Source: Syncephalastrum monosporum B8922 (taxonomy: Eukaryota; Mucoromycota; Mucoromycetes; Mucorales; Syncephalastraceae). From it: a stretch of 64,000 nucleotides of DNA. Location of the stretch: positions 1 through 64,000 of the forward strand of contig JNEN01001280.1 in NCBI GenBank assembly GCA_000697355.1. Reading direction: 5' to 3'. The number at the start of each line of letters is the position of its first letter. Positions within the stretch are counted from its first letter, which is position 1. The notes under the pieces were generated by a model that ran no database searches, was not told the origin of the DNA, and saw only the letters and a program-made list of their open reading frames with translations. Below are positions 1-64,000 of this stretch, piece by piece. The position numbers were made by a program, and so were the translations under genes.

Positions 1-145
1 TCGTAATTGTGGATTCACATCAGGCCGTTTCAGATACTGTATTGGCTTTCACATGACAACTCGAGAGTAATTCTTTGTGTCACCCCCCAGCGTAACAAAT
101 TTCACGTTTTTACTGCAGAGGCCGTTCTTCTCTTGTGCTTTCAAC

Positions 146-1543
146 ATGGCCCATTCAGAAGACAACATTCGTTCCGTCGATGAGGTATGTGTTTCTTGGT
201 TTCTTATTGAGGGATATACTAAGCCCTATCTCAGGCGGATAACTTTCATGTCGTGCCTTCGACCGCGAGCGAGGGAGAGGAAGAGCAAGACTTTGTACTC
301 GAGGAGCAGGCGAATCCCGAGGTGCAATGGAGTCCTGCAATGCTCTTCCTGGCGAATGCAGTCAAAACACTGGTGACGCCTGTCTTGAAAGTCGTCTTTG
401 CGCCCAAGGCCCAGAAGACGTTGATTAGAACGACAGCAATAGTCCTTGTCTTTTTATGGATCATGCTCACCAGTGTGGCAGCCTACCTCACGTTTTACCG
501 CCAGTATGTCCCGCGCACAGCCCACATTGAACCCATTTACTTTCAGTACACCGCCGAAGAACCTATCGCGGTCATTGACTTGGCTCGAGGCCAGACCTAT
601 GCGGTAAGATTTCTGGTAGGAATAGATAAACGCAGCGCGCTAATGCACTCCCTTGTTATCAACAGCCTTTGCGCCATGACCAGGCCTATGACGTTTCTGT
701 GCATCTGCATGTCCCGACCTCTGACATCAATTTTGACTTGGGCAACTTTATGGTCAAGACCTGGCTTCAAGCCGCCGATATGAACACCTTGGCCCAAGCA
801 AGCAGACCTGTAAGATTTATTATACCCTGCTCCACTCTATTCTGTGCCTAATCCTGGCTTTATTGACTTCTCATCTTCGTTTTTCTCTATCCGCCCTAGT
901 CGATCCTGAGATACCAGAGCAAATCCCATCGTATCCTTCACGTGATGGCCAAGGCACTGCCCTTGCTTGTTGGGTTTACCGAAGAAAGCCAAGTCATCTC
1001 CGTGAAGCTGATTGAGGGATTCGTTGAAAATAAGGTGGAGTCCTAATAATCGAATGCTTGTCCCACGCACTGACAGGAAATGCTCTTTTCCGCCATGCCA
1101 GGCCCGCCCGGTTAAGCAGGTCACCGTGTCCATCTCGAACCCGCGTTTGCAGGTGTATGATGCCGAGCTCCGCGTGGTGGCCGATTTCCGTGGCCTGAGG
1201 TAAGCGACTCTCAAGTTTGGGGCGTCACCCAGAGGCTAATGCTATTATAATGATCAGATATTACATGTACCACCGTCGCATTGTTACTGCGCTAGGCTTT
1301 ATTGTGATGTTCATGGTGATCGAAATGGTGTGTTCCGCGATTGCTTGGAAGTTCTTTGGCCAGAACGTGTGGAATAAGCTCAAGGATGTCATGGACGAAG
1401 TCCATCTCGCCGAACAGCAGCGACAGCAGCAGGAGGAAGAGGATGAAAAGCAGCGAGTTGCAGAGGAAGAAGAGCCTGAACGAGACTTGGATGACGACGA
1501 CGCCGTGTCCCACGATAACTTCCGCCAAGAACAAGCGCATTAA
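146..1543 (+). CDS. SEI1: Seipin, lipid-droplet assembly protein
   Basis: Seipin oligomers sit in the ER membrane at ER-lipid droplet contacts and control droplet budding. Model of six exons: 146-184, 235-603, 666-809, 900-1034, 1120-1199, 1258-1543; 350 aa. TM1 is about residues 80-100 (IVLVFLWIMLTSVAAYLTFY) and TM2 about 263-284. The lumenal domain between them carries family hallmarks: DINFDLGNFMV, RPSILRYQSKSHR, and GLRYYMYHRR just before TM2, the last split by an intron in phase 2. The acceptor at 1119 was chosen over the AG at 1079 because only it keeps VENK-VTVSISNP in frame. The C-terminal cytosolic tail is a Q/E/D-rich charged segment, probably helical. Topology and length fit the family. 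The product is confident; the start at 146 is the only upstream ATG that splices in frame. Confidence 0.9.
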
Positions 1544-1823
1544 ATGGAAATATAATATGAAACGCACACCCACATATCCATAGGCTTGTTCCATACCCCA
1601 CCTTATACATACGTGTCCATATCTTAGCATATATACTATATCAAAACAGAGCTACACTATCGTGATACACAAAGTAGGTTTTGTTTTCTGCATGCAAACA
1701 GACAAAGAACAAAGAAGGGGGACAGGGTTAATTACCAAAAAAAGTCAGCGCCCTTTGAGATAGTGTTGGCGGGCAGTTCCTTTTTGTTTTTCTACATACT
1801 CTTTTTACTTCTTATCCACAGTA

Positions 1824-3911
1824 ATGCACTTAACGATTCGACTATTGCTGTTCTTGTTATGTTTCTCTTCCGTGCATGCAGGCCTGTTTTCGTCTAGCAA
1901 TCCCTACATTGCTGCTGGTAGGGTTACTTTTTCTTTTCTCGCAGCGCTGCGTGCGTGAAGGCAGACAACAACCGTACTAAAATAAACTCTAGAATCCGTG
2001 ACGCTTTACTCCAACACGAGTTCCATTGACACGGTGGACTCTGCGATCGAGCCTCAGAATTACAAACAGAACATTGTACCCAACACGAATCTGACTCAGC
2101 CTGATGCGTCGGGTCTGTCCGTAAGTGGCCGTGGCCTTCTAATCCTAATGCAAATTGCAAATATCAGTCCAACAAACAAAAAAAACGATGATTACCGCGA
2201 TAGGGTGTTTTATATGATCGAGGACTGTCATGCCAAGTTACAAATACAGCCGGGCTTGCTCGACCTGCGCTTCTCACGCAGCAGCCCAAGATTGCGCTCG
2301 TCGAACGCGGCAACTGCTCCTTTGCCGACAAAGTCCTCTATTCGCAAATGGACGGCGCAGTAGCCGTCATCATCTACGATAGCATACCCTTCGAGAAAGA
2401 CCCGCGGGCGGGCCTCATGGTAAGCACCAATGATACCATAAAGTGGAAGGGAAGGAGAGTAATGAGTCCGGCGTAGGATATCCCAGCGAATAACATCACC
2501 ATTGTTGCTTATTACGTCGATCGCGATGTCGGGCTGGACCTACTTCGCAAGGTACAACAAGAGGTGCCTGTGTTTCAGGCGCCAGACAACACCTCCTATC
2601 AAAAGGCAACCAAGGTCGTCTTGTATCCGTCCATTGGCGGCTTCCCGAGTGCCTGGGAATTCACGCTGATTATTGTCGTGGCGCTCTTGGCCATCAGCTT
2701 TTTGGCATCAGGTTCGTTTTCATGTTCGGTTTTCCGTTTGTATACATGCTTGCCATATCCAGCAATTCGTATTCATATCCACCCGTTTTTGCCATCACTA
2801 TCACCTCTGCTTTGCTGCATTTCCGTCTACTGCTCTTACTACTGCTTTCACGGTGTCTTCTGCTCTTTTATGCACACTGTTACAGTCGGTATGCATTGGC
2901 ATTTGTGGCGCATCCGCCGAAGACAGCGACTTTTGTTCGAGAGTGGGCTTCTGCCCACACAGGCCGTCCCTGGTGCGACGCCGATCGAGAAGACGGTCAT
3001 TGACCCGTCCATGCTCACCATCTTCCCCACGCGCATCGTCGGCAGCAGCATTCACGAAGCGACGCCAAACGACCCACCCACAACCACAACCACTCCTACA
3101 ACCACAACCACACCCAGCGACCGACGTATGTCAGTCAGCTCCACACGTTCCGGTAAAGCGTTGCAGAACGCGGAAGCGCTGGCGGTCGACACTGAGGGAC
3201 AAGTAACTCTCGGTGACACGCCCGTCCGCACAGACGAAGCCTGCGTCATTTGCCTGGACGAGTTCTCCTCGGGCGAAACAGTGCGTTGTTTACCGTGCGG
3301 TCACGAATACCATTGCGAATGTATCGGTAAGCTAGAAAAAAGAAGATGAAAAAGAGAAGGAGAAAGAAAGAAAGAAAGAGGCAGATATCTTGGGAAACGT
3401 GTGTTTCTGAATCAAGCGCATGACAACAGATCCATGGCTGACCGTCAAGTCGGCTTCATGCCCGCTCTGCAAACACGATTGCTCGCTCGACGTGCCGAAA
3501 GCGGAGGCAGAAGAAACGGACGAGGGCATCGTCCTCCGGCCCGTGGTCGAGCCACCGCCACGCAGCCATTCGCCTCTGCAGCACTTGTTCCGCCGGTCGC
3601 CTGCGTTTGGCCCTACCATCCAAGCCGACCGTGCAGAAGAGTTCAGTCGGTCGTGGGTCGCACGCAGCCTGCCCCGCAACATGCGCCGGCAGATCAACGA
3701 ACAAGCAGCCGCCTTGCATAGCACCGCCGACGCGTCTGTCATTGAACTGCCTGCTCGCATGCAGACCCCGCCTTCTGCTAATCCGGAAGCCTCCTCTCCT
3801 GCCGCCCAACCCGCATCGCCACCCACTGCCTCGTCTCCCTCGGCCTCCCCTTCCTCTCTCCGTTCCCGTCTTGCCCGTTCGCTTCCGCGGTATTGGCGTC
3901 CTTCCCGGTAG
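1824..3911 (+). CDS. PA-TM-RING E3 ubiquitin ligase (RNF13/RNF167-like)
   Basis: A membrane-anchored ubiquitin ligase of the protease-associated-TM-RING family, which acts in endosomal, vacuolar or Golgi membranes. Exons: 1824-1917, 1993-2120, 2204-2419, 2477-2711, 2886-3326, 3430-3911; 531 aa. A signal peptide (LTIRLLLFLLCFSSVHA) is followed by the lumenal PA domain (KIALVERGNCSFADKV, VAVIIYDS). One TM helix (FTLIIVVALLAISFLAS) leads into a basic stop-transfer sequence (RIRRRQR). The C-terminal half is cytosolic, with a TTTTTP-rich linker and a complete RING-H2 finger. Its ligands are C344, C347, C362, H364, H367, C370, C382 and C385, and an intron splits it after CECI. The tail is S/P/R-rich. 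The substrate is unknown. All eight metal ligands are present, so the enzyme is probably active. Confidence 0.88.
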
Positions 3912-5374
3912 TAGTGCTTCTATTCTTCAACCGGTTTCTCCTTTTTTTTTTTTTACTTTCAGTTCTTTCGTCATCACTCTCAATCCTAACCCTCCTATTT
4001 CTTTTCTACGTCTGCATCCTTTTTCTCAATACTTATATCACCTTGGCATGTGTTACGCCGTATTCTTTTTTTTTTTTTTGGCTCCGTGGATGCGATGTAT
4101 TTCATTTTAGTGCTGAACACCCGAGTTTCCTCGAAGGCTGCGTCATTGTTTACATGTGCACCCGGGTTCATTTCTTCCTCATCACTCAGTAACAGGCTAT
4201 TTCACCCGAAGCTTTCAGGGTCATTCGAAAGGATGTGGCGTCTATACGCTGCTCGTAGCGCCCCATTTTTCTGCCTATTTTTGGCCCATATAACATGCTT
4301 GTTTTCCGTCTATACATAGCATCCAATGGCTTCGGTATGAAATGTACAGGGCGGCACAAGGCGTTGATCCAGTCTTTCGGTCCATACGTTTTCAACCTGC
4401 AACGAACGTGCCATAGATAATAAAGCAAGCCATCAACTGCAGGCACTTCTTTCTTGTGAAGACTTTGGTGGGACGGTTCCTGAGTTTTGATCGGCTACAG
4501 ACCTACGTAACTCACATAAAGCGTTTACACGGTCAAAAAGCATTGAAATGGCTACTAAGGTTGAGGGCTGCCCTTGGTATAGTCACATGCGAAGACTATC
4601 GTTTATCCTTTCGCTAGCGCGGAAAAACCCGTGCCTACTTTACCGCCACAGAGAAGGGCCTTCTCCTCTCGGACGTATTGACACATGTGGGTGGAGGGGA
4701 GAAAGGAGGGAAGTACATATCGTTAATTAATCCAACACGAACTTTCCCGGTGCATGTGCCTCGGAAGGCTGACTATCCTTACAAGTGAAGCTTGAATGAC
4801 AAAGGAAGACATCATTGACTTTGGAACGTAGGTTTGTATGACCCGTATATCCTGCATTACGTCCACGGATGCAAGTGATACTGTCGACCTTTTTTTCATG
4901 GCTTGCTGAGCGGTAGCTACGTAGGTGGAGACTTCTACGTTCATGTTTTCTTTTGTACCATGGACAGTGTTATGAGGCCTCACCAACCAAACACGGTCCT
5001 CATGCAGGGGCACGGAAAGTCTAATGCCCATACGCGCCCACTCGTGCGAAAAAAAAAATCAAAGACAAGGCCGGTAGAAAGAATCCCATCCTTATTGCAT
5101 TGATTTGCTGATTTTCCTTCTTTTTCTGAACTGCTGCCGGGTAAAATATGGGGCGTGAATAATGCATTAACGAAAAAGAAGCCATGATCTTCCGAAGGAG
5201 TGAAGGAAACAGAGGTAAAGAGGAGCGAGCCTAAACAAGGCACATGAGGCGAAAATGGTCTGCATGTGGGCCGATGGTTTTTAAAAAAGAGAAAAGGTGG
5301 GAAAGCTCGGCGTCTTTTTTCACACAACTCTTTCGTTTTCCACTTTATTTTTCTGATCTTTCATTTTACATACG
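3912..5374. other. Intergenic region, no gene supported
   Basis: This 1.46-kb spacer runs from the RING ligase stop to the PEP carboxykinase start. It holds T-rich tracts (around 3943-3952 and 4066-4079) and only short ORFs with no recognisable protein. The last 150 bases are pyrimidine-rich, as in other leaders in this window, and are the likely PEP carboxykinase promoter and 5' leader. No RNA gene was seen. Confidence 0.6.
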
Positions 5375-6017
5375 ATGGTCAATCCTGCTGGTTTCCGTCC
5401 TGGCTCACCCTATCGCCCTGGCTCGCCCGCCGGGCGACCGCACTCATCTGGATCGATGCACACCAAAGTTGAGGAAGAGCTCCACGAGATGGCTGGCATC
5501 GACTATGACAAGGTCACGATCAAGCACAATCCTTCCGTGCCCGTCCTGTACGAGGAGGCGCTGACCCACGAGGTTGGCACCGTCATCTCGTCCGCTGGTG
5601 CGCTGTGCTCCTACTCTGGCAAGAAAACAGGCCGTAGTCCCAAGGACAAGCGTATCGTCGAAGAAGATGTATCTGGCAAGGACATTTGGGTAAGGATTCG
5701 CACTTCATTTTTAGTGGTTCTGTTCGGAAATCTCAACATCTGTCTACTAGTGGGGTCCTGTGAACACCAAGATGAGCGAGCGCGTGTTCTTGATCAACCG
5801 AGAGCGTGCGATTGACTACTTGAACACTCACCCACGTCTGTATGTGTTCGATGGCTTTGCTGGCTGGGACCCCAAGTACCGCAAGAAGGTGCGCGTGATT
5901 GCATCGCGGGCCTACCACATCCTGTTCATGCGAAACATGCTGATCCGCCCCACGGAGGAGGAGCTCGAAAACTTTGGCACGCCCGATTTTACCATCTTCA
6001 ACGCTGGCGAATTCCCA

Positions 6018-6052
<35 letters not shown>

Positions 6053-7278
6053 ATCGGTGTCGGTGAACTTTAAACGCCATGAAATGGTGATCCTTGGCTC
6101 GGAATATGCCGGCGAAATGAAGAAAGGGGTACGTAACTAACAAGGAGACAAACAAATATACACCTCTTTGTTTTTTTTTTGTTTTTGTTTTTTTTACTGA
6201 CCCATGGTACCCCACATAGATTTTCACGGTTATGCATTACCTGATGCCCAAGGCAGGTGTGCTCTCGCTCCACTCGTCAGCGAACGAAGGACCCGACGGC
6301 GATGTGTCGCTCTTTTTCGGTTTGTCGGGTACGGGCAAGACGACACTGAGTGCAGACCCGAAGCGTAGCCTGATTGGTGACGACGAGCACTGCTGGAGTG
6401 ACACGGGCATTTTCAACATTGAGGGCGGCTGCTATGCAAAGTGCATTGACCTTTCCGCGGAGAAAGAGCCCGAGATCTACAATGCGATCCGTTTTGGCTC
6501 CGTCCTGGAAAACGTCGTACTCAACGAAGACTCCCGTGTGGTCGACTACTCGGATGACTTCTTGACAGAAAACACTCGTTGCGCTTATCCCATTGGTACG
6601 TACAAAAAGAAAAAGGAACTGAAAAAAGGGGGAAAAACAGGCCACTCACGCTGTGTCCCAGATTTCATTCCCAACGCAAAGATCCCATGCATGGGCGGCC
6701 ATCCGAAGAACCTGATCTTGCTCACCTGTGATGCGTTTGGCGTCGTCCCGCCCGTGTCTAAGCTTACACCCGACCAAGTCATGTACCACTTTATCTCCGG
6801 CTACACCACCAAGGTCGCCGGCACTGAGGACGGCATTACCGAGCCAACCCCGACGTTCTCAGCCTGCTTTGGTGCACCCTTCCTGGTCCTCCACCCCCAG
6901 AAGTACGCCACGATGCTGGCCGAAAAGATGTCGACCCACAAAGCGGATGCATGGCTGATCAACACGGGCTGGATCGGTGGCAAGGCCGGCACGGTCAAGC
7001 GCTGCCCGCTCAAGTACACGCGCGCCATTCTTGACGCGATCCACTCGGGCGCGCTTGCCCAAGGCGAATTCGAGACGTTCGAGACGTTCCAGTTCCAGAT
7101 CCCCAAGCATGTCGAGGGCGTCCCGGCTGAGATCCTGCACCCACGCAAGGCCTGGCAAGGCTCGCCTGCCGAGTTTGATGCTTCGCTCCGCAGCGTGGCC
7201 ACCATGTTTGCTGAGAACTTCAGCACGTTCAAAGATGAAGCTTCTCCGGAAACCTGCGCCGCTGGCCCTCAGTTGTAA
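5375..7278 (+). CDS. PCK1: Phosphoenolpyruvate carboxykinase (ATP)
   Basis: Catalyses oxaloacetate + ATP to phosphoenolpyruvate + CO2 + ADP, the committed step of gluconeogenesis in the cytosol. Exons: 5375-5689, 5751-6128, 6220-6595, 6662-7278; 561 aa, close to the roughly 550 aa of fungal ATP-type enzymes. Visible motifs are [19 protein letters not shown] (across intron 1), [17 protein letters not shown], the P-loop [11 protein letters not shown] near residues 265-275, and [21 protein letters not shown]. The P-loop and length exclude the GTP-type enzyme. The N-terminus has a Pro/Gly/Ser-rich extension ([17 protein letters not shown]) before the conserved core. Intron 3 (6596-6661) is 66 nt and has no stop in frame, so retention would insert 22 Lys/Gly-rich residues; the donor and acceptor are good and the spliced form matches the family. 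It converges on the diacylglycerol kinase gene. Confidence 0.95.
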
Positions 7279-7530
7279 TAAAAAAACACCAACAGTTGCA
7301 AATAAAGACGAAATTGCGTAAGATGAGAATGTAGTATTGATTAAATTGAACATAACTTATTTATATATACGATACGGTATGAGCAAATGTATGTGCTATA
7401 GAAAGTACGTAGTATGGATATGGTACAAGCAGAAAGATAGGAAGGGAGGTTCTATCCACGAACAAGTATATGTAAGTAGTAAACAGGAATATTGAAAGCA
7501 AAAAAGAGAATGTAAAGGTGGCAAGGCAGT

Positions 7531-9325
7531 TTAACCCTTTTTCTTGTCATCGGTTGAGTTGGCGCGTTCATCGCGTACGATACGTGCGAGATGATCTCCA
7601 TCGGCGCGGCCAAGGGTCCAGATCTGGGCAAAGCGCTTGAACTTGAGCCGCTTGGGATCCTTGATGATATAGAATTCGCCGTCGCACATGATGCAGATGA
7701 TGTTGCTTCGGTCATAGTGGTTACGCCGGAATAGGTCGAACCAAGACGAACTTCTTTGATTTTCTTCCTTGGGCGCACGAAAGACAATATCAAAGGGAGT
7801 TGCAATCTGGGCAAGACGCGACACGTGGTGACGAAAGTTGGCGAGCTTCTTGAAATAGCTGTACAGATCGTTGATTACCATGATCTCCATCTTGCCGTCG
7901 TTGGCCCGCTGCGGCGTCCATGCCTCTGGATCGGTCGGGCCTTTGCGCCCCTCGACCGACTCCAAACCGGACTTGGCCTCGCCCCACAAATCGACTTCGC
8001 GGCCCCAGATATGCGGGATGTTTTGAATGACAAAGTCAATAGGGTGCTTTGTCATAGTTGGGATGCCCTTGTTGTCGTTTTCGCGTGGCTTTCCTTCGGG
8101 GGATGGGCAGTGGAGGACGGTTTCGCCTTCGTGTTCGATGCTGGAGATGAAGCGCGTGAGAGGAGGAAAGCGACGCCAAAAGACCCACTTGGCGCTCTCA
8201 CGAGTATAGACGAGCATATTGGCTAAACGGTTCCCAGCTCGGTGTTTTTCGAATCCGCTGCCCACGTAGCCCTGCACGCCAATCGACATGTAGTTGCACA
8301 TTTTGCGTTTCAGCGCGGTGGGCTGGCCCACCTCTTTGGAGTTTTTCCGCACCTCCGCCACGTCGTGGCCGTCCTCGCGGTCAGGGCCAGCTATACGGAC
8401 GTAGCCGCTGTCGTAGGCTTCCATCTCAACTTCCCAGATATCGAGGCGCGCGGCGTCACTGCATTCGAGTCGATCAAGGATGAGGGTTTCGAGGTTGGAG
8501 AGGCGCTGGCCGAGCACGTCCTTGTGGGTGATAGTACGACCCCAGCCGAGGACCTGGCTAAAGTCGTTACCGGTGCCGAACGGAATACAGGAGAAAAAGA
8601 CGAGATCAAGATCGATTTCATGCGCGACAAGCATCTCAAAGACGCTCATGACAGTGCCGTCTCCGCCTGCGCTCCAAACGTGCATGTGACGGTGGCGCAC
8701 GCGTTCAGGCATGCGCTTGTTCGCGCCTTCATTGATGTCTGGAAGCTGACCGAGCTTGATCATGCTTTGTATCATCAGGATGCGATCAAAACCGGCTTCG
8801 CGGTCCTCGGGGTCGAGGATGTTATGGATTTCGACTTGGATCTGGGGGAGCTGGCGGAGGCGGAAATGCTGGATGGGCAAGTGGATCAAATCGCTGCCCT
8901 TTTGATCGCCCGAGAGCGGGTTCACAAAGATGAAAAGATACGCACTGGGTCGACCTTCGGCATCGCTGTCGGCTAAGCGAACGGAGGTGTCAATGCGTCC
9001 GAGCGGGTGGGGTCGGGTCTGGGGCTGGCTTTCTTCGACTTCACCTTCGTTTTCGTGAATGCAAGACGTCGTGGTGGTGGTGGCTGCACTGGAGACGGAT
9101 GAGATGCTCGCGAGGCCTGTGGGATTACGTATGAGCAAAAGAATTTCGCTCCGCAGCATCATTGAATGTATATGTGGGTGTACCTGGTGACGACTGTAAG
9201 TCATTATTCTTTGAAGGCAATAATTCGGCAGGCGGTTCGTTTATTTCGATATCAGATGGTTTGTGGGATATTGGATAGACAATATCCTGGTCTTCTGCTT
9301 GGGGGTATACAGTAGGTGATGGCAT
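7531..9325 (-). CDS. Diacylglycerol kinase
   Basis: Phosphorylates diacylglycerol to phosphatidic acid, linking storage-lipid and phospholipid synthesis. Two exons on the minus strand: 9325-9184 and 9116-7531; 575 aa. The DAGK catalytic domain begins with YLFIFVNPLSGDQKG, carries the nucleotide loop SAGGDGTV and the signature IPFGTGNDFSQVLGWGR. The accessory domain follows (MCNYMSIGVQGYVGSGFE, then NFRHHVSRLAQIATPFDI). No C1 or EF-hand domain precedes the catalytic core, as in compact fungal forms. The intron joins SSPG to LASIS in phase 1. An alternative start at 9204 without splicing would read through the intron, which has consensus ends, so the 9325 start is preferred. The 3' end lies 252 bp from the converging PEP carboxykinase stop. 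Confidence 0.9.
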
Positions 9326-12206
9326 GACAGGTATGAGAGAGAAGCAAAAAAAAAAAAAGAGAATCCAAGAACCAAGTGCTTGCTTTTTTATTGTTTTCCC
9401 TATGAGTGTGCCATTACATCACATGAAGTGCGGAAGGTCTTCAGTGTCAGAATTCTTTGCGCTTCGATCCACCAATCGGCGCAAAGCGGCAAAACACTCT
9501 GGAGCTTTTCCATTTGCGCTGTTTGCGACTCATAATTTCATGCCATGTTCTTCTCAAAAATTCGCTCGCCTGTCGATCCTGCAGTGTATTTTTATATCAT
9601 GTCAGAGAAGCAGTGGTATAATACTTCTCTCATCTAGACGCTAGCGTGAACATTCTAGAGGGATAGGGAAAAGCAAACCATGAGACAAAGCACACGACAT
9701 CATATCACGTGAGGCTGCAGTACCATTGGTTACTGCCACGGTTATTTTCTATAGCTCACCATGAAGGACTTATTTCGTCAAATATGGGAAAGGAAATAAA
9801 AAAAAGGTGAAATGAGGCCCTTGTCCTCAAAAGTCAAGCCAGGAGCGCGGATGGAGCGCCGTGTGTCGTCATGCCTTGATTTTGATTGGCTCAAGGCGCC
9901 GCATTTCACCTTACACATATCTTTTTTGGTCTCTTCGATACGGTTGTGTGTCCTCTTTCAGTAAAACTCGATCTGCAATGATATGCCCCCCCCTATCCAA
10001 GTCGTCTTTTTTTTTTCTTCTTCGCATACACGTACGTTTGACGCCGGCGTGACGTTTCCAATTGTAATACTGATTATCATGAAGAATAGACTCATGGCGT
10101 GTGTTTCCCGTTTCGCCTCTGTTTTCCTAAACATGTTTACAGAAATTTGAATGTCACAACAGTGACGACTCTATCGAAGTGGACTGCTTTGGTCATGAAG
10201 ACTGTTCCACTAAAAATGGTCGAGTGCTTTCCGCAAGCATGCAAGTCGTATCACGTCTGTTATGCAGACGCACCCCTTTGAATATATAAATTGTACACGA
10301 TACCGGCTGTGGATATATCTCCAAAATGAAGTAATTCACTATACTCAGAGTTTCTAGTTTGTATATCCAAGCCAATGAACGACAGGCTCTGTTTCAGACG
10401 CCATCCGCCAACATATACATGAAATTATCTTCAGACGGCACGGAGAGAACATATGCTCACGTACCCGTCAGCTTATGAGAAATTTAATTGATACACAAAG
10501 AAGCTGTCGATTGTCATCCGATCTCCACTTACAGTGTATCACTCTTATGGATATAATTGGTGCGCTTTCATTCATCGCGTCACCCGGGGCGCATCTCGAG
10601 GACCCGAAAAAATACTGTATGTGGACCATATACATACGATGACCAAGCTTACCGCAAAGTAATGTGACAGACCGTTACTGAACATACATTTGGCACGAAA
10701 CAAGCTTATTACTTACACCACGCCATATTTTTTTTTCGGATGATAAGTCTTGGTAAAAGCAGAGAATTCTATGTCGCAGAAAACTAGGGTTCTCTTTTCA
10801 TGACTATTTACGTATGTGCAATCTCCTGTGACAAAGGCTGCGATCACTTCTTCAAGGTGTTTTTGCGGCACGCTTTTGAAATTTGCGGGTGAACCGTAAG
10901 ACGAACTCTCAAACTGGGATTTTGAATCGCCTACTCAAGCGTGTTTTGGCAGAGAAAGCCTTTTCTGGCATATGGATTGGTGGCGATACAAGTATATACT
11001 GCTATTCATGGAGCATCCATTTCGTTACATAAGCAATTGAGTATATCAATCCCGTGACACGACCGTCTGCTTGTCTACCGTTGACGACGGCGCTCGTCAC
11101 AGGCGCACTCAACCGTATATTTAGGGCTTAGGTAATATACAGTACTGTATGTCAAAAGTGATATATTCATGTAGTCAGTTGGATGGGTTACAGCTACGAA
11201 AAGGCATGCATACATAAGCATGCAGCTGGGGTAGGTTGATGACGTCTGAAGGCCAAATATATATGCATGGCGCGCACCAGGTGGTACCCTTCCATTCTAT
11301 CGTCATGAATATTGCGTTGTACAGTGAGTAATGCAGGTGCTGAGTAGGGTATGATTGAATAAAATGGCATGAAGCACAGGCAAGAGAAACCCTTACGGCA
11401 TTCCAGAAATTATAATAAAGCCGAGCTTTCATAAATTATGCGCTGTGAATACAATATCCTCTTTGTATTTTCTGTTTGCTCTCTCTCCCTTCTATCATAA
11501 TTAGACACGAACTGGCGATGTGCTTTCACTTCTTCTTCTTGCATGTGTAGGTTCTCTGCTTAAATCGGATAGACTGGGAGAAAGGGGGAGTGGTGCACAG
11601 TGATGATAGGCATCATTATTTTATAGGTACTAGGTTACACGAAACAAGGCACTGCTATTCGTGGTTACCATGATCTAAATGCCGTGATGCAGTAGTAGAT
11701 GCTTCAACGCGTTCTTTTCTGGCTGAAGAGGATGGCATAGGTTGGATAAGGGTGGGAAGCAGAAGGATGTAGAAAAGGGAGTATGGTTTAGACGCGCTTT
11801 ATTCGCGTTTAATACGCGTGAAAAAGCAGTCCTTCGACAGACGGATAGGTCCCCTCTCTCGCTCAGTGGTTTGACACCCCCACCCTACCTGGATTATATC
11901 AGTTCAACTCCACTCCTACTCGCCTGTTGTTCTCTTTTTTCCACATCAGTCCTTGTGCGGAATATTACCTTTCGCCCGATTCAACGCATTCCGCACTTCA
12001 ATCTACCCACAACGACCTCTCGATCTACTCTAACGCCTCAATCTACAACCGACCGCCCGCCTTTCGATCCAAGCCCTTTTTCTATTTTTTTTTTATTTTG
12101 GACCATCGTGAGCAGTTGTCCAGCACACAGCAACCACCACCCATAAGCCACTCATACCTTCAAGCGACACACCTCTTTCACCTCTCCTTGACTCCAGCTG
12201 CCGATC
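9326..12206. other. Long AT-rich intergenic region, no gene supported
   Basis: A 2.9-kb divergent spacer between the diacylglycerol kinase and Itc1-like starts. ORFs are all short, mostly 60-106 codons, and none resembles a known protein. An inverted CCAAT box (ATTGG) lies near 9724. From about 11850 to 12200 the sequence turns strongly pyrimidine-rich, which looks like the Itc1-like gene's promoter and leader. ORFs there (for example 11742-12146) read through C/T-rich leader and are not convincing. No tRNA cloverleaf was recognised by eye. Confidence 0.55.
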
Positions 12207-15200
12207 ATGCCTCTCTTGAAGCGTCGGCATTTCACCCTCCTGGATCCACCCACGTACGATCCAGACCAGCGAGACACCAAAGACCGCCAAGTCTGGTACA
12301 ACCCCATCACACACGAAGTCTTTACGGATTATACGTACGTACCCTGTTCCATCGCACCCTCCCCTTCCTTCTTTCTTCCGCTTCTTCTCTATCTGACTCA
12401 TTCTTGCTATTCCTATCACACAGTACCTATCTCCAACGGAATACGCTGTACAAGCAACCCATATGGCAGTGCGAGACCACCGGACGCAGCAACCTCACCT
12501 ACAAGCAAGCCCTTGACATGGAAAAGATCGAGAAAGAACGCGTCCAGGATAAACTGCCGGAAGAATTGCAGAGACGCGTCCTTGAACGCGCCCAATTCCG
12601 TACGTCTAACAATGTCTTCAGCTCATGCATTTGGCTTATCTCACATTGCATAGAAACTGGTCGCTTGGACAACATTGTCGATGACGTCTATAACCATCAT
12701 CTGGAACGCTATACACCCGGTGAAATCATCAATTGTCTGTGGGACGACGGCGTTGTGTAAGTACTTGTAGCATCCTCGTCTTGTTTTATTAATATACATC
12801 CTTTGAGCAGCTACAATGCACGTATCCTTGACATTGAAACTCCCAACGACGGTCAAAATGGCTCCAACGGAAAAGCAGCGTCCGCCGATCCCTCCGCAAC
12901 GAGATATCGCGTGCAGCTTATTGACGATAACAACGAGGGCCTGGACGACTTTATCATGACGGTGACCAAGAACGAGATCAAGTAAGTCATGCAGCTCTCA
13001 ACAAGAGCAGATCGGACGCTGACCTTGATCTCCCTATGATGGCAGACGTGATCGCTTAGCGTTTTCCAAGAATCTGCTCAAAAAATACCTCAAGGAGTCG
13101 ATGGGAAAAGACACCTATATAGGTGCGCCCTGGATCGTCAAGGTAACGTGAACACCTACTTTTCTCCTTCAGGCTTCACTCATTTTGATGTACTTGGTTA
13201 GCCCGCGCTGGCCGAGAAGTTTGGCATCAAGACCGATCTCCCTGATGATCTGCAGGCTATCAAGGACAACGTGTACTCCAAAAAGAAGAAATCTGGGGGT
13301 AGTAAAGGCCAGGCCAACAAAGGCATCGATGCACGGCGCATCGAGGCCTCACTCAAATACCCAATGGAAGACTTGGACGTCCCGATCTACCGACGCGAGC
13401 CCTCGGGCGAAGGTCCCATTGTCGACATGGCGCCCGGCCGACCCCATCACAACGAGCCCGTGCGGAATCCGACCGGCGGCATGCCCCGCTTTCCGAAGCC
13501 GACCTACGATCATGCCATTCCCAAGGACTGCTACGGCACATTCTTGATGGCCTGGGCGTTTCTGAGCTTGTTTGCTCGTCCACTCGACCTCTACCCTTTC
13601 AGCCTCGACGATTTCGAAAGTGCCCTCCTGCATGACTCAGTCGAGCCCAAATCACAGCTCCTGATTGAGGCAAACGTCAGTTTGCTGAATGCCATTATCC
13701 GCGAACGCAAAAAGTTCAAGATCCAACCTCCGGGGGGCGGGAGTGGTCAATCGAAGCCAGTGTTCTCCACCCATCTTTCGTCCTCATCCTCCTTACAAGC
13801 GCCTTCGTCACGGAGCAGCACTCCCCTCTCTGGCAGTCTTCAGCGCGAAGGCTCGAGCACGGCCGACAGTGTGAATGGCAATGAGGACGATTCGCAGCCC
13901 GAGGAGACGCGCACGTCACGGATCGAGACCTTCTTCCATCGCCGTGATCCGGAGCTGATGGAACGTGGTGTGGGCAGCGCCGAGGTCACGATCATTGGCA
14001 CGCGGTGGGACGCCCGCCTAGTTCCCGCCAGCGAGAACCGTGAAGGCTGGGAAGACGTCTTGATTGGTTGTGTCAACGAGGTACGTCCGTAATAGGTTCG
14101 AGGATTTTTGGGCCTTATAGTTTGCCTTAGATCGTTCATCCTGAGCACGTTCTTGAGTTGGATCAAGTGCTGAACCGCCTGATCCCCGATGTGGGATCAA
14201 CCCTGGAGGACCGTGAGGAGGCCTATGTGCAACTTTCTGTGCAAGACAAGATCTTCCTAATGAACATTCTGATCGATGCTGTGAATGAGTGCAGCTTCAT
14301 AAAGTAAGACTCTGGAGCGAAAAGATGGCACCCATCCTTTAGTACATGCTTATTTCATTTCACTAGGGACTACATGGAAAAGTGCCAGGAGCAACTGACT
14401 GAACTTCGCAAGCAAAAGATTGACTTGAGCCGTGAGCGAAAACGCATGTAAGTTGTATATCTAGCCTGTCTCTTATCAGAATGATTCACCTCATTTGCTT
14501 TTCTAAATAGCCTCGCAGAGCGCCTCAGCTTTGAAAAGAAGGAGAATGAAGAAAATGACATAGAGGAGGATGGTACGCCTTCGGTGGATGTATCTGAAGC
14601 GGAAGCTGATGGCAGCGATGAAGACGAGGACGTGTAAGCCAGGTTCATTTTCTTCAGTGGCGTCGTGGGCTCATGGTTTGAAATAGGAGCAAGGCACAGC
14701 GGCAAGCTGAGTCGCAGTCGCGCCACGAATCTCGGCAGGCGGTGCTGAAGCGAAAACAAGCCGAGCGCGAGGAGCGCGAGGCAAAAAAGCTGAAAATGTA
14801 CCACCGTCAACGCGAAGAAGCACGGATAAGAAGTCAAGAACAGAAAGCACGGAACGAGGCGCGGAAAAAGCTGGATTCAGAAGAATTGCAGCTGCACAAG
14901 AAGGCAAGTAGCTAAAAGAAAGGGTAGTGCTTGATAGTGAGAGAAGACTGACCTCATCCTAGGAAGAACAAGTGGAACATGGCATGCGCAAGTACAGCAC
15001 GCAGCGTGTGAAGCCATTGGGACGCGACAAGTTCTTCAACCGGTATTACTACTTTGACAATATCGGAGGTGCCAACGCACATGGCACCGGACGCTTGTTT
15101 GTACAGAATCCGAGCGACCTTGACTTGATACTCTTGCGGGAACGCGATCGCGCCGAATACTTTGAGCAGCAAGACGCCAATACAGCCATCCAAACCGCAA

Positions 15201-15718
15201 AACCTAATCCTACCGCTGCAACTACTCCTATGGCTACCGCCACCAACGCCAACCATGCCACCACGACCAATCCCACGACCGTTCAGACTGCCAACAATAG
15301 CAGCAATCACACAAACGCAGTGTCAAACAAAACGACGCCACTTCCACCATGCGGGCATGGAGGAGGAACACGGTTTATGGTTGAGCTGATGCGTGCCCAG
15401 GGCCTCGAGCAGGAGAGCGCCTACGTTGAGAAACGCATAGCAGATGAAACAAGCGTAGACTACTGGGGCGCATTCGAGACCGCGGACGACCTCAACAACC
15501 TGCTCGCGTGGCTAAATCCTAAGGGAATACGAGAATTTCGGCTGAAGCGTGAGATCGAACGGCACCTACCCAGTCTCCTTGCAGGCATCAAGAAGCGCCA
15601 CGCCGACCACAATCTGGCGCGCGTTGATGTGCCGCGACGCAGCATGCGAAGCAAGCCGTCAGCTGGGGCGGTTCCACAGGGATCCTGGCTGGCTTACTCG
15701 AACAAATTTGCTAAATAA
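12207..15718 (+). CDS. ITC1: ISWI-complex accessory subunit, Itc1/ACF1-like (WAC-DDT-WHIM)
   Basis: Scaffold subunit that pairs with an ISWI ATPase to space nucleosomes in the nucleus. Exons: 12207-12334, 12424-12599, 12654-12756, 12811-12981, 13046-13142, 13202-14080, 14131-14303, 14367-14447, 14511-14633, 14687-14903, 14963-15718; 967 aa. An N-terminal WAC domain (PLLKRRHFTLLDPP, QVWYNPITHEVFTDY, LYKQPIWQCETTG) is followed by a DDT domain at about 334-395 (GTFLMAWAFLSLFARPLDLY). Next come an E/K/R-rich coiled-coil stretch and a WHIM/WSD region (RVKPLGRDKFFNRYYYF) near 720-760. No PHD or bromodomain is visible, which fits Itc1 rather than animal ACF1. Intron 10 (14904-14962) starts with GC (AAG|GCAAGT) and is needed to keep frame. 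The gene ends 77 bp from the converging methyltransferase fusion. Confidence 0.9.
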
Positions 15719-15795
15719 TAATAACAATAATAATATAGAATGCTTTCTGAGCGAAGTCTCCTTTTTCTTTTTCTTTTTCTTTTTCTTTTTGGTTT

Positions 15796-17636
15796 CTATT
15801 CTGTGTCCAGCTTCCTCTTTTTTTCGACTGTACAAGGTTTTTGTTTGAGCACGAGGCAGCGGTCCCATCCCTGCCTGTCCTTGCGGACCTCGACGACGTC
15901 CCAGTCAGCAAAGAGGGACTTGACGCCGTCCATCATGCCCTTGCCACACTCAAGCACGAGACGGCCATTCAGTTCGAGCACAGACGGTACGACGCGCTGC
16001 AGGACCCGGTACCACGCGTAACCGTCCTCGTCCGCGAACAGGGCAGATGCAGGCTCGTGGTCGAGCCCGTCAATCTTGACCTTTTGTTCGACAGCCAAAT
16101 ACGGGGGGTTGCAAACCACCACGTCGAACGTGTCTTCAAAGTCGAGGTCGGCCATGTTCTGCTCCACAAAGCGCGCGCGGTCGCCCAGGCGCAGGTGGGT
16201 GGCATTGGCGCGAGCAACTGCCAGCGCGTCCGGGCTTAGGTCGAGACCGACACCGGTCGCATTCGGGTGCCGGCTGAGGATAGCAAGCAGGAGGTTACCA
16301 CAACCAGTACCAATGTCAAGCACGTGTCGGACGTCCTTGACAGCTTCCACAAGCGTCTCTGAGCTGGGTCGGGGGATAAGACATGCCTCGGACACACGGA
16401 ACGTCAGACCTGCAAAGCTGCACTCGCCCAGACGATAGGCCAGCGGCCGTCCGTCCTGCTCCGCGTCGGCCTCGACGTCCAAGACATCGACGCCGGCGCG
16501 CCGCATGGCCTCGTGCGCCGCATCGACTTTGCGCTGCCAAAACTTGTGCTCACGCGCGCGCAGCAGGCCAAATTTGACAGGCTCCGGGGCGGTCTCGATC
16601 AGGCCGTTGTAGGCGACGCGGGTAATGGACATACAGAGGCCTTTATCACGGCTGGCTTTGAGCATCTTTGTGTAGGTCGAGTTACCGACGATGGGATAGT
16701 GGCGGTCGAAAAAGAAGCGGCGGATGTGTTGCGTGGAGACCGGCGTGGCGAGTTCCAAGTCGAGTGTATCGAGGTATTTTGCCGCATTCGACCGTGTCCG
16801 CTCCACTTTAATGATACGCCGCATCGGAGCACCGTCCTCGTTGGTATCCGGTACCTCGTCCTCCTCGTCCTCCTCGTCCTTCTCGTCCTCGTTTGTACTC
16901 TTGCTCTCGGGATCCGTTGCGTCTTTTGTCGCGGGATCTGAGTCTGGTGTCGCGACCGGTGGCATTTTCAAGAATGCTTCTGGATCGGCTAGATCGCCGT
17001 GGATCACAACACGCATCGTGACCTCGACCTCACCGGAGCGGTAAGCAGACTGGAGCCTCTGTTTGCCCTGCTCAGACTTGGCCACGAGGAGCTGTTGTCA
17101 AGAGAGCCGTGTGAGAGAGCTGTATATATCACGAGATGAGTGATCTACAAGTGTACCAATCCAGAAGCTGCTTTTTGAAGGGTATAAGCGCACCATATCC
17201 GAATGGGCGTTGTATCGGGAGACAGCGCATAGGCCATGGCTCGTTCAAAGACCCCAAAACTCTACCGTAGGGCATTCATGCATGAACACTTGGTGAAATA
17301 AGCTCGCATATCCCAGCCTTCGTTAAATACCTGGCCAGATGCCTTGTACACAATCGCTACGTCTTGATCTTGATAGCGCACGTCGACCGGCATACTCGAC
17401 AGTCTTTCACGCGTGACATGGCCCTTGTTGTAATTGACTTCTACTACGTCGCCTGTGCGCAATATCCGTGTCTCTTCCGTTTTTTCGCCGTTGACGCTGA
17501 CCTCGCCGCGCACGAACGCCTGTCGACAGCACGCTTTGGACTGGACCACCGCACGGTGATGCTGAGTCAAATACTTTTTGATACGGCAACCGTCATCCTT
17601 GGAAGTGATGGTCACCAGGAGGTGATTGATATCCAT
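15796..17636 (-). CDS. Fusion: degenerate RluA-type pseudouridine synthase domain + PrmC/HemK-type glutamine methyltransferase
   Basis: Three exons on the minus strand: 17636-17331, 17261-17157, 17091-15796; 568 aa. An in-frame ATG at 17738 would add 34 residues. Residues 1-60 resemble an S4-like RNA-binding fold (RQAFVRGEVSVNGEKTEETR). Residues 70-290 follow the RluA pattern: IVYKASGQ, KAASGLLLVAKSEQGKQ, then TPVSTQHIRRFFF and GNSTYTKMLKASRDKGLCM. Where active RluA enzymes have HRLDKxTSG, this protein reads YTLQKAASG, so the catalytic Asp is Gln131. The C-terminal half is a PrmC/HemK methyltransferase: IPRPSSE near 376, DIGTGCGN near 396, and the NPPY active site at 465-468. PrmC methylates the GGQ glutamine of release factors. 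The third exon alone spans the RluA tail and the whole methyltransferase, so the fusion is not a splicing artefact. An acidic D/E-rich insert (about 190-220) separates parts of the first domain. Methyltransferase activity is likely; the first domain probably acts only in RNA binding. Confidence 0.82.
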
Positions 17637-19491
17637 CAAGCGTGAAGAATTTTTTAAGTTTTTAAAAATTGAAAGGAACCCGCCAAGCGAGGAAAGTTTT
17701 GGGGAGGTCCTCCCGAGTTGTGGCGCCAACGCTTCCAACGATTGGATACAGACAAGTCAAGGATCGGAGCAGGAATTACACATTCCACACTTCCCGCACA
17801 CCACACCGACATTTGGTTGATTAAATGCATCTTGCCTGTGCTGTCAAAAATAAAAAATAGGCTTTCGGCGCAGATACCTCCTGCGACGGTTGTGTAATTC
17901 GCGTGGAAGCCAGCCACGATTGGAATACGCACCATCGGTCATCGTCTGAGCCAATCACGGCCACACATTTTGTTTTACCATGCCGGGAACAAGAAAAAAA
18001 AAAAGGGCCTGCGCCGTCGATCCTTTTTATTGTCATAATTCAGGCAGATTATGTCAGGATAACAAACATTTTGACTTCTTCGTTGATGTTGACTGATATA
18101 GGCTTTGAAGATGGACGCGTGGTAGCAGCAAATATTGCTGCCACGTACTTGCCAATGGAAACCTCAATGCCTTCCCCTCATGGGCATACTATTACTATAT
18201 TTATGCCGGTAATTCATTCAGATGCGCCCTTGAAAATTGTATGCATAGGTACACTTATGGGCTCACAGGCCTAAACGTCCCAGGCATATTTCCACAACTG
18301 CGCAGTATCATTAGATGCAGTATTCCTCATTCGTAAAAACGGAGCCGATTGACATGCATGATTCTGGTAAATTTCTACGAGTGAGGGAAAGATGGACGCT
18401 TACGTCCATTGTTAATTCTCCTTTTTTTATTTTCTTTCTGACATTCAGAGAATGTGTGTTCACTGTGTGACCAATGGGACCGTGCACGTCAAAGAGCAAG
18501 TTATCACATGTGCAAAAAGACAATTAGTGGGGCACTTCAAAGTTTTATTTCGTCATCTACTGTTAATCACACGACCAATAATTTAAAAAACAAGAGACGG
18601 AGACAAGCCCATCTTATCCATGCTGATGGTGATGGTATGACGGGCTGCACTGCATACTTGCATACTTTTTCCCCATCAAAAGTCTAGACGATGATTAGGG
18701 GGCTTTATTTTTTCTCATTTCTTTACCGGTGGTAAGCCGATCTTTTGAAAAAAAAAAAAAAAAATAAAAGGGGGCAGAGGAAATAAAAGAGAGCCCATCA
18801 CTAGTCTGAAACATTCAACGTGTACATATCACATATGGTCTCGGGATGATATGTGCCTTCTAATCCATACTTTTTTGACTCCCCTCTTCTTTCCTATTTC
18901 TGCTTCCCCACGCCTAAAAGAAGATTGACTTTTGTGGAATATTCCCCCTTTTGTCTGTCGGTATCTCCTCTTTCTCTGTGTTTCTTTTTTCCTCTCTGAA
19001 CTCTGCCAAGAGTGCGCGCGCGCAAAGAGGCAGCCAGTGTGTGTAAGTAAGCATGCACCCGGGATAGAGTCAATAGAAAACATTTTTGCTGAGCCGGAAA
19101 AAAATCACTCCTTTCTAGGCCTTCATATCTACGGCGTATTATATTTTTCATACACTTCCCTTTTGTTTTAAAACGTGTCCCTCTCTCTTTCCTCTTTCTC
19201 TCTGTTTCTTTTTTCCTCTCTGAACTCTGCCAAGAGTGCGCGCGCGCAAAGAGGCAGCCAGTGTGTGTAAGTAAGCATGCACCCGGGATAGAGTCAATAG
19301 AAAACATTTTTGCTGAGCCGGAAAAAAATCACTCCTTTCTAGGCCTTCATATCTACGGCGTATTATATTTTTCATACACTTCCCTTTTGTTTTAAAACGT
19401 GTCCCTCTCTCTTTCTCTCTTTCTCTCTCTTCAGCCTTCTCCCCCAGTTTGCAGAACCCTCCTTTCTTTCACTTCCATTTTACGACTTACG
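17637..19491. other. Intergenic region with tandem duplication, otherwise empty
   Basis: A 1.85-kb divergent spacer between the methyltransferase fusion and the acidic protein. The stretch 17637-18966 holds only short ORFs (up to 123 codons at 17903-18274) with no recognisable family. A poly-A run lies at about 18749-18764. The promoter-proximal part is two copies of a 224-bp unit (separate entry), followed by a CT-rich leader up to the ATG at 19492. Confidence 0.6.
18967..19414. repeat. Two tandem copies of a 224-bp unit
   Basis: Copy 1 is 18967-19190 and copy 2 is 19191-19414. Matching landmarks are offset by exactly 224: CTCTGAACTCTGCC, the GC alternation GCGCGCGC, AAGCATGCACCCGGGATAGA, and the end ACGTGTCCCTCTCTC. 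The copies look almost identical; near the start copy 1 reads TCTCTGTGTTTC where copy 2 reads TCTCTCTGTTTC. The second copy ends 77 bp before the ATG of the acidic protein, so the array doubles its promoter or leader. Near identity implies recent origin. Confidence 0.9.
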
Positions 19492-20364
19492 ATGGCCGAC
19501 GCATCACAAATACCAGCACGACGACAGAGCTTGCAAACCTGTATCAAATACGCGTCTCGATTGATCCGCTTACGGTCACAGCTGGGCTCGCCGCCTTCAT
19601 TCCGCCCCTCAATCGAGATCGCCCATAGGACACGGCGAGGTGATACAAGAATGCCAACCAGCATGTCGGTGGACATGCTAAGCCATAGCAATAACCATCA
19701 CCATTACGATGTGCAACCTGACTGCTATGATCCTATCGTCCCTTCCAGCGACTCTAAGACAGCCCGTAACGACATAACTCGTGTGACGTCCTTACCCAAT
19801 GTATCTCAAATCTCACACTACTACGATGGAGACGAAGAAGACGACGAAGACGAAGACAACGCCAGTCGAGAAGAGGACGACGGGGAAGAAGCAAGGCATA
19901 GAAACCGCAAGAGTCACCTTTCACAGCGACAGTCGGAAACACGCTTCAGCTCTACGCACGACCTCTCCTTACCGTCCCTCGCTTCATCATCGAGCCTCCA
20001 AAGTACACCGCTTTACACTTCATTTACCTCGGCCTCGCATCAACTCCTTACTTCCAGAAGTATGGAAGATATGGATGACCCAGACTTACCCGCAGCCTCT
20101 GCCCTCATGAACAAGCGTAACAATTCCTCCCCCCTGCTGCTCACACCTGCAAGGACGCCCGATTACTCGGATCAGGCCGACACAAGCGATGAAGAAGAAG
20201 AAGACGAAGACGACGACGACGATGATACTTCTTTCAGTGTACGTCAGAAAGCAAGGCCGGCCACTGCTTTCCTGGTGTCACTACCCCCCTTTGCCGCTGC
20301 GGCTGCAAGTGTAGCCCGGAAACGTCGCTGGGAAGCTCGGCAGCGCTTGAGCATTGATGAATAA
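19492..20364 (+). CDS. Hypothetical acidic Ser/Asp/Glu-rich protein
   Basis: A single-exon ORF of 290 aa that I do not recognise. The start at 19492 (MADASQIPARRQ) is chosen over the upstream in-frame methionine at 19399, because that extension is a translation of CT-rich leader. The protein has a basic N-terminal third, a His cluster (SNNHHHYD), two long Asp/Glu tracts around residues 117-145 and 229-243, Ser/Leu-rich segments, and a C-terminus with FLVSLPPFAAAAASVA followed by RKRRWEARQR. It is probably largely disordered. It converges on the caleosin-repeat gene with 123 bp between stops. No homologue or function can be suggested. Continuous length and an ATG at the end of a CT-rich leader support a real gene. 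Confidence 0.6.
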   Translation: MADASQIPARRQSLQTCIKYASRLIRLRSQLGSPPSFRPSIEIAHRTRRGDTRMPTSMSVDMLSHSNNHHHYDVQPDCYDPIVPSSDSKTARNDITRVTSLPNVSQISHYYDGDEEDDEDEDNASREEDDGEEARHRNRKSHLSQRQSETRFSSTHDLSLPSLASSSSLQSTPLYTSFTSASHQLLTSRSMEDMDDPDLPAASALMNKRNNSSPLLLTPARTPDYSDQADTSDEEEEDEDDDDDDTSFSVRQKARPATAFLVSLPPFAAAAASVARKRRWEARQRLSIDE

Positions 20365-20487
20365 ATGTCTAGAAAAAAAATACGACAACGGAGTGGGTTA
20401 TGGTTCATACTTGATACGATGATCATTTATTTCTTTGTAATGTTCACACATGGTGCTGGATGCATCTTGATTTGTATACAAACTTTG

Positions 20488-23400
20488 CTACTCTTCTTTT
20501 TGTCCTACGTCAGCAAAGATGGGCCATGCTTCATCGATGCCTCGGGCCTTGGAGAACATGGCATCTTTGTTGACTATGGTATGGTCCTTGGGTGATATCG
20601 GGGAGTCGCTGTTGCTGCTTCCACTGTCCGCTACTGATGTCTCTTGGTCCTCGTCGTCGTTATGTACGCCCGTCAGGGCCAGGTCAAAGTCAAATGCAAA
20701 AGGCTCCTTCTTGACCTGTTGGGTCGGAGTCTTGACGCCCGTGGGCAAGTCCTGCACGTCACCTTTCTGGACGCCCGCCAGGTCTTTGCGCGCGCTGAAG
20801 TCATAGTCGATAGGTTCAGTGGGCTCGGTAAGCATATCCGGTGTTTTGACGCCAGATGGGAATACTGTATCCTCGTCGGATGGGAGCACGCCGGCCATGT
20901 CAGGGTATCCATCAAAGTAATGCACGTCGAGCGGAATATTTTGCTTCTCGCCAGTTGGAGTCTTGACGCCGAACGGTGTCTCACCGTCATCCTCGCTGGC
21001 AAGACCGGACAAGGCGAGCACAAGGCTGTCAAAACTTACAGGCTTGCTCCGACGTGCATTGGCTGGAGTCTTTACACCGGAGGGCATCTCTGTGTGATCA
21101 TCCAGGGGTACAGTGCCAGGCAGGGGTCCAAGCTCCTCAAACTTGTACGGTTTTTTCTTCTTCTTGAATGCATTCTTTGGCGTTTTGACACCTGATGGCA
21201 TGTCATCCAGATCCAGCGGCTGCAAACAACTAAGCGACAGGTCCGTCTCAAGGACGTACTGTTTGGGGCCGTCAGGTACAAGGGGGGTCTTGACACCGGC
21301 AGGTTCATCCGCATCTTCGGACAAGGGTAAAAGACCAGTAAGAGGACCGAGCTTCTCAAAGATGTATTTCTTGGGTTCGGCTTGCTCAGCAGGAGTCTTG
21401 ACGCCCGAAGGTATCTCTTCGCTCAGGCTACCGGCACGCAAGCCAGTCAAGTGCAACACGTCCTCATCCATAGTCTGGATGCTCTCATCGTCGCTTTGCA
21501 AGACGCCGGTCAGGGCACCCATTTCTTCAAGAACGAATTTGCGGCGCTCGTGGATCAACTCGGGAGTCTTGACGCCTGCAGGCATCTCGTCGTCATCGCT
21601 CAGCGGCTGCAAGCAGCTCAAAGATAAATGCCGCTCAAAGACGTACTCTTTAGGACCGTCGGGCACAATAGGTGTCTTGACTCCGGATGGCATTTCCTCA
21701 TCATCATGAAGTGGCAAGATACAAGAGAGTTCAGGCGCCTCAAAGATATACTTCTCCTTGGTTTCTGTCTGAGCCGGTGTCTTGACGCCCGAGGGCATAT
21801 CGTCGTCGTCGCTGAAAGGACGCAGACAGCTCAGAGAAAGGTCAGTATCGAAAACATACTCCTTGGGTCCGTCAGGTACAATCGGGGACTTAACACCGGA
21901 CGGCATCTCATCATCATCATGAAGTGGTAGGATTCCGGAAAGAGCGGGTGCTTCGAAGACATATTTCTTTTTAGATTTGGAACGTTTCGGCGCCTTGACA
22001 CCCGAAGGCATGTCCTTTTCGTCCATCGGCAGAATACCAGAGAGAGCCGGGGCTTCATATGTATACTTTTCCTTGGTCTTGGTATGCTTAGGTGTCTTGA
22101 CTCCTGATGGCATATCACCGTCCCCGTGAAGGGGCCGCAGGCCACTTAGAGAAAGGTCTGTTTCAAACACGTATTCGCGCTTGGATGCAGTGGGTGTCTT
22201 GACACCCACAGACAGGGTATAGTCTGGAGCGAGACCAGAGAGAGCAGGTGCTTCAAAGACATATTCCTCCTTGGGTAATACATTGATTGGTGTCAAGACA
22301 CCAGAAGGCACCTCGTCGTCGTCATGCAGCGGTATAATGCCCGAAAGAACAGGTGCTTCATAAATGTATCGTTCCTTTGCTTTGGTGTGCTTGGGTGTCT
22401 TGACTCCCGTTGGTATATCATGTTTATTAAGCGGCAAAATACCGGAGAGTCCAGGAGCCTCGTAGGTGTACTTCTTCTTGACCTTCGTATGTTTGGGCTT
22501 CTTGACGCCAAAGCGCATGTCATTCAAGTCGAGCGGCTTCAGACAGCTCAAGGACAGGTCAGTCTCCCATTCGTACTTCTTGGGTCCGTCAGGCACTGTT
22601 GGCGTCTTGACGCCGCTTGCCATGTCATCTTCGTTGAGAGGGCGCAGACAGCTGAGTGACAGATCTGACTCAAATACATATTCCTTGGGTCCGTTAGGTA
22701 CGACGGGCGTCTTCACGCCTGAAGGCATGTCGTTTTCATTCAGTGGCAGGACAGCAGACAGAGCCAGTGCTTCGTACGTGTACATCTCTTTGGCTTTGGT
22801 GTGTTTGGGTGTCTTCACACCCGAAGGCATGTCGTTCTCGTCAAGGGGTTTGATAGCAGAGAGAGCGGGTGCTTCGTAGATGTATGTGTCTTTGGCCTTG
22901 GTGAGCTTGGGTGTCTTGACACCAGATGGAATGTCATTATCATCAAACGGCACAAGACCAGAAAGAGTAGGAGTTTCAAAGATATACATTTCTTTAGGCT
23001 TGCCTGCGTGAACAGGTGTCTTGACCCCAGAGGGCATGTCATCGTCATCCGTGCGTCGCAGACACGACAGAGCAAAGGGATGTGTCTTGTTCTCCGTCTT
23101 GGCAATCGGCCCTCGTAGACCCACGGCGGGCGAATCCAGTTCGTCGGCGGATCGGCGGAGACCCGTCAGGGTCGTCATGGGTTCCATTGTGTATTGTTTG
23201 CGCTCGGACTTTCGGATGGTAGGCAGCTGGACGCCAAAGGCTGTGTCGAGGTCATCAGCGGACCGACGCAAGCCAGTCAAAGCCATCATCGGTTCCAGTT
23301 TGTACTCTTTACGCTCAGATCTGACCGTAGGCGATCTGACGCCAAAAGCAAAAGCGTGTTCAGAATCGTTTCCAGAAGGTTTCAAGCCAGCCAATGCGAT

Positions 23401-25248
23401 GACAGGTTCAAATATGTACTCGGCCTTTCGCTCCGTCACCGGTGGGGTCTTGACACCCGACGGCATGCTGTCGTCATCAGATTTGTGCGCTTGCACGCCA
23501 GTCAAGGCCGCAAGGGGTTCAGACACATAATGCTTCTTGTTCTCCTGTGCAGGTGGGGTCTTGACGCCGGTGGGTATATCTTGATCATATGTGTCATGTC
23601 GTAGTCCAGACAGAGTCACGGGGACACCATCATAAACAGACTCATCCGGCTGAGGCGCTGAAGACACTCCCGTGGGAGGGGACCGAACACCAGCGAAAGA
23701 TGATATACTGGATCCGAACGAAGAACTATCCGGGATGGTACCTGTCAGGCGAATGCCAGAAGAAAATCGTGGGGTATCAGAATGATTTTTGCGCTTGACA
23801 TCACGGGGCGGGGCTTGGACAACAGGCAGAGCGGGTGAGCTCATACGATCACGCATTGTGTGTCCGGTCTTTGCGACTCCGGTCAAGGTTATCATCCCGT
23901 CACCGACGCTGTTGGTTGTGTCATATGTGTCGTCTGGATGGTCAGGCGAAGAAGGTCGATAGCCAGCGACACCTGTGAGGGCATAGCTGGTTTCCTCTTT
24001 GCCTAAGGCGGTCCTGCGAAGACTGCGCAAGCCTGTGCTCCATAAAGACGTGTCGTTCTCATGCAAAAGCGCCCGTCGTCCGCCGATATTGGTGGAGCGC
24101 GCGACTTGGGGCGTCGCTACGCGGTTGAACTTCAACTGCCGGCTCGCCGGTTCAGGGGCGTCAGGGAGGAGTGCGGACACACGCCGAGTGATGGGAGCGG
24201 GAATAAACGGGAGGATGATGGTTTCGGCGGCAGATACGACAAATTTCGACACGTAGGATGAGCTTGGCAGGGGCTTGACACCCGCCAAATGAAGAGGCTT
24301 CTTGCTGTCGGAGAAGGCTGTAATACGCTTGTTGCGATCTCGCATTTCATGGAATAAGGTCCCCTTCCAACATATAAACCTGTTTGAGAAAAACACTGCC
24401 AAGATAATATACTAGGTGTGCCACTTACATCATAGGCAGCCCGGACATTATCGCGGTCCAACACGCCCCGGTGGCCCACCATGAGATAGATCGTGCCCCA
24501 TACCAGCAAAGCATTCAAAACCCTATGTTATAGGTCAATACCTCTGCTTTGATACACTAATTTTGCTTACGAGAAAGTGAACAGTTGTCCGTTGGCGTTG
24601 TTCATGCGAAACAGTTCATCCACCGTAATGGTATTGCGACTCAGATCACGCGTGGCGTATTTTTCAAAAGCTTGATTAAAGCGATCATCGTCCAAGTTCC
24701 CATCCCCATCATGCAGAGAAGTGTTTATCTGTGAGATAGTACGTGTATGTATGTTAATGCCGAGTTGGGCGCCCAAATGGAGAATAAAGGGAAAGTGCAA
24801 GTTTTACCTTGAGGCGACCCAAGTTGCGTACTTGAACACGACCGTGTAGATCAGGAAACCAAGAGTCATTCGTTGCGTAAGAGAACAGCACGGTTAGGAA
24901 TGTACCCACAGCAAAACTGAAGGCGACACCATGACCGAGATTCATGAAACCTGATTCGTATGTCGTCAGTAGAATAAGTCTCTTCCAAGCTCATGTTGTA
25001 CCTATTGCTGCATCGTACGGTGTGATGTATCCCTTGTTCTCTCTGTCCCAAAACTTCGCGTGCTTGCGTGCCGTCTTCAGTTTTTTTTTTTTTTTTTTTC
25101 ATAAAAAAAAGGACGGTATCAGCTATTTGCCAGAAATCCAACGTATTCAAAATTCCAAGGGATGAGAGATATTTACAAAACCAGCATCTTGCGATACAAT
25201 GGCGCTCTGCGGTATGGCCGAGCGCGATAATGCGCCGTTTGATAGCAT
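20488..25248 (-). CDS. Caleosin domain fused to a long SGVKTP-repeat region
   Basis: Caleosins are Ca2+-binding haem peroxygenases of lipid droplets. Six exons on the minus strand: 25248-25177, 25074-25002, 24950-24808, 24728-24571, 24522-24429, 24363-20488; 1471 aa, against roughly 200-300 aa for ordinary caleosins. Residues 25-195 are caleosin: KHAKFWDRENKGYITPYDA is the EF-hand region, and GFMNLGHGVAFSFAVGTF is the hydrophobic segment with candidate haem His55. Next come LHDGDGNLDDDRFNQAFEKY, LNALLVWGTIYLMVGHRG and LDRDNVRAAYD. No plant-type proline knot is obvious. Exon 6 starts with the caleosin end (GTLFHEMRDRNKR) and runs uninterrupted into about 27 repeats (residues about 430-1410). 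Two repeat flavours occur, one with YEAPALSGILPL and one with KEYVFETDLSLSCLRPL. The N-terminus (MLSNGALSRSAIPQ) is supported by consensus splice sites. The last 60 residues are acidic and repeat-free. Confidence 0.85.
20700..23595 (-). repeat. Coding tandem repeats, about 27 units of 33-36 codons
   Basis: Minus-strand repeat array inside the caleosin fusion gene. Each unit carries a core (M/I)PSGVKTP, then a 10-12 residue variable linker rich in Lys and Pro (for example KHTKAKEKY or IVPDGPKEY). A hydrophobic box of the LSGxLPL or LSCLRPL type follows, and then an acidic DDDD-like turn leading into the next core. Outer units are more diverged (FGVRSP, FGVQLP, VGLRGP), while central units are close to consensus, which suggests ongoing unequal exchange or conversion. 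Long opposite-strand ORFs here mirror the repeat and are not genes. Confidence 0.9.
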
Positions 25249-27841
25249 AAAAGGTGTAAAGGTGATAGAGCGCCTGTGGAGAAGAGGAGAAAAGTAGAAA
25301 CCAATAAACACGGAGCTTTTTATCTTATAGACCGTTTGTTTGCGTCTTTGAAATTGGGGGTGGGGGGAGATACGCGGTAAAACAGAAGCCAGTAACTCTA
25401 TTGAATGTGTGTTTTCCTTTTTATCATTTGTCTAAAAATGGTTAAGACTTGAGTCTTTTCAAGTCTTCCCACCCCCAAAAGACGGCTTAAAGTAAGCTTT
25501 GAGGAGGTACTTCTGCTTCTCTTGATGACGCCGTAACACACCCGCATGCTACTTTCGGATTGTGTGATCCGACTTACCCGACTAATACAAAAAATAATAT
25601 CCTGCTGATACTTTATAGGAAGCTATAACGGTCGTCATGAAATAATCGTGCGTAAAGAATAAGTTTGCTTTGTTTATCTAAACAACAGGGAGCGGTTTTC
25701 ATCTACTCAAGTCAGCATTCGCAGAAAGGCCAAAGAGATCGGACGCAGCGAGAATCTTGAGCTGTTGTGCCACCTTAATGGCGCGCGCCCACTTCCTGTG
25801 ATCAGCTGACGAATTTTATGCTGCTCGTTACCTAGAGTTCGAATAATGGGATGTGGCGTTTCGTCACGCATAGTGCTATTGAGTGTATACGAATGCACAC
25901 CTTGCTTTTTGACGTGCAGCGACTAGGCAGGCTTGAAATGTACAGCTGAGGAAAAAGAGATGCGAATGAACTACAAGTAAACACTAATCACTCATGTGTG
26001 CATCATATCTCATCAGTCGAGGAGAAAAGGAAGTCCAGATCAGCACATGGTATCACTTTTTGCTTTTTGCTGTTTCACTTCCTTCTTTTTGTTATAAAAG
26101 GGTACTGTAGGATATCAGCAAACGCATTTAGACTTTTCCGCTGTCTGCGTCACTGCAGGTGATGAACACATGTTTATCTCAATACTATGGTGCTGGTGAC
26201 TTGTTTTTCGTCTCTATAAGATATACAAGTGGATGTGAAGAATAGATGAGAAGATTAAGCTACTCATCGATGCATATCCTATATGTTGTAATCTGTTCCA
26301 GAAATACTAGCCAAGTTTTTCGGTTTCCTTCGTTGATACTTCTACCGAAGCACGTGTCTATGTCGACACACCACGATGTGTGGATATCTTTTGAAGGGGA
26401 CTTAAACATTGCCATTAGTATTTCCAAACCTTTAATCATAAGCATGTCACTCATTTCCACACGTTTGAGGTTTCAGTATCGTCGGTTCAATGCACTTACT
26501 CTACTAAGCCTATGCCTACGCCACCTTACATATCCGAATCGCCGCGCTCGTGCTGCGACAACGTGTATACATACTGTATTTCTTTCATTATTCTCACTGC
26601 GGCATCGCCGGTAGTTACATGAGATGACTGCAGCAAAACAGCACGATTTGACGACTTGTTTCGGTTTCCTGTATATACCTCGTCTCGGTTTCCTGTATAT
26701 ACATATAAAGTATATACAGTATTCCTGGCTTCCAAAAGGCTCGAATGACAGTGTTGCATCTGTCTTCATTTTCGCGATATAAGTATGGCTTAACTTGTAA
26801 TGATAGCTAGGCAGTATGGAGTAGTATATATGCAATTAGTTTGCGGGGTGATTGCTATATGTAGTGATCTATCCATCTCGTATAAAAGCTCCATAAAGGT
26901 TAACGATGCGCACAACTGCTATATGCACATCGGGTGGTACTAAGTAAAACAGAACTTTTGTGTCTATCCAAAGGAGCCATCTTCAGTAAAAGATAGCAAT
27001 CCATACAGTCAATTTGTTGACTACCAGGTAGTCAAGCGTGTAATGACATAGTTCAAGTTACCGACTTCCGAACGAAGGAATGCATCACGAAAAGATGAAA
27101 ATACTACTTGAGTACTCATATTTACCAATAACATCTTCTCACATTTGGGTGTCTGAGCGCAGCGTACCATCTTGATGATATCATTAGTTCTAAAACGTTC
27201 GTTTGATTTGATAGCGCTGTTATCGAGGTACATAAGCGAGTTATGTGTTCCAGGAGCTAACATACCTTCCAAATATGAAGAGCTGCCACCGATTTCTCGT
27301 ATCTACATCGAGTATTGTAAGGTTTCAAAAAACCTCGCGCTGAGAAAGAAACGTATGATGGCAGGTACGCCATTTGTTATATCATCGTGACCTTCGTAAT
27401 TTGTTATTCCGATCGAATTCCCGGGAAAATCCTAAGAAGGAAAGAAAGTGAAGGCTGGACCGTGCTCAAGGTGCTGTGCACACATTCAGGAGAGGACAGA
27501 CCTTTCGAAAAAAATCGAGTTAAATGCATGAACATTTTTAAGCACGAGCGGTCGAGCATGTACGTACTTTTCTTGGCAAAGGGCGTGGTGAACGAAATGA
27601 CTTTTCAAATGCGGGTAATTTTTTCGTAGAAAAAGGATGATTTCATTTGTTCATTCACCCGTTGATCGACGCAAATGGGGGTGGGCAGAGCGGATGCTCA
27701 AAAAATTATATGGTGTCAGCGTGCGTGGGGCCCTCCGACTTCACCCCCGGATATTTTAAACGCGCTCATTTTCACTTTTCTGTTTCTTTATCTCTCTTTC
27801 TCCTTTTCTCTAAAACCTTCAAAACACTCTCACATTCTACC
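25249..27841. other. AT-rich intergenic region, no gene supported
   Basis: A 2.6-kb spacer between the caleosin fusion start and the fructose-bisphosphatase start. ORFs are short, and those at 27021-27272 (-) and 27172-27390 (+) overlap each other without a recognisable product. An 18-bp direct repeat (TCGGTTTCCTGTATATAC) occurs at 26661-26678 and 26685-26702. The last 100 bases are CT-rich, the likely fructose-bisphosphatase leader. Confidence 0.55.
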
Positions 27842-29358
27842 ATGGGACAGACCAAGTTCGATGCAGTCAAGGTCGGCACTGGCGAAGACCTTGTAACCCT
27901 TACGCGATGGGTTATTGCCCAGCAACAGAGCACGCCCGAGGCCACAGGTGATCTGACCCTTTTGTTGACAGCCATCCAGTTTGGATGCAAGTTCGTTGCC
28001 TCCAAAGTCAAGCAGGCCGGTCTGATCAATCTGTAAGTAATAAAGCGCCATAAGTGTGTGGGTCTACTGCAAGTGTTCGGCTATTCCAGTGATGCTGACG
28101 CGTTTATTTGTTTGCTGTAATACTTAGTCTCGGCTTGACCGGTGCCGCCAATGTTCAAGGTGAAGACGTCAAGAAGCTTGACGTGCTTGCGAACGACATT
28201 TTCCGCAACTCTTTGATTGCTTCGGGCAAGACCTGCATGCTCGTTTCTGAGGAGGACGAGAACGCACTTGTCATTGAGGACCACAATCAGCGCGGCAAGT
28301 ACATTGTCACCTTTGACCCGCTTGACGGCTCTTCCAATATCGACTGTGGTGTCTCTATTGGTACTATCTTCGGTATCTTCAAAGTTGTAAGTGACAAGGA
28401 TTGAAAGTGTGGAGAAAGTGCGGGGCGATTGACTCTTCTGTCTTTTACAGAAAGACTCTGAGAACCCAACCGAAGCTGACCTGCTCCGCTGTGGCCGCGA
28501 GATCGTTGCTTCCGGCTACTGCATGTATGGTACGTGGTTTAAGATGGCGCATGAGGCATAGCACGGGATGAACTGACTAAGATAACTTCTAATAGGTTCT
28601 TACTGTGAAATGATCTTGGTAAGGGGGTAGCCCAGCGGCGCGTGAAGTTCGGACGGAGCTCCACTTTTCACATGCGAGAGACTTACCAATGTTTGCTCGG
28701 CGTGTTTTTCCGCCCCGCCTCTTCTTCCTCTTTTTTTTTGTAGTCTATTGGTAATGGTGTCAACGGCTTCACGCTGGATCCCGCCATTGGCGAGTTCATC
28801 ATGACCCATCCCGAGGTAAAGTGACAAAATCAATTTGTCAGGAGGAACCAGCTTATCTGATATACTTGGGGCAATCTATAGATCAAGCTTCCTCCTCGTG
28901 GCAAGATCTACTCCGTGAACGAGGGTAACTTCAAGTACTTTGATGAGCCGTGCAAGAAGTATGTCGAGCAGGTCAAGCAAAAGTACAGCGCACGTTACGT
29001 CGGATCCATGGTCTCCGACATTCACCGAACGCTTCTTTATGGTAAGTGACACAAGCAAGCAAAGCGAAGCATGGAAGGGCTATTTTGGGTTGTATTGGGG
29101 GGCATGAGTCTAATTCTTCCGTTAGGCGGCATCTTCGGCTATCCCGCTGACTCAAAGTCAAAGAAGGGCAAGCTGAGAATCCTCTACGAAGTCTTCCCCA
29201 TGGCTTTCTTGATCGAGCAAGCCGGTGGCAAGGCTACGACTGGTACACAGCCTGCTCTGGATCTCGTGCCGGAGCACATCCACGACCGATCGGGTATCTG
29301 GCTCGGCTCCAAGGACGATGTTGAGGATCTTGAGGCCTGCTACAAAGAGCAGCAGTAA
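27842..29358 (+). CDS. FBP1: Fructose-1,6-bisphosphatase
   Basis: Hydrolyses fructose-1,6-bisphosphate to fructose-6-phosphate, the late irreversible step of gluconeogenesis in the cytosol. Seven exons: 27842-28032, 28128-28386, 28451-28529, 28596-28618, 28744-28815, 28882-29041, 29126-29358; 338 aa, the usual length. Motifs are [28 protein letters not shown], the metal site [11 protein letters not shown], then [31 protein letters not shown] and [10 protein letters not shown]. Exon 4 is only 23 nt and encodes part of GSYCEMIL. Its inclusion restores the frame between MYG and SIGNGVNG. In the strand after CMYG many family members read SSCMLVLTTG; here it is SYCEMILSIG, a local divergence away from the catalytic residues. 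Confidence 0.95.
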
Positions 29359-29735
29359 ATTGTACTATATTCGTCTATGTTTTTCCTTTCTCCGTCCCTC
29401 TCTTTCTTACCGACGCATACGTGTTTACCTCTGATTATCTGCCTTGCCGATGATGACAGCACTACAACAGCGATAGCAACATACGCATCTACATCTCCTC
29501 TCCCTCCCCAGCAACAAAACCCACGATGGGTACCTTGATTCCTTAATTTCTTGTACAAATACATACAGAAATGACGAAGACCGTTTGTTTACGTGCAGAG
29601 ACAATGGTACTGGGCTTTGTGTGTAAAATAATCCAAGCCTCCTTCCTTTCTCCCGCGCGCCGCGCACATTAACCATGGAATTGGGTTTACTCTACCGCTC
29701 GCGTGGCATTTTCTTTCTCTCCTCTCACTTGGTCG

Positions 29736-32700
29736 ATGCAAGCCATCCTGGCTCTCTTATCGGCTTTTCTCCTCGTTTCTGTTGCCAAGGCGCAGCAAAG
29801 CAGCAGCAACGGTAATAATAGCAGCAGCAATGACGGCGTATCTCCGTCTCCGCTCGGGGCAAAACGAACCCAGGTACAGTGGCGTGCTGGCCATGTCGCA
29901 GGTGAGCTCATTCGCGATCGGAAGAACATGAACACCTAATGTACCCTACTAGCTTACGTGAATCCATACGTGCTTCTCTATGGTGGCTCGGAGGATACGT
30001 CGGCGACGATGGACAGCAGCGACTTGACAGGGTCGACGGGTTTGTGGGCCTGGGATACGCGCGACGGAGCCTGGTATCAGCCCACGGTTCAGTCAGACAC
30101 AGCTCCCGTACCTCAGATCTTTTTTGGTGCCGTCCCTTCACCGAGTTGGGGTCAAATGCTGGCCGTACTCAGCAACAGCAGCAGCCAAGGCTTACTGCAA
30201 AAACTGGACATCAATAGCTGGAGCTGGAGCTTTCCCTCCTCGTCGAACCTCGCACCCAGCGCTGCAGCTCGATTCGCGACGACGATCGTCAACAACACGC
30301 TTTATACGTACGGTGGGCTGAACACGGATTCCAGTGGGTTTCCAATGCCGGGAGCCCTTTTGAACAGCCTCAATGCCCTGGATGCCAATGCTTATGCATG
30401 GACGTCGGGGTCCAATGGGGCTGGCGTCACTGACCATGCAATGTGTTACGTCCCGAAATGCAACTGCGTGATCAGCTTTGGTGGCACCCCTACTGGATCT
30501 GCAGCAAATACTTTTCAGGTTAGTCTGCTAAAAATAAAAGTAATTCAAAATAAACACAGATGTTGGTATATTGACTCCATATTGCGTTCATCAAAAAGTC
30601 GGTCTATATCTATGATTTGAATCAACGTACATGGAATGTTCAGGTCTCGGTCCAAACGATCAACAATGCTGCTCCAGGGGCACGTCGACTCCACACCGTG
30701 AACTGCTTATCAGACAGCATGATCATTTATGGCGGCGGGACGACTCAGCCATTCGACTCGGACGTATGGATACTCGATATCTCAGAATATCCTACACTCA
30801 CGTGGCGCAAACCTAACGTGAAGAACCTGGCCGAGGGTCCTAACGCACGTATGGGTAAGCCATTAAGACGGACCTCTCTGTTATATGCACTAAATTTCTG
30901 CACGTGTCTAATGTAATTCAGGACATACGGCCGTGCTAGATGCAGACCGACAGAAGATTTACATTTTTGGTGGATGGGGCGTGAGCGCTATCAATGACGC
31001 CAACATGTATGCGCTGGACATTCAAGCATGGAGCTGGACACGGGTTCCACCTACGGGCTTTGCAACCTCATCTTCCTCCGTCCCGACAGAGCCCACCCAA
31101 GGTGTCATACCGCCCACACCACCCGGCGATCCACGTAACATCCCAGTGGGTGCGATAGTGGGCGCCGCCGTGGGCGGCATCGTCGCCTTACTCGGGGCAC
31201 TACTGCTGGGATGCATACTTTGGAGGCGACGGCGGCAGCAGCAACAGCCGCAGTCATCTGAGAAAGCACCTATGAGTGACAAACATGTTAGCCCGACACT
31301 CGCACAGGCCGAGAAGAAGCCTGACGCCGATGATTCACTCTCAGGGAGTGCCACACGTGTGAGCCACAAACGACCTACACCCTGGATACTCCCACGCAGC
31401 AGTAGCAGTAGCGGTGACGGTAGCAGTACCTTATTACTTCGAAAAGATAACAGCTCACGTCAGCTCTCGGTTCCTTCACTCTCCGTGGGAGCTACGACCG
31501 ACTCGTCGCCGAATGTGAGCCACCATGCCCTCAAGCTTTTCCCGGACAATGACGCGGCCGGCTACCAGTTGCCTGAAAACATAATCACACAAAACCCTAA
31601 CGAGTATTCACGACCTATCGAGCCGCTCCACCCGCTCGATGCTCTCGTCAGCCATTACTATGACCGACCCCAACGCGTTTCTCTTCTCCAGTCCAATTGC
31701 AGTCTTGACGGGGAGCGACGTTTCAGCGATACATCGGGCAGTGTCGAAGCTGTTTGCAACTCGCCCTCCAAGAGCACAAGCAGCATGGTCGCTTCCGCAG
31801 GTGTCCAGTCATTTCGATCTGCGCCTTGGTTCTCCTCACTCACGACGGACAGCTTGCGGTCGCCTGTCTCAAGGTCTGAGGATGAAAGCATGTCACCTGT
31901 CTTTGTAGCCTCACCAGGGCCGATTCAATATATGCCGCGCTCCCGCAGGAGCCATCAACTCAGCATTCGTACAGAGACTACAGGAACAGACATGTTGTCG
32001 TCTTCGATGGCAAGCAGCAGTATACCCGTCGCCGTGAAGCATTCTATTTGCAGCACAGGCCTGCGGCACTCGACAACAACCAAGGAGGATGGTCTTGATA
32101 TGGATGCCCACAATACCTCTTCGCGTGAAAATGTCCATGACGTTGTCAGTCCACTGGACAGGCTGGCAGGTTTGACGCATCTGCACGAGTTGCCTCCGCC
32201 AGAACTCGCACCAGAGCCTGTCGACACCGACGCCGACCCCGAAGCAATACCCAAACATGGAATCGTACCCGTTGGCTATCGGCTGAGCTCAAACCACCCC
32301 CAATCAATCTTCAGAGGATGTGCTAACACAATACTGTTTGTCACGGAGACGGCAACTCAAAGACCAGTGACGATCAAGCTATTTCAACGACGCGAAGCCT
32401 GGGAGCGCGAATGCAGGACATTGACAAAGCTAAAGTCACCTCATGTGGTGGAGCTGTTGCGAGTTCTGACCGCCCTGACCCAACCGAATCACTCACAAAA
32501 GAGTGCAGCCCTCAGCGACGGCGAAGAGCACAAATATATGATCGTTATGGAACGCCTTACTGAAACGTTGTCGGGATACATCAGTCGTCAACATATGACG
32601 ATCCAACGTTCTCCACCACCTGTTTCTCATGCTGTCGTATCCCTGAAAATTCTAAAGTGTTTGCTATGGTGCCATTCAAAAGGTAAGAGCAAGGGGGTGA

Positions 32701-33424
32701 GGGTATAGGTGGCTTACTTTTCTCACAAACCATTGTATGTAAGGGGTCGCATTCTGCGATCTCAAGCCGAGCAATATCATGCGCACAGAGAACGGGTCTT
32801 GGAAGCTCATCGACTTTGAAGCGAGTCGTTCGATCGGCCAAGAATGCATAGGGGTTATCACCCCACGCTACTGCCCACCTGAAGTGGCCCAATCGACCAC
32901 GTATGGTTTTGAAGGAGAGCAAGGGGTCGTCGCCGTTGCGAACGTTGATCTCTGGGCACTTGGATGTGTTATCTACGTAAGTTTTCAGAGAGAGAGGACC
33001 CTTACTTATGCGCAAATAACTTTTCCATGCAAGCACCACTTTGCTAAGCTGCATCTTATTGCATGTCATGTAGGAACTTGAAACGGGGCACCCGCTGTTC
33101 GCAAGCACGATAGACGACGAAACGGTGCTGCATTTTATATCGCATCCGTCGACTCAAACGCCACGCTTGAGCAATGGGCTGAGATGGAATGAACAACTGG
33201 AGCTCGATCTCCCTATGAGCGAGCTTGAGCTAATCCAAGAACCGGCTGGGCGGGATTTGATCCAACAACTACTCTCCCGAGAGCCACAGCGGCGTGGTCA
33301 TGCAGCAGACCTCGTGGTAAGCATACCTCGGCACAGAGGGAAATCGCCGTGCGCAATGTCTTATTCATTGTCTCACCTGTATGGTATGTTTCAGTATCAC
33401 CCGTACTTCCGATCCTGTATATAG
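29736..33424 (+). CDS. Receptor-like kinase: signal peptide, kelch propeller, TM helix, protein kinase
   Basis: Seven exons: 29736-29901, 29953-30518, 30599-30854, 30922-32682, 32744-32976, 33074-33316, 33395-33424; 1084 aa. The start at 29736 gives a clear signal peptide (MQAILALLSAFLLVSVAKA). Residues about 55-390 contain five or six kelch motifs (YVLLYGGSED, TLYTYGGLNTD, MIIYGGGTT, IYIFGGWG). A Pro-rich stalk leads to a TM helix at about 403-425 (IVGAAVGGIVALLGALLLGC) followed by a basic stop RRRRQQQQ. A Ser-rich linker of about 350 residues precedes a protein kinase domain at about 778-1080. It has VTIK with Lys815, a catalytic loop FCDLKPSN with Asp922 and Asn927, IDFE (Asp940) in place of DFG, and YCPPE in place of APE. 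The glycine loop and the HRD Arg are degenerate. Exon 4 alone encodes the last kelch repeat, TM, linker and kinase N-lobe, so this is a true single protein. It is probably a plasma-membrane sensor; the ligand is unknown. Confidence 0.85.
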
Positions 33425-34093
33425 TCTAGGAATGAGATTTTGTGTATTTCTGATCACTGGACGATATACAAAACAATCCAATTATGAATCACATCACCTC
33501 CTGCGTATGTATGTATAAATTTCTTTCTTTTTATGTATAGAAACGCATTTATTGAACGCTATCTCGTTCGGCTATGTCATTTGCCCATTTTCGCATACAG
33601 GTGCATAAACGCTAATAATAATATAAATGGTAGCAGCTCCCAATGCTCTTTGGGGCATGTATATTACATTCCTTCTCATTACATCCTTTATTTTATAAGA
33701 GCCACTTGTCTTGTGAAGAAAATCCCTTATTGTCAGATACCTTGACAACCCCAATTGACAGTAAGGTGGCCATAAGATACTACGTCCTCTTGATGTACCT
33801 GTAGTGTAATCCGTAGTCCTTGATAAAGGGGAAGGGAGAAGGATAGTCGGAGGTGCGACTGGGGCAAAGGAGATAAAGAAAATATTGTGTGTAAGAGAGA
33901 GACGAGTCGTTATATGTACATCAGCCCGTAAAACAAGGAACGCACTGCGTAGCACCGCCTGAAGACATCTGGCATCCCATAATATACAGGAGAAGGAAAT
34001 TTAGCATTACCCATCGTATAAGAACTCCTCCCTTATATGATTGTTATCCTCTTCCTTCTTCTCTTTTTCTCCCCTTCTGTTTCTTTATCGTCC
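33425..34093. other. Intergenic region, no gene supported
   Basis: A 670-bp AT-rich spacer. It includes the probable 3' end of the receptor-like kinase transcript and, from about 34040, a pyrimidine-rich leader of the DDHD phospholipase gene. No protein or RNA gene was recognised. Confidence 0.5.
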
Positions 34094-36331
34094 ATGTTTT
34101 TCGAGACAACGTGCCTCCAACCACCCGCGTTTTTGCCACAAGAGGATGCAACCAAGCAAGAGCAGGGATCAGAGATGGAGAACGCAAAGTACGAGCGGCT
34201 CATGGCGCCTCGCCCATATCGCCCGGCGAGCCATGTTGTGTTTGTGATCCATGTAAGCTTTTTAATTTTCGTCACAGTTCATGTTTGTCTGACAGCTTTT
34301 TTGTAGGGCATAGGGCAGGTAATTTGATAACAAATAGTGAATAGAGCTGCAGCAGAAAGCTAAACAATGCACGCGTACATAAACGAGTAGCAAACTGAGC
34401 GGTATGGCATGTTCGACAAGCACAGTAAGTTTAATTCGCACAGACCTGTTTGATGCATTGCAAGTCCAGTAATCCAGACGAATTAATTCAAACGATTCAT
34501 AGTGGATCAGCTTCGCCTGACCATGGAGCAGGTTTTGCAGGCACGTATGCCGCATCAAGATGATATCCATGTCGAGCTGATACCGATCGAATGGCACCGT
34601 CATATCCACGCCGAGGCCGACACGGTGGTACAAAGCCTCTTGCCCAAATCGATCCCGACCTTACGCTTCATCGAGTCCGATTACTTGTCGGACGTCCTCT
34701 TTTATTTTTCCAAAGATCGCGGCCAGAGCATCATTAACCACTGCACTCGCATGTTCAATTCGTCCTATCACGACTTTATGGCTACTCACCCTGAATTTGG
34801 TGGCAAAGTGGCTATTGTCGGATACTCGTACGTAAGGAGAAGAGAAGTGGTGTGTGTGTGTGTGTTAGCGTACATGGATGGCCAAGATCAAGGAGGTAGA
34901 AAAAAGAAGGTGCGGGTGAAGAGGGGCTATGAGGGCGGTGGCAAAGAGGAAGCAAGCGACCTGTTGCGGAGACAGAAAGGAGAAATAATGAGGGCGAAGG
35001 GCGGGGGGGGGAGAAGGAGTATTGCGGGTGAGTAATGAGGAGCGAGACGAGGAGAAGTGAGGGGGGAGGGTTATCGCCTTTAGTATCTTGCTCATACTGA
35101 TCCTATCCATCTCTAGATTGGGTGGTCTTATCTCATGGGATATTCTCTGCCGCCAACGTCAACATTTATCACGACGAGAAATGGAGGAATATAGCAAGTT
35201 TGATGTCGAGGTGCCCAAACTCGATTTCCGCCCGGATTATCTATTCGGCATGGGCTGCCCTTTAGGAGGCATGCTTGCAGCTCGTAACCAAGACGCACAT
35301 CTGTACCATCCTGACCCTCGCGTTGTTTTCGAGAATATCTACCATGCCTTTGATCCTCTGGTAAAGCAATTTTACGCTTCACTGAACACTCGCTGACATG
35401 CATGTTTTTCATTGTTTGTTTAAAGGCTTTTCGTTTTGAGCCTCTTTTGGACCAAGAGTACGCAGAAAAACCCCCAGTGGCGGTCGACCGAGTCACTCCC
35501 ACCACCTCCTTTTTGTCCTCTCTACCTCTTGTGTCATATTTCACGCGGCGATCATCAGAAGAGGAGGTCGAAATTGTTGAAGACAAACCACCCTCTCTGT
35601 TCTCGACATCTGTCAATGCCGTGCTCCAGTTTTTCTCACTGAAGAGCGAGGACGAAGACGAAGATGAAGACGATCTACTTCTCGAGTACCAGCAAAGGCG
35701 CAAGAGCGAGGGTGACATACTCCAGATAAAAAAGGAGGAGCAGCAACAGAAGGAGGAGCAAGAGCAGGCCTCAATGCCACGGACAAAACGTCCCCGTGCT
35801 CACAGCATGCCATCCCTTCTCCGTCACGGCCGAGCCAGACACCAACAATTGCAAAAGCAGCAGCAGGGGTTACAAGAAGTAGCAGCAATAGCGGCGACGG
35901 AGGCAGAGCGGGAAGTTCAAGAAGATAATATGTACGACGACGACGACATGCCACGTCTCTCGTCGGATAGCACGGAGTCATCCTTGTTTTCAACCGAGCC
36001 GCAAACACCGACGTTCACCGCAGACGCGGATCCGATGTGGGGAAAGTCGAATTACCAGCTTTTGGAAATTCTTGGCCTGGACACCCCCATTCAAAACCAG
36101 GCGCCAGCCCTCAAATCGGCCACCGCTGCATGGACTCCGCCTCCCCCGCACGCTAGCACAAAGAGCGCTTCTTTGCCAGGCGGCCGCCGCATTGACTATG
36201 AGCTGACCCCCGCCAGTTGGATGGGTATGATTACGAACGAGTACATCCTCGGGCTGCGTGCGCACTTCTCTTACTGGGACAATAAGGACATGGTTTGGCA
36301 TATCCTGACCCGCCTTGAAAACATTTGTTAA
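34094..36331 (+). CDS. DDHD-domain phospholipase (PA-preferring phospholipase A1-like)
   Basis: Predicted intracellular phospholipase A1 of the DDHD family, acting on phosphatidic acid and related lipids at secretory-pathway membranes. Exons: 34094-34252, 34307-34318, 34511-34827, 35117-35360, 35426-36331; 545 aa. Motifs are VVFVIHGIGQ across introns 1-2, HVELIPIEWH, and the nucleophile elbow GYSLGG, whose Ser codon is split by intron 3. These are followed by FRPDYLFGMGCPLGGM and the DDHD region (VFENIYHAFDPL, RIDYELTPASW, HFSYWDNKDMVWHIL). A long acidic and Gln/Glu-rich insert interrupts the DDHD domain. Exon 2 is a 12-nt microexon encoding GIGQ. Intron 3 (289 nt) is unusually long for this window. 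An in-frame ATG at 34037 would add 19 mostly hydrophobic residues, but they look like translated leader. Confidence 0.85.
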
Positions 36332-37653
36332 AATTCGTAATCTATTAGTTTCTTGAAATAAAAATATTTATGTTTTGTCGTGTACTAACAAAAAAGAAAT
36401 CATAACTGTGCCTTTTTTTTTTGTCATCCCAAACTAAAGTTTCATTTTTTTCCCGCGGTCTTTGCCAATCAAATTGATGGTTGCACGCTCTCACACTTGA
36501 TGTCATTCCGCGGGGCTGGTTCCAGCAGCTCACAGTTGGGTTGGTGTCCCTCCGACTCCCACCCTCCGCGGATGAGGTTTGCTCTCTCGTTCCATGTTTA
36601 TAGAGCGTAAGGTACGGATGACGCCATGCTGTGAAACAATAAACATTGAAATGTAGCCTTTGTCTTTGTCTCTGCCTCTGTCTACATAAGTGTCCTGGGC
36701 TAGCATCGGTGTTGCTACTAAACAGATGCGGGTCCAATCATTAGAGTTCCGTGGAGCCGACGCAAATTGCGGGGTAGTCAACATTGTCCACAAGAGGCAA
36801 GAGCTCTCAGCGGGGTTGCTAAGCATGTGAAACCACATGAGTCATCGCACTCCTTGCGAGAGGTTGCCATGGCAATCACCTATTGATCTATCCATGGAGA
36901 AAGGAGAATGACACGTAAGAGCAAATTTTATTGATAGGTATTGTAAGTCGTGAGACATTTTATGGCGTACAAAGTGGAAAAAAGAGCTCATAAAGGACGC
37001 GCATAAAATATACGGAACAATTCGGGTGTGAGCGGACTTGGCAATCATTTAGGCGAAGAGAGGATGAAGAAGGGTTCGCAAGGGCCCAGGTAACGGGCCA
37101 TGTCCACAGTTTGTTCTATCTACAGTCTTTTTGGCCCCATGAGAAAAAAAAAACAGAGTGAATAGATCACAAGGCCAATGTCCATATTTGCACACTTTAG
37201 ATAATGCTCTGCCGATATTTGGTTCTTTTTTTCGATGGCGTTCCTTTTCCGCGCCACCTAAAAGCCTTCTCTCTATCAATTTTTAGATAACATATAACCC
37301 CCACCATGATCCGCTTTGGAGTCCCCGCTTTCGTACACTCTCTTATTTAGTGAGCGCGCTTTGTTGCTTTTGTCATGACGGAGCCCCAACTCAGTTTCAA
37401 TGCCTAAAAAAGATGACTCGAAGTAATCCAACTCTTTTTGAGACCTTTTTTTTTTCTTCCTTTTCTTTTCCTTTGTTTCTCCCCTCTTTCTCTCTTCTCT
37501 TTCTCTTCTCTCCACTTCGATGCATATTACGTGTGCCATTTAGCCTGTACTTTTGTCCATACTTTCGCAACGCTTTAAAGCCTCTTTTTCTTTTTCTCTT
37601 TCTTCTCCCAACAATCTGAAATCAACCCCTCTCTTATTTATAAATCCACCAAG
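36332..37653. other. Intergenic region, no gene supported
   Basis: A 1.3-kb spacer between the DDHD lipase and the bHLH gene. ORFs are short and mostly overlap on opposite strands. A strongly CT-rich stretch from about 37440 to 37610 precedes the bHLH start and is its likely leader. Confidence 0.5.
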
Positions 37654-39234
37654 ATGGAATTTGAAGCACCCCACAAAGCTGCCAGTGTCACCTCTATCAC
37701 GTCCGAACCTCCCTCACTATACTCTGGATCGAGCGTGTGTGACGCGGATTCTCCAGCTCCCCAAGATCCTACTCCCTTTGAAGGTAAATATAAGCGGGAA
37801 AACTTATGGTCCTTATCATCCGAGGATGGATTTATGCTGACATGAGACTATAAAACAGACTTCAAATTCAATACGGGTCTGGACACTCCAATGGCCATTC
37901 AGATCCCTTCTGACGAAGATGATCACACCAAGGCTATTGTTGTCAGCAACGGCGACGCCAAGGGTATCCCTAATTTCCTGCATGCTCTCAAGGAGGAAGA
38001 CAAGGTACGTAAAGCAACGCTGTCTACACGTGTTGCATGAATAAAAAGCAAGATAACACGGACCACGCTAACATCATGCCTGTCGTCATAGCATGTGACT
38101 GTACCCGTGGACACACCCACTTCTTCGTTGGAGCGCAAGCGGTCTGTGTCAGTCTTATCAAATGACGACGAAGATGACGACGACTGTTTACAAAAGCGAG
38201 CCAAGGGAAGATGGCTTCTGACTGAAGAAGAAAAGCGCGCGAACCACATTGCCTCGGAGCAGAAACGCCGCAACACGATCCGCACGGGCTTTAAAGACAT
38301 GACCGATATCATCCCCACGCTGAAAAACGTCAACAACTCAAAAAGCACGATCTTGTTCAAGGCGGTGGATTATATCAAGCATCTGGATCGACGAAATCGC
38401 AGCCTCCGCGACAAGGTGGTGGGGCTGCAGATGCGCCTCGAGGTCAAGCGTCGCGTCTCGAATCACCATCCAAATCAGCAGCATCGGCGCAATACGTTTG
38501 CAGCTCCCGACCCGATTCATACCGAAGATGGTGTTACGTTTGCAAATGATGGACGCCGCACGAGCGAAATGATACCTGCGATGGGCCTTCCTTCGGGTGC
38601 GATGGCTGCGCTACTTACGCACAAGAACCAGCAAAAGCAGCTTGAGATCCTTCAGGAGCAACTGCGTCTGCAGAAGGAGCTGCTCACCAAACACAACATT
38701 CAACATAATCACCACCACCAGCGCAGCATGTCGTTCTCGTCTATGGCCATCCCTTCGTCCACTCCAACCTCGCCCAATACCACCTCTACCTTGTACTCCC
38801 ATCTTCAAGAAAAACATCAGCAGCAGCAGCAGCAGCAGCATTCTTGGACCTACAACTCCATTTCCATCCCTTCTTCGTCCGACGAGGTGTCCCATCAGCG
38901 ACGGTCCTCGCTCAATCTTTTGCATCATACCTCAAAGCAGAACCCTCCGCAGCCACAGCATCATCAACAACAACAACCACATCATCATCATCCTTACCAT
39001 CCTCCCCAGCATCCTTCTCAATTTTTTCATCCTCCTCAGCATCATTCTTCTGTAAATATCAGCAATAGCATCACTACACCCGCGCTTGTCGTGCCTGCCA
39101 ATGATGACGAGCATCATCTGCAGCGCCAACGGAAGTCGCTTCCCTCCCCCTCTCATAACTCGAACCCTCCGCCTACCACATCTTCCTCTGTCGCTTTCAC
39201 TATCCCTGCTGATGATGATTTTCGCTCCGCCTAA
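37654..39234 (+). CDS. bHLH transcription factor (E-box type, poly-Q/poly-H tail)
   Basis: Nuclear DNA-binding regulator. Exons: 37654-37783, 37859-38004, 38092-39234; 472 aa. The bHLH domain spans about residues 138-192 (EEKRANHIASEQKRRNTIR as basic region; STILFKAVDYIKHL as helix 2). The basic region has the His144-Glu148-Arg152 spacing that contacts CACGTG-type E-boxes. A leucine-zipper-like continuation (RRNRSLRDKVVGLQMRLEV) suggests dimerisation of the bHLH-ZIP kind. The N-terminus is acidic and may activate transcription. The C-terminal 250 residues are low-complexity Gln, His, Ser and Pro. Its target genes cannot be inferred; sterol- or inositol-response factors belong to the same broad group, but the match is not specific. 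Confidence 0.88.
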
Positions 39235-39882
39235 GCTCTCGAAGTAAAAAAAAAGTTATAATAGTAAATATGGCCGAATACTGTAATGTTTCACTCCTAC
39301 ACACTATTGGGTCGTTTGTCGGTGCCCGATACTATCTGAATAATGCAGGATGCATGGACCGTATGGGAAACCCCCATGTCTTGTGAGCAGGGTTGTGTTG
39401 TTTGTTGTGCGTGGCTGTCCATGCGGCGTCAGCGTACCATGCAGGTTCAATCCTATGTGGCATCCCTTTCTTTCGGTTAGACGCAGCAGACAATGAAAAG
39501 TTAGGCTTAGTCAACAGGCATAATATGTACATAACATAGACTGCTCATCCCAAGCGAGCGAAGCGGGCAAGTTGATATCAAGTTTTGGACAGGACGGTGG
39601 GGGTGGATGTGTATTCTTGTATTGGTTTGTGCGACATAAGGCGAGGAACGGAGGGGACGGATACTGAAATGTGATTGGCTCATACAAAAGGGGAGTGGGG
39701 GTGTGAACAAGTGCTTCAAGTTGAGGCTTATCGTCTCTTGCTTTTCCTTTCCACCGAAGTTGTGTGTGCGCGCGCGGTGTCCGGAATATCGGCGCGAGCG
39801 GCATAAAGACATAAGACTATAACGTATCCCCAAGGCATAATACATACACCAAGCACAGGTGCAGTCTACATACATATACACC
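39235..39882. other. Intergenic region, no gene supported
   Basis: A 650-bp spacer upstream of the SANT-zinc finger gene. Minus-strand ORFs of 97-125 codons (39507-39884) overlap one another and the start of the next gene, and have no recognisable product, so they were not called. Confidence 0.5.
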
Positions 39883-41750
39883 ATGGCCCGTGTCTATTCT
39901 ATTGCTTCCAACAACGCTGAGCGCAGGAAGAAGCAGCAGCGGCGAGGCCACGACGAAGGCTCGCCCAGCCTCGTCGAAACCCCTCCCGCACCAGCACCCG
40001 CACCAGCACCCGCACCACCTCCTGCGCTCCTGGCCAAGGACGAAGCGCTTGACATTACGACTTCCTCTGCCTCCACCTCGTCTTCATCTTCCTCCAAAGC
40101 CCTTTCCGCCTCGCTGCCCGCCCTCACCGCTGCCCTCCTACGCTCCAACACCCATGACCTCGACAAGGCTGACATGGACATGCTCACGGCTGTTACTGCC
40201 GCAGCTGCCCTGACAAAGCAGAATAAAGGTACACACACATACACGATACAAAACCACAGGATAAAACCATTCCCTCTCGAAAACCATTCTCACCGCTCTT
40301 AGGGACCTCTGCTGCCTCGAGTGGCGACGATTCAGGAGGCACACCCGACAAGGACAGCGAGTCCAATGAACTCATGGAGCCTGCATTACAACTGCTTGGA
40401 CTGGCACAGAGCACACCTACCCCCACCACCGCCAGCGCCCATTCAGACCAGGCATCACACACTGCCGAAACGGCAGGTGCAGACCAAGTCAAACGAGGTG
40501 CCTGGACCGAGGAAGAAGACGAGCTGCTGGTGATGGGTATCAAGCGATTTGGCTACGGCCGCTGGAAGGAAATCGCGAGTCTGATACCCGGCCGCAAAGG
40601 CAAGCAGCTCAAGCAACGGTGGGACAATAATCTCACTTCCAAGTACGTCGATACCGCTCTCTTGCAAGCCAAACTCCAAGCCGCGGCCGACGAAGACACC
40701 CAACACAAGCACCACCAACACCAACACCAACATTCAGCTTTGTCATCCTTCCTGCCCTCCTCCTCCTCGTCAGATACCACTGCCACGGCGGCCACTGCTA
40801 CTGCCACTGCCACTGCCACTACCCCCACCCCCACCCCGCGCACCGCCGACCTCGCAGACTTTGCTCAGAAACTGGCTGAAAAAGCACGCGAGAGCAACAA
40901 TACACAGCTCATCGAGGCCTTATTGTCACAGGCTCTGCTCCAGCAGTCGTCATCGGCGTCGGATGCCTCGGCCCATCTTCTGGATGTGCTTTCCTTGTAC
41001 AGCAATCATCTCACAATACAACCCAGCCACGGCCAGGCCGAGGGCAGTGCAACCAACGGCCAAGCCTTCCATAATGGCACCCACGAGGACGTACAACAGC
41101 AACAGCAACAGCAACAACAGCAACAGCAACATCATCATGCTCTTCTTTTAGCAGCAGCAGCCGTTGCTTCCATGACAACCGCACAGCAACAACAACAACA
41201 ACAACAACACCAGCAACACCAGCAACACCAGCAATCGGCTTCGCCCCATCGACCGGAACGCAAAGCATCTGCGCCTCGCAAGCGGCGGCGATCCGACCCA
41301 GCCTTGGCAGAAACGCAGTCGGCCGCGATGTCCATCTATGCCTCAGCCAACCCTATCACAACCACTGTGAATGACGAGACCCAAATGGTCTATCCTTGCC
41401 TTTTCCCCGGGTGCGGCAAGACCTTTGCTCGCTTGTATAATCTCAAGAGTCACTCTCGCACGCATACCGACGATCGCCCGTTTACCTGCAAGTTCTGCGA
41501 GGCTGCTTTCAGCCGAAATCACGATCTCAAGCGACACTCCAAGATCCACGAAGGAAACAAACCACACAAATGCAACGGCTGCAATAAAGTATTTTCAAGG
41601 CAAGTAAAGAGAAAAAAGGAAAAATGATAAATTTATATATTTCACTTGCCCCATCCCACTGACACAGACTTATGTACTTGTAGATTGGACGCACTCAAAC
41701 GGCATAAAAGTAATCAAAAGACCCCCAACGCTTGCACTGAATCTGTATGA
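39883..41750 (+). CDS. Transcription factor combining a SANT/Myb repeat with three C2H2 zinc fingers
   Basis: Exons: 39883-40228, 40303-41599, 41684-41750; 569 aa. One SANT/Myb repeat sits at about residues 180-227 (RGAWTEEEDELLVMGIKRFG, YGRWKEIASLIPGRKGKQLK), with its Trp spacing intact. After long Gln, His and Ala/Thr tracts come three C2H2 fingers. Finger 1 is YPCLFPGCGKTFARLYNLKS with H..TH, finger 2 is FTCKFCEAAFSRNHDLKRH, and finger 3 is HKCNGCNKVFSRLDALKRHK. Finger 3 is completed only by the last exon; the intron before it (41600-41683) starts with GC (AAG|GCAAGT). Using the nearby GT site instead destroys finger 3 and gives an early stop. The fingers resemble fungal stress or carbon regulators of the Azf1/Klf1 kind. 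Two DNA-binding modules on one chain are unusual. Confidence 0.85.
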
Positions 41751-42422
41751 AATGAAATTGAAAAAAATCGAGAAGGAATGATCACTTTCCTCTCAAAACA
41801 CATCAACCCATCCACCATTTCGGCTCTTTCTTATTTTGTTTGATGTTTACTTTTTTTTATTTTTTCACTCCTAGTCGCTCCCAAGTATCGGCTCTATTGT
41901 TGATACAGCATGATGGGGAGATGGGCAGCTTGTTGACCATTACAAGCGATATACGTTCATTATGGGTTGCTATTACTCACGTGCATACCTTCTTGCCTTT
42001 CTCAATCAAGTATACCAATGTTGGAACACACCTCAGCCGAGGATCACGAAAGGGATCAATGTGCTGCTACAAACACGATATTGTTAAGTGCAAATCAGGC
42101 GCGGCGAAAGAAAGTGTGTTTGTTTGCAGATCCCTTTCCTTTGTTTCCTCTTATTGGTAGTGCATGTGTGAACCAAATAAACGTATCACACTGATTATGT
42201 GTAAATATCAGTAAAATATGGAGTCGTAGGAAACCTTTATTTTTTCCCTCATCTCTGAACGCAAACCACTTGTCCAGGTATGTGTGCCTTGCGTAAAAGC
42301 GGCCGAAACCATTGCGATACTCTGGGATTTTCTAATCTTCACCCACATCCATCGTTTTTCCTTGTGTGCGTCATTGGCATTGGCACGTAACTTTTTCGGT
42401 TCCATTTATTCGAGATACATAT
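41751..42422. other. Convergent intergenic region, no gene supported
   Basis: A 670-bp spacer between the 3' ends of the SANT-zinc finger gene and the PEBP gene. It is AT-rich. ORFs of 65-106 codons show no recognisable product. Confidence 0.5.
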
Positions 42423-43204
42423 TTACTCTTTCCGCTCGGCATAGAAAAAGTTGACACCGACCAGCTCGAGTTGGTTTTCCTGTGCAAAGTTGAAGAAGCT
42501 AAACTTGGATCGATCTTGGAGGTTGAGAGGCGTGAAAGTGTGTTGCTCGCTGATCTGGCGGTAGAGTAAAAAGATGTAGCGATGCGGGCCCGAGCCTGGG
42601 GGCGGAGCAGGGCCCATGTAAGGCGTCAGTTCATGGGCGGTGTTGGCTTCCACGAGTCCTGTCGAGCCTGCATGGAGAATAGTAGTGCAGTGAGTGTGAG
42701 CAATTTGGCATGTTGGCGGTGGGTCACTCTGACATCATACACGATTTACATACCAGGAATATTGCCTACCACCCAGTGACGATAGGGTCCAAACTTGGGG
42801 TTCGATCGGCTCGGTGCATCTGGGTCGACCTGTTGTAGGGCATTTGTGTTTAGTGTTTTAAGTAAGGAAAAGAGTGAAATGAGATGGAATAAAATGAATG
42901 AGTACCAGCATCAAGGTGTACTGGGTGTTTTCGTCGACAGGGATAAATAAAGCACGAGGCACTTCTTGGGTTTTGCTGATTTCGAGTGTGTTACCCATCG
43001 CAACCTCGTCACCTGAGCCAGGATACTGGATATCGATCATGACCTGCGGATTGAAGTCGGTCGGCAGAACTAAAAAATACAACAGCCGATAGCACGGCCT
43101 TGGGTTGAGTGGGGGAGGTAATTTTATAGTCTTAACGTACGCTCGGTAATGCCGGCCTTGTTCAAGGCGGACTGGATGTTCATCTCGCTTGTTACCAAGG
43201 GCAT
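42423..43204 (-). CDS. Phosphatidylethanolamine-binding protein (PEBP/TFS1-like)
   Basis: Small cytosolic PEBP-fold protein; yeast Tfs1 inhibits carboxypeptidase Y and a Ras-GAP, but the partner here is unknown. Exons on the minus strand: 43204-43141, 43069-42906, 42829-42754, 42667-42423; 182 aa, normal for the family. Signature elements are LMLVDPDAPSRSNPKFGPYR (phase-0 junction inside), HWVVGNIPG, ELTPYMGPAPPPGSGPHRY and IFLLYRQ, which build the anion-binding pocket. The start at 43204 (MPLVTSEMNIQSAL) is preferred; upstream in-frame ATGs would translate leader sequence rich in Phe and Ser. It diverges from the Rab5-like gene with 311 bp between starts. Confidence 0.92.
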
Positions 43205-43515
43205 GGTGAAAGACAGTAATGGAGAAGAAGGAAAAGAAAAAGGTAAAGAAGGAAACACGGTAGCAGAAATGTAATAAATAGGAAAAACTGTATAGGATTG
43301 CATGATGTCAAAACCAAACCCAGACCCAGAAGCTGGAAATGACGACACAGGCCAGCATTTAGAAAAAAAAAAAAAAGAGTGTACTGCGCGAAAAGGAAAA
43401 AGGAAAAAAAGGAAAGAGGGGGGGGGGTTGTGTTCGTCGGTCGGTTTCCGGGCTGTTCGTTTCATTTCTTCCTCTTTTTATTTTCTTATTTCTTTATAAG
43501 ACTCAATCGTTCATA
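43205..43515. promoter_or_regulatory. Shared divergent promoter of PEBP and Rab5-like genes
   Basis: These 311 bp separate two opposite-strand start codons and must contain both promoters. The stretch is purine-rich on the plus strand near the PEBP side (AGAAGGAAAAGAAAAAGG) and pyrimidine-rich next to the Rab5 start. It also has an A14-like run near 43361-43375 and a G9 run near 43421. No specific factor site is claimed. Confidence 0.6.
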
Positions 43516-44528
43516 ATGTCATCTGCTGCATCACCCACATCTGCTGTGGACACCACTCCTGCGTCTTCTGTTTCGCCTGCTTCAGCAAACTCAAAACCTG
43601 TCCCCGTCAAACTCGTCTTGCTTGGTATCGTATTCTTATCTGCTACTCGTGCTATTGCTGCTCAGGTAGATGAATGCACACTCATCCTTCCTGTCAACTG
43701 TTTAAATTAGGTGAATCCGCTGTGGGTAAATCCAGTCTCGTCATTCGCTTTGTCAATCACGACTATGTTGAAAACAGAGAACCCACCATTGGAGGTAAAC
43801 GAACTATTGAATAGTATATATATCATATACGCATATATATGTATATGCTTATACTTACGTTACATATGTCATTGTATGAACATAGCCGCTTTCTTGACAC
43901 AAAAGACGACAGCCGAGGATCGCACCATCAAGTTTGAGATTTGGGACACGGCTGGCCAGGAGCGGTTCCACTCGCTGGCACCGATGTATTACCGTAACGC
44001 GCAAGCCGCAGTTGTGGTGTACGATGTGACCAAGGCTGCTACGCTCGACAAGGCCAAGAGCTGGGTCAAGGAGCTGCAGCGCCAAGCCAACCCGCACATC
44101 GTTATCGCTCTTGTCGGCAACAAACTCGACTTGGTGGATGAACAGCCCACCTCGGAAGAGGACCAAAACGACGATGACGATGCAGAGAGTGTGAGCCGGC
44201 AGGTCTCGACTGAGGACGCGGCTGCGTATGCCCAAGAGGCTGGTCTCCTGTTCTACGAGACGTCGGCCAAGACCGGTGCCAATGTGGAGCAGGTCTTTAT
44301 TGAGATTGGTAAGCATGGCAATCCATCCATATACCGTACACCTGCTGTAACAGGCTGTATGCTGACTTGCATATTCCTTTAGCCAAGAATGTGCCACTCG
44401 AGTATATCATGTATAGCCGTCCGGGCGCTCGGGCGGCTGGTGGCCCCGGCGGAGGCAACCCCAGAATTGATCTGCTGCGCGAAGGTGGTGCTGCCAATGG
44501 CTCGAGCTCCAGCGGTTGCGCATGCTAA
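43516..44528 (+). CDS. Rab5-family small GTPase (Ypt5/Vps21-like)
   Basis: Early-endosome GTPase controlling fusion and vacuolar sorting. Exons: 43516-43624, 43711-43794, 43886-44308, 44383-44528; 253 aa. G1 is GESAVGKSS, the switch I region reads [15 protein letters not shown] (typical of Rab5), G3 is [19 protein letters not shown]4 is NKLD and G5 is ETSAK. The C-terminus ends GCAC, a CxC double-prenylation motif. A Ser/Thr/Pro-rich N-terminal extension of about 30 residues precedes the GTPase. An acidic insert ([11 protein letters not shown]) lies between G4 and G5, where canonical Rab5 proteins are shorter. All nucleotide-binding residues are present, so the protein should be active. Confidence 0.93.
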
Positions 44529-45951
44529 GGCCATCGCCGTCGATATATCCCGTACGCTATCACTCACCACTTGTCCTCTCTGCCTCTCTCTTCTTCTTCG
44601 CTCACGCACATACATCGCACACCTTCTACAACCCATCAACATCCTTCTATCGTCACTTTATCCCTCCCTACCCGTTTCATAAGGCTCGCCTGCCAAAAGC
44701 ATACATCGATAAGCTTCTGCGTGCACCTCTCACGGACCCTCGTTTTATTCTTTTTTTTCTTTTACCTTCCCCCCCCCTCCCATCCGCACATAATAATATC
44801 CTTTTCTTTGGCTCATATTTTATTTATGCGTACGTGACTAATGCAATGTGCATGCAAAGGAAGGGCAGTTCCTGCTTCGTCAGCTGCTTTACCTTCTCTC
44901 CTGGGTTATTGCATAAGAAATGGATGAAAAAGGCTGACGCAAACTGTACAAAGTAGGACTAGTAAATCATGAGGGCAGATCTATGTTCTGTAATATGCTT
45001 TTTCTTGTGTATGTGCAGACAGAACAACAGCGAGGAAAATAAAAACGTGGGTGCCGCGGGAGCTTTTTGCAATTTTGCATAAAATCTTTTTTTTTTATAC
45101 TCATCCAAAAGGGCCCTGTCCAATGCATCCTTTGATCTACCTGGACCCGTACTGCTATGACAACTACCCGCAGTGTCAGGCTGGACCTAATTTGCTACTG
45201 CTTTTGGGTATCGCTCGTGCATCCATTCGATTCTGGACCGGCAATAAGTTCAATCAGCAATAGAGTTCTCATATTCAGTTATTTAGTACAACCCGGATGT
45301 GCGTGATGCGCAGATGCTATGTAATATATACCAGCTCACCTAAGAATATATATATGTACATACATATATGTCCCTACTATGAATACTTCTCGCGTGTTTG
45401 CAAATTGAGAAGCCATTACTCAAGGACCATGCCTACCATGTGATGAAGTGTCCTTCTATTTTTTCTAATATCTCAGTCTAGCTTTCAATCACATCATTCG
45501 TGAGAGAACAAATCAAAAAAAGAGGATATTACAGCGTAGCAGGATAGCTTCTGCACTTAGATCAAGGAGTCAAGGGAAAAAAAAAGAGGAGCAGGGCTAT
45601 GGCTGGGTGGGATGTTTGTTAAGTGGGGGGGGGTTTACCTAGAAAACAGGCGTGGTGTTTGTGTATGTTGCCTTGTTGATTTTAATAGAGGTCGATGTCA
45701 TTTGAATAATGGCTGTTCAAAAGAGATAGAAAACTAAAGAGCGACTGAGGAGACGTAAAAAAAAAAAAAAAAAAAAAATAGAATTGCATGGACGGTCAAA
45801 GATGCTCCCTGATATAAAAGCAGTTTCGTTCCGACCAGTTGGAATCCATTTTGCATACCCTTTCCTTTCCTTTGCCCTTTCTTTCAGATCTTCCGTTTTG
45901 ACAGAGTGATCTACTACTATTACTACTTTATATCTCTAGTATAAGATAGCG
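44529..45951. other. Intergenic region, no gene supported
   Basis: A 1.4-kb spacer after the Rab5-like gene. It contains a CT-rich stretch, a C-run (44771-44778), an A-run of about 20 near 45759-45778 and AT-rich DNA. The ORF at 45051-45263 (70 codons) has no recognisable features and was not called. Confidence 0.5.
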
Positions 45952-47384
45952 ATGGCACCGACCAACAGCACCAGTAGCAGTAACAGCTCAACGTATACGC
46001 CAAACAGCAACAACAACAAAAAGGAAGAGCCTCACATGACGCGGATGCACCCGTCCATGAAACGACCGCGGGCACCTATCGCTTGCTTTCGGTGTCATCA
46101 CAAAAAGGTACAGAATTATTCCTGTTTATTTGCCATGCTTCTAAAATTATGACAATGATGGGACTTGTTCAGGTGCGCTGCGACGGAATCCATCCCAACT
46201 GCACTCGATGCCTCTCGACCGGTGTCTTGTGTGCCTATCCGAGCTCACGGCGCTCGCGCAACACGCAGCCCACAAATGTCGATCCCTTCATTGATAACCT
46301 CTCGCAGCTCGAAGCACGTATCCGCAGGATCGAAAACGATCTCGAGACACAGCGGGCTTTTCTGCACAATGCTATCAGTTCGCGCAAAAAGTCAGAAGAA
46401 ATGCAGTCGCAGATGTGCAAGACCGAGCAAGAAGTTCAAGAATCTCGCTCGATCCTTGCTCAGCTACGTCTGCGCGGAGAACAACGCATCGCTCGTGGTA
46501 AACGCCAGCAACAACAGCAGCACCAGCACCAGCAGCACCAGCAGCACCAGCAGCATCAACATTATCATCATCAGCAACAGCAGCAACAGCAACAGCAGAA
46601 ACAGCAGCAATACCACCATCATTATCAACATCTGCATCCGGCAAACGGTACGGTGGATATCCTGCCAGAGAACAAAATCAGCGCGGAGGATCCTCATGCA
46701 GCATACGCGCCCAACGGTGGACAACCAGCCTCTTACTTGTTTCCATCGCCCTTCATGCCAACGCCACGACTGTCTTTTGACGAGCAGCCACTGCAGTCTC
46801 ACGAAGGCGACCGCAACGCCTCGGCCACAGCAGCAGCAGCAGCAGCGGCAGCGGCAGCGGCAGCAATGGCACCCACACCCCTCCAGGATGACGACTGGTC
46901 GTTGTTCCAGCACCTGCCCTCGGATAACGGCCACATGCGCCGTATGGCCGAGCAAAATGGGATTGCCCCGCCCCTGCTGTCCGTCTCGCAGCCTACACCG
47001 GCCCTCCAGCCGTCGTCATCCACACACTCATCCACCTCGTCCTCGTCATCACTGTCGTCGTCCTCTTCGGCCACGACGCCAGCTGCCGTCTCCAACGCAC
47101 CCTCCTCCCCAGCCATGGCGGCAGCGTGTTCGTCGACGTCGCATGCTGCCCAACCTAGCAGCACGTCCTACCACCCTCCTGGGCTAACGCACTTTATGAT
47201 GGATGATATTATGAACGTCGAGTCGCCTCAAAGTAAGCTAACATGAATTCCACTGCCGCCAGGCGCCTGATATACCCTTTTCCTTGTCTACGTAGGTCTG
47301 TCTTCCTCCTTTTTGCCATTTACTGCTGATACCACCACTAATTCACATGCACCGTCCTCTTCCTCGTCAGTCTGGTACTGTTAA
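45952..47384 (+). CDS. Zn(II)2Cys6 binuclear-cluster transcription factor
   Basis: Fungal-type nuclear DNA-binding regulator. Exons: 45952-46107, 46173-47232, 47296-47384; 434 aa. The cluster has canonical spacing C45-x2-C48-x6-C55-x6-C62-x2-C65-x6-C72 (APIACFRCHHKK|VRCDGIHPNC). It is split by intron 1 exactly after the second Lys, a common place in this family. A coiled coil follows (NLSQLEARIRRIENDLETQR), then long Gln/His tracts, an Ala13-like run and a Ser-rich C-terminal region. There is no middle homology (Fungal_trans) domain, so this is a compact variant. Target genes are unknown. It converges on the Nrd1-like gene with 81 bp between stops. Confidence 0.9.
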
Positions 47385-47465
47385 GAGAAAGCATCATAGT
47401 AAACGAATTCTTTATACGCTATATAATCCCAAACAATGGCCACCTCGCCCTATTCCAATGTCTGC

Positions 47466-49124
47466 CTAGCTGTCTGTCTTGGTCTTCTTATCGCCTGAAT
47501 CATCATGTTTGGATTGTTGCTGCTGAGATGCCTTTTGTGGGTTGGCACACCTGTCTTTACCAAAACTGATCTTGTAGTCCTTATACCGCTCCGTGTGCTT
47601 GGCTTCGTTGACAGCCCGCATGGCGTTGGTCAAGTTTAAAAAGTTGACAAAGACACAATTCTTCTCCTCGAGGCGGTTGATCTGCTCAACCTCGCCATAG
47701 ACGCTAAAGTCTTGGCGCACCTGCTCCAGATCAAGGTCGTTCTCGATGCCGCCAATGTAGACGTTACGTGAGGCCCCGTTGCGGGCGGCCGTGGCAGCCT
47801 GGGCCGGGATGATGACTGATTTGGCCCAGCCGCAGCGCAAGCGGCGACTGCGCAGCGTGAAGCCGGTCGTCTCCATGGTGTGGTGCACGTGGCGGGCCGC
47901 GAGCGGATCGAGGAAGGGGAGAAAGGCGATGCCCTTGTCGGGGATGAACTTGACCTGGAAGAGGGCGCCGCCTCGGATGGTATTGCACAAGTCTTCGACG
48001 GAGCAATCGCGGGGTATGTTGCCAATGTAAAGCGTGTTTTGCGTGTCGTCGGAGGACATCATCATGCCATAGGGGTCGAACCCGAATGAGGAGGACGAGG
48101 CAGACGATGACGGGCGCATCGGGTGCTGAAAGTTGAAGGGATATTGCTGGTGTTGTTGCTGGTGCTGCTGGTGGTGCGGGTGTGGGTCGTTTCCCTTGGG
48201 CATGCATCGGTCGCGGCCATAGCCGACCCGCCGGTCCTTCCATTCCGGCGAACCTTGCAGCGTCTCCATGCATTTCACGGCGGCGTTGACGGTGGTGAAG
48301 TGTACGAAGGCGCACCTGCGCTCGGCCAGGACGCGGACGCGGTCAATCTCACCATACTGGGCAAAGTCGGTTTCCAGGGACTGCTGGGTCATGGTTTGGG
48401 TGTCAATGTTGCCAAGATACACGTTGCGGGTGGCGCCTTGCTGGGCTGCTTTGGCGACGGAGGCTGGGAGCGAGCTGGGTTTGCCCCATCCCAGCTTGAG
48501 CTCGTTGTCTTTGATGATGAGGCGTTGCCACGGGTGCTGGTGGTAAAAGAGGCGGGCCGAGCCCGCGTCCATGAAGGCCAGAAAAGCACACGACTTTTCG
48601 CGCAAGATCCGAAGCGCTTCCACTGGGCCCGATCGGACGTGATTCAAAATCTCGGTGGCAGTGATTGTTTCTGGAATGTTACCAATGTAAATGGTGCGGC
48701 TTCCTTCCTGCTCGTTGGGGTCCATGGCAGGAGGGAAAGACGAAGGGTATCCTGGCAGGGCCATCTGACCGCCCATTTGGCCAAACAGATTGGACATGCC
48801 GTAGCCTGCTGCTGCTGCTGCTGCCATGTTGCCATACATGTTTTGGGGATTGTACCCCACGCCTGAGGCCATCTGACCATACGGCGGCATCATTGGGTTC
48901 TGAGGAGTCATGTTTTGAAATTGCGCATACGGATCGGTGCTTTTTTTTTCAAAGCAGTACCAAGGTGAAGAAGTAAGTTACGAGTGAGTTGCCAGGCAGC
49001 TGAGAATTCATTCATGCTGTTGAGCTTGTTTTTTTTTTAATTACCTGCTATGAGAGATTCGTGCTCGTTTGCTTGGGTCGGATTGACTTCCTCCTCCTGT
49101 ACCATAATCGTTGGCTCGTTTCAT
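47466..49124 (-). CDS. nrd1: Four-RRM RNA-binding protein, Nrd1/Msa2-like
   Basis: Cytoplasmic mRNA-binding protein; fission yeast Nrd1/Msa2 binds transcripts and restrains sexual differentiation. Exons on the minus strand: 49124-49045, 48939-47466; 517 aa. The short first exon (MKRANDYGTGGGSQSDPSKR) joins in phase 2 to STDPYAQFQNM. The four RRMs carry RNP2/RNP1 pairs: RTIYIGNIPE/CAFLAF, RNVYLGNIDT/CAFVHF, NTLYIGNIPR/IAFLPF and RNVYIGGIEN/CVFVNF. RRM pairs are joined by the conserved LKLGWGK-type segments. The N-terminus is rich in Met, Gly, Gln and Ala. An alternative start at 48911 would drop 36 residues; exon 1 is favoured because its splice sites and phase fit. Confidence 0.9.
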
Positions 49125-49339
49125 TTCTTGTACTGTGCATCGTTCTATAAATATAACAGAAGAAATGCGTTAGTCAGCATACCGTTCATACAGGAGGTCA
49201 CGACTTGCAACAAATGAACGGTTAGAAACGAGAGTAATAGGATGAAAAAAGAAAGCAAGCAAGCGACCTCCTGTCCAAATCTTCATAAAGACACAAAAAA
49301 AGAAACTAACTTGCAATAAAAGGCACCGTTGCAAAAAGA

Positions 49340-49383
<44 letters not shown>

Positions 49384-50151
49384 GATATGTGGATAGATGT
49401 GTGTATATGCGGTTCAGCACGAAGGAGAGAGTGAAAGGAGTGGAAATCAAGGAAAACAGAAAAAAGAAGACAAAGAAAAAAAAAAAAGAAAAAGAAGTTA
49501 GAACAGTACCGTCAAGGCAGAAACAGAGTCTCTCAAGAAGACTCACAAAGCCAAGAGAAAAGAAGAACGAGTAAAGAGGGCAAGTCAGATGAAACGAGTA
49601 CTTACAGTGCTGTATGGATTCCAGATGGGCACAAGGTCGAATGGGCGTATGAGGGAGAAAGAAAGATAAGAAAGGTCTGGAGCGAGATTAAACAGTGTTC
49701 AACTTTTACAGGCTCAGAACCTACAGTTATTGGCGTATGGTACGCGTGTGTGTGTGTGTGCGTAATGCGGTTACTTTCAATGAAGAAAGCGAAAATGAGG
49801 AAAAGAGAGAAAAGAAAGGAGCTGTACTGCGTGCGTGCGTTCTTCCTTCCGTAAGTCACGACGAATGCCCCGCAATCAAGGAGACCGGACACTGCGGCAT
49901 ATTTTTCTTTTTCTGTTCTATTTCTTCTATTGGACAATTCAGACTATATACACGTTGTGGACACCATTCATTTAGACTCTATAGCCTCATACTGTCCCAC
50001 CACAGAGACGTACAAGTCAGTGTTTGACATGGACACATACAATGGGCCTGAATTCAGATTTTTCATCAAGCTAGCCAGCCCACCGTTAGCCTTTTCTATT
50101 TCTCACACTTTCAACAACTTGTATGGCCTGTCTAATAGGATCTCGCTAATT
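49125..50151. other. Intergenic region with a (GA)n microsatellite
   Basis: A 1.03-kb spacer between the Nrd1-like start and the sulfotransferase stop. It contains an uninterrupted GA repeat of about 32 nt near 49348-49379, purine-rich DNA around 49440-49500 and a (GT)n stretch near 49746-49761. ORFs here are low-complexity and not called. Confidence 0.7.
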
Positions 50152-50953
50152 TTATGGCAGACTACTTCCCGTCGCTTCACGAAATCTTTCCCTGAACTCC
50201 ACTGTAGTATTCTTGAAGGGGTAAGGCACGTCAGGCACTGGTTTGCCCAAAAAGTCGCACAGCTCCTTCCAGCCAAATTGGCCCAGCTGTACGACAAGCA
50301 AACGATCGGCAGGTATCACTTTCTTGATGTTTTCATTGTGTGCTTCGTACATCTTCTTCATTGCCTCCTTGTCACCAAATCGAACAGGATCGGCAATAGC
50401 ACCGTCCCAGAGAATGGTGTTCGCCATCAATAAGCTTTTCCGTACATAATCGGGTGCGCCAGGATTGATGGGCGTTTGATAGACCTTGTGGCCAGTGTTG
50501 CTCATGCTAGTGTACCAGCTCTCGGGGCTGCGCTCAATCAAGATAACCTTGGCATCGGGGTAAGCCTCTGCCAAGCGCTCCACAAACGCGGTCGTCGGGC
50601 TGAGGTTCATGATTAATATGATTTACAAAACGGTGGGGTCAAAAATAAAGATGTTGAGGTTACTCACCAGTCGCAAGCCGCGTCAAAGCCCTCGTAGAGC
50701 GTATCCCAGTCTACAGGCTTCTCCGGGTGCTGCCAGGCTTCAATAAACGAGTCAGGCTTGCGATCACACTCCATCATGCTTGACATATGATGGGTGTTGT
50801 ACCTGAAAGAAACGAAGCAGCATGATACATGTATAAGCATGCATGCGGGGTAAATCAATGCAATGGAATTTACCCGAGCGTATTCAAAGCAAGCTGCAAA
50901 CTGTGGGTTCCAGTGCGACTGAAAGCAGCGCCAATTACTTTGAGTGGGGCCAT
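50152..50953 (-). CDS. P-loop sulfotransferase-family protein (Sulfotransfer_4 type)
   Basis: Predicted PAPS-dependent sulfotransferase-like protein; substrate unknown. Exons on the minus strand: 50953-50874, 50802-50668, 50599-50152; 220 aa. The N-terminus VIGAAFSRTGTHSLQLALNT is the phosphosulfate-binding loop of this family. Next come YNTHHMSSMME, DWDTLYEGFDAACD, and then the second conserved stretch YPDAKVILIERSPESWYTSM. The C-terminal part (RLLVVQLGQFGWKELCDFLG, then PVPDVPYPFKNT) also matches the family. It is the intact member of a local group; two decayed relatives lie directly upstream on the same strand and keep its exon-1 length and intron phase. Confidence 0.85.
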
Positions 50954-51487
50954 TCTTGATGTTTCTGTATCGCCTGAGAAAAAAGCCGCCTATTTATAAC
51001 CTGTCTCGTCAACCCAATGCCTGAGCGCGGACATCTCCAGGTTTTGCTTAGCATGTTTGTGCAACCGCTATCTTGTGACAGGATACTTGTGAGTCTGCTT
51101 ATATCACAAATTCATGCGTGTGTGTTGTCTACTGATGGCTGCGCGGTATACTTAGCTCAGCTTAACGTACTTGCATTTAAGTTGTGGCTCACCCAAGGAG
51201 TTTTAATAAGCCCATAATAAGTTAAGTATGCTGGACGTCCCACCAAAACGTTAGTGTTGCGCTGCTCACGTTTGTACAATACAATGATGAAAGCAATCAA
51301 TCGGTCCTCCAAGAAATATAGTGAAGCATACGAGCAAGACCAACAGGTGTTTCTTTTCTCGAATTTGTCCTCCTCTTTCCCATTATCATTTTGAAATCCT
51401 TACGAAATTCGGCGTTGTATTCCCTTTAGAGAGTATCCCACTTTACTGGATTCTCCGAAGCTTATATGCTCGAACGCCCACAGTGGC

Positions 51488-51573
51488 TTTACGTATTCCA
51501 AAATATTCAAGACCGCATATAGGCTGTGCGTTCCAGTACGGCTGAAAGCAGCACAGATGAATTTGAGAGGCAT
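51488..51573 (-). pseudogene. Orphan first exon of a sulfotransferase
   Basis: A minus-strand fragment starting at an ATG at 51573 reads MPLKFICAAFSRTGTHSLYA and aligns with exon 1 of the intact neighbour (MAPLKVIGAAFSRTGTHSLQ). The donor that should end the exon is lost (TTGGAATACG instead of CTCGGGTAAA), and nothing like exons 2 and 3 follows. It is therefore a truncated copy. Confidence 0.8.
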
Positions 51574-51824
51574 GTTGTCTTTGTGTCACGTAAAGATGAA
51601 GATAGAAAGCTTCTATTGCGCCACTTGCGTACCATTGACGGTCGCCGTGCTTTTGGCATATGTAGCACATAGCCAGCCCCTGGAAATAAAGAACAACCTC
51701 CGTGGCCCTTTTGCCCACAGAAGCTGAAAATATTCTTACACACATAAAATATGTGGATGTTATTCCTTTTAAGCCGTAGATCGTCGATAGCATAGAATTT
51801 GCTAGGCGCACACAAGTGCTGACG

Positions 51825-52639
51825 CTGTCTTGAAAGTAAACGGCGTACCTTTATTTCGAACTCCAGTGTGCTGTTATTAGGGGGATACAGTGTATTTAGC
51901 ACTGGACTATTCAATAAGTCGCACAGCTCCTCCCAGTTAAATTCGCCAAGACGAAGGACGGGCAATCGGTCGTCAGGCACTGTCCTTCTAACGTAGGCTT
52001 TATGCGCCTCATACATAGTCTTGATGGTCTCCTTTCCTTGGAAGCGTACCGGGTGTCAGCAATGGCGCCATCCCATTACAAGCGTGCCTAGCATGACTAT
52101 GTTTTTCTTCATGTGGTCAGGGGCGACGTCCGGTAGAGGCGAGAACATGGGGATAATAGCATTATTACTAATATCCTCGTACTAAGACACACTGATGCGC
52201 TCTGTCAGGACTACCTTGGCGTCTGAATAAGCCTACAACAGGCGTCCCACAAAGGCTGCTGTGAGCTTGTATTACATAGACCATGAGCTGGATAGCTAAA
52301 ATTGTGCCCATGTCGTCGACGTGTACCAGTCGCATGCGGCGTCGAAGCCATCATAAAAAGCGTCCCAGTCCATAGGCTGGTGAGAATTCTGGTAGACATG
52401 GGTGAGCAGGTCCGCACCTCTGTCGCATTCTACCTCAGCGGCCATGTGATGCGTGGTGTATCTGTCGATATGAGCTGGGAATCAGAGATACAAAAAAAAA
52501 GAGGTGGGGGGGGGGGGGGAGCTTGGCAAAGATTAGGTTTGATCTTCATGTCGGTTTACCCAAGCTGATGCATTACCTGTCGCAAGCTGTCTGTGCCTGT
52601 ACGACCGAGTCCAGTGCCAATAATCCTGGGGGGAGCCAT
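51825..52639 (-). pseudogene. Decayed sulfotransferase paralogue
   Basis: Exon 1 (52639-52560, 80 nt, MAPPRIIGTGLGRTGTDSLR) and exon 2 (GYTTHHMAAEVECDRGAD to FDAACD, donor intact near 52319) retain the structure of the intact neighbour. The region matching exon 3 has in-frame stops (CTG TTG TAG GCT and TCT TAG TAC) after AAFVGRL. At least one frameshift lies around 52060 before MYEAHKAYVRRTVPDDRLPV resumes the family pattern. The copy ends without the normal C-terminus. The remaining similarity is high enough that decay is probably recent. Confidence 0.85.
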
Positions 52640-53555
52640 AATGCGCTCTTTCTATACTGTCGGAAGTATGTGGCTAAGCAAGTTACTGATATAGGGTGAA
52701 AAGTCATGCAGTGCGCGGCTTTGCGGCCTCAGGTATTTACTGTTTCTCATCCGTGTCTTCTTGCGCGCCCCAATATTAGCCGCGATCAATCAGATCCGGC
52801 GTGTAATGTTCTCGCTCCTGCTTCGCTGAGTCTCCTTGGATGCTTCATATGAATCATCTTGTCCACGATACTTCGCGCAGGAAAATAATATCGTAGTATC
52901 TGTGATACGTTATTTTCTCTCACGACACCATTATACGGGAAGGAGATCGAGTAATTCCCTACTTCCGCGCCAGATACACAGTCGCCGTCCCTCAATTCCA
53001 AAGGGGAGTCAGGGAACTCAGCATTCGAGAAGGAAGACAAAGGGTGATCCTGATTCGTATACATAGACATAAGTATATGTGCAAGTATGCTTGTACTCTA
53101 ATTGCCCTTTGCTGCTGATTTTAGCGGCTGTACTCTTATCGCACCGTGTCAATCCATATCTGATACCGTACATATTTCTCACGCTGAGACTTGTCGTGAG
53201 CGTCAGATCAACAAATGACACCATCGCACCTGCCCTTTAGAGTGATTTATTTATGCATAGACCTTCCTACTCAGGCAGCTGCCAAAAGAACCACTGTATC
53301 ACCATGCCAGCAGCCCCACTACGATGGGCATGCGCAGAGACCGTTCAAACATATGCGTCTATAGAAATATAAGAGCCCACTATACTCCTTGGATATAAGG
53401 GCCAGTGAAAATAATGGAATGTACATGCAACAGTTGCATGCCGAAGAACTATGGAGTTGACATGCTTATGAAGTGTATTGAACGCAGAGAAATTTAGGTA
53501 TAAGAACAAAAAACGATCCGTGTCAAAACGTTCACATATGTATGCGGTGATGCGA
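52640..53555. other. Intergenic region, no gene supported
   Basis: A 0.9-kb AT-rich spacer between the decayed sulfotransferase and the acetyl-CoA transporter stop. Short overlapping ORFs are present, with no recognisable product. Confidence 0.5.
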
Positions 53556-55510
53556 TCATCGACTTAAGCGCCAGGACTTTTTGGACAGAGACTCCAAATG
53601 ATGGATAACAGGACGAATGTACATGACGAGCAAAGCAGCACCAATAATGACGCAGAGCGTTCCCACGACGTAGTAACCATCCTTCTGAATGACACACGTG
53701 CCATCCAGGTCTTTGCATTGCGTCTTTCCTGTTTCCTCTACGCACGAGAATACTATAGCGGGCCGATATCAGCATGATGCATACAAGCTAGTTTTTCTTT
53801 TTTAATTTGCGGTTTACCTTGACCTGTGGGATCAGGGATGCTGCAGGTGGCAACTGTGAAGCGATCTACAGCTTCGAGTACAAAGAATTTGGGCCAGGTA
53901 CCGCCAAAGTTACTGAAGGTGTTGAGGAGCTGTGGATGGAAATGAGTAATTCAATTGCTACCTTACATTACTATATTCAAAACTTACCGTCATATAAGTG
54001 CCGCCAATCAAAGGGTCAGCGATACTAGTCATGAAGGCTGATATGCTCACAAACTGTACGGTTGACATGAACGAACCGAGCACAGTCGTACCCATGATGA
54101 TGCCAAAGTAGAACATGTCGATGTCGCGGCCTTGAGGATAGCAGTATACCACAAGCATGCCGACAGCAGAGAATACGAGACGGCCGTAAAATGCATAAAG
54201 CCACTGCAGCAGTTTAGATTAGAAGCCAACAAAGTGACAGACTTCGTGACTACTTACCGGCTTCAATGGACGGGGCCCGTTCGACCATTTTGCAGCATAG
54301 TAACCAAAGAAAACCTGGAGAGGGAAATCCAGTAAGACTGAGAGGGCCATGTCTTCCTTGGAAAAGCCTTGCTCGAGGAGCTTGAGGGAGGTCACTGCCT
54401 CGTGGCAGATAAAGCCAATCTTGGCTGTCAGAAGCACTGCGACAAAGGTGCGCATATCTACGAGAACATGATGAGAAACACGCGTCGCATATATGTCGAT
54501 TTGACGTACGGGGCAGCTGACAAATCTTCCAGATCGTATCATATACACCACGAATACCAAGAGGCTGATCTTCAGCTGACTCGTCTTCCTTCTTCCACAG
54601 CAAGAGATAGGCCGTGACAGCAAAGTACATGACAGCCCAGAACCGCATGTATGCACCTAGCTGGAGGACACCGAGTTCCTGGGGCTCGGAGCGCAAATAC
54701 TTGTTGCTAAATTCGGGCGAGTTGAAGGCCAGAAAGACCGTAAAGGAGAGGAAATAGCCGGTGTTCAGACCAATGGTCTGTGCTGTGGAGGCGTACGACA
54801 GACTTTCTTTGGAGAGCAAAGTCAGGGCCCAACCGTCGACGGCAATGTCTTGCGTCGCACAAAAGAATATGGTGACCAGGAACGCGCCGGACAAGTAGTA
54901 GATAGGGACATGCTCGGCGTGCATCAGGTCATCGATGCTCTGGCCCAGCCAGAGAAACAAGAAGGCAGTCAGCGTCTGAATCGGGATAATCCATGACTTG
55001 CGACGACCGATACTGGGCGAGTAAATGGCATCCACGATTGGTGACCACAAAAACTTGAGCGAGTATGGCCACGACGACAGTGAGAAGACGGCGATCTGCG
55101 AATACGAGAGCTTTTCCTTGAGCAGGAACGGGATCGACCCGAATGAGAGACCGACGGGGATGCCCTGCAATAAATCTATAGCGGACGCGTCAGTTGGAGA
55201 TTAATCGATCGACGGGACGTGTCCTACAGAGGATGACGAGGAGGGCAAAGTTGCCACGGTCCTTTTCACTGAGCCGCTCATCGGTGGGTTTGTTGTCGTC
55301 GTACTCTTGTTCTTTTTTGTTGTCAAACGAGTCCATCTCCATTTCCTCCCTGTCATCGTCTGCGATGGGTGGTTGCTCCTTACGGCGAAGAGTGGTCGTT
55401 ACAGGCTCCATCGCAGTTGTCTCGCCTTTCGAGTCGTGAGTTGTTCTTTTAGTATTAGCCGGTACGATAGGTTCGTCATCTAGACCTGGGTACACGGTTG
55501 CTGGTGGCAT
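53556..55510 (-). CDS. Acetyl-coenzyme A transporter (SLC33A1/AT-1 family)
   Basis: Multi-pass MFS-type carrier that brings cytosolic acetyl-CoA into the ER or Golgi lumen for acetylation. Exons on the minus strand: 55510-55228, 55175-54510, 54457-54258, 54203-53988, 53929-53818, 53752-53556; 557 aa. A charged N-terminal tail of about 85 residues precedes the first helix. Family motifs are YLLQGIPVGLSFGSIPFLL, WPYSLKFLWSPIVDAIY, GRRKSWIIPIQ, CATQDIAVDGWAL and DPLIGGTYMT followed across an intron by LLNTFSNFGGTWP. About ten to twelve hydrophobic helices are visible. The C-terminus has a Cys-containing lumenal loop (SCVEETGKTQCKDLDGTC) before the last helix. Every intron keeps frame with GT-AG ends. 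Confidence 0.9.
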
Positions 55511-56473
55511 CAATCAGTGGATGGAATGACAAGAAGCCGTGGTCAAACTTAATTGGCTATTTTACACCTATTTTTGTCTCCTTTTTCGGTCCTGCTAATT
55601 ATGCATAGATCTGGTAAGTGCACAATTAAATATGACCTCTGCGCAAATTATATAATACATGCCATGACGATACTTCAAAGGAAGCTTAGAAACAATATGC
55701 GATTACTGTGGTATTGCATCAATTCCCGCGATATGACCCTCCTTCTCACCGCGTCGTAAACCGCTTAGCTGGAGATTGTACTGGGGATAGTTGAACGGCG
55801 GTTCTTTCTAGAGGTTGGAATGGGTAACATCGTAATCTGGAGTGGCAGATATTGCGAGCTGTATGTAGGATATAGTGATGCCAAGTATTCGAATCAGGCT
55901 GGGTATTTGATACCATAGCAGGTTAATAAACGACAACAGACAGAGACAGTGAGGAATGAGGACAAAGCCAGCAGAGAAGTCAGAATTACATATCCAGGTC
56001 GAGTGTGCAGCCTTCAAGATCCTGCACAAGTTACCATGCATGCGTGCATGTCAAGTCATGTCTACAACAAAACAGCGGCAAATTTTATCCAATACGCGGC
56101 ATAGTTTCTAGTCAAAAAGTTTGGTACGCTGCAGTATTTTTCGATAGTACAATCTAGCATCTGGCTAACATGATTTGTGCTAGAGCGTTCTCCCCACGGA
56201 TCGCAAAAATGCCAAATGTCAACGTTGTCATAGCTTGTATAAATCGCATCTTTCAAGAAATCTGGCAAGTAATAGTATGAACCTTGAGCTACGAGGACGT
56301 AACAAGTTAGACCGGATCAGTGTACATGTTTCTCTTTTGACGCCTGCTTGTGTTATGTGCTGCTATACCGACCCCAGAGTCGAGCAGTGTATTCCTGTCA
56401 GTTTTGGCCAGAGAAAAATAACCAGGGCATTGTGGCCTACATATATACCTTCTCGAAGAAGTAAATATAATAT
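55511..56473. other. Intergenic region, no gene supported
   Basis: A 0.96-kb AT-rich spacer between the acetyl-CoA transporter start and the SDR stop. ORFs of up to 89 codons show no recognisable product. Confidence 0.5.
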
Positions 56474-57686
56474 TTATTTCTTCAGAGCATCCTGGCTATA
56501 TTGAATCAGCTTATCCTGGAGCTCAACATCATTGGCCTGGGGAATATGATCATCATTTCTCCGTAAGTTGTCCCAGTAACCTCCACCGTTGCCTTCGACA
56601 CTAGGTTCCATGGACAAATAAAGAATAGTCATGGCGCCTTCCTCTGGGGTTCGGAAAAACAGGGTCTGAATCACCTCCAGAAGTGGATACAAGATCGGGC
56701 GGGTCCAGGGATACGTTTTTAGGAAATCCCGTTCGAAAAGACCAGTGTGAACGGGGCCTGTTTATTGACAGAGTCAGCATTGCAACATATACGTCCTGGA
56801 TCATGAAATATGTATCTACCTGGGTGACAAGCATTGACAGTAATGTTAGAACCCTGAAGCATACGATGCAGGTATTTCGCGTGTAACACATTGCCTAGCT
56901 TGGAATTTTGGTACGCCTTCATCATGCCGTAGGATTTTTCCAGGTGTATATCATTGAAGTCGAGCTTTCCCAACTTTGCAACAGCACTTGCAACGTTGAT
57001 CACACGTGCAGGTGCTGAAGCCTTCAAGGTCGGCAAAAGAAGCTCGGTCAAGTAAAAAGGTGCCAGGTGATTTACAGAGAACTACAAAACCAGTTTGTGA
57101 GATGCTGCACAAGAAAAACAAACTTCTCACCTGCATCTCGGATCCAGTTTTGGTAAGTTGACGTGTTGCCAAAAGCACAGCTGCGTTATTAATCAGAATG
57201 TTGAGTTTGCTTTCTTGGCTCAAAAATTGGTCCACAGCAGAGCGGATACTGCTAAGATCAGCAAGGTCAACGGGTATCAAATGCACCTGGTCGCTGCCCG
57301 ATTCTTCACGGATGCTTTTGAGGGCGTCGCGTGACTTGTCAGAATCGCGGCAAAATAGGTAGACTTTGCAGTTCTGTTTGGCCAGTATCAAAGCTACTGC
57401 TTTGCCAATGTTATCATTGGAGCCTATACGTTATACACTTTATTATTGATAAGAATGGCGTGTCTGACGCCTCTTCAACCGTATTTACTGTCATAAAATG
57501 GCAGAAAGCGGGACAGACAGAATAGCATGCATGAAGGTGTCTTTGCTTACCGGTTACGATGGCGACCTTGCCCTGAAGATCAAACTTGGTATAGTCAAAC
57601 CGCCGAATAATTAGTGTCCGCAGAACATAAATACCGGCCAGAATGGCAAGTATCGTGCTAGCCTTAGTAAGTGTCGGTTCAAACAT
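56474..57686 (-). CDS. Short-chain dehydrogenase/reductase, retinol-dehydrogenase-like, membrane-anchored
   Basis: NAD(P)-dependent oxidoreductase, probably acting on a lipophilic alcohol, aldehyde or ketone at a membrane. Exons on the minus strand: 57686-57551, 57423-57131, 57081-56820, 56757-56474; 324 aa. An N-terminal hydrophobic anchor (STILAILAGIYVLRTLII) precedes the Rossmann fold. The cofactor loop is VAIVTGSNDNIGKAVA, followed by DLADLSS, NILINNAA, a Ser (NVASAV) and the catalytic pair YQNSK. The substrate-loop sequence NACHPGPVHTGL is typical of the RDH11-14 group. The specific substrate cannot be read from the sequence. Confidence 0.88.
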
Positions 57687-57801
57687 GAGCAAACGGAAGG
57701 GAAGAAAGTGGCGAAGTTTCTGAGATATTTATAGTCCTTCTCAGCCGTTGCATGTGCAACCCGAGCAAACCCGTCACCAGATCAACCACGTACACCTTTC
57801 T

Positions 57802-58086
57802 AAATTTTTTGGCACGGTCTTCCAAAAACTGATTGCACAGTTTTCCTAAACAAAACGGCACACATTTTCAAAACAAACTGGCACACAATTTCCAAAAAGA
57901 TTGGCACATATCATCACAATGAAGTTGCATACGATTGGGCATACTATATGTTAAAAACAATGAGAGGATAATGGCAAACTGTGCTAATATACCATGCAAC
58001 AAATGTGCCAATTTGTTTTGAAAATGTGTGCCGTTTCGTTTAGGAAAACTGTGCAATCAGTTTTTGGAAGACCGTGCCAAAAATTT
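57802..58086. mobile_element. Fold-back / MITE-like element with about 80-bp inverted termini
   Basis: The left end (AATTTTTTGGCACGGTCTTC at 57803-57822, continuing with CCAAAAACTGATTGCACAG) is the reverse complement of the right end, which reads CTGTGCAATCAGTTTTTGG then AAGACCGTGCC and AAAAATTT up to 58086. Complementarity continues inward through TTTTCCTAAAC, CGGCACACATTTTCAAAACA and GGCAC, about 80 bp per arm with few mismatches. The centre of about 120 bp carries further GGCACA motifs and no coding sequence. No clear target-site duplication was seen. Size, termini and lack of an ORF fit a non-autonomous DNA element; the superfamily cannot be assigned. Confidence 0.8.
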
Positions 58087-59397
58087 CGAAAAAAGGGTGC
58101 ACTGTATGTCTTTTTTTTCTAAAGCGTTTTCAAGTGATGTTGTCATCGTAAATAGTCACTGCGCTTAGAAATCGACACATCATACCCTTATGCATGCTCT
58201 ATGTGATAAGTCTATCCGTATCAAGTATGAAGTCCTTGAGAGTATGACAGTATATATACTGGACTTCTCTCGCATATTAGCCAAAGCGTTCCCTAGAGAT
58301 TCGGCAGCGATTTGCAGACAGAAGCATTTCTAGGTGGAAAAATTATGGAAATGGCCTAAAGATATATTTAACGCTTCAGCATCTTACCACCGCGTTGTCG
58401 GACTGCTATAATCTTTTATCTCATCCAGTTTTGTTTTCCATATATGCAAACTCCAGTGTACTTCTCCTATGGTGTCAATTGTAAATGAAAGAGTTTCAGG
58501 CGCTGCAACTTACTTTAGAGACTTAACGACACCCTTGTTAAATATCTGATCGAGCAAGATATACCTGTAAATTCACTAATTATGGTGCGAGTAATATATA
58601 GCTATGACTTATATTTGCCATAACAGATGGCATGGGCGCACTTATTCTCGTAAGCACCACTCATGGAATATGGTTGAACTGAATAGATACTGTCTCATGA
58701 TTTTGGCAGTTACACCATATAGCGAACGAATAAATTAAACTTACGTGATGCACTTACTAGTACCAGCAAAAAGTCTATCATATTCCTTTCGTCTTATGTT
58801 GCCTGCTATCAATCATGTCCGTGCTTTAGATAAAAAAAAAAGAGGAAGTGCAGACGTGCTTCCCAGAGGTGGTTCGTGTATGAAAAAAAAAAGTTAAAAT
58901 GGTTAGTATACCGCCGCGGATCAGAAAACGCCATGTACATTGTCTTCACATATAAGTTTCGAAAGTCAACATATCGCATTACGACTATCGACGCTGGTTG
59001 TCTCAAGCTGGTAAAATTAGAGTATCACACATCTTGGAGTGGCTCTGTGTATCACACGACAAAACATGTATGACTCAAAATTTGAGCTGAAAATGCATCA
59101 GCCAGTCCGCATGTTACACAAAAATCCTGTCAGCAACAACGCAATTTAACAGCCCCTTATGCCCACTACTCAATGGCTTGTGGAAAAGAAAGACCAGGCA
59201 AGTCAGTTATTTTTCTCTGGACCTTATTTTCATTACCGCTAATTTCACAACTTAAAGAAAGTGACGCATTCTGTACAAACAGCTATATAGTCTACTAGAA
59301 CGATGCGCTTAGGTAATCTAACTCAGGGTCAGAAAATATGACGCTCAGCAGCAATGTGTGCGTGTCTGGGAAAATTGTTTGAGTGTGTGCTTTCTGC

Positions 59398-59480
59398 GCG
59401 GATTCAGGGGCCACTGCGCGCTTACGCGGATCAGGGACCACTGCGCGCTTAAGCGGAATCAGGAACCACTGCGCGCTTAC
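59398..59480. repeat. Three tandem 27-28 bp units upstream of the FAD monooxygenase
   Basis: Units at 59398-59425, 59426-59452 and 59453-59480 share GCGGA-TCAGG-CCACTGCGCGCTTA with a few substitutions. Each contains the palindrome GCGCGC. The array lies 178 bp before the ATG at 59658, inside the probable promoter. A cis-regulatory role is inference from position. Confidence 0.85.
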
Positions 59481-59657
59481 TCGGCTGGGGTGAAGAAAAG
59501 CTCCTGAAAAGGAAAGCAAGAAACTCGGGCCGCAAATGGGCCGTATTGTTCCTATTCCACATCCCGACGCCGTAGCGATTTAAAAAGCACAGATCAGAAA
59601 ACGTATTGCTATCTCACTCCTCTGTACTTCTTCCCAAATCATCTCCAAATCAAAAAA

Positions 59658-61006
59658 ATGGATCCCATTATTATCATCGGCGCTGGAATGTCCGGTTTGG
59701 TGCTTGCCAATGTTCTCAAGCACAACAACATTCCCTACATGGTTTATGAACGCGACTCCTGCCAAGACAGCCGAAGCCAAGGATGGAGCATCAGTCTGCA
59801 CATGTGTCTGCCTTACCTCGAGAAATACCTTGGCGCTAAGAAGTATGCTACGTTTGCCGAGCGCTCGTCGGTGAATTTGCAGAACCCCACTGAGCTCGAG
59901 ATGTGCATGGCGAACGGTCGCACTGGTGAAGTTTTCTTAAGTACCAGGGACAGCGTTGCCATGCCCGGTTGGGCTGTACGTATCAACCGTAAGCGTTTCC
60001 GCGACTGGCTTTTGGAGGACATCAACATTTCGTGGAACAAGGAGCTCGAGGCGATTGAGGACGATCAGGACGGTGTCGTTGTCAGATTCAAGGATGGCAC
60101 GGTCGCCAAGGGCAGTCTCCTAGTCGGCGCAGACGGTGCCAGATCACGTGTCGCGCAACACCGCCTCGGGGAGAAGGTGTTTTGGAACCACACCAAGCTC
60201 AGCCCCGTCCGTTGTCTGGGTGGCAGTCGACGCATGACCGAAGAAGAGCGCAAGCCTTACAATGAAGAATTCTCACGCACTATGGCACTTCTCTTTGGCG
60301 GTGACGACGAGCGCGCTTATCTGGCGTTCATGTGCGTGGCCGATATTGACATGACGCGACCTGATCCGTACCTGGTCCAGTGGAATGTGTCGCGCATATC
60401 CGACAAAGAACCCGAGGCTGATACCGACGCAGCCCGACTCGCCCTTGCCAAGGAGTGGGGTGCACGCTCGATGGGTGGCCTCACCGCCGACTTTTTTGCA
60501 GGCATTCCGGAGGGTACCCCTGTGCTGGACCTGAAGCTCTATGAGCGTATCCCAACCGTATTTGAAGGCACCCTCGCACACCACCCACGCGTGACCGTGT
60601 TGGGTGATGCGGCACACTGCATGACGCCGTACCGAGGAGAAGGTATGTATTTTATACGTTTTGATTATGTGTATAAAGACTCAAAAATTATTTCTGATGT
60701 ATAGGTGGCAATCATGCAATCATAGACGCGGTGAACCTTGGCAAGGCTCTCGTGGACGTGCACGAGAAAAATGTTCCTTTGAACGAGGCCTTGATGACAT
60801 ATGAGACAGAAATGATTCAGCGCGGTACCAAGGCAGTGACAGAATCCCGCGAGGCATCACTTGGTTTCCACGGTCAATCGGGTGACGCCGGTATCAACAT
60901 TGGCAAGAAGATGGCTGCACAGTTGATAGAAAGAATGGAGGCCGCCCGTCAGAAAATGGAACAAGAGAAGACTCAGGAGCAGCGGGAGCAACAACAAAAC
61001 GCTTAG
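59658..61006 (+). CDS. FAD-dependent monooxygenase (aromatic hydroxylase fold), copy 1
   Basis: Flavoprotein monooxygenase of the PHBH/UbiH-like FAD_binding_3 group, which uses NAD(P)H and O2 to hydroxylate an organic substrate. Exons: 59658-60642, 60705-61006; 428 aa. The Rossmann loop GAGMSGLVLANVLK starts at residue 8. The motif VGADGARSRVAQHRLG matches the DG fingerprint, and GDAAHCMTPYRGEGGNHAII (split by the intron) is the GD motif binding the FAD ribityl chain. The C-terminus is a helical, Gln/Glu-rich tail (QEKTQEQREQQQ-like). It lacks a signal peptide and has no secretion or membrane segment. Its tandem partner lies 627 bp downstream with the same intron position and phase. Substrate unknown. 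Confidence 0.88.
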
Positions 61007-61632
61007 ACATTCTTATGCCCTTTTACTACATTTCCACATTTCTACATATCCCATTTATTTTTTACACAAGTAATTCTTTTATTCAATAAAATGCATGTAC
61101 CATAAAACGCGTCAAGATGATTTGAGGACGGTTGACATCATTCAGGTTTGTTTGGTATCTGACTACTTTCCAAGGAGGATAAATGCGAACCGCTCAGAAC
61201 CAGAGCTTCAAAACCAGAGCTATGATGCATAATATAATAGGGCTTACTGAAGGCGCCATAATGCTGAGAGTTATACATGCATGAAACGGCGTACCGCTTC
61301 TTTTCTTCCTTTCTGCGCTTGTCTGTGAGCGTGTATGTAACAGTGAACACGTAATACGCAAACGACGTCCTAAAATCATAACACTCACGTGAACACGCCA
61401 AGCATAAATTAGTTGATATCCATGTATGCAGAGCACTTTAAGGGTGATATAGTATATGACTCAAACAGCATGCTCCGTACTGACCCGCGCTCGCCCAGCC
61501 CGCGGGATCAGAAGAAAATGTCCGCTCTGTGTCACAAAAATATATAATTTTTCCTTTTTAAAAAGGCTGCATGGCCACTCGCCGTGCTAACTTCTTGCGC
61601 CTGAACGCAGTACACAACCACGTACATATACA
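61007..61632. other. Intergenic region between the tandem monooxygenases
   Basis: A 626-bp AT-rich spacer holding the copy 1 3' end and the copy 2 promoter. The 27-28 bp repeats found upstream of copy 1 are not seen here. No gene is supported. Confidence 0.6.
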
Positions 61633-62948
61633 ATGGACCCTGTCATCATTATCGGTGGAGGCCTTGCCGGATTGACACTTGCCAACGTCCTCAAAGAAAA
61701 TGGTGTTCCTTACAAAGTGTTTGAGCGCGACGCCAGCCCAACCCACCGTATGCAAGGATGGTCCATCAATATCCAATTTGCACTGTCCTATCTCCAGAGC
61801 GGATTAAACGCGGTCAAGTACAGTCAACTGCCTGAAAAGGCAGCCGTCAACCCACAGGCCCCGTGGCAACTCGAACTGGCCATGGTCAACGCGCGCAAAC
61901 CGACCAATGAGGTGCTGGCCAAATTTGATTTCAGCCAGCTTCCCGCGCACTCACTCCGTATCAACCGAGGCCGTTTCCGCGATTGGCTCCTAAGCGGCAT
62001 CGATGTGGAGTGGAACAAGGAGCTCGAGCTTATAGAGGAGCACTCCGACGGCGTCACTGTCACGTTTAAGGACGGCACTCGCGCTAAGGGAAGCCTCGTC
62101 GTGGGTGCCGACGGCACGCGCTCGCGGGTATGTCAACACCGTCTTGGCAAAGATACATTTTGGACTAGCACAACGACCAACCCAGTGCTGACACTGGCTG
62201 GCACGGTCCGGCTGACGGCGGAGGAGTACAAGCCGCTGCAGAAATTCTCACGCACTTTGACGGTCATGTTCGCGGGCGATGACAAACGTACCTTCCGTGG
62301 ATTTAATGGCCTGATCGACTATGACCCCGTGCAGGAGAAGCCTTACACCCTTCAATGGGGGCTAGCGTGTATTGATGAAGACGCACCGCCATGTGAAACT
62401 GATGCAGAGCGCCTCGCCCTGCTCAAGGACTGGGCGTCTCGTGCCATGGACGGTGAAGCACGCGCATTCTATCAGAGCATTCCAGAAGGTACTCCCGTGG
62501 CAAGTATGATGTTTTTGCAGCGCAATCCGACCGTTCTTCGAGGCACGCTCGCGCAGCATCCTCGTGTGGCTGTCATTGGCGACGCGGCACATTGTATGAC
62601 ACCCTATCGCGGTGAAGGTATGAGACGACAAAAGCGACGCAATCTTGATCTCATATTATTTGGATAATAGGCGGTAATCATGCCATGGTGGATGCAGTCA
62701 AGCTCGGGCAGGGCTTGACCAAGGTGTATCAAGGCCAAATTGGACTTAAAGATATGCTGACAGAATTTGAAGAAGAAATGATCGAACGTGGTGCGGATGC
62801 CGTAGAGGCCTCCCGTGAAGCGACGGAGATGCACCGCAGCCCACCCGAGACCAGCATAGCCATGGCAGAGAAAATGGGTGCTAAATTCCTCGAACGCATG
62901 GAAGCACACCGGCAAAGGACTCAAAAGGATCTTGGAATTTCCCAATAA
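61633..62948 (+). CDS. FAD-dependent monooxygenase, copy 2 (tandem paralogue)
   Basis: Paralogue of the upstream gene. Exons: 61633-62617, 62671-62948; 420 aa. Exon 1 is 985 nt in both copies and ends within the same codon of CMTPYRGE-G. Motifs are GGGLAGLTLANVLK, MQGWSINIQ, INRGRFRDWLL, VGADGTRSRVCQHRLG and GDAAHCMTPYRGE followed by GGNHAMVDAV. The region around residues 45-110 and the C-terminal tail (HRQRTQKDLGISQ) differ most from copy 1, which could mean different substrates. All FAD-binding residues are present, so both copies look functional. Confidence 0.88.
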
Positions 62949-63807
62949 AATAATAAAAGGCTTGTTTAATGACGTTAAATTCGATATACAATACAGTCCT
63001 AAAAGAAGGGATTTTGTAACCAAGTCGTCTTGCTTGCTGGTCAGCAACCCTCCCAGCTTGCTGCGCACCACCGACAGAGCGCTATGATAGATGCATTGCT
63101 AATGCTTTTATTATTGACATTGCACTGCCTTGGAGACAGCAGTGTCGAAATAGGCACATGTTGAGACCGGGACTAGTCTCTATATGACGGAAACTTTTCG
63201 ATTCGCGCCTAAAGCTGACCGCAGTCATGTCCTAGAAACTTGTTAAATGAAAATAGTGCTTAGCACGTTTAGCGCATGGCTTCAAATTCTGTATGGCTGG
63301 TGTTGGACAGAAGCAGGTGAGGAGTAGAACACGTCCGCAGATACTAACGCAACAATCTTTCCTGTATGTCCTCCTTCAAGCTTTCCGATAGGTACAAATG
63401 ATACTTAGGCATTCGCTCCAGGTGATATTATAGGTTGAAGGATGATGAACCGAACAAGGAAAAGACGTTACAGTAGCTCTATCTGTGCTTTTTTTATAGA
63501 ATATTGTAACCAGAAGAGATAAAGCAATATCATCGATGACTAGCCTAGCATCTTCCTTTCGAATCAATTCCGAATAGTGTGCATCGCATTCTATGGTGTT
63601 CATGACAGAAGCACTTCTGGTTGTTGGCAAGATGACCTACGCGGCTTTATAGATCCGTTTCTGAGAGACCAGAAGCAAACGAGCAGCAGCTCCCGTTCCA
63701 TAGATAGAAGAAATAAAGGGGAGAGTAAGGTTGAGGCCCATGATGGTTATGCGGAACTGAAAAGAAGCAAAATTACTATGAAATCCTCCCTTCGTATGTG
63801 GTTTTAT
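62949..63807. other. Intergenic region, no gene supported
   Basis: A 0.86-kb spacer between the second monooxygenase and the partial minus-strand gene. ORFs at 63376-63630 (-) and 63577-63825 (+) overlap each other and show no recognised domain. Either could be remnant sequence, but I cannot support a call. Confidence 0.45.
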
Positions 63808-64000
63808 TTACCACAGAGCCATTAATTGATCGACGACTTTATCAAATACTTGGCGTTTTTGTTTCATATCCTCTAGAGGCTTGAGGGCTATTCCAAGCAG
63901 GACAGGTCTCTGCTCCCGAGGATTCATGGCAACAATGGCTTGCGTAATAGAAGTGGCATAGAGCATGTAAAGATCGCTTTGCGATCCTGCTGATTCGCCA
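63808..64000 (-). CDS. 3' end of an unrecognised gene (partial at window edge)
   Basis: The minus strand is open from the window end to a TAA at 63810-63808, about 63 codons. The visible part reads ESAGSQSDLYMLYATSITQA, then NPREQRPVLLGIALKPLEDM, ending QLMALW. The composition looks like a folded, helical protein, and the stop is followed by AT-rich DNA. I do not recognise the family from this fragment. The gene continues beyond the window. Confidence 0.5.
   Translation of the reverse strand, partial: GESAGSQSDLYMLYATSITQAIVAMNPREQRPVLLGIALKPLEDMKQKRQVFDKVVDQLMALW

Follow-up and report, generated by a model that had tools for sequence, protein, structure and literature searches.

One gene in the window, by which we mean the whole 64-kb stretch of DNA analysed here, encodes a caleosin domain followed in the same reading frame by an array of 27 repeat units. 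This is a real, selected and unusual architecture, and the layout is known from one species. The layout, the single frame and the protein-level restraint on the units are direct observations. We tentatively read the protein, with somewhat less than even confidence, as a membrane- or droplet-anchored, disordered and multivalent scaffold, for which we infer the location, the disorder, the binding of partners and the clustering.

Gene model and reading frame

The gene lies on the minus strand and runs from 25248 to 20488, exactly the limits that the earlier note had given. The spliced model has six exons and encodes 1471 residues (about 161 kDa, computed from the sequence). Its splice sites were picked by eye from GT/AG, the frame and the caleosin domain sequence, and the model was drawn from the sequence alone. 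The five introns are all GT-AG and measure 102, 51, 79, 48 and 65 nt. The features are as follows.

25177..25248, minus strand: exon 1, with the start codon at 25248 and the N-terminus (spliced model)
25002..25074, minus strand: exon 2, with the caleosin EF-hand-like loop and histidine 29 (model, domain match, alignment)
24808..24950, minus strand: exon 3, with the first hydrophobic segment (residues 53-71) and one proline close to where the proline knot is expected
24571..24728, minus strand: exon 4, middle of the caleosin domain (spliced model)
24429..24522, minus strand: exon 5, which encodes the larger part of hydrophobic segment 2 (residues 146-164) (model, hydropathy)
20488..24363, minus strand: exon 6, with the caleosin C-terminus, the linker, the array and the stop codon (model, open frame)
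23692..24303, minus strand: linker, residues 201-404, where a third stretch of hydrophobic residues (221-239) and the four L[TA]G[VT] boxes lie (computed from the spliced model)
20644..23691, minus strand: array of 27 units, residues 405-1420 (computed from the spliced model)
20426..20431, minus strand: AATAAA, candidate polyadenylation signal, 57 nt past the stop codon (read from the sequence)

A TATAAG was also read before the start codon. The Rfam search of the 64-kb window gave no match.

It had been claimed in the earlier note that the caleosin and the array form one gene, and that the caleosin C-terminus and the entire array share the last exon. Both statements hold: the six-exon model joins the Pfam Caleosin match and the array in a single frame, and there is no stop in the last exon until 20488. 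Exon 6 begins inside the caleosin domain, at the (D)GTLFHEM motif, and is open from there through the array. We scored codon usage after training on ten of the window's open frames, with a penalty on stop codons that favours an open frame. Each of the six segments, both linker segments among them, had frame 0 as the best of six. The linker carries L[TA]G[VT] boxes at residues 206, 309, 340 and 386; none of the 2000 shuffles reached four boxes (mean 0.19). The idiom of the array therefore starts 19 residues past the end of the caleosin domain match.

The prediction could have merged two genes, one for a caleosin and one for the repeats, considering that the introns were modelled from sequence and that the last exon is large compared with the five small ones. 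This artefact is very improbable, as the last exon is open from the caleosin domain through the array, and the linker between them scores as coding in their frame and already carries the box motif.

Caleosin domain and hydrophobic segments

The Pfam Caleosin family (PF05042) matched residues 27-187 with an E of 1.4e-36 and a score of 126.5 bits (cut-off 27), covering profile positions 7-169 of 170; on the DNA, a Caleosin match at 24802-24960 covers the exon 3 region. The EF-hand_6 match (E 0.0079, 16.3 bits) was under its cut-off of 25. The EF-hand-like loop DRENKGYITPYD has a lysine at position 5 and an aspartate at position 12, which deviates from the usual pattern of EF-hand ligands. A hydrophobic segment of the lipid-binding type adjoins the EF hand (residues 53-71, Kyte-Doolittle mean 1.69). 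The second segment (146-164) has a mean of 1.75, and the third, proline-containing stretch (221-239), which follows the caleosin domain, a mean of 1.62.

The heme ligands and the proline knot were compared with a provisional Arabidopsis caleosin 1 sequence. Against this reference, His 29 aligned with the first heme histidine, no histidine aligned with the second, and the proline knot was reduced to a single proline. A loss of enzyme function in this caleosin domain is plausible from that alignment. In AfPXG, His85 is reported to be required for activity and residues 126-140 for binding to membranes and droplets (PMC5808235). The caleosin part gave no match among solved structures at E up to 1.

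In a survey of fungal caleosins, 19 of 40 proteins had a second membrane segment, and the ends of those were predicted to be luminal or external; N-termini of fungal caleosins were predicted to lie on that side, as was the C-terminal part of proteins with two membrane segments (PMC6309107). If the same topology applied here, the array would be out of reach of cytosolic partners and kinases, which counts against a scaffold. The protein could instead pass the membrane twice from a luminal N-terminus and expose the array in the ER lumen, the wall or the outside as a structural or adhesive repeat protein. Two points speak for this possibility: the caleosin domain has two hydrophobic segments, and the survey predicts such a topology for nearly every fungal caleosin. 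A protein inserted into a droplet in hairpin form would, by contrast, have both its ends in the cytosol. The number of sequons in the 1016-residue array (2) is at the chance level (2.1) and favours neither side of the membrane. We consider a luminal or cell-surface array decidedly improbable.

Structure of the repeat array

The protein continues for 1284 residues beyond the caleosin domain match. The array contains 27 GV[KLQR][TSKALP]P anchors, of which 20 read exactly GVKTP and 12 PSGVKTP. Anchors are separated by 34-36 residues in 17 of the 26 intervals (median 35.5, range 32-69), and two intervals, of 57 and 69 residues, are long. This agrees with the roughly 27 SGVKTP-type repeats that were described earlier, and the alternation of basic, hydrophobic and acidic blocks described with them was also found in the units. 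The consensus unit runs from GVKTP through a stretch that is basic or reads VPDGP, an aromatic [KR]xYx[FY]E step, the hydrophobic box L[ST][GC][LIV]xPL and an acidic run to MPS. The first five and the last five units are further from this consensus. A simple text rule sorts units 6-19 into two classes, A and B, which succeed one another as AAABBAAABAABAB. It also places unit 22 in class B, while 12 of the 27 units remain unclassed; the two classes thus interleave in the middle of the array.

No Pfam family matched the exon 6 frame at E up to 1. A kelch-like or other solved repeat fold was considered and rejected: three matches were obtained up to E 1 (best E 0.024), with an independent E of about 900 or more per stretch, and the matched chains are named SAKe6, a name of designed propellers. 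A structure model of two units had a mean pLDDT of 60.1 and a pTM of 0.12, and contained no helix of four residues or strand of three. It was built on 14 rows, all from this array, and such low confidence is a weak sign of disorder; a disordered chain weakly fits the model.

Perilipins stabilise the droplet surface through repeated amphipathic segments. By analogy, the LSGxLPL boxes could dip into the droplet monolayer and the chain could lie flat on the surface as a stabilising lipid coat. A short box, [LM][STAP][GCA][LIVT], is present in all 27 units beside the charged blocks, and the third hydrophobic stretch behind the caleosin domain also suits this explanation. The boxes, however, are short and recur at a distance of about 35 residues, and the two-unit model has no helix. 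The hydropathy peaks of the array among the top eight were 0.54-0.71, compared with 1.62-1.75 in residues 53-71, 146-164 and 221-239, and the array carries a net charge of -45. A direct lipid coat is therefore unlikely.

Selection and age of the units

Over all pairs of units and 36 columns, pS was 0.747 and pN 0.413, giving a ratio of 0.55. The ratio was 0.13 in GVKTP (bootstrap 0.05-0.22), a value biased low since G, V and P were fixed by the anchoring of the units. It was 0.26 (0.21-0.31) in the 13 conserved columns and 0.71 (0.64-0.77) in the other 23, least conserved columns; as columns were chosen by conservation, the former value is biased low and the latter high. Saturation of synonymous sites raises all of these ratios. 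Synonymous sites close to saturation, together with restrained amino-acid change, suggest that the array is old and has been kept as protein. Most units appear to be old and maintained as protein, as judged by comparison within one gene of one species.

Recent tandem duplication was rejected as the rule, since neighbours were no more alike than distant units: in units 6-22 the mean DNA identity was flat with distance (0.572 at lag 1, 0.522-0.592 at lags 2-11). Two neighbouring pairs do look closer and are reciprocal best DNA matches, namely units 4/5 (0.69) and 7/8 (0.78). Tandem repeats are easily produced by slippage, and these few mutual best matches among neighbours would accord with a neutral expansion without function. 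Such an expansion is scarcely credible, given the restrained amino-acid change at near-saturated synonymous sites, the absence of raised mean identity between neighbours in units 6-22 and a pN/pS below 1 even in the least conserved columns.

A search of the own genome (27.5 Mb) with a hand-composed 96-residue unit query gave at least 14 matches, all of them in this gene, and no second copy of the array was seen. The same genome gave 26 CotH matches, counted exon by exon. CotH is a family known from Mucorales; it was also present in 3 of 14 prokaryote control genomes and is not specific to that order. The source is probably a mucoralean fungus. Frames for lipase and actin in the genome were uninformative on its lineage.

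Searches for relatives in a protein database at E up to 0.001 gave no match for the whole protein (the 7990 candidates with the most shared words scored), for 342 residues of the array (best 7997 candidates scored) or for the caleosin part (659 candidates). The first two covered the top candidates, and some relatives may have escaped them. As even the caleosin part was without a match, fungi seem to be thinly represented in this database, and the empty result says little on rarity. Pattern searches with the array gave 11 matches in GTDB genome contigs and 4 in viral contigs, and with the caleosin 1 in viral contigs, with no relatives among them. In a limited search of the open-access literature, SGVKTP was found in no paper, and no description of a caleosin with a repeat array appeared in the titles and opening lines of abstracts among the papers listed.

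Phosphorylation of the array

It had also been proposed that the array is a platform for proline-directed phosphorylation. The part of this claim that stood is the minimal site: the slot following GVx is TP in 21 units and SP in 3, so that 24 of the 27 hold [ST]P, and another residue precedes the proline in the remaining 3. The array has 23 TP, compared with 8.1 in 500 shuffles, and [FILPVWYM]xTP occurs 22 times against a mean of 3.1 and a maximum of 10 (500 residue shuffles). The part that did not stand is the fuller kinase signature of Cdk or MAPK type. Neither [ST]Px[KR] (2.0 expected by shuffling) nor Px[ST]P (1.6 expected) occurs in the array, and the steps between S/T slots were 34-39 residues in 17 of 23 cases, the rest being 32, 41, 57, 69, 69 and 105. 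None of the 23 slot-to-slot steps was of 10-22 residues. When all [ST]P of the array are counted, one further TP, at residue 644, adds two shorter steps: 15 residues from the preceding slot and 20 to the following one.

Several docking or kinase motifs were tried and rejected. Cyclin RxL docking was below chance ([KR]xL 6 against 11.5), CK2 sites numbered 16 against 23.9 by chance, and a strict LxxIxE-like pattern for PP2A-B56 docking in the box occurred 2 times against 2.2. The loose PP2A-B56 pattern (14 against 1.6) was drawn from the box itself and merely restates the repeat.

A Cdk acting through Cks1, or another proline-directed kinase, might phosphorylate many of these TP motifs and so act as a switch on the protein when the cell cycle or growth enters a new phase. 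Recognition of TP by Cks1 prefers certain residues at -2, and an allowed residue stands there in 22 of the 23 TP. According to a review, Cks1 recognises phosphorylated TP motifs, with a priming range of 10-22 residues (PMC12982290). The steps of 15 and 20 residues around residue 644 fall within this range, whereas the 34-39 residues of most steps exceed it. The lack of both fuller motifs and the scarcity of [KR]xL in the array also oppose a multisite switch, and GVKTP may be a mere structural turn. We regard this switch as quite unlikely. The array retains TP well as a minimal site and shows no tuned relay of the Cdk or MAPK type.

Proposed function

The anchored scaffold that we tentatively prefer is supported by the Caleosin match, the one frame, the near-constant spacing, the restrained units, the interleaved classes, the two-unit model and the hydrophobic segments. 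The caleosin domain would hold the protein on the surface of the ER or of a droplet through two hydrophobic segments. The C-terminal thousand residues would be a long chain, disordered for the most part, in which 27 similar units serve for binding and the GVKTP turn of the consensus unit is possibly phosphorylated. The units may make repeated contacts with a partner, or with one another by way of their opposite charges and hydrophobic boxes. The outcome would be clustering or tethering of droplets, or recruitment of a partner in high copy.

A bolder proposal is that of a new class of lipid-droplet scaffold, in which a non-peroxygenase caleosin serves as anchor only and the 27 units, two kinds of which are interleaved towards the centre of the array, make up a charge-patterned condensate or velcro layer, tuned by phosphorylation, that gathers droplets into clusters. 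We offer it as speculation that is rather unlikely to hold in full.

If the scaffold is borne out, a caleosin domain would be used as the anchor of a large multivalent protein with a thousand selected residues. It would also provide a tractable sticker-and-spacer chain fixed on a lipid surface, a claim confined to one species.

Comparison with known proteins

Caleosins have been described as small proteins of droplets and as peroxygenases. The present protein resembles the caleosin/peroxygenase family (PF05042; for example, AfPXG of Aspergillus flavus) in the domain match over 161 residues, the position of the EF-hand-like loop and the adjoining hydrophobic segment, and it shares the C-terminal DG[TS]LF motif with the provisional plant sequence. 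Compared with that same provisional sequence, it differs in having no counterpart of the second heme histidine and a single proline for the knot. It further differs in the lysine at position 5 and the aspartate at position 12 of the loop, and in the 1284 residues past the domain match. Its size of about 161 kDa contrasts with the 25-30 kDa given for caleosins in the survey, as a typical trait and not a strict criterion (PMC6309107).

The proposed protein would resemble perilipins in being a droplet-surface protein with repeated lipid-facing segments. Unlike them, its exon 6 frame has no Pfam match at E up to 1, and its boxes are about 35 residues apart and non-helical in the model. The Ki-67 repeats are similar in their many TP motifs within a chain thought to be disordered. 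The multisite TP arrays of Sic1 share the same two properties (PMC7160111). In contrast to both Ki-67 and Sic1, the array described here matches no Pfam repeat, is built of a 35-residue unit with its own boxes and is joined to a membrane domain.

Other caleosin matches in the genome

At an E-value threshold of 0.001, the sole further caleosin match in the fungus's own genome was found at 3463-4599 of another contig (L004), and its caleosin domain is divergent, scoring 37.8 bits and covering only positions 10-62 of the profile. As judged by eye, an arginine occupies the expected position of the first heme histidine. The domain is preceded by a long charged N-terminal part, and the match is located close to the contig end.

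Surroundings of the caleosin gene

The following features were recorded in the window:
7534-9240 and 35354-36328, frames for a diacylglycerol kinase and a DDHD-domain protein
18966-19428, tandem duplication (224-base period, 2.1 copies, 99% matches)
19396-20364, open frame of 322 residues, convergent with the caleosin gene
21098-21709, plus strand, long open frames opposite the array

The stop codons of the convergent frame and the caleosin gene are separated by 123 bases. A Pfam search with the frame's product at E 0.001 gave no matches; acidic and serine runs are abundant in it. The tandem duplication begins shortly ahead of this frame and extends into it.

The plus-strand frames mirror the array repeats. 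They may be a by-product of constraint on the opposite, array strand, which would require no gene. The presence of the kinase and DDHD-domain frames in the same window as the caleosin gene is probably a coincidence.

CotH-family matches are numerous in the fungus's own genome (26), and this abundance fits Mucorales, as expected.
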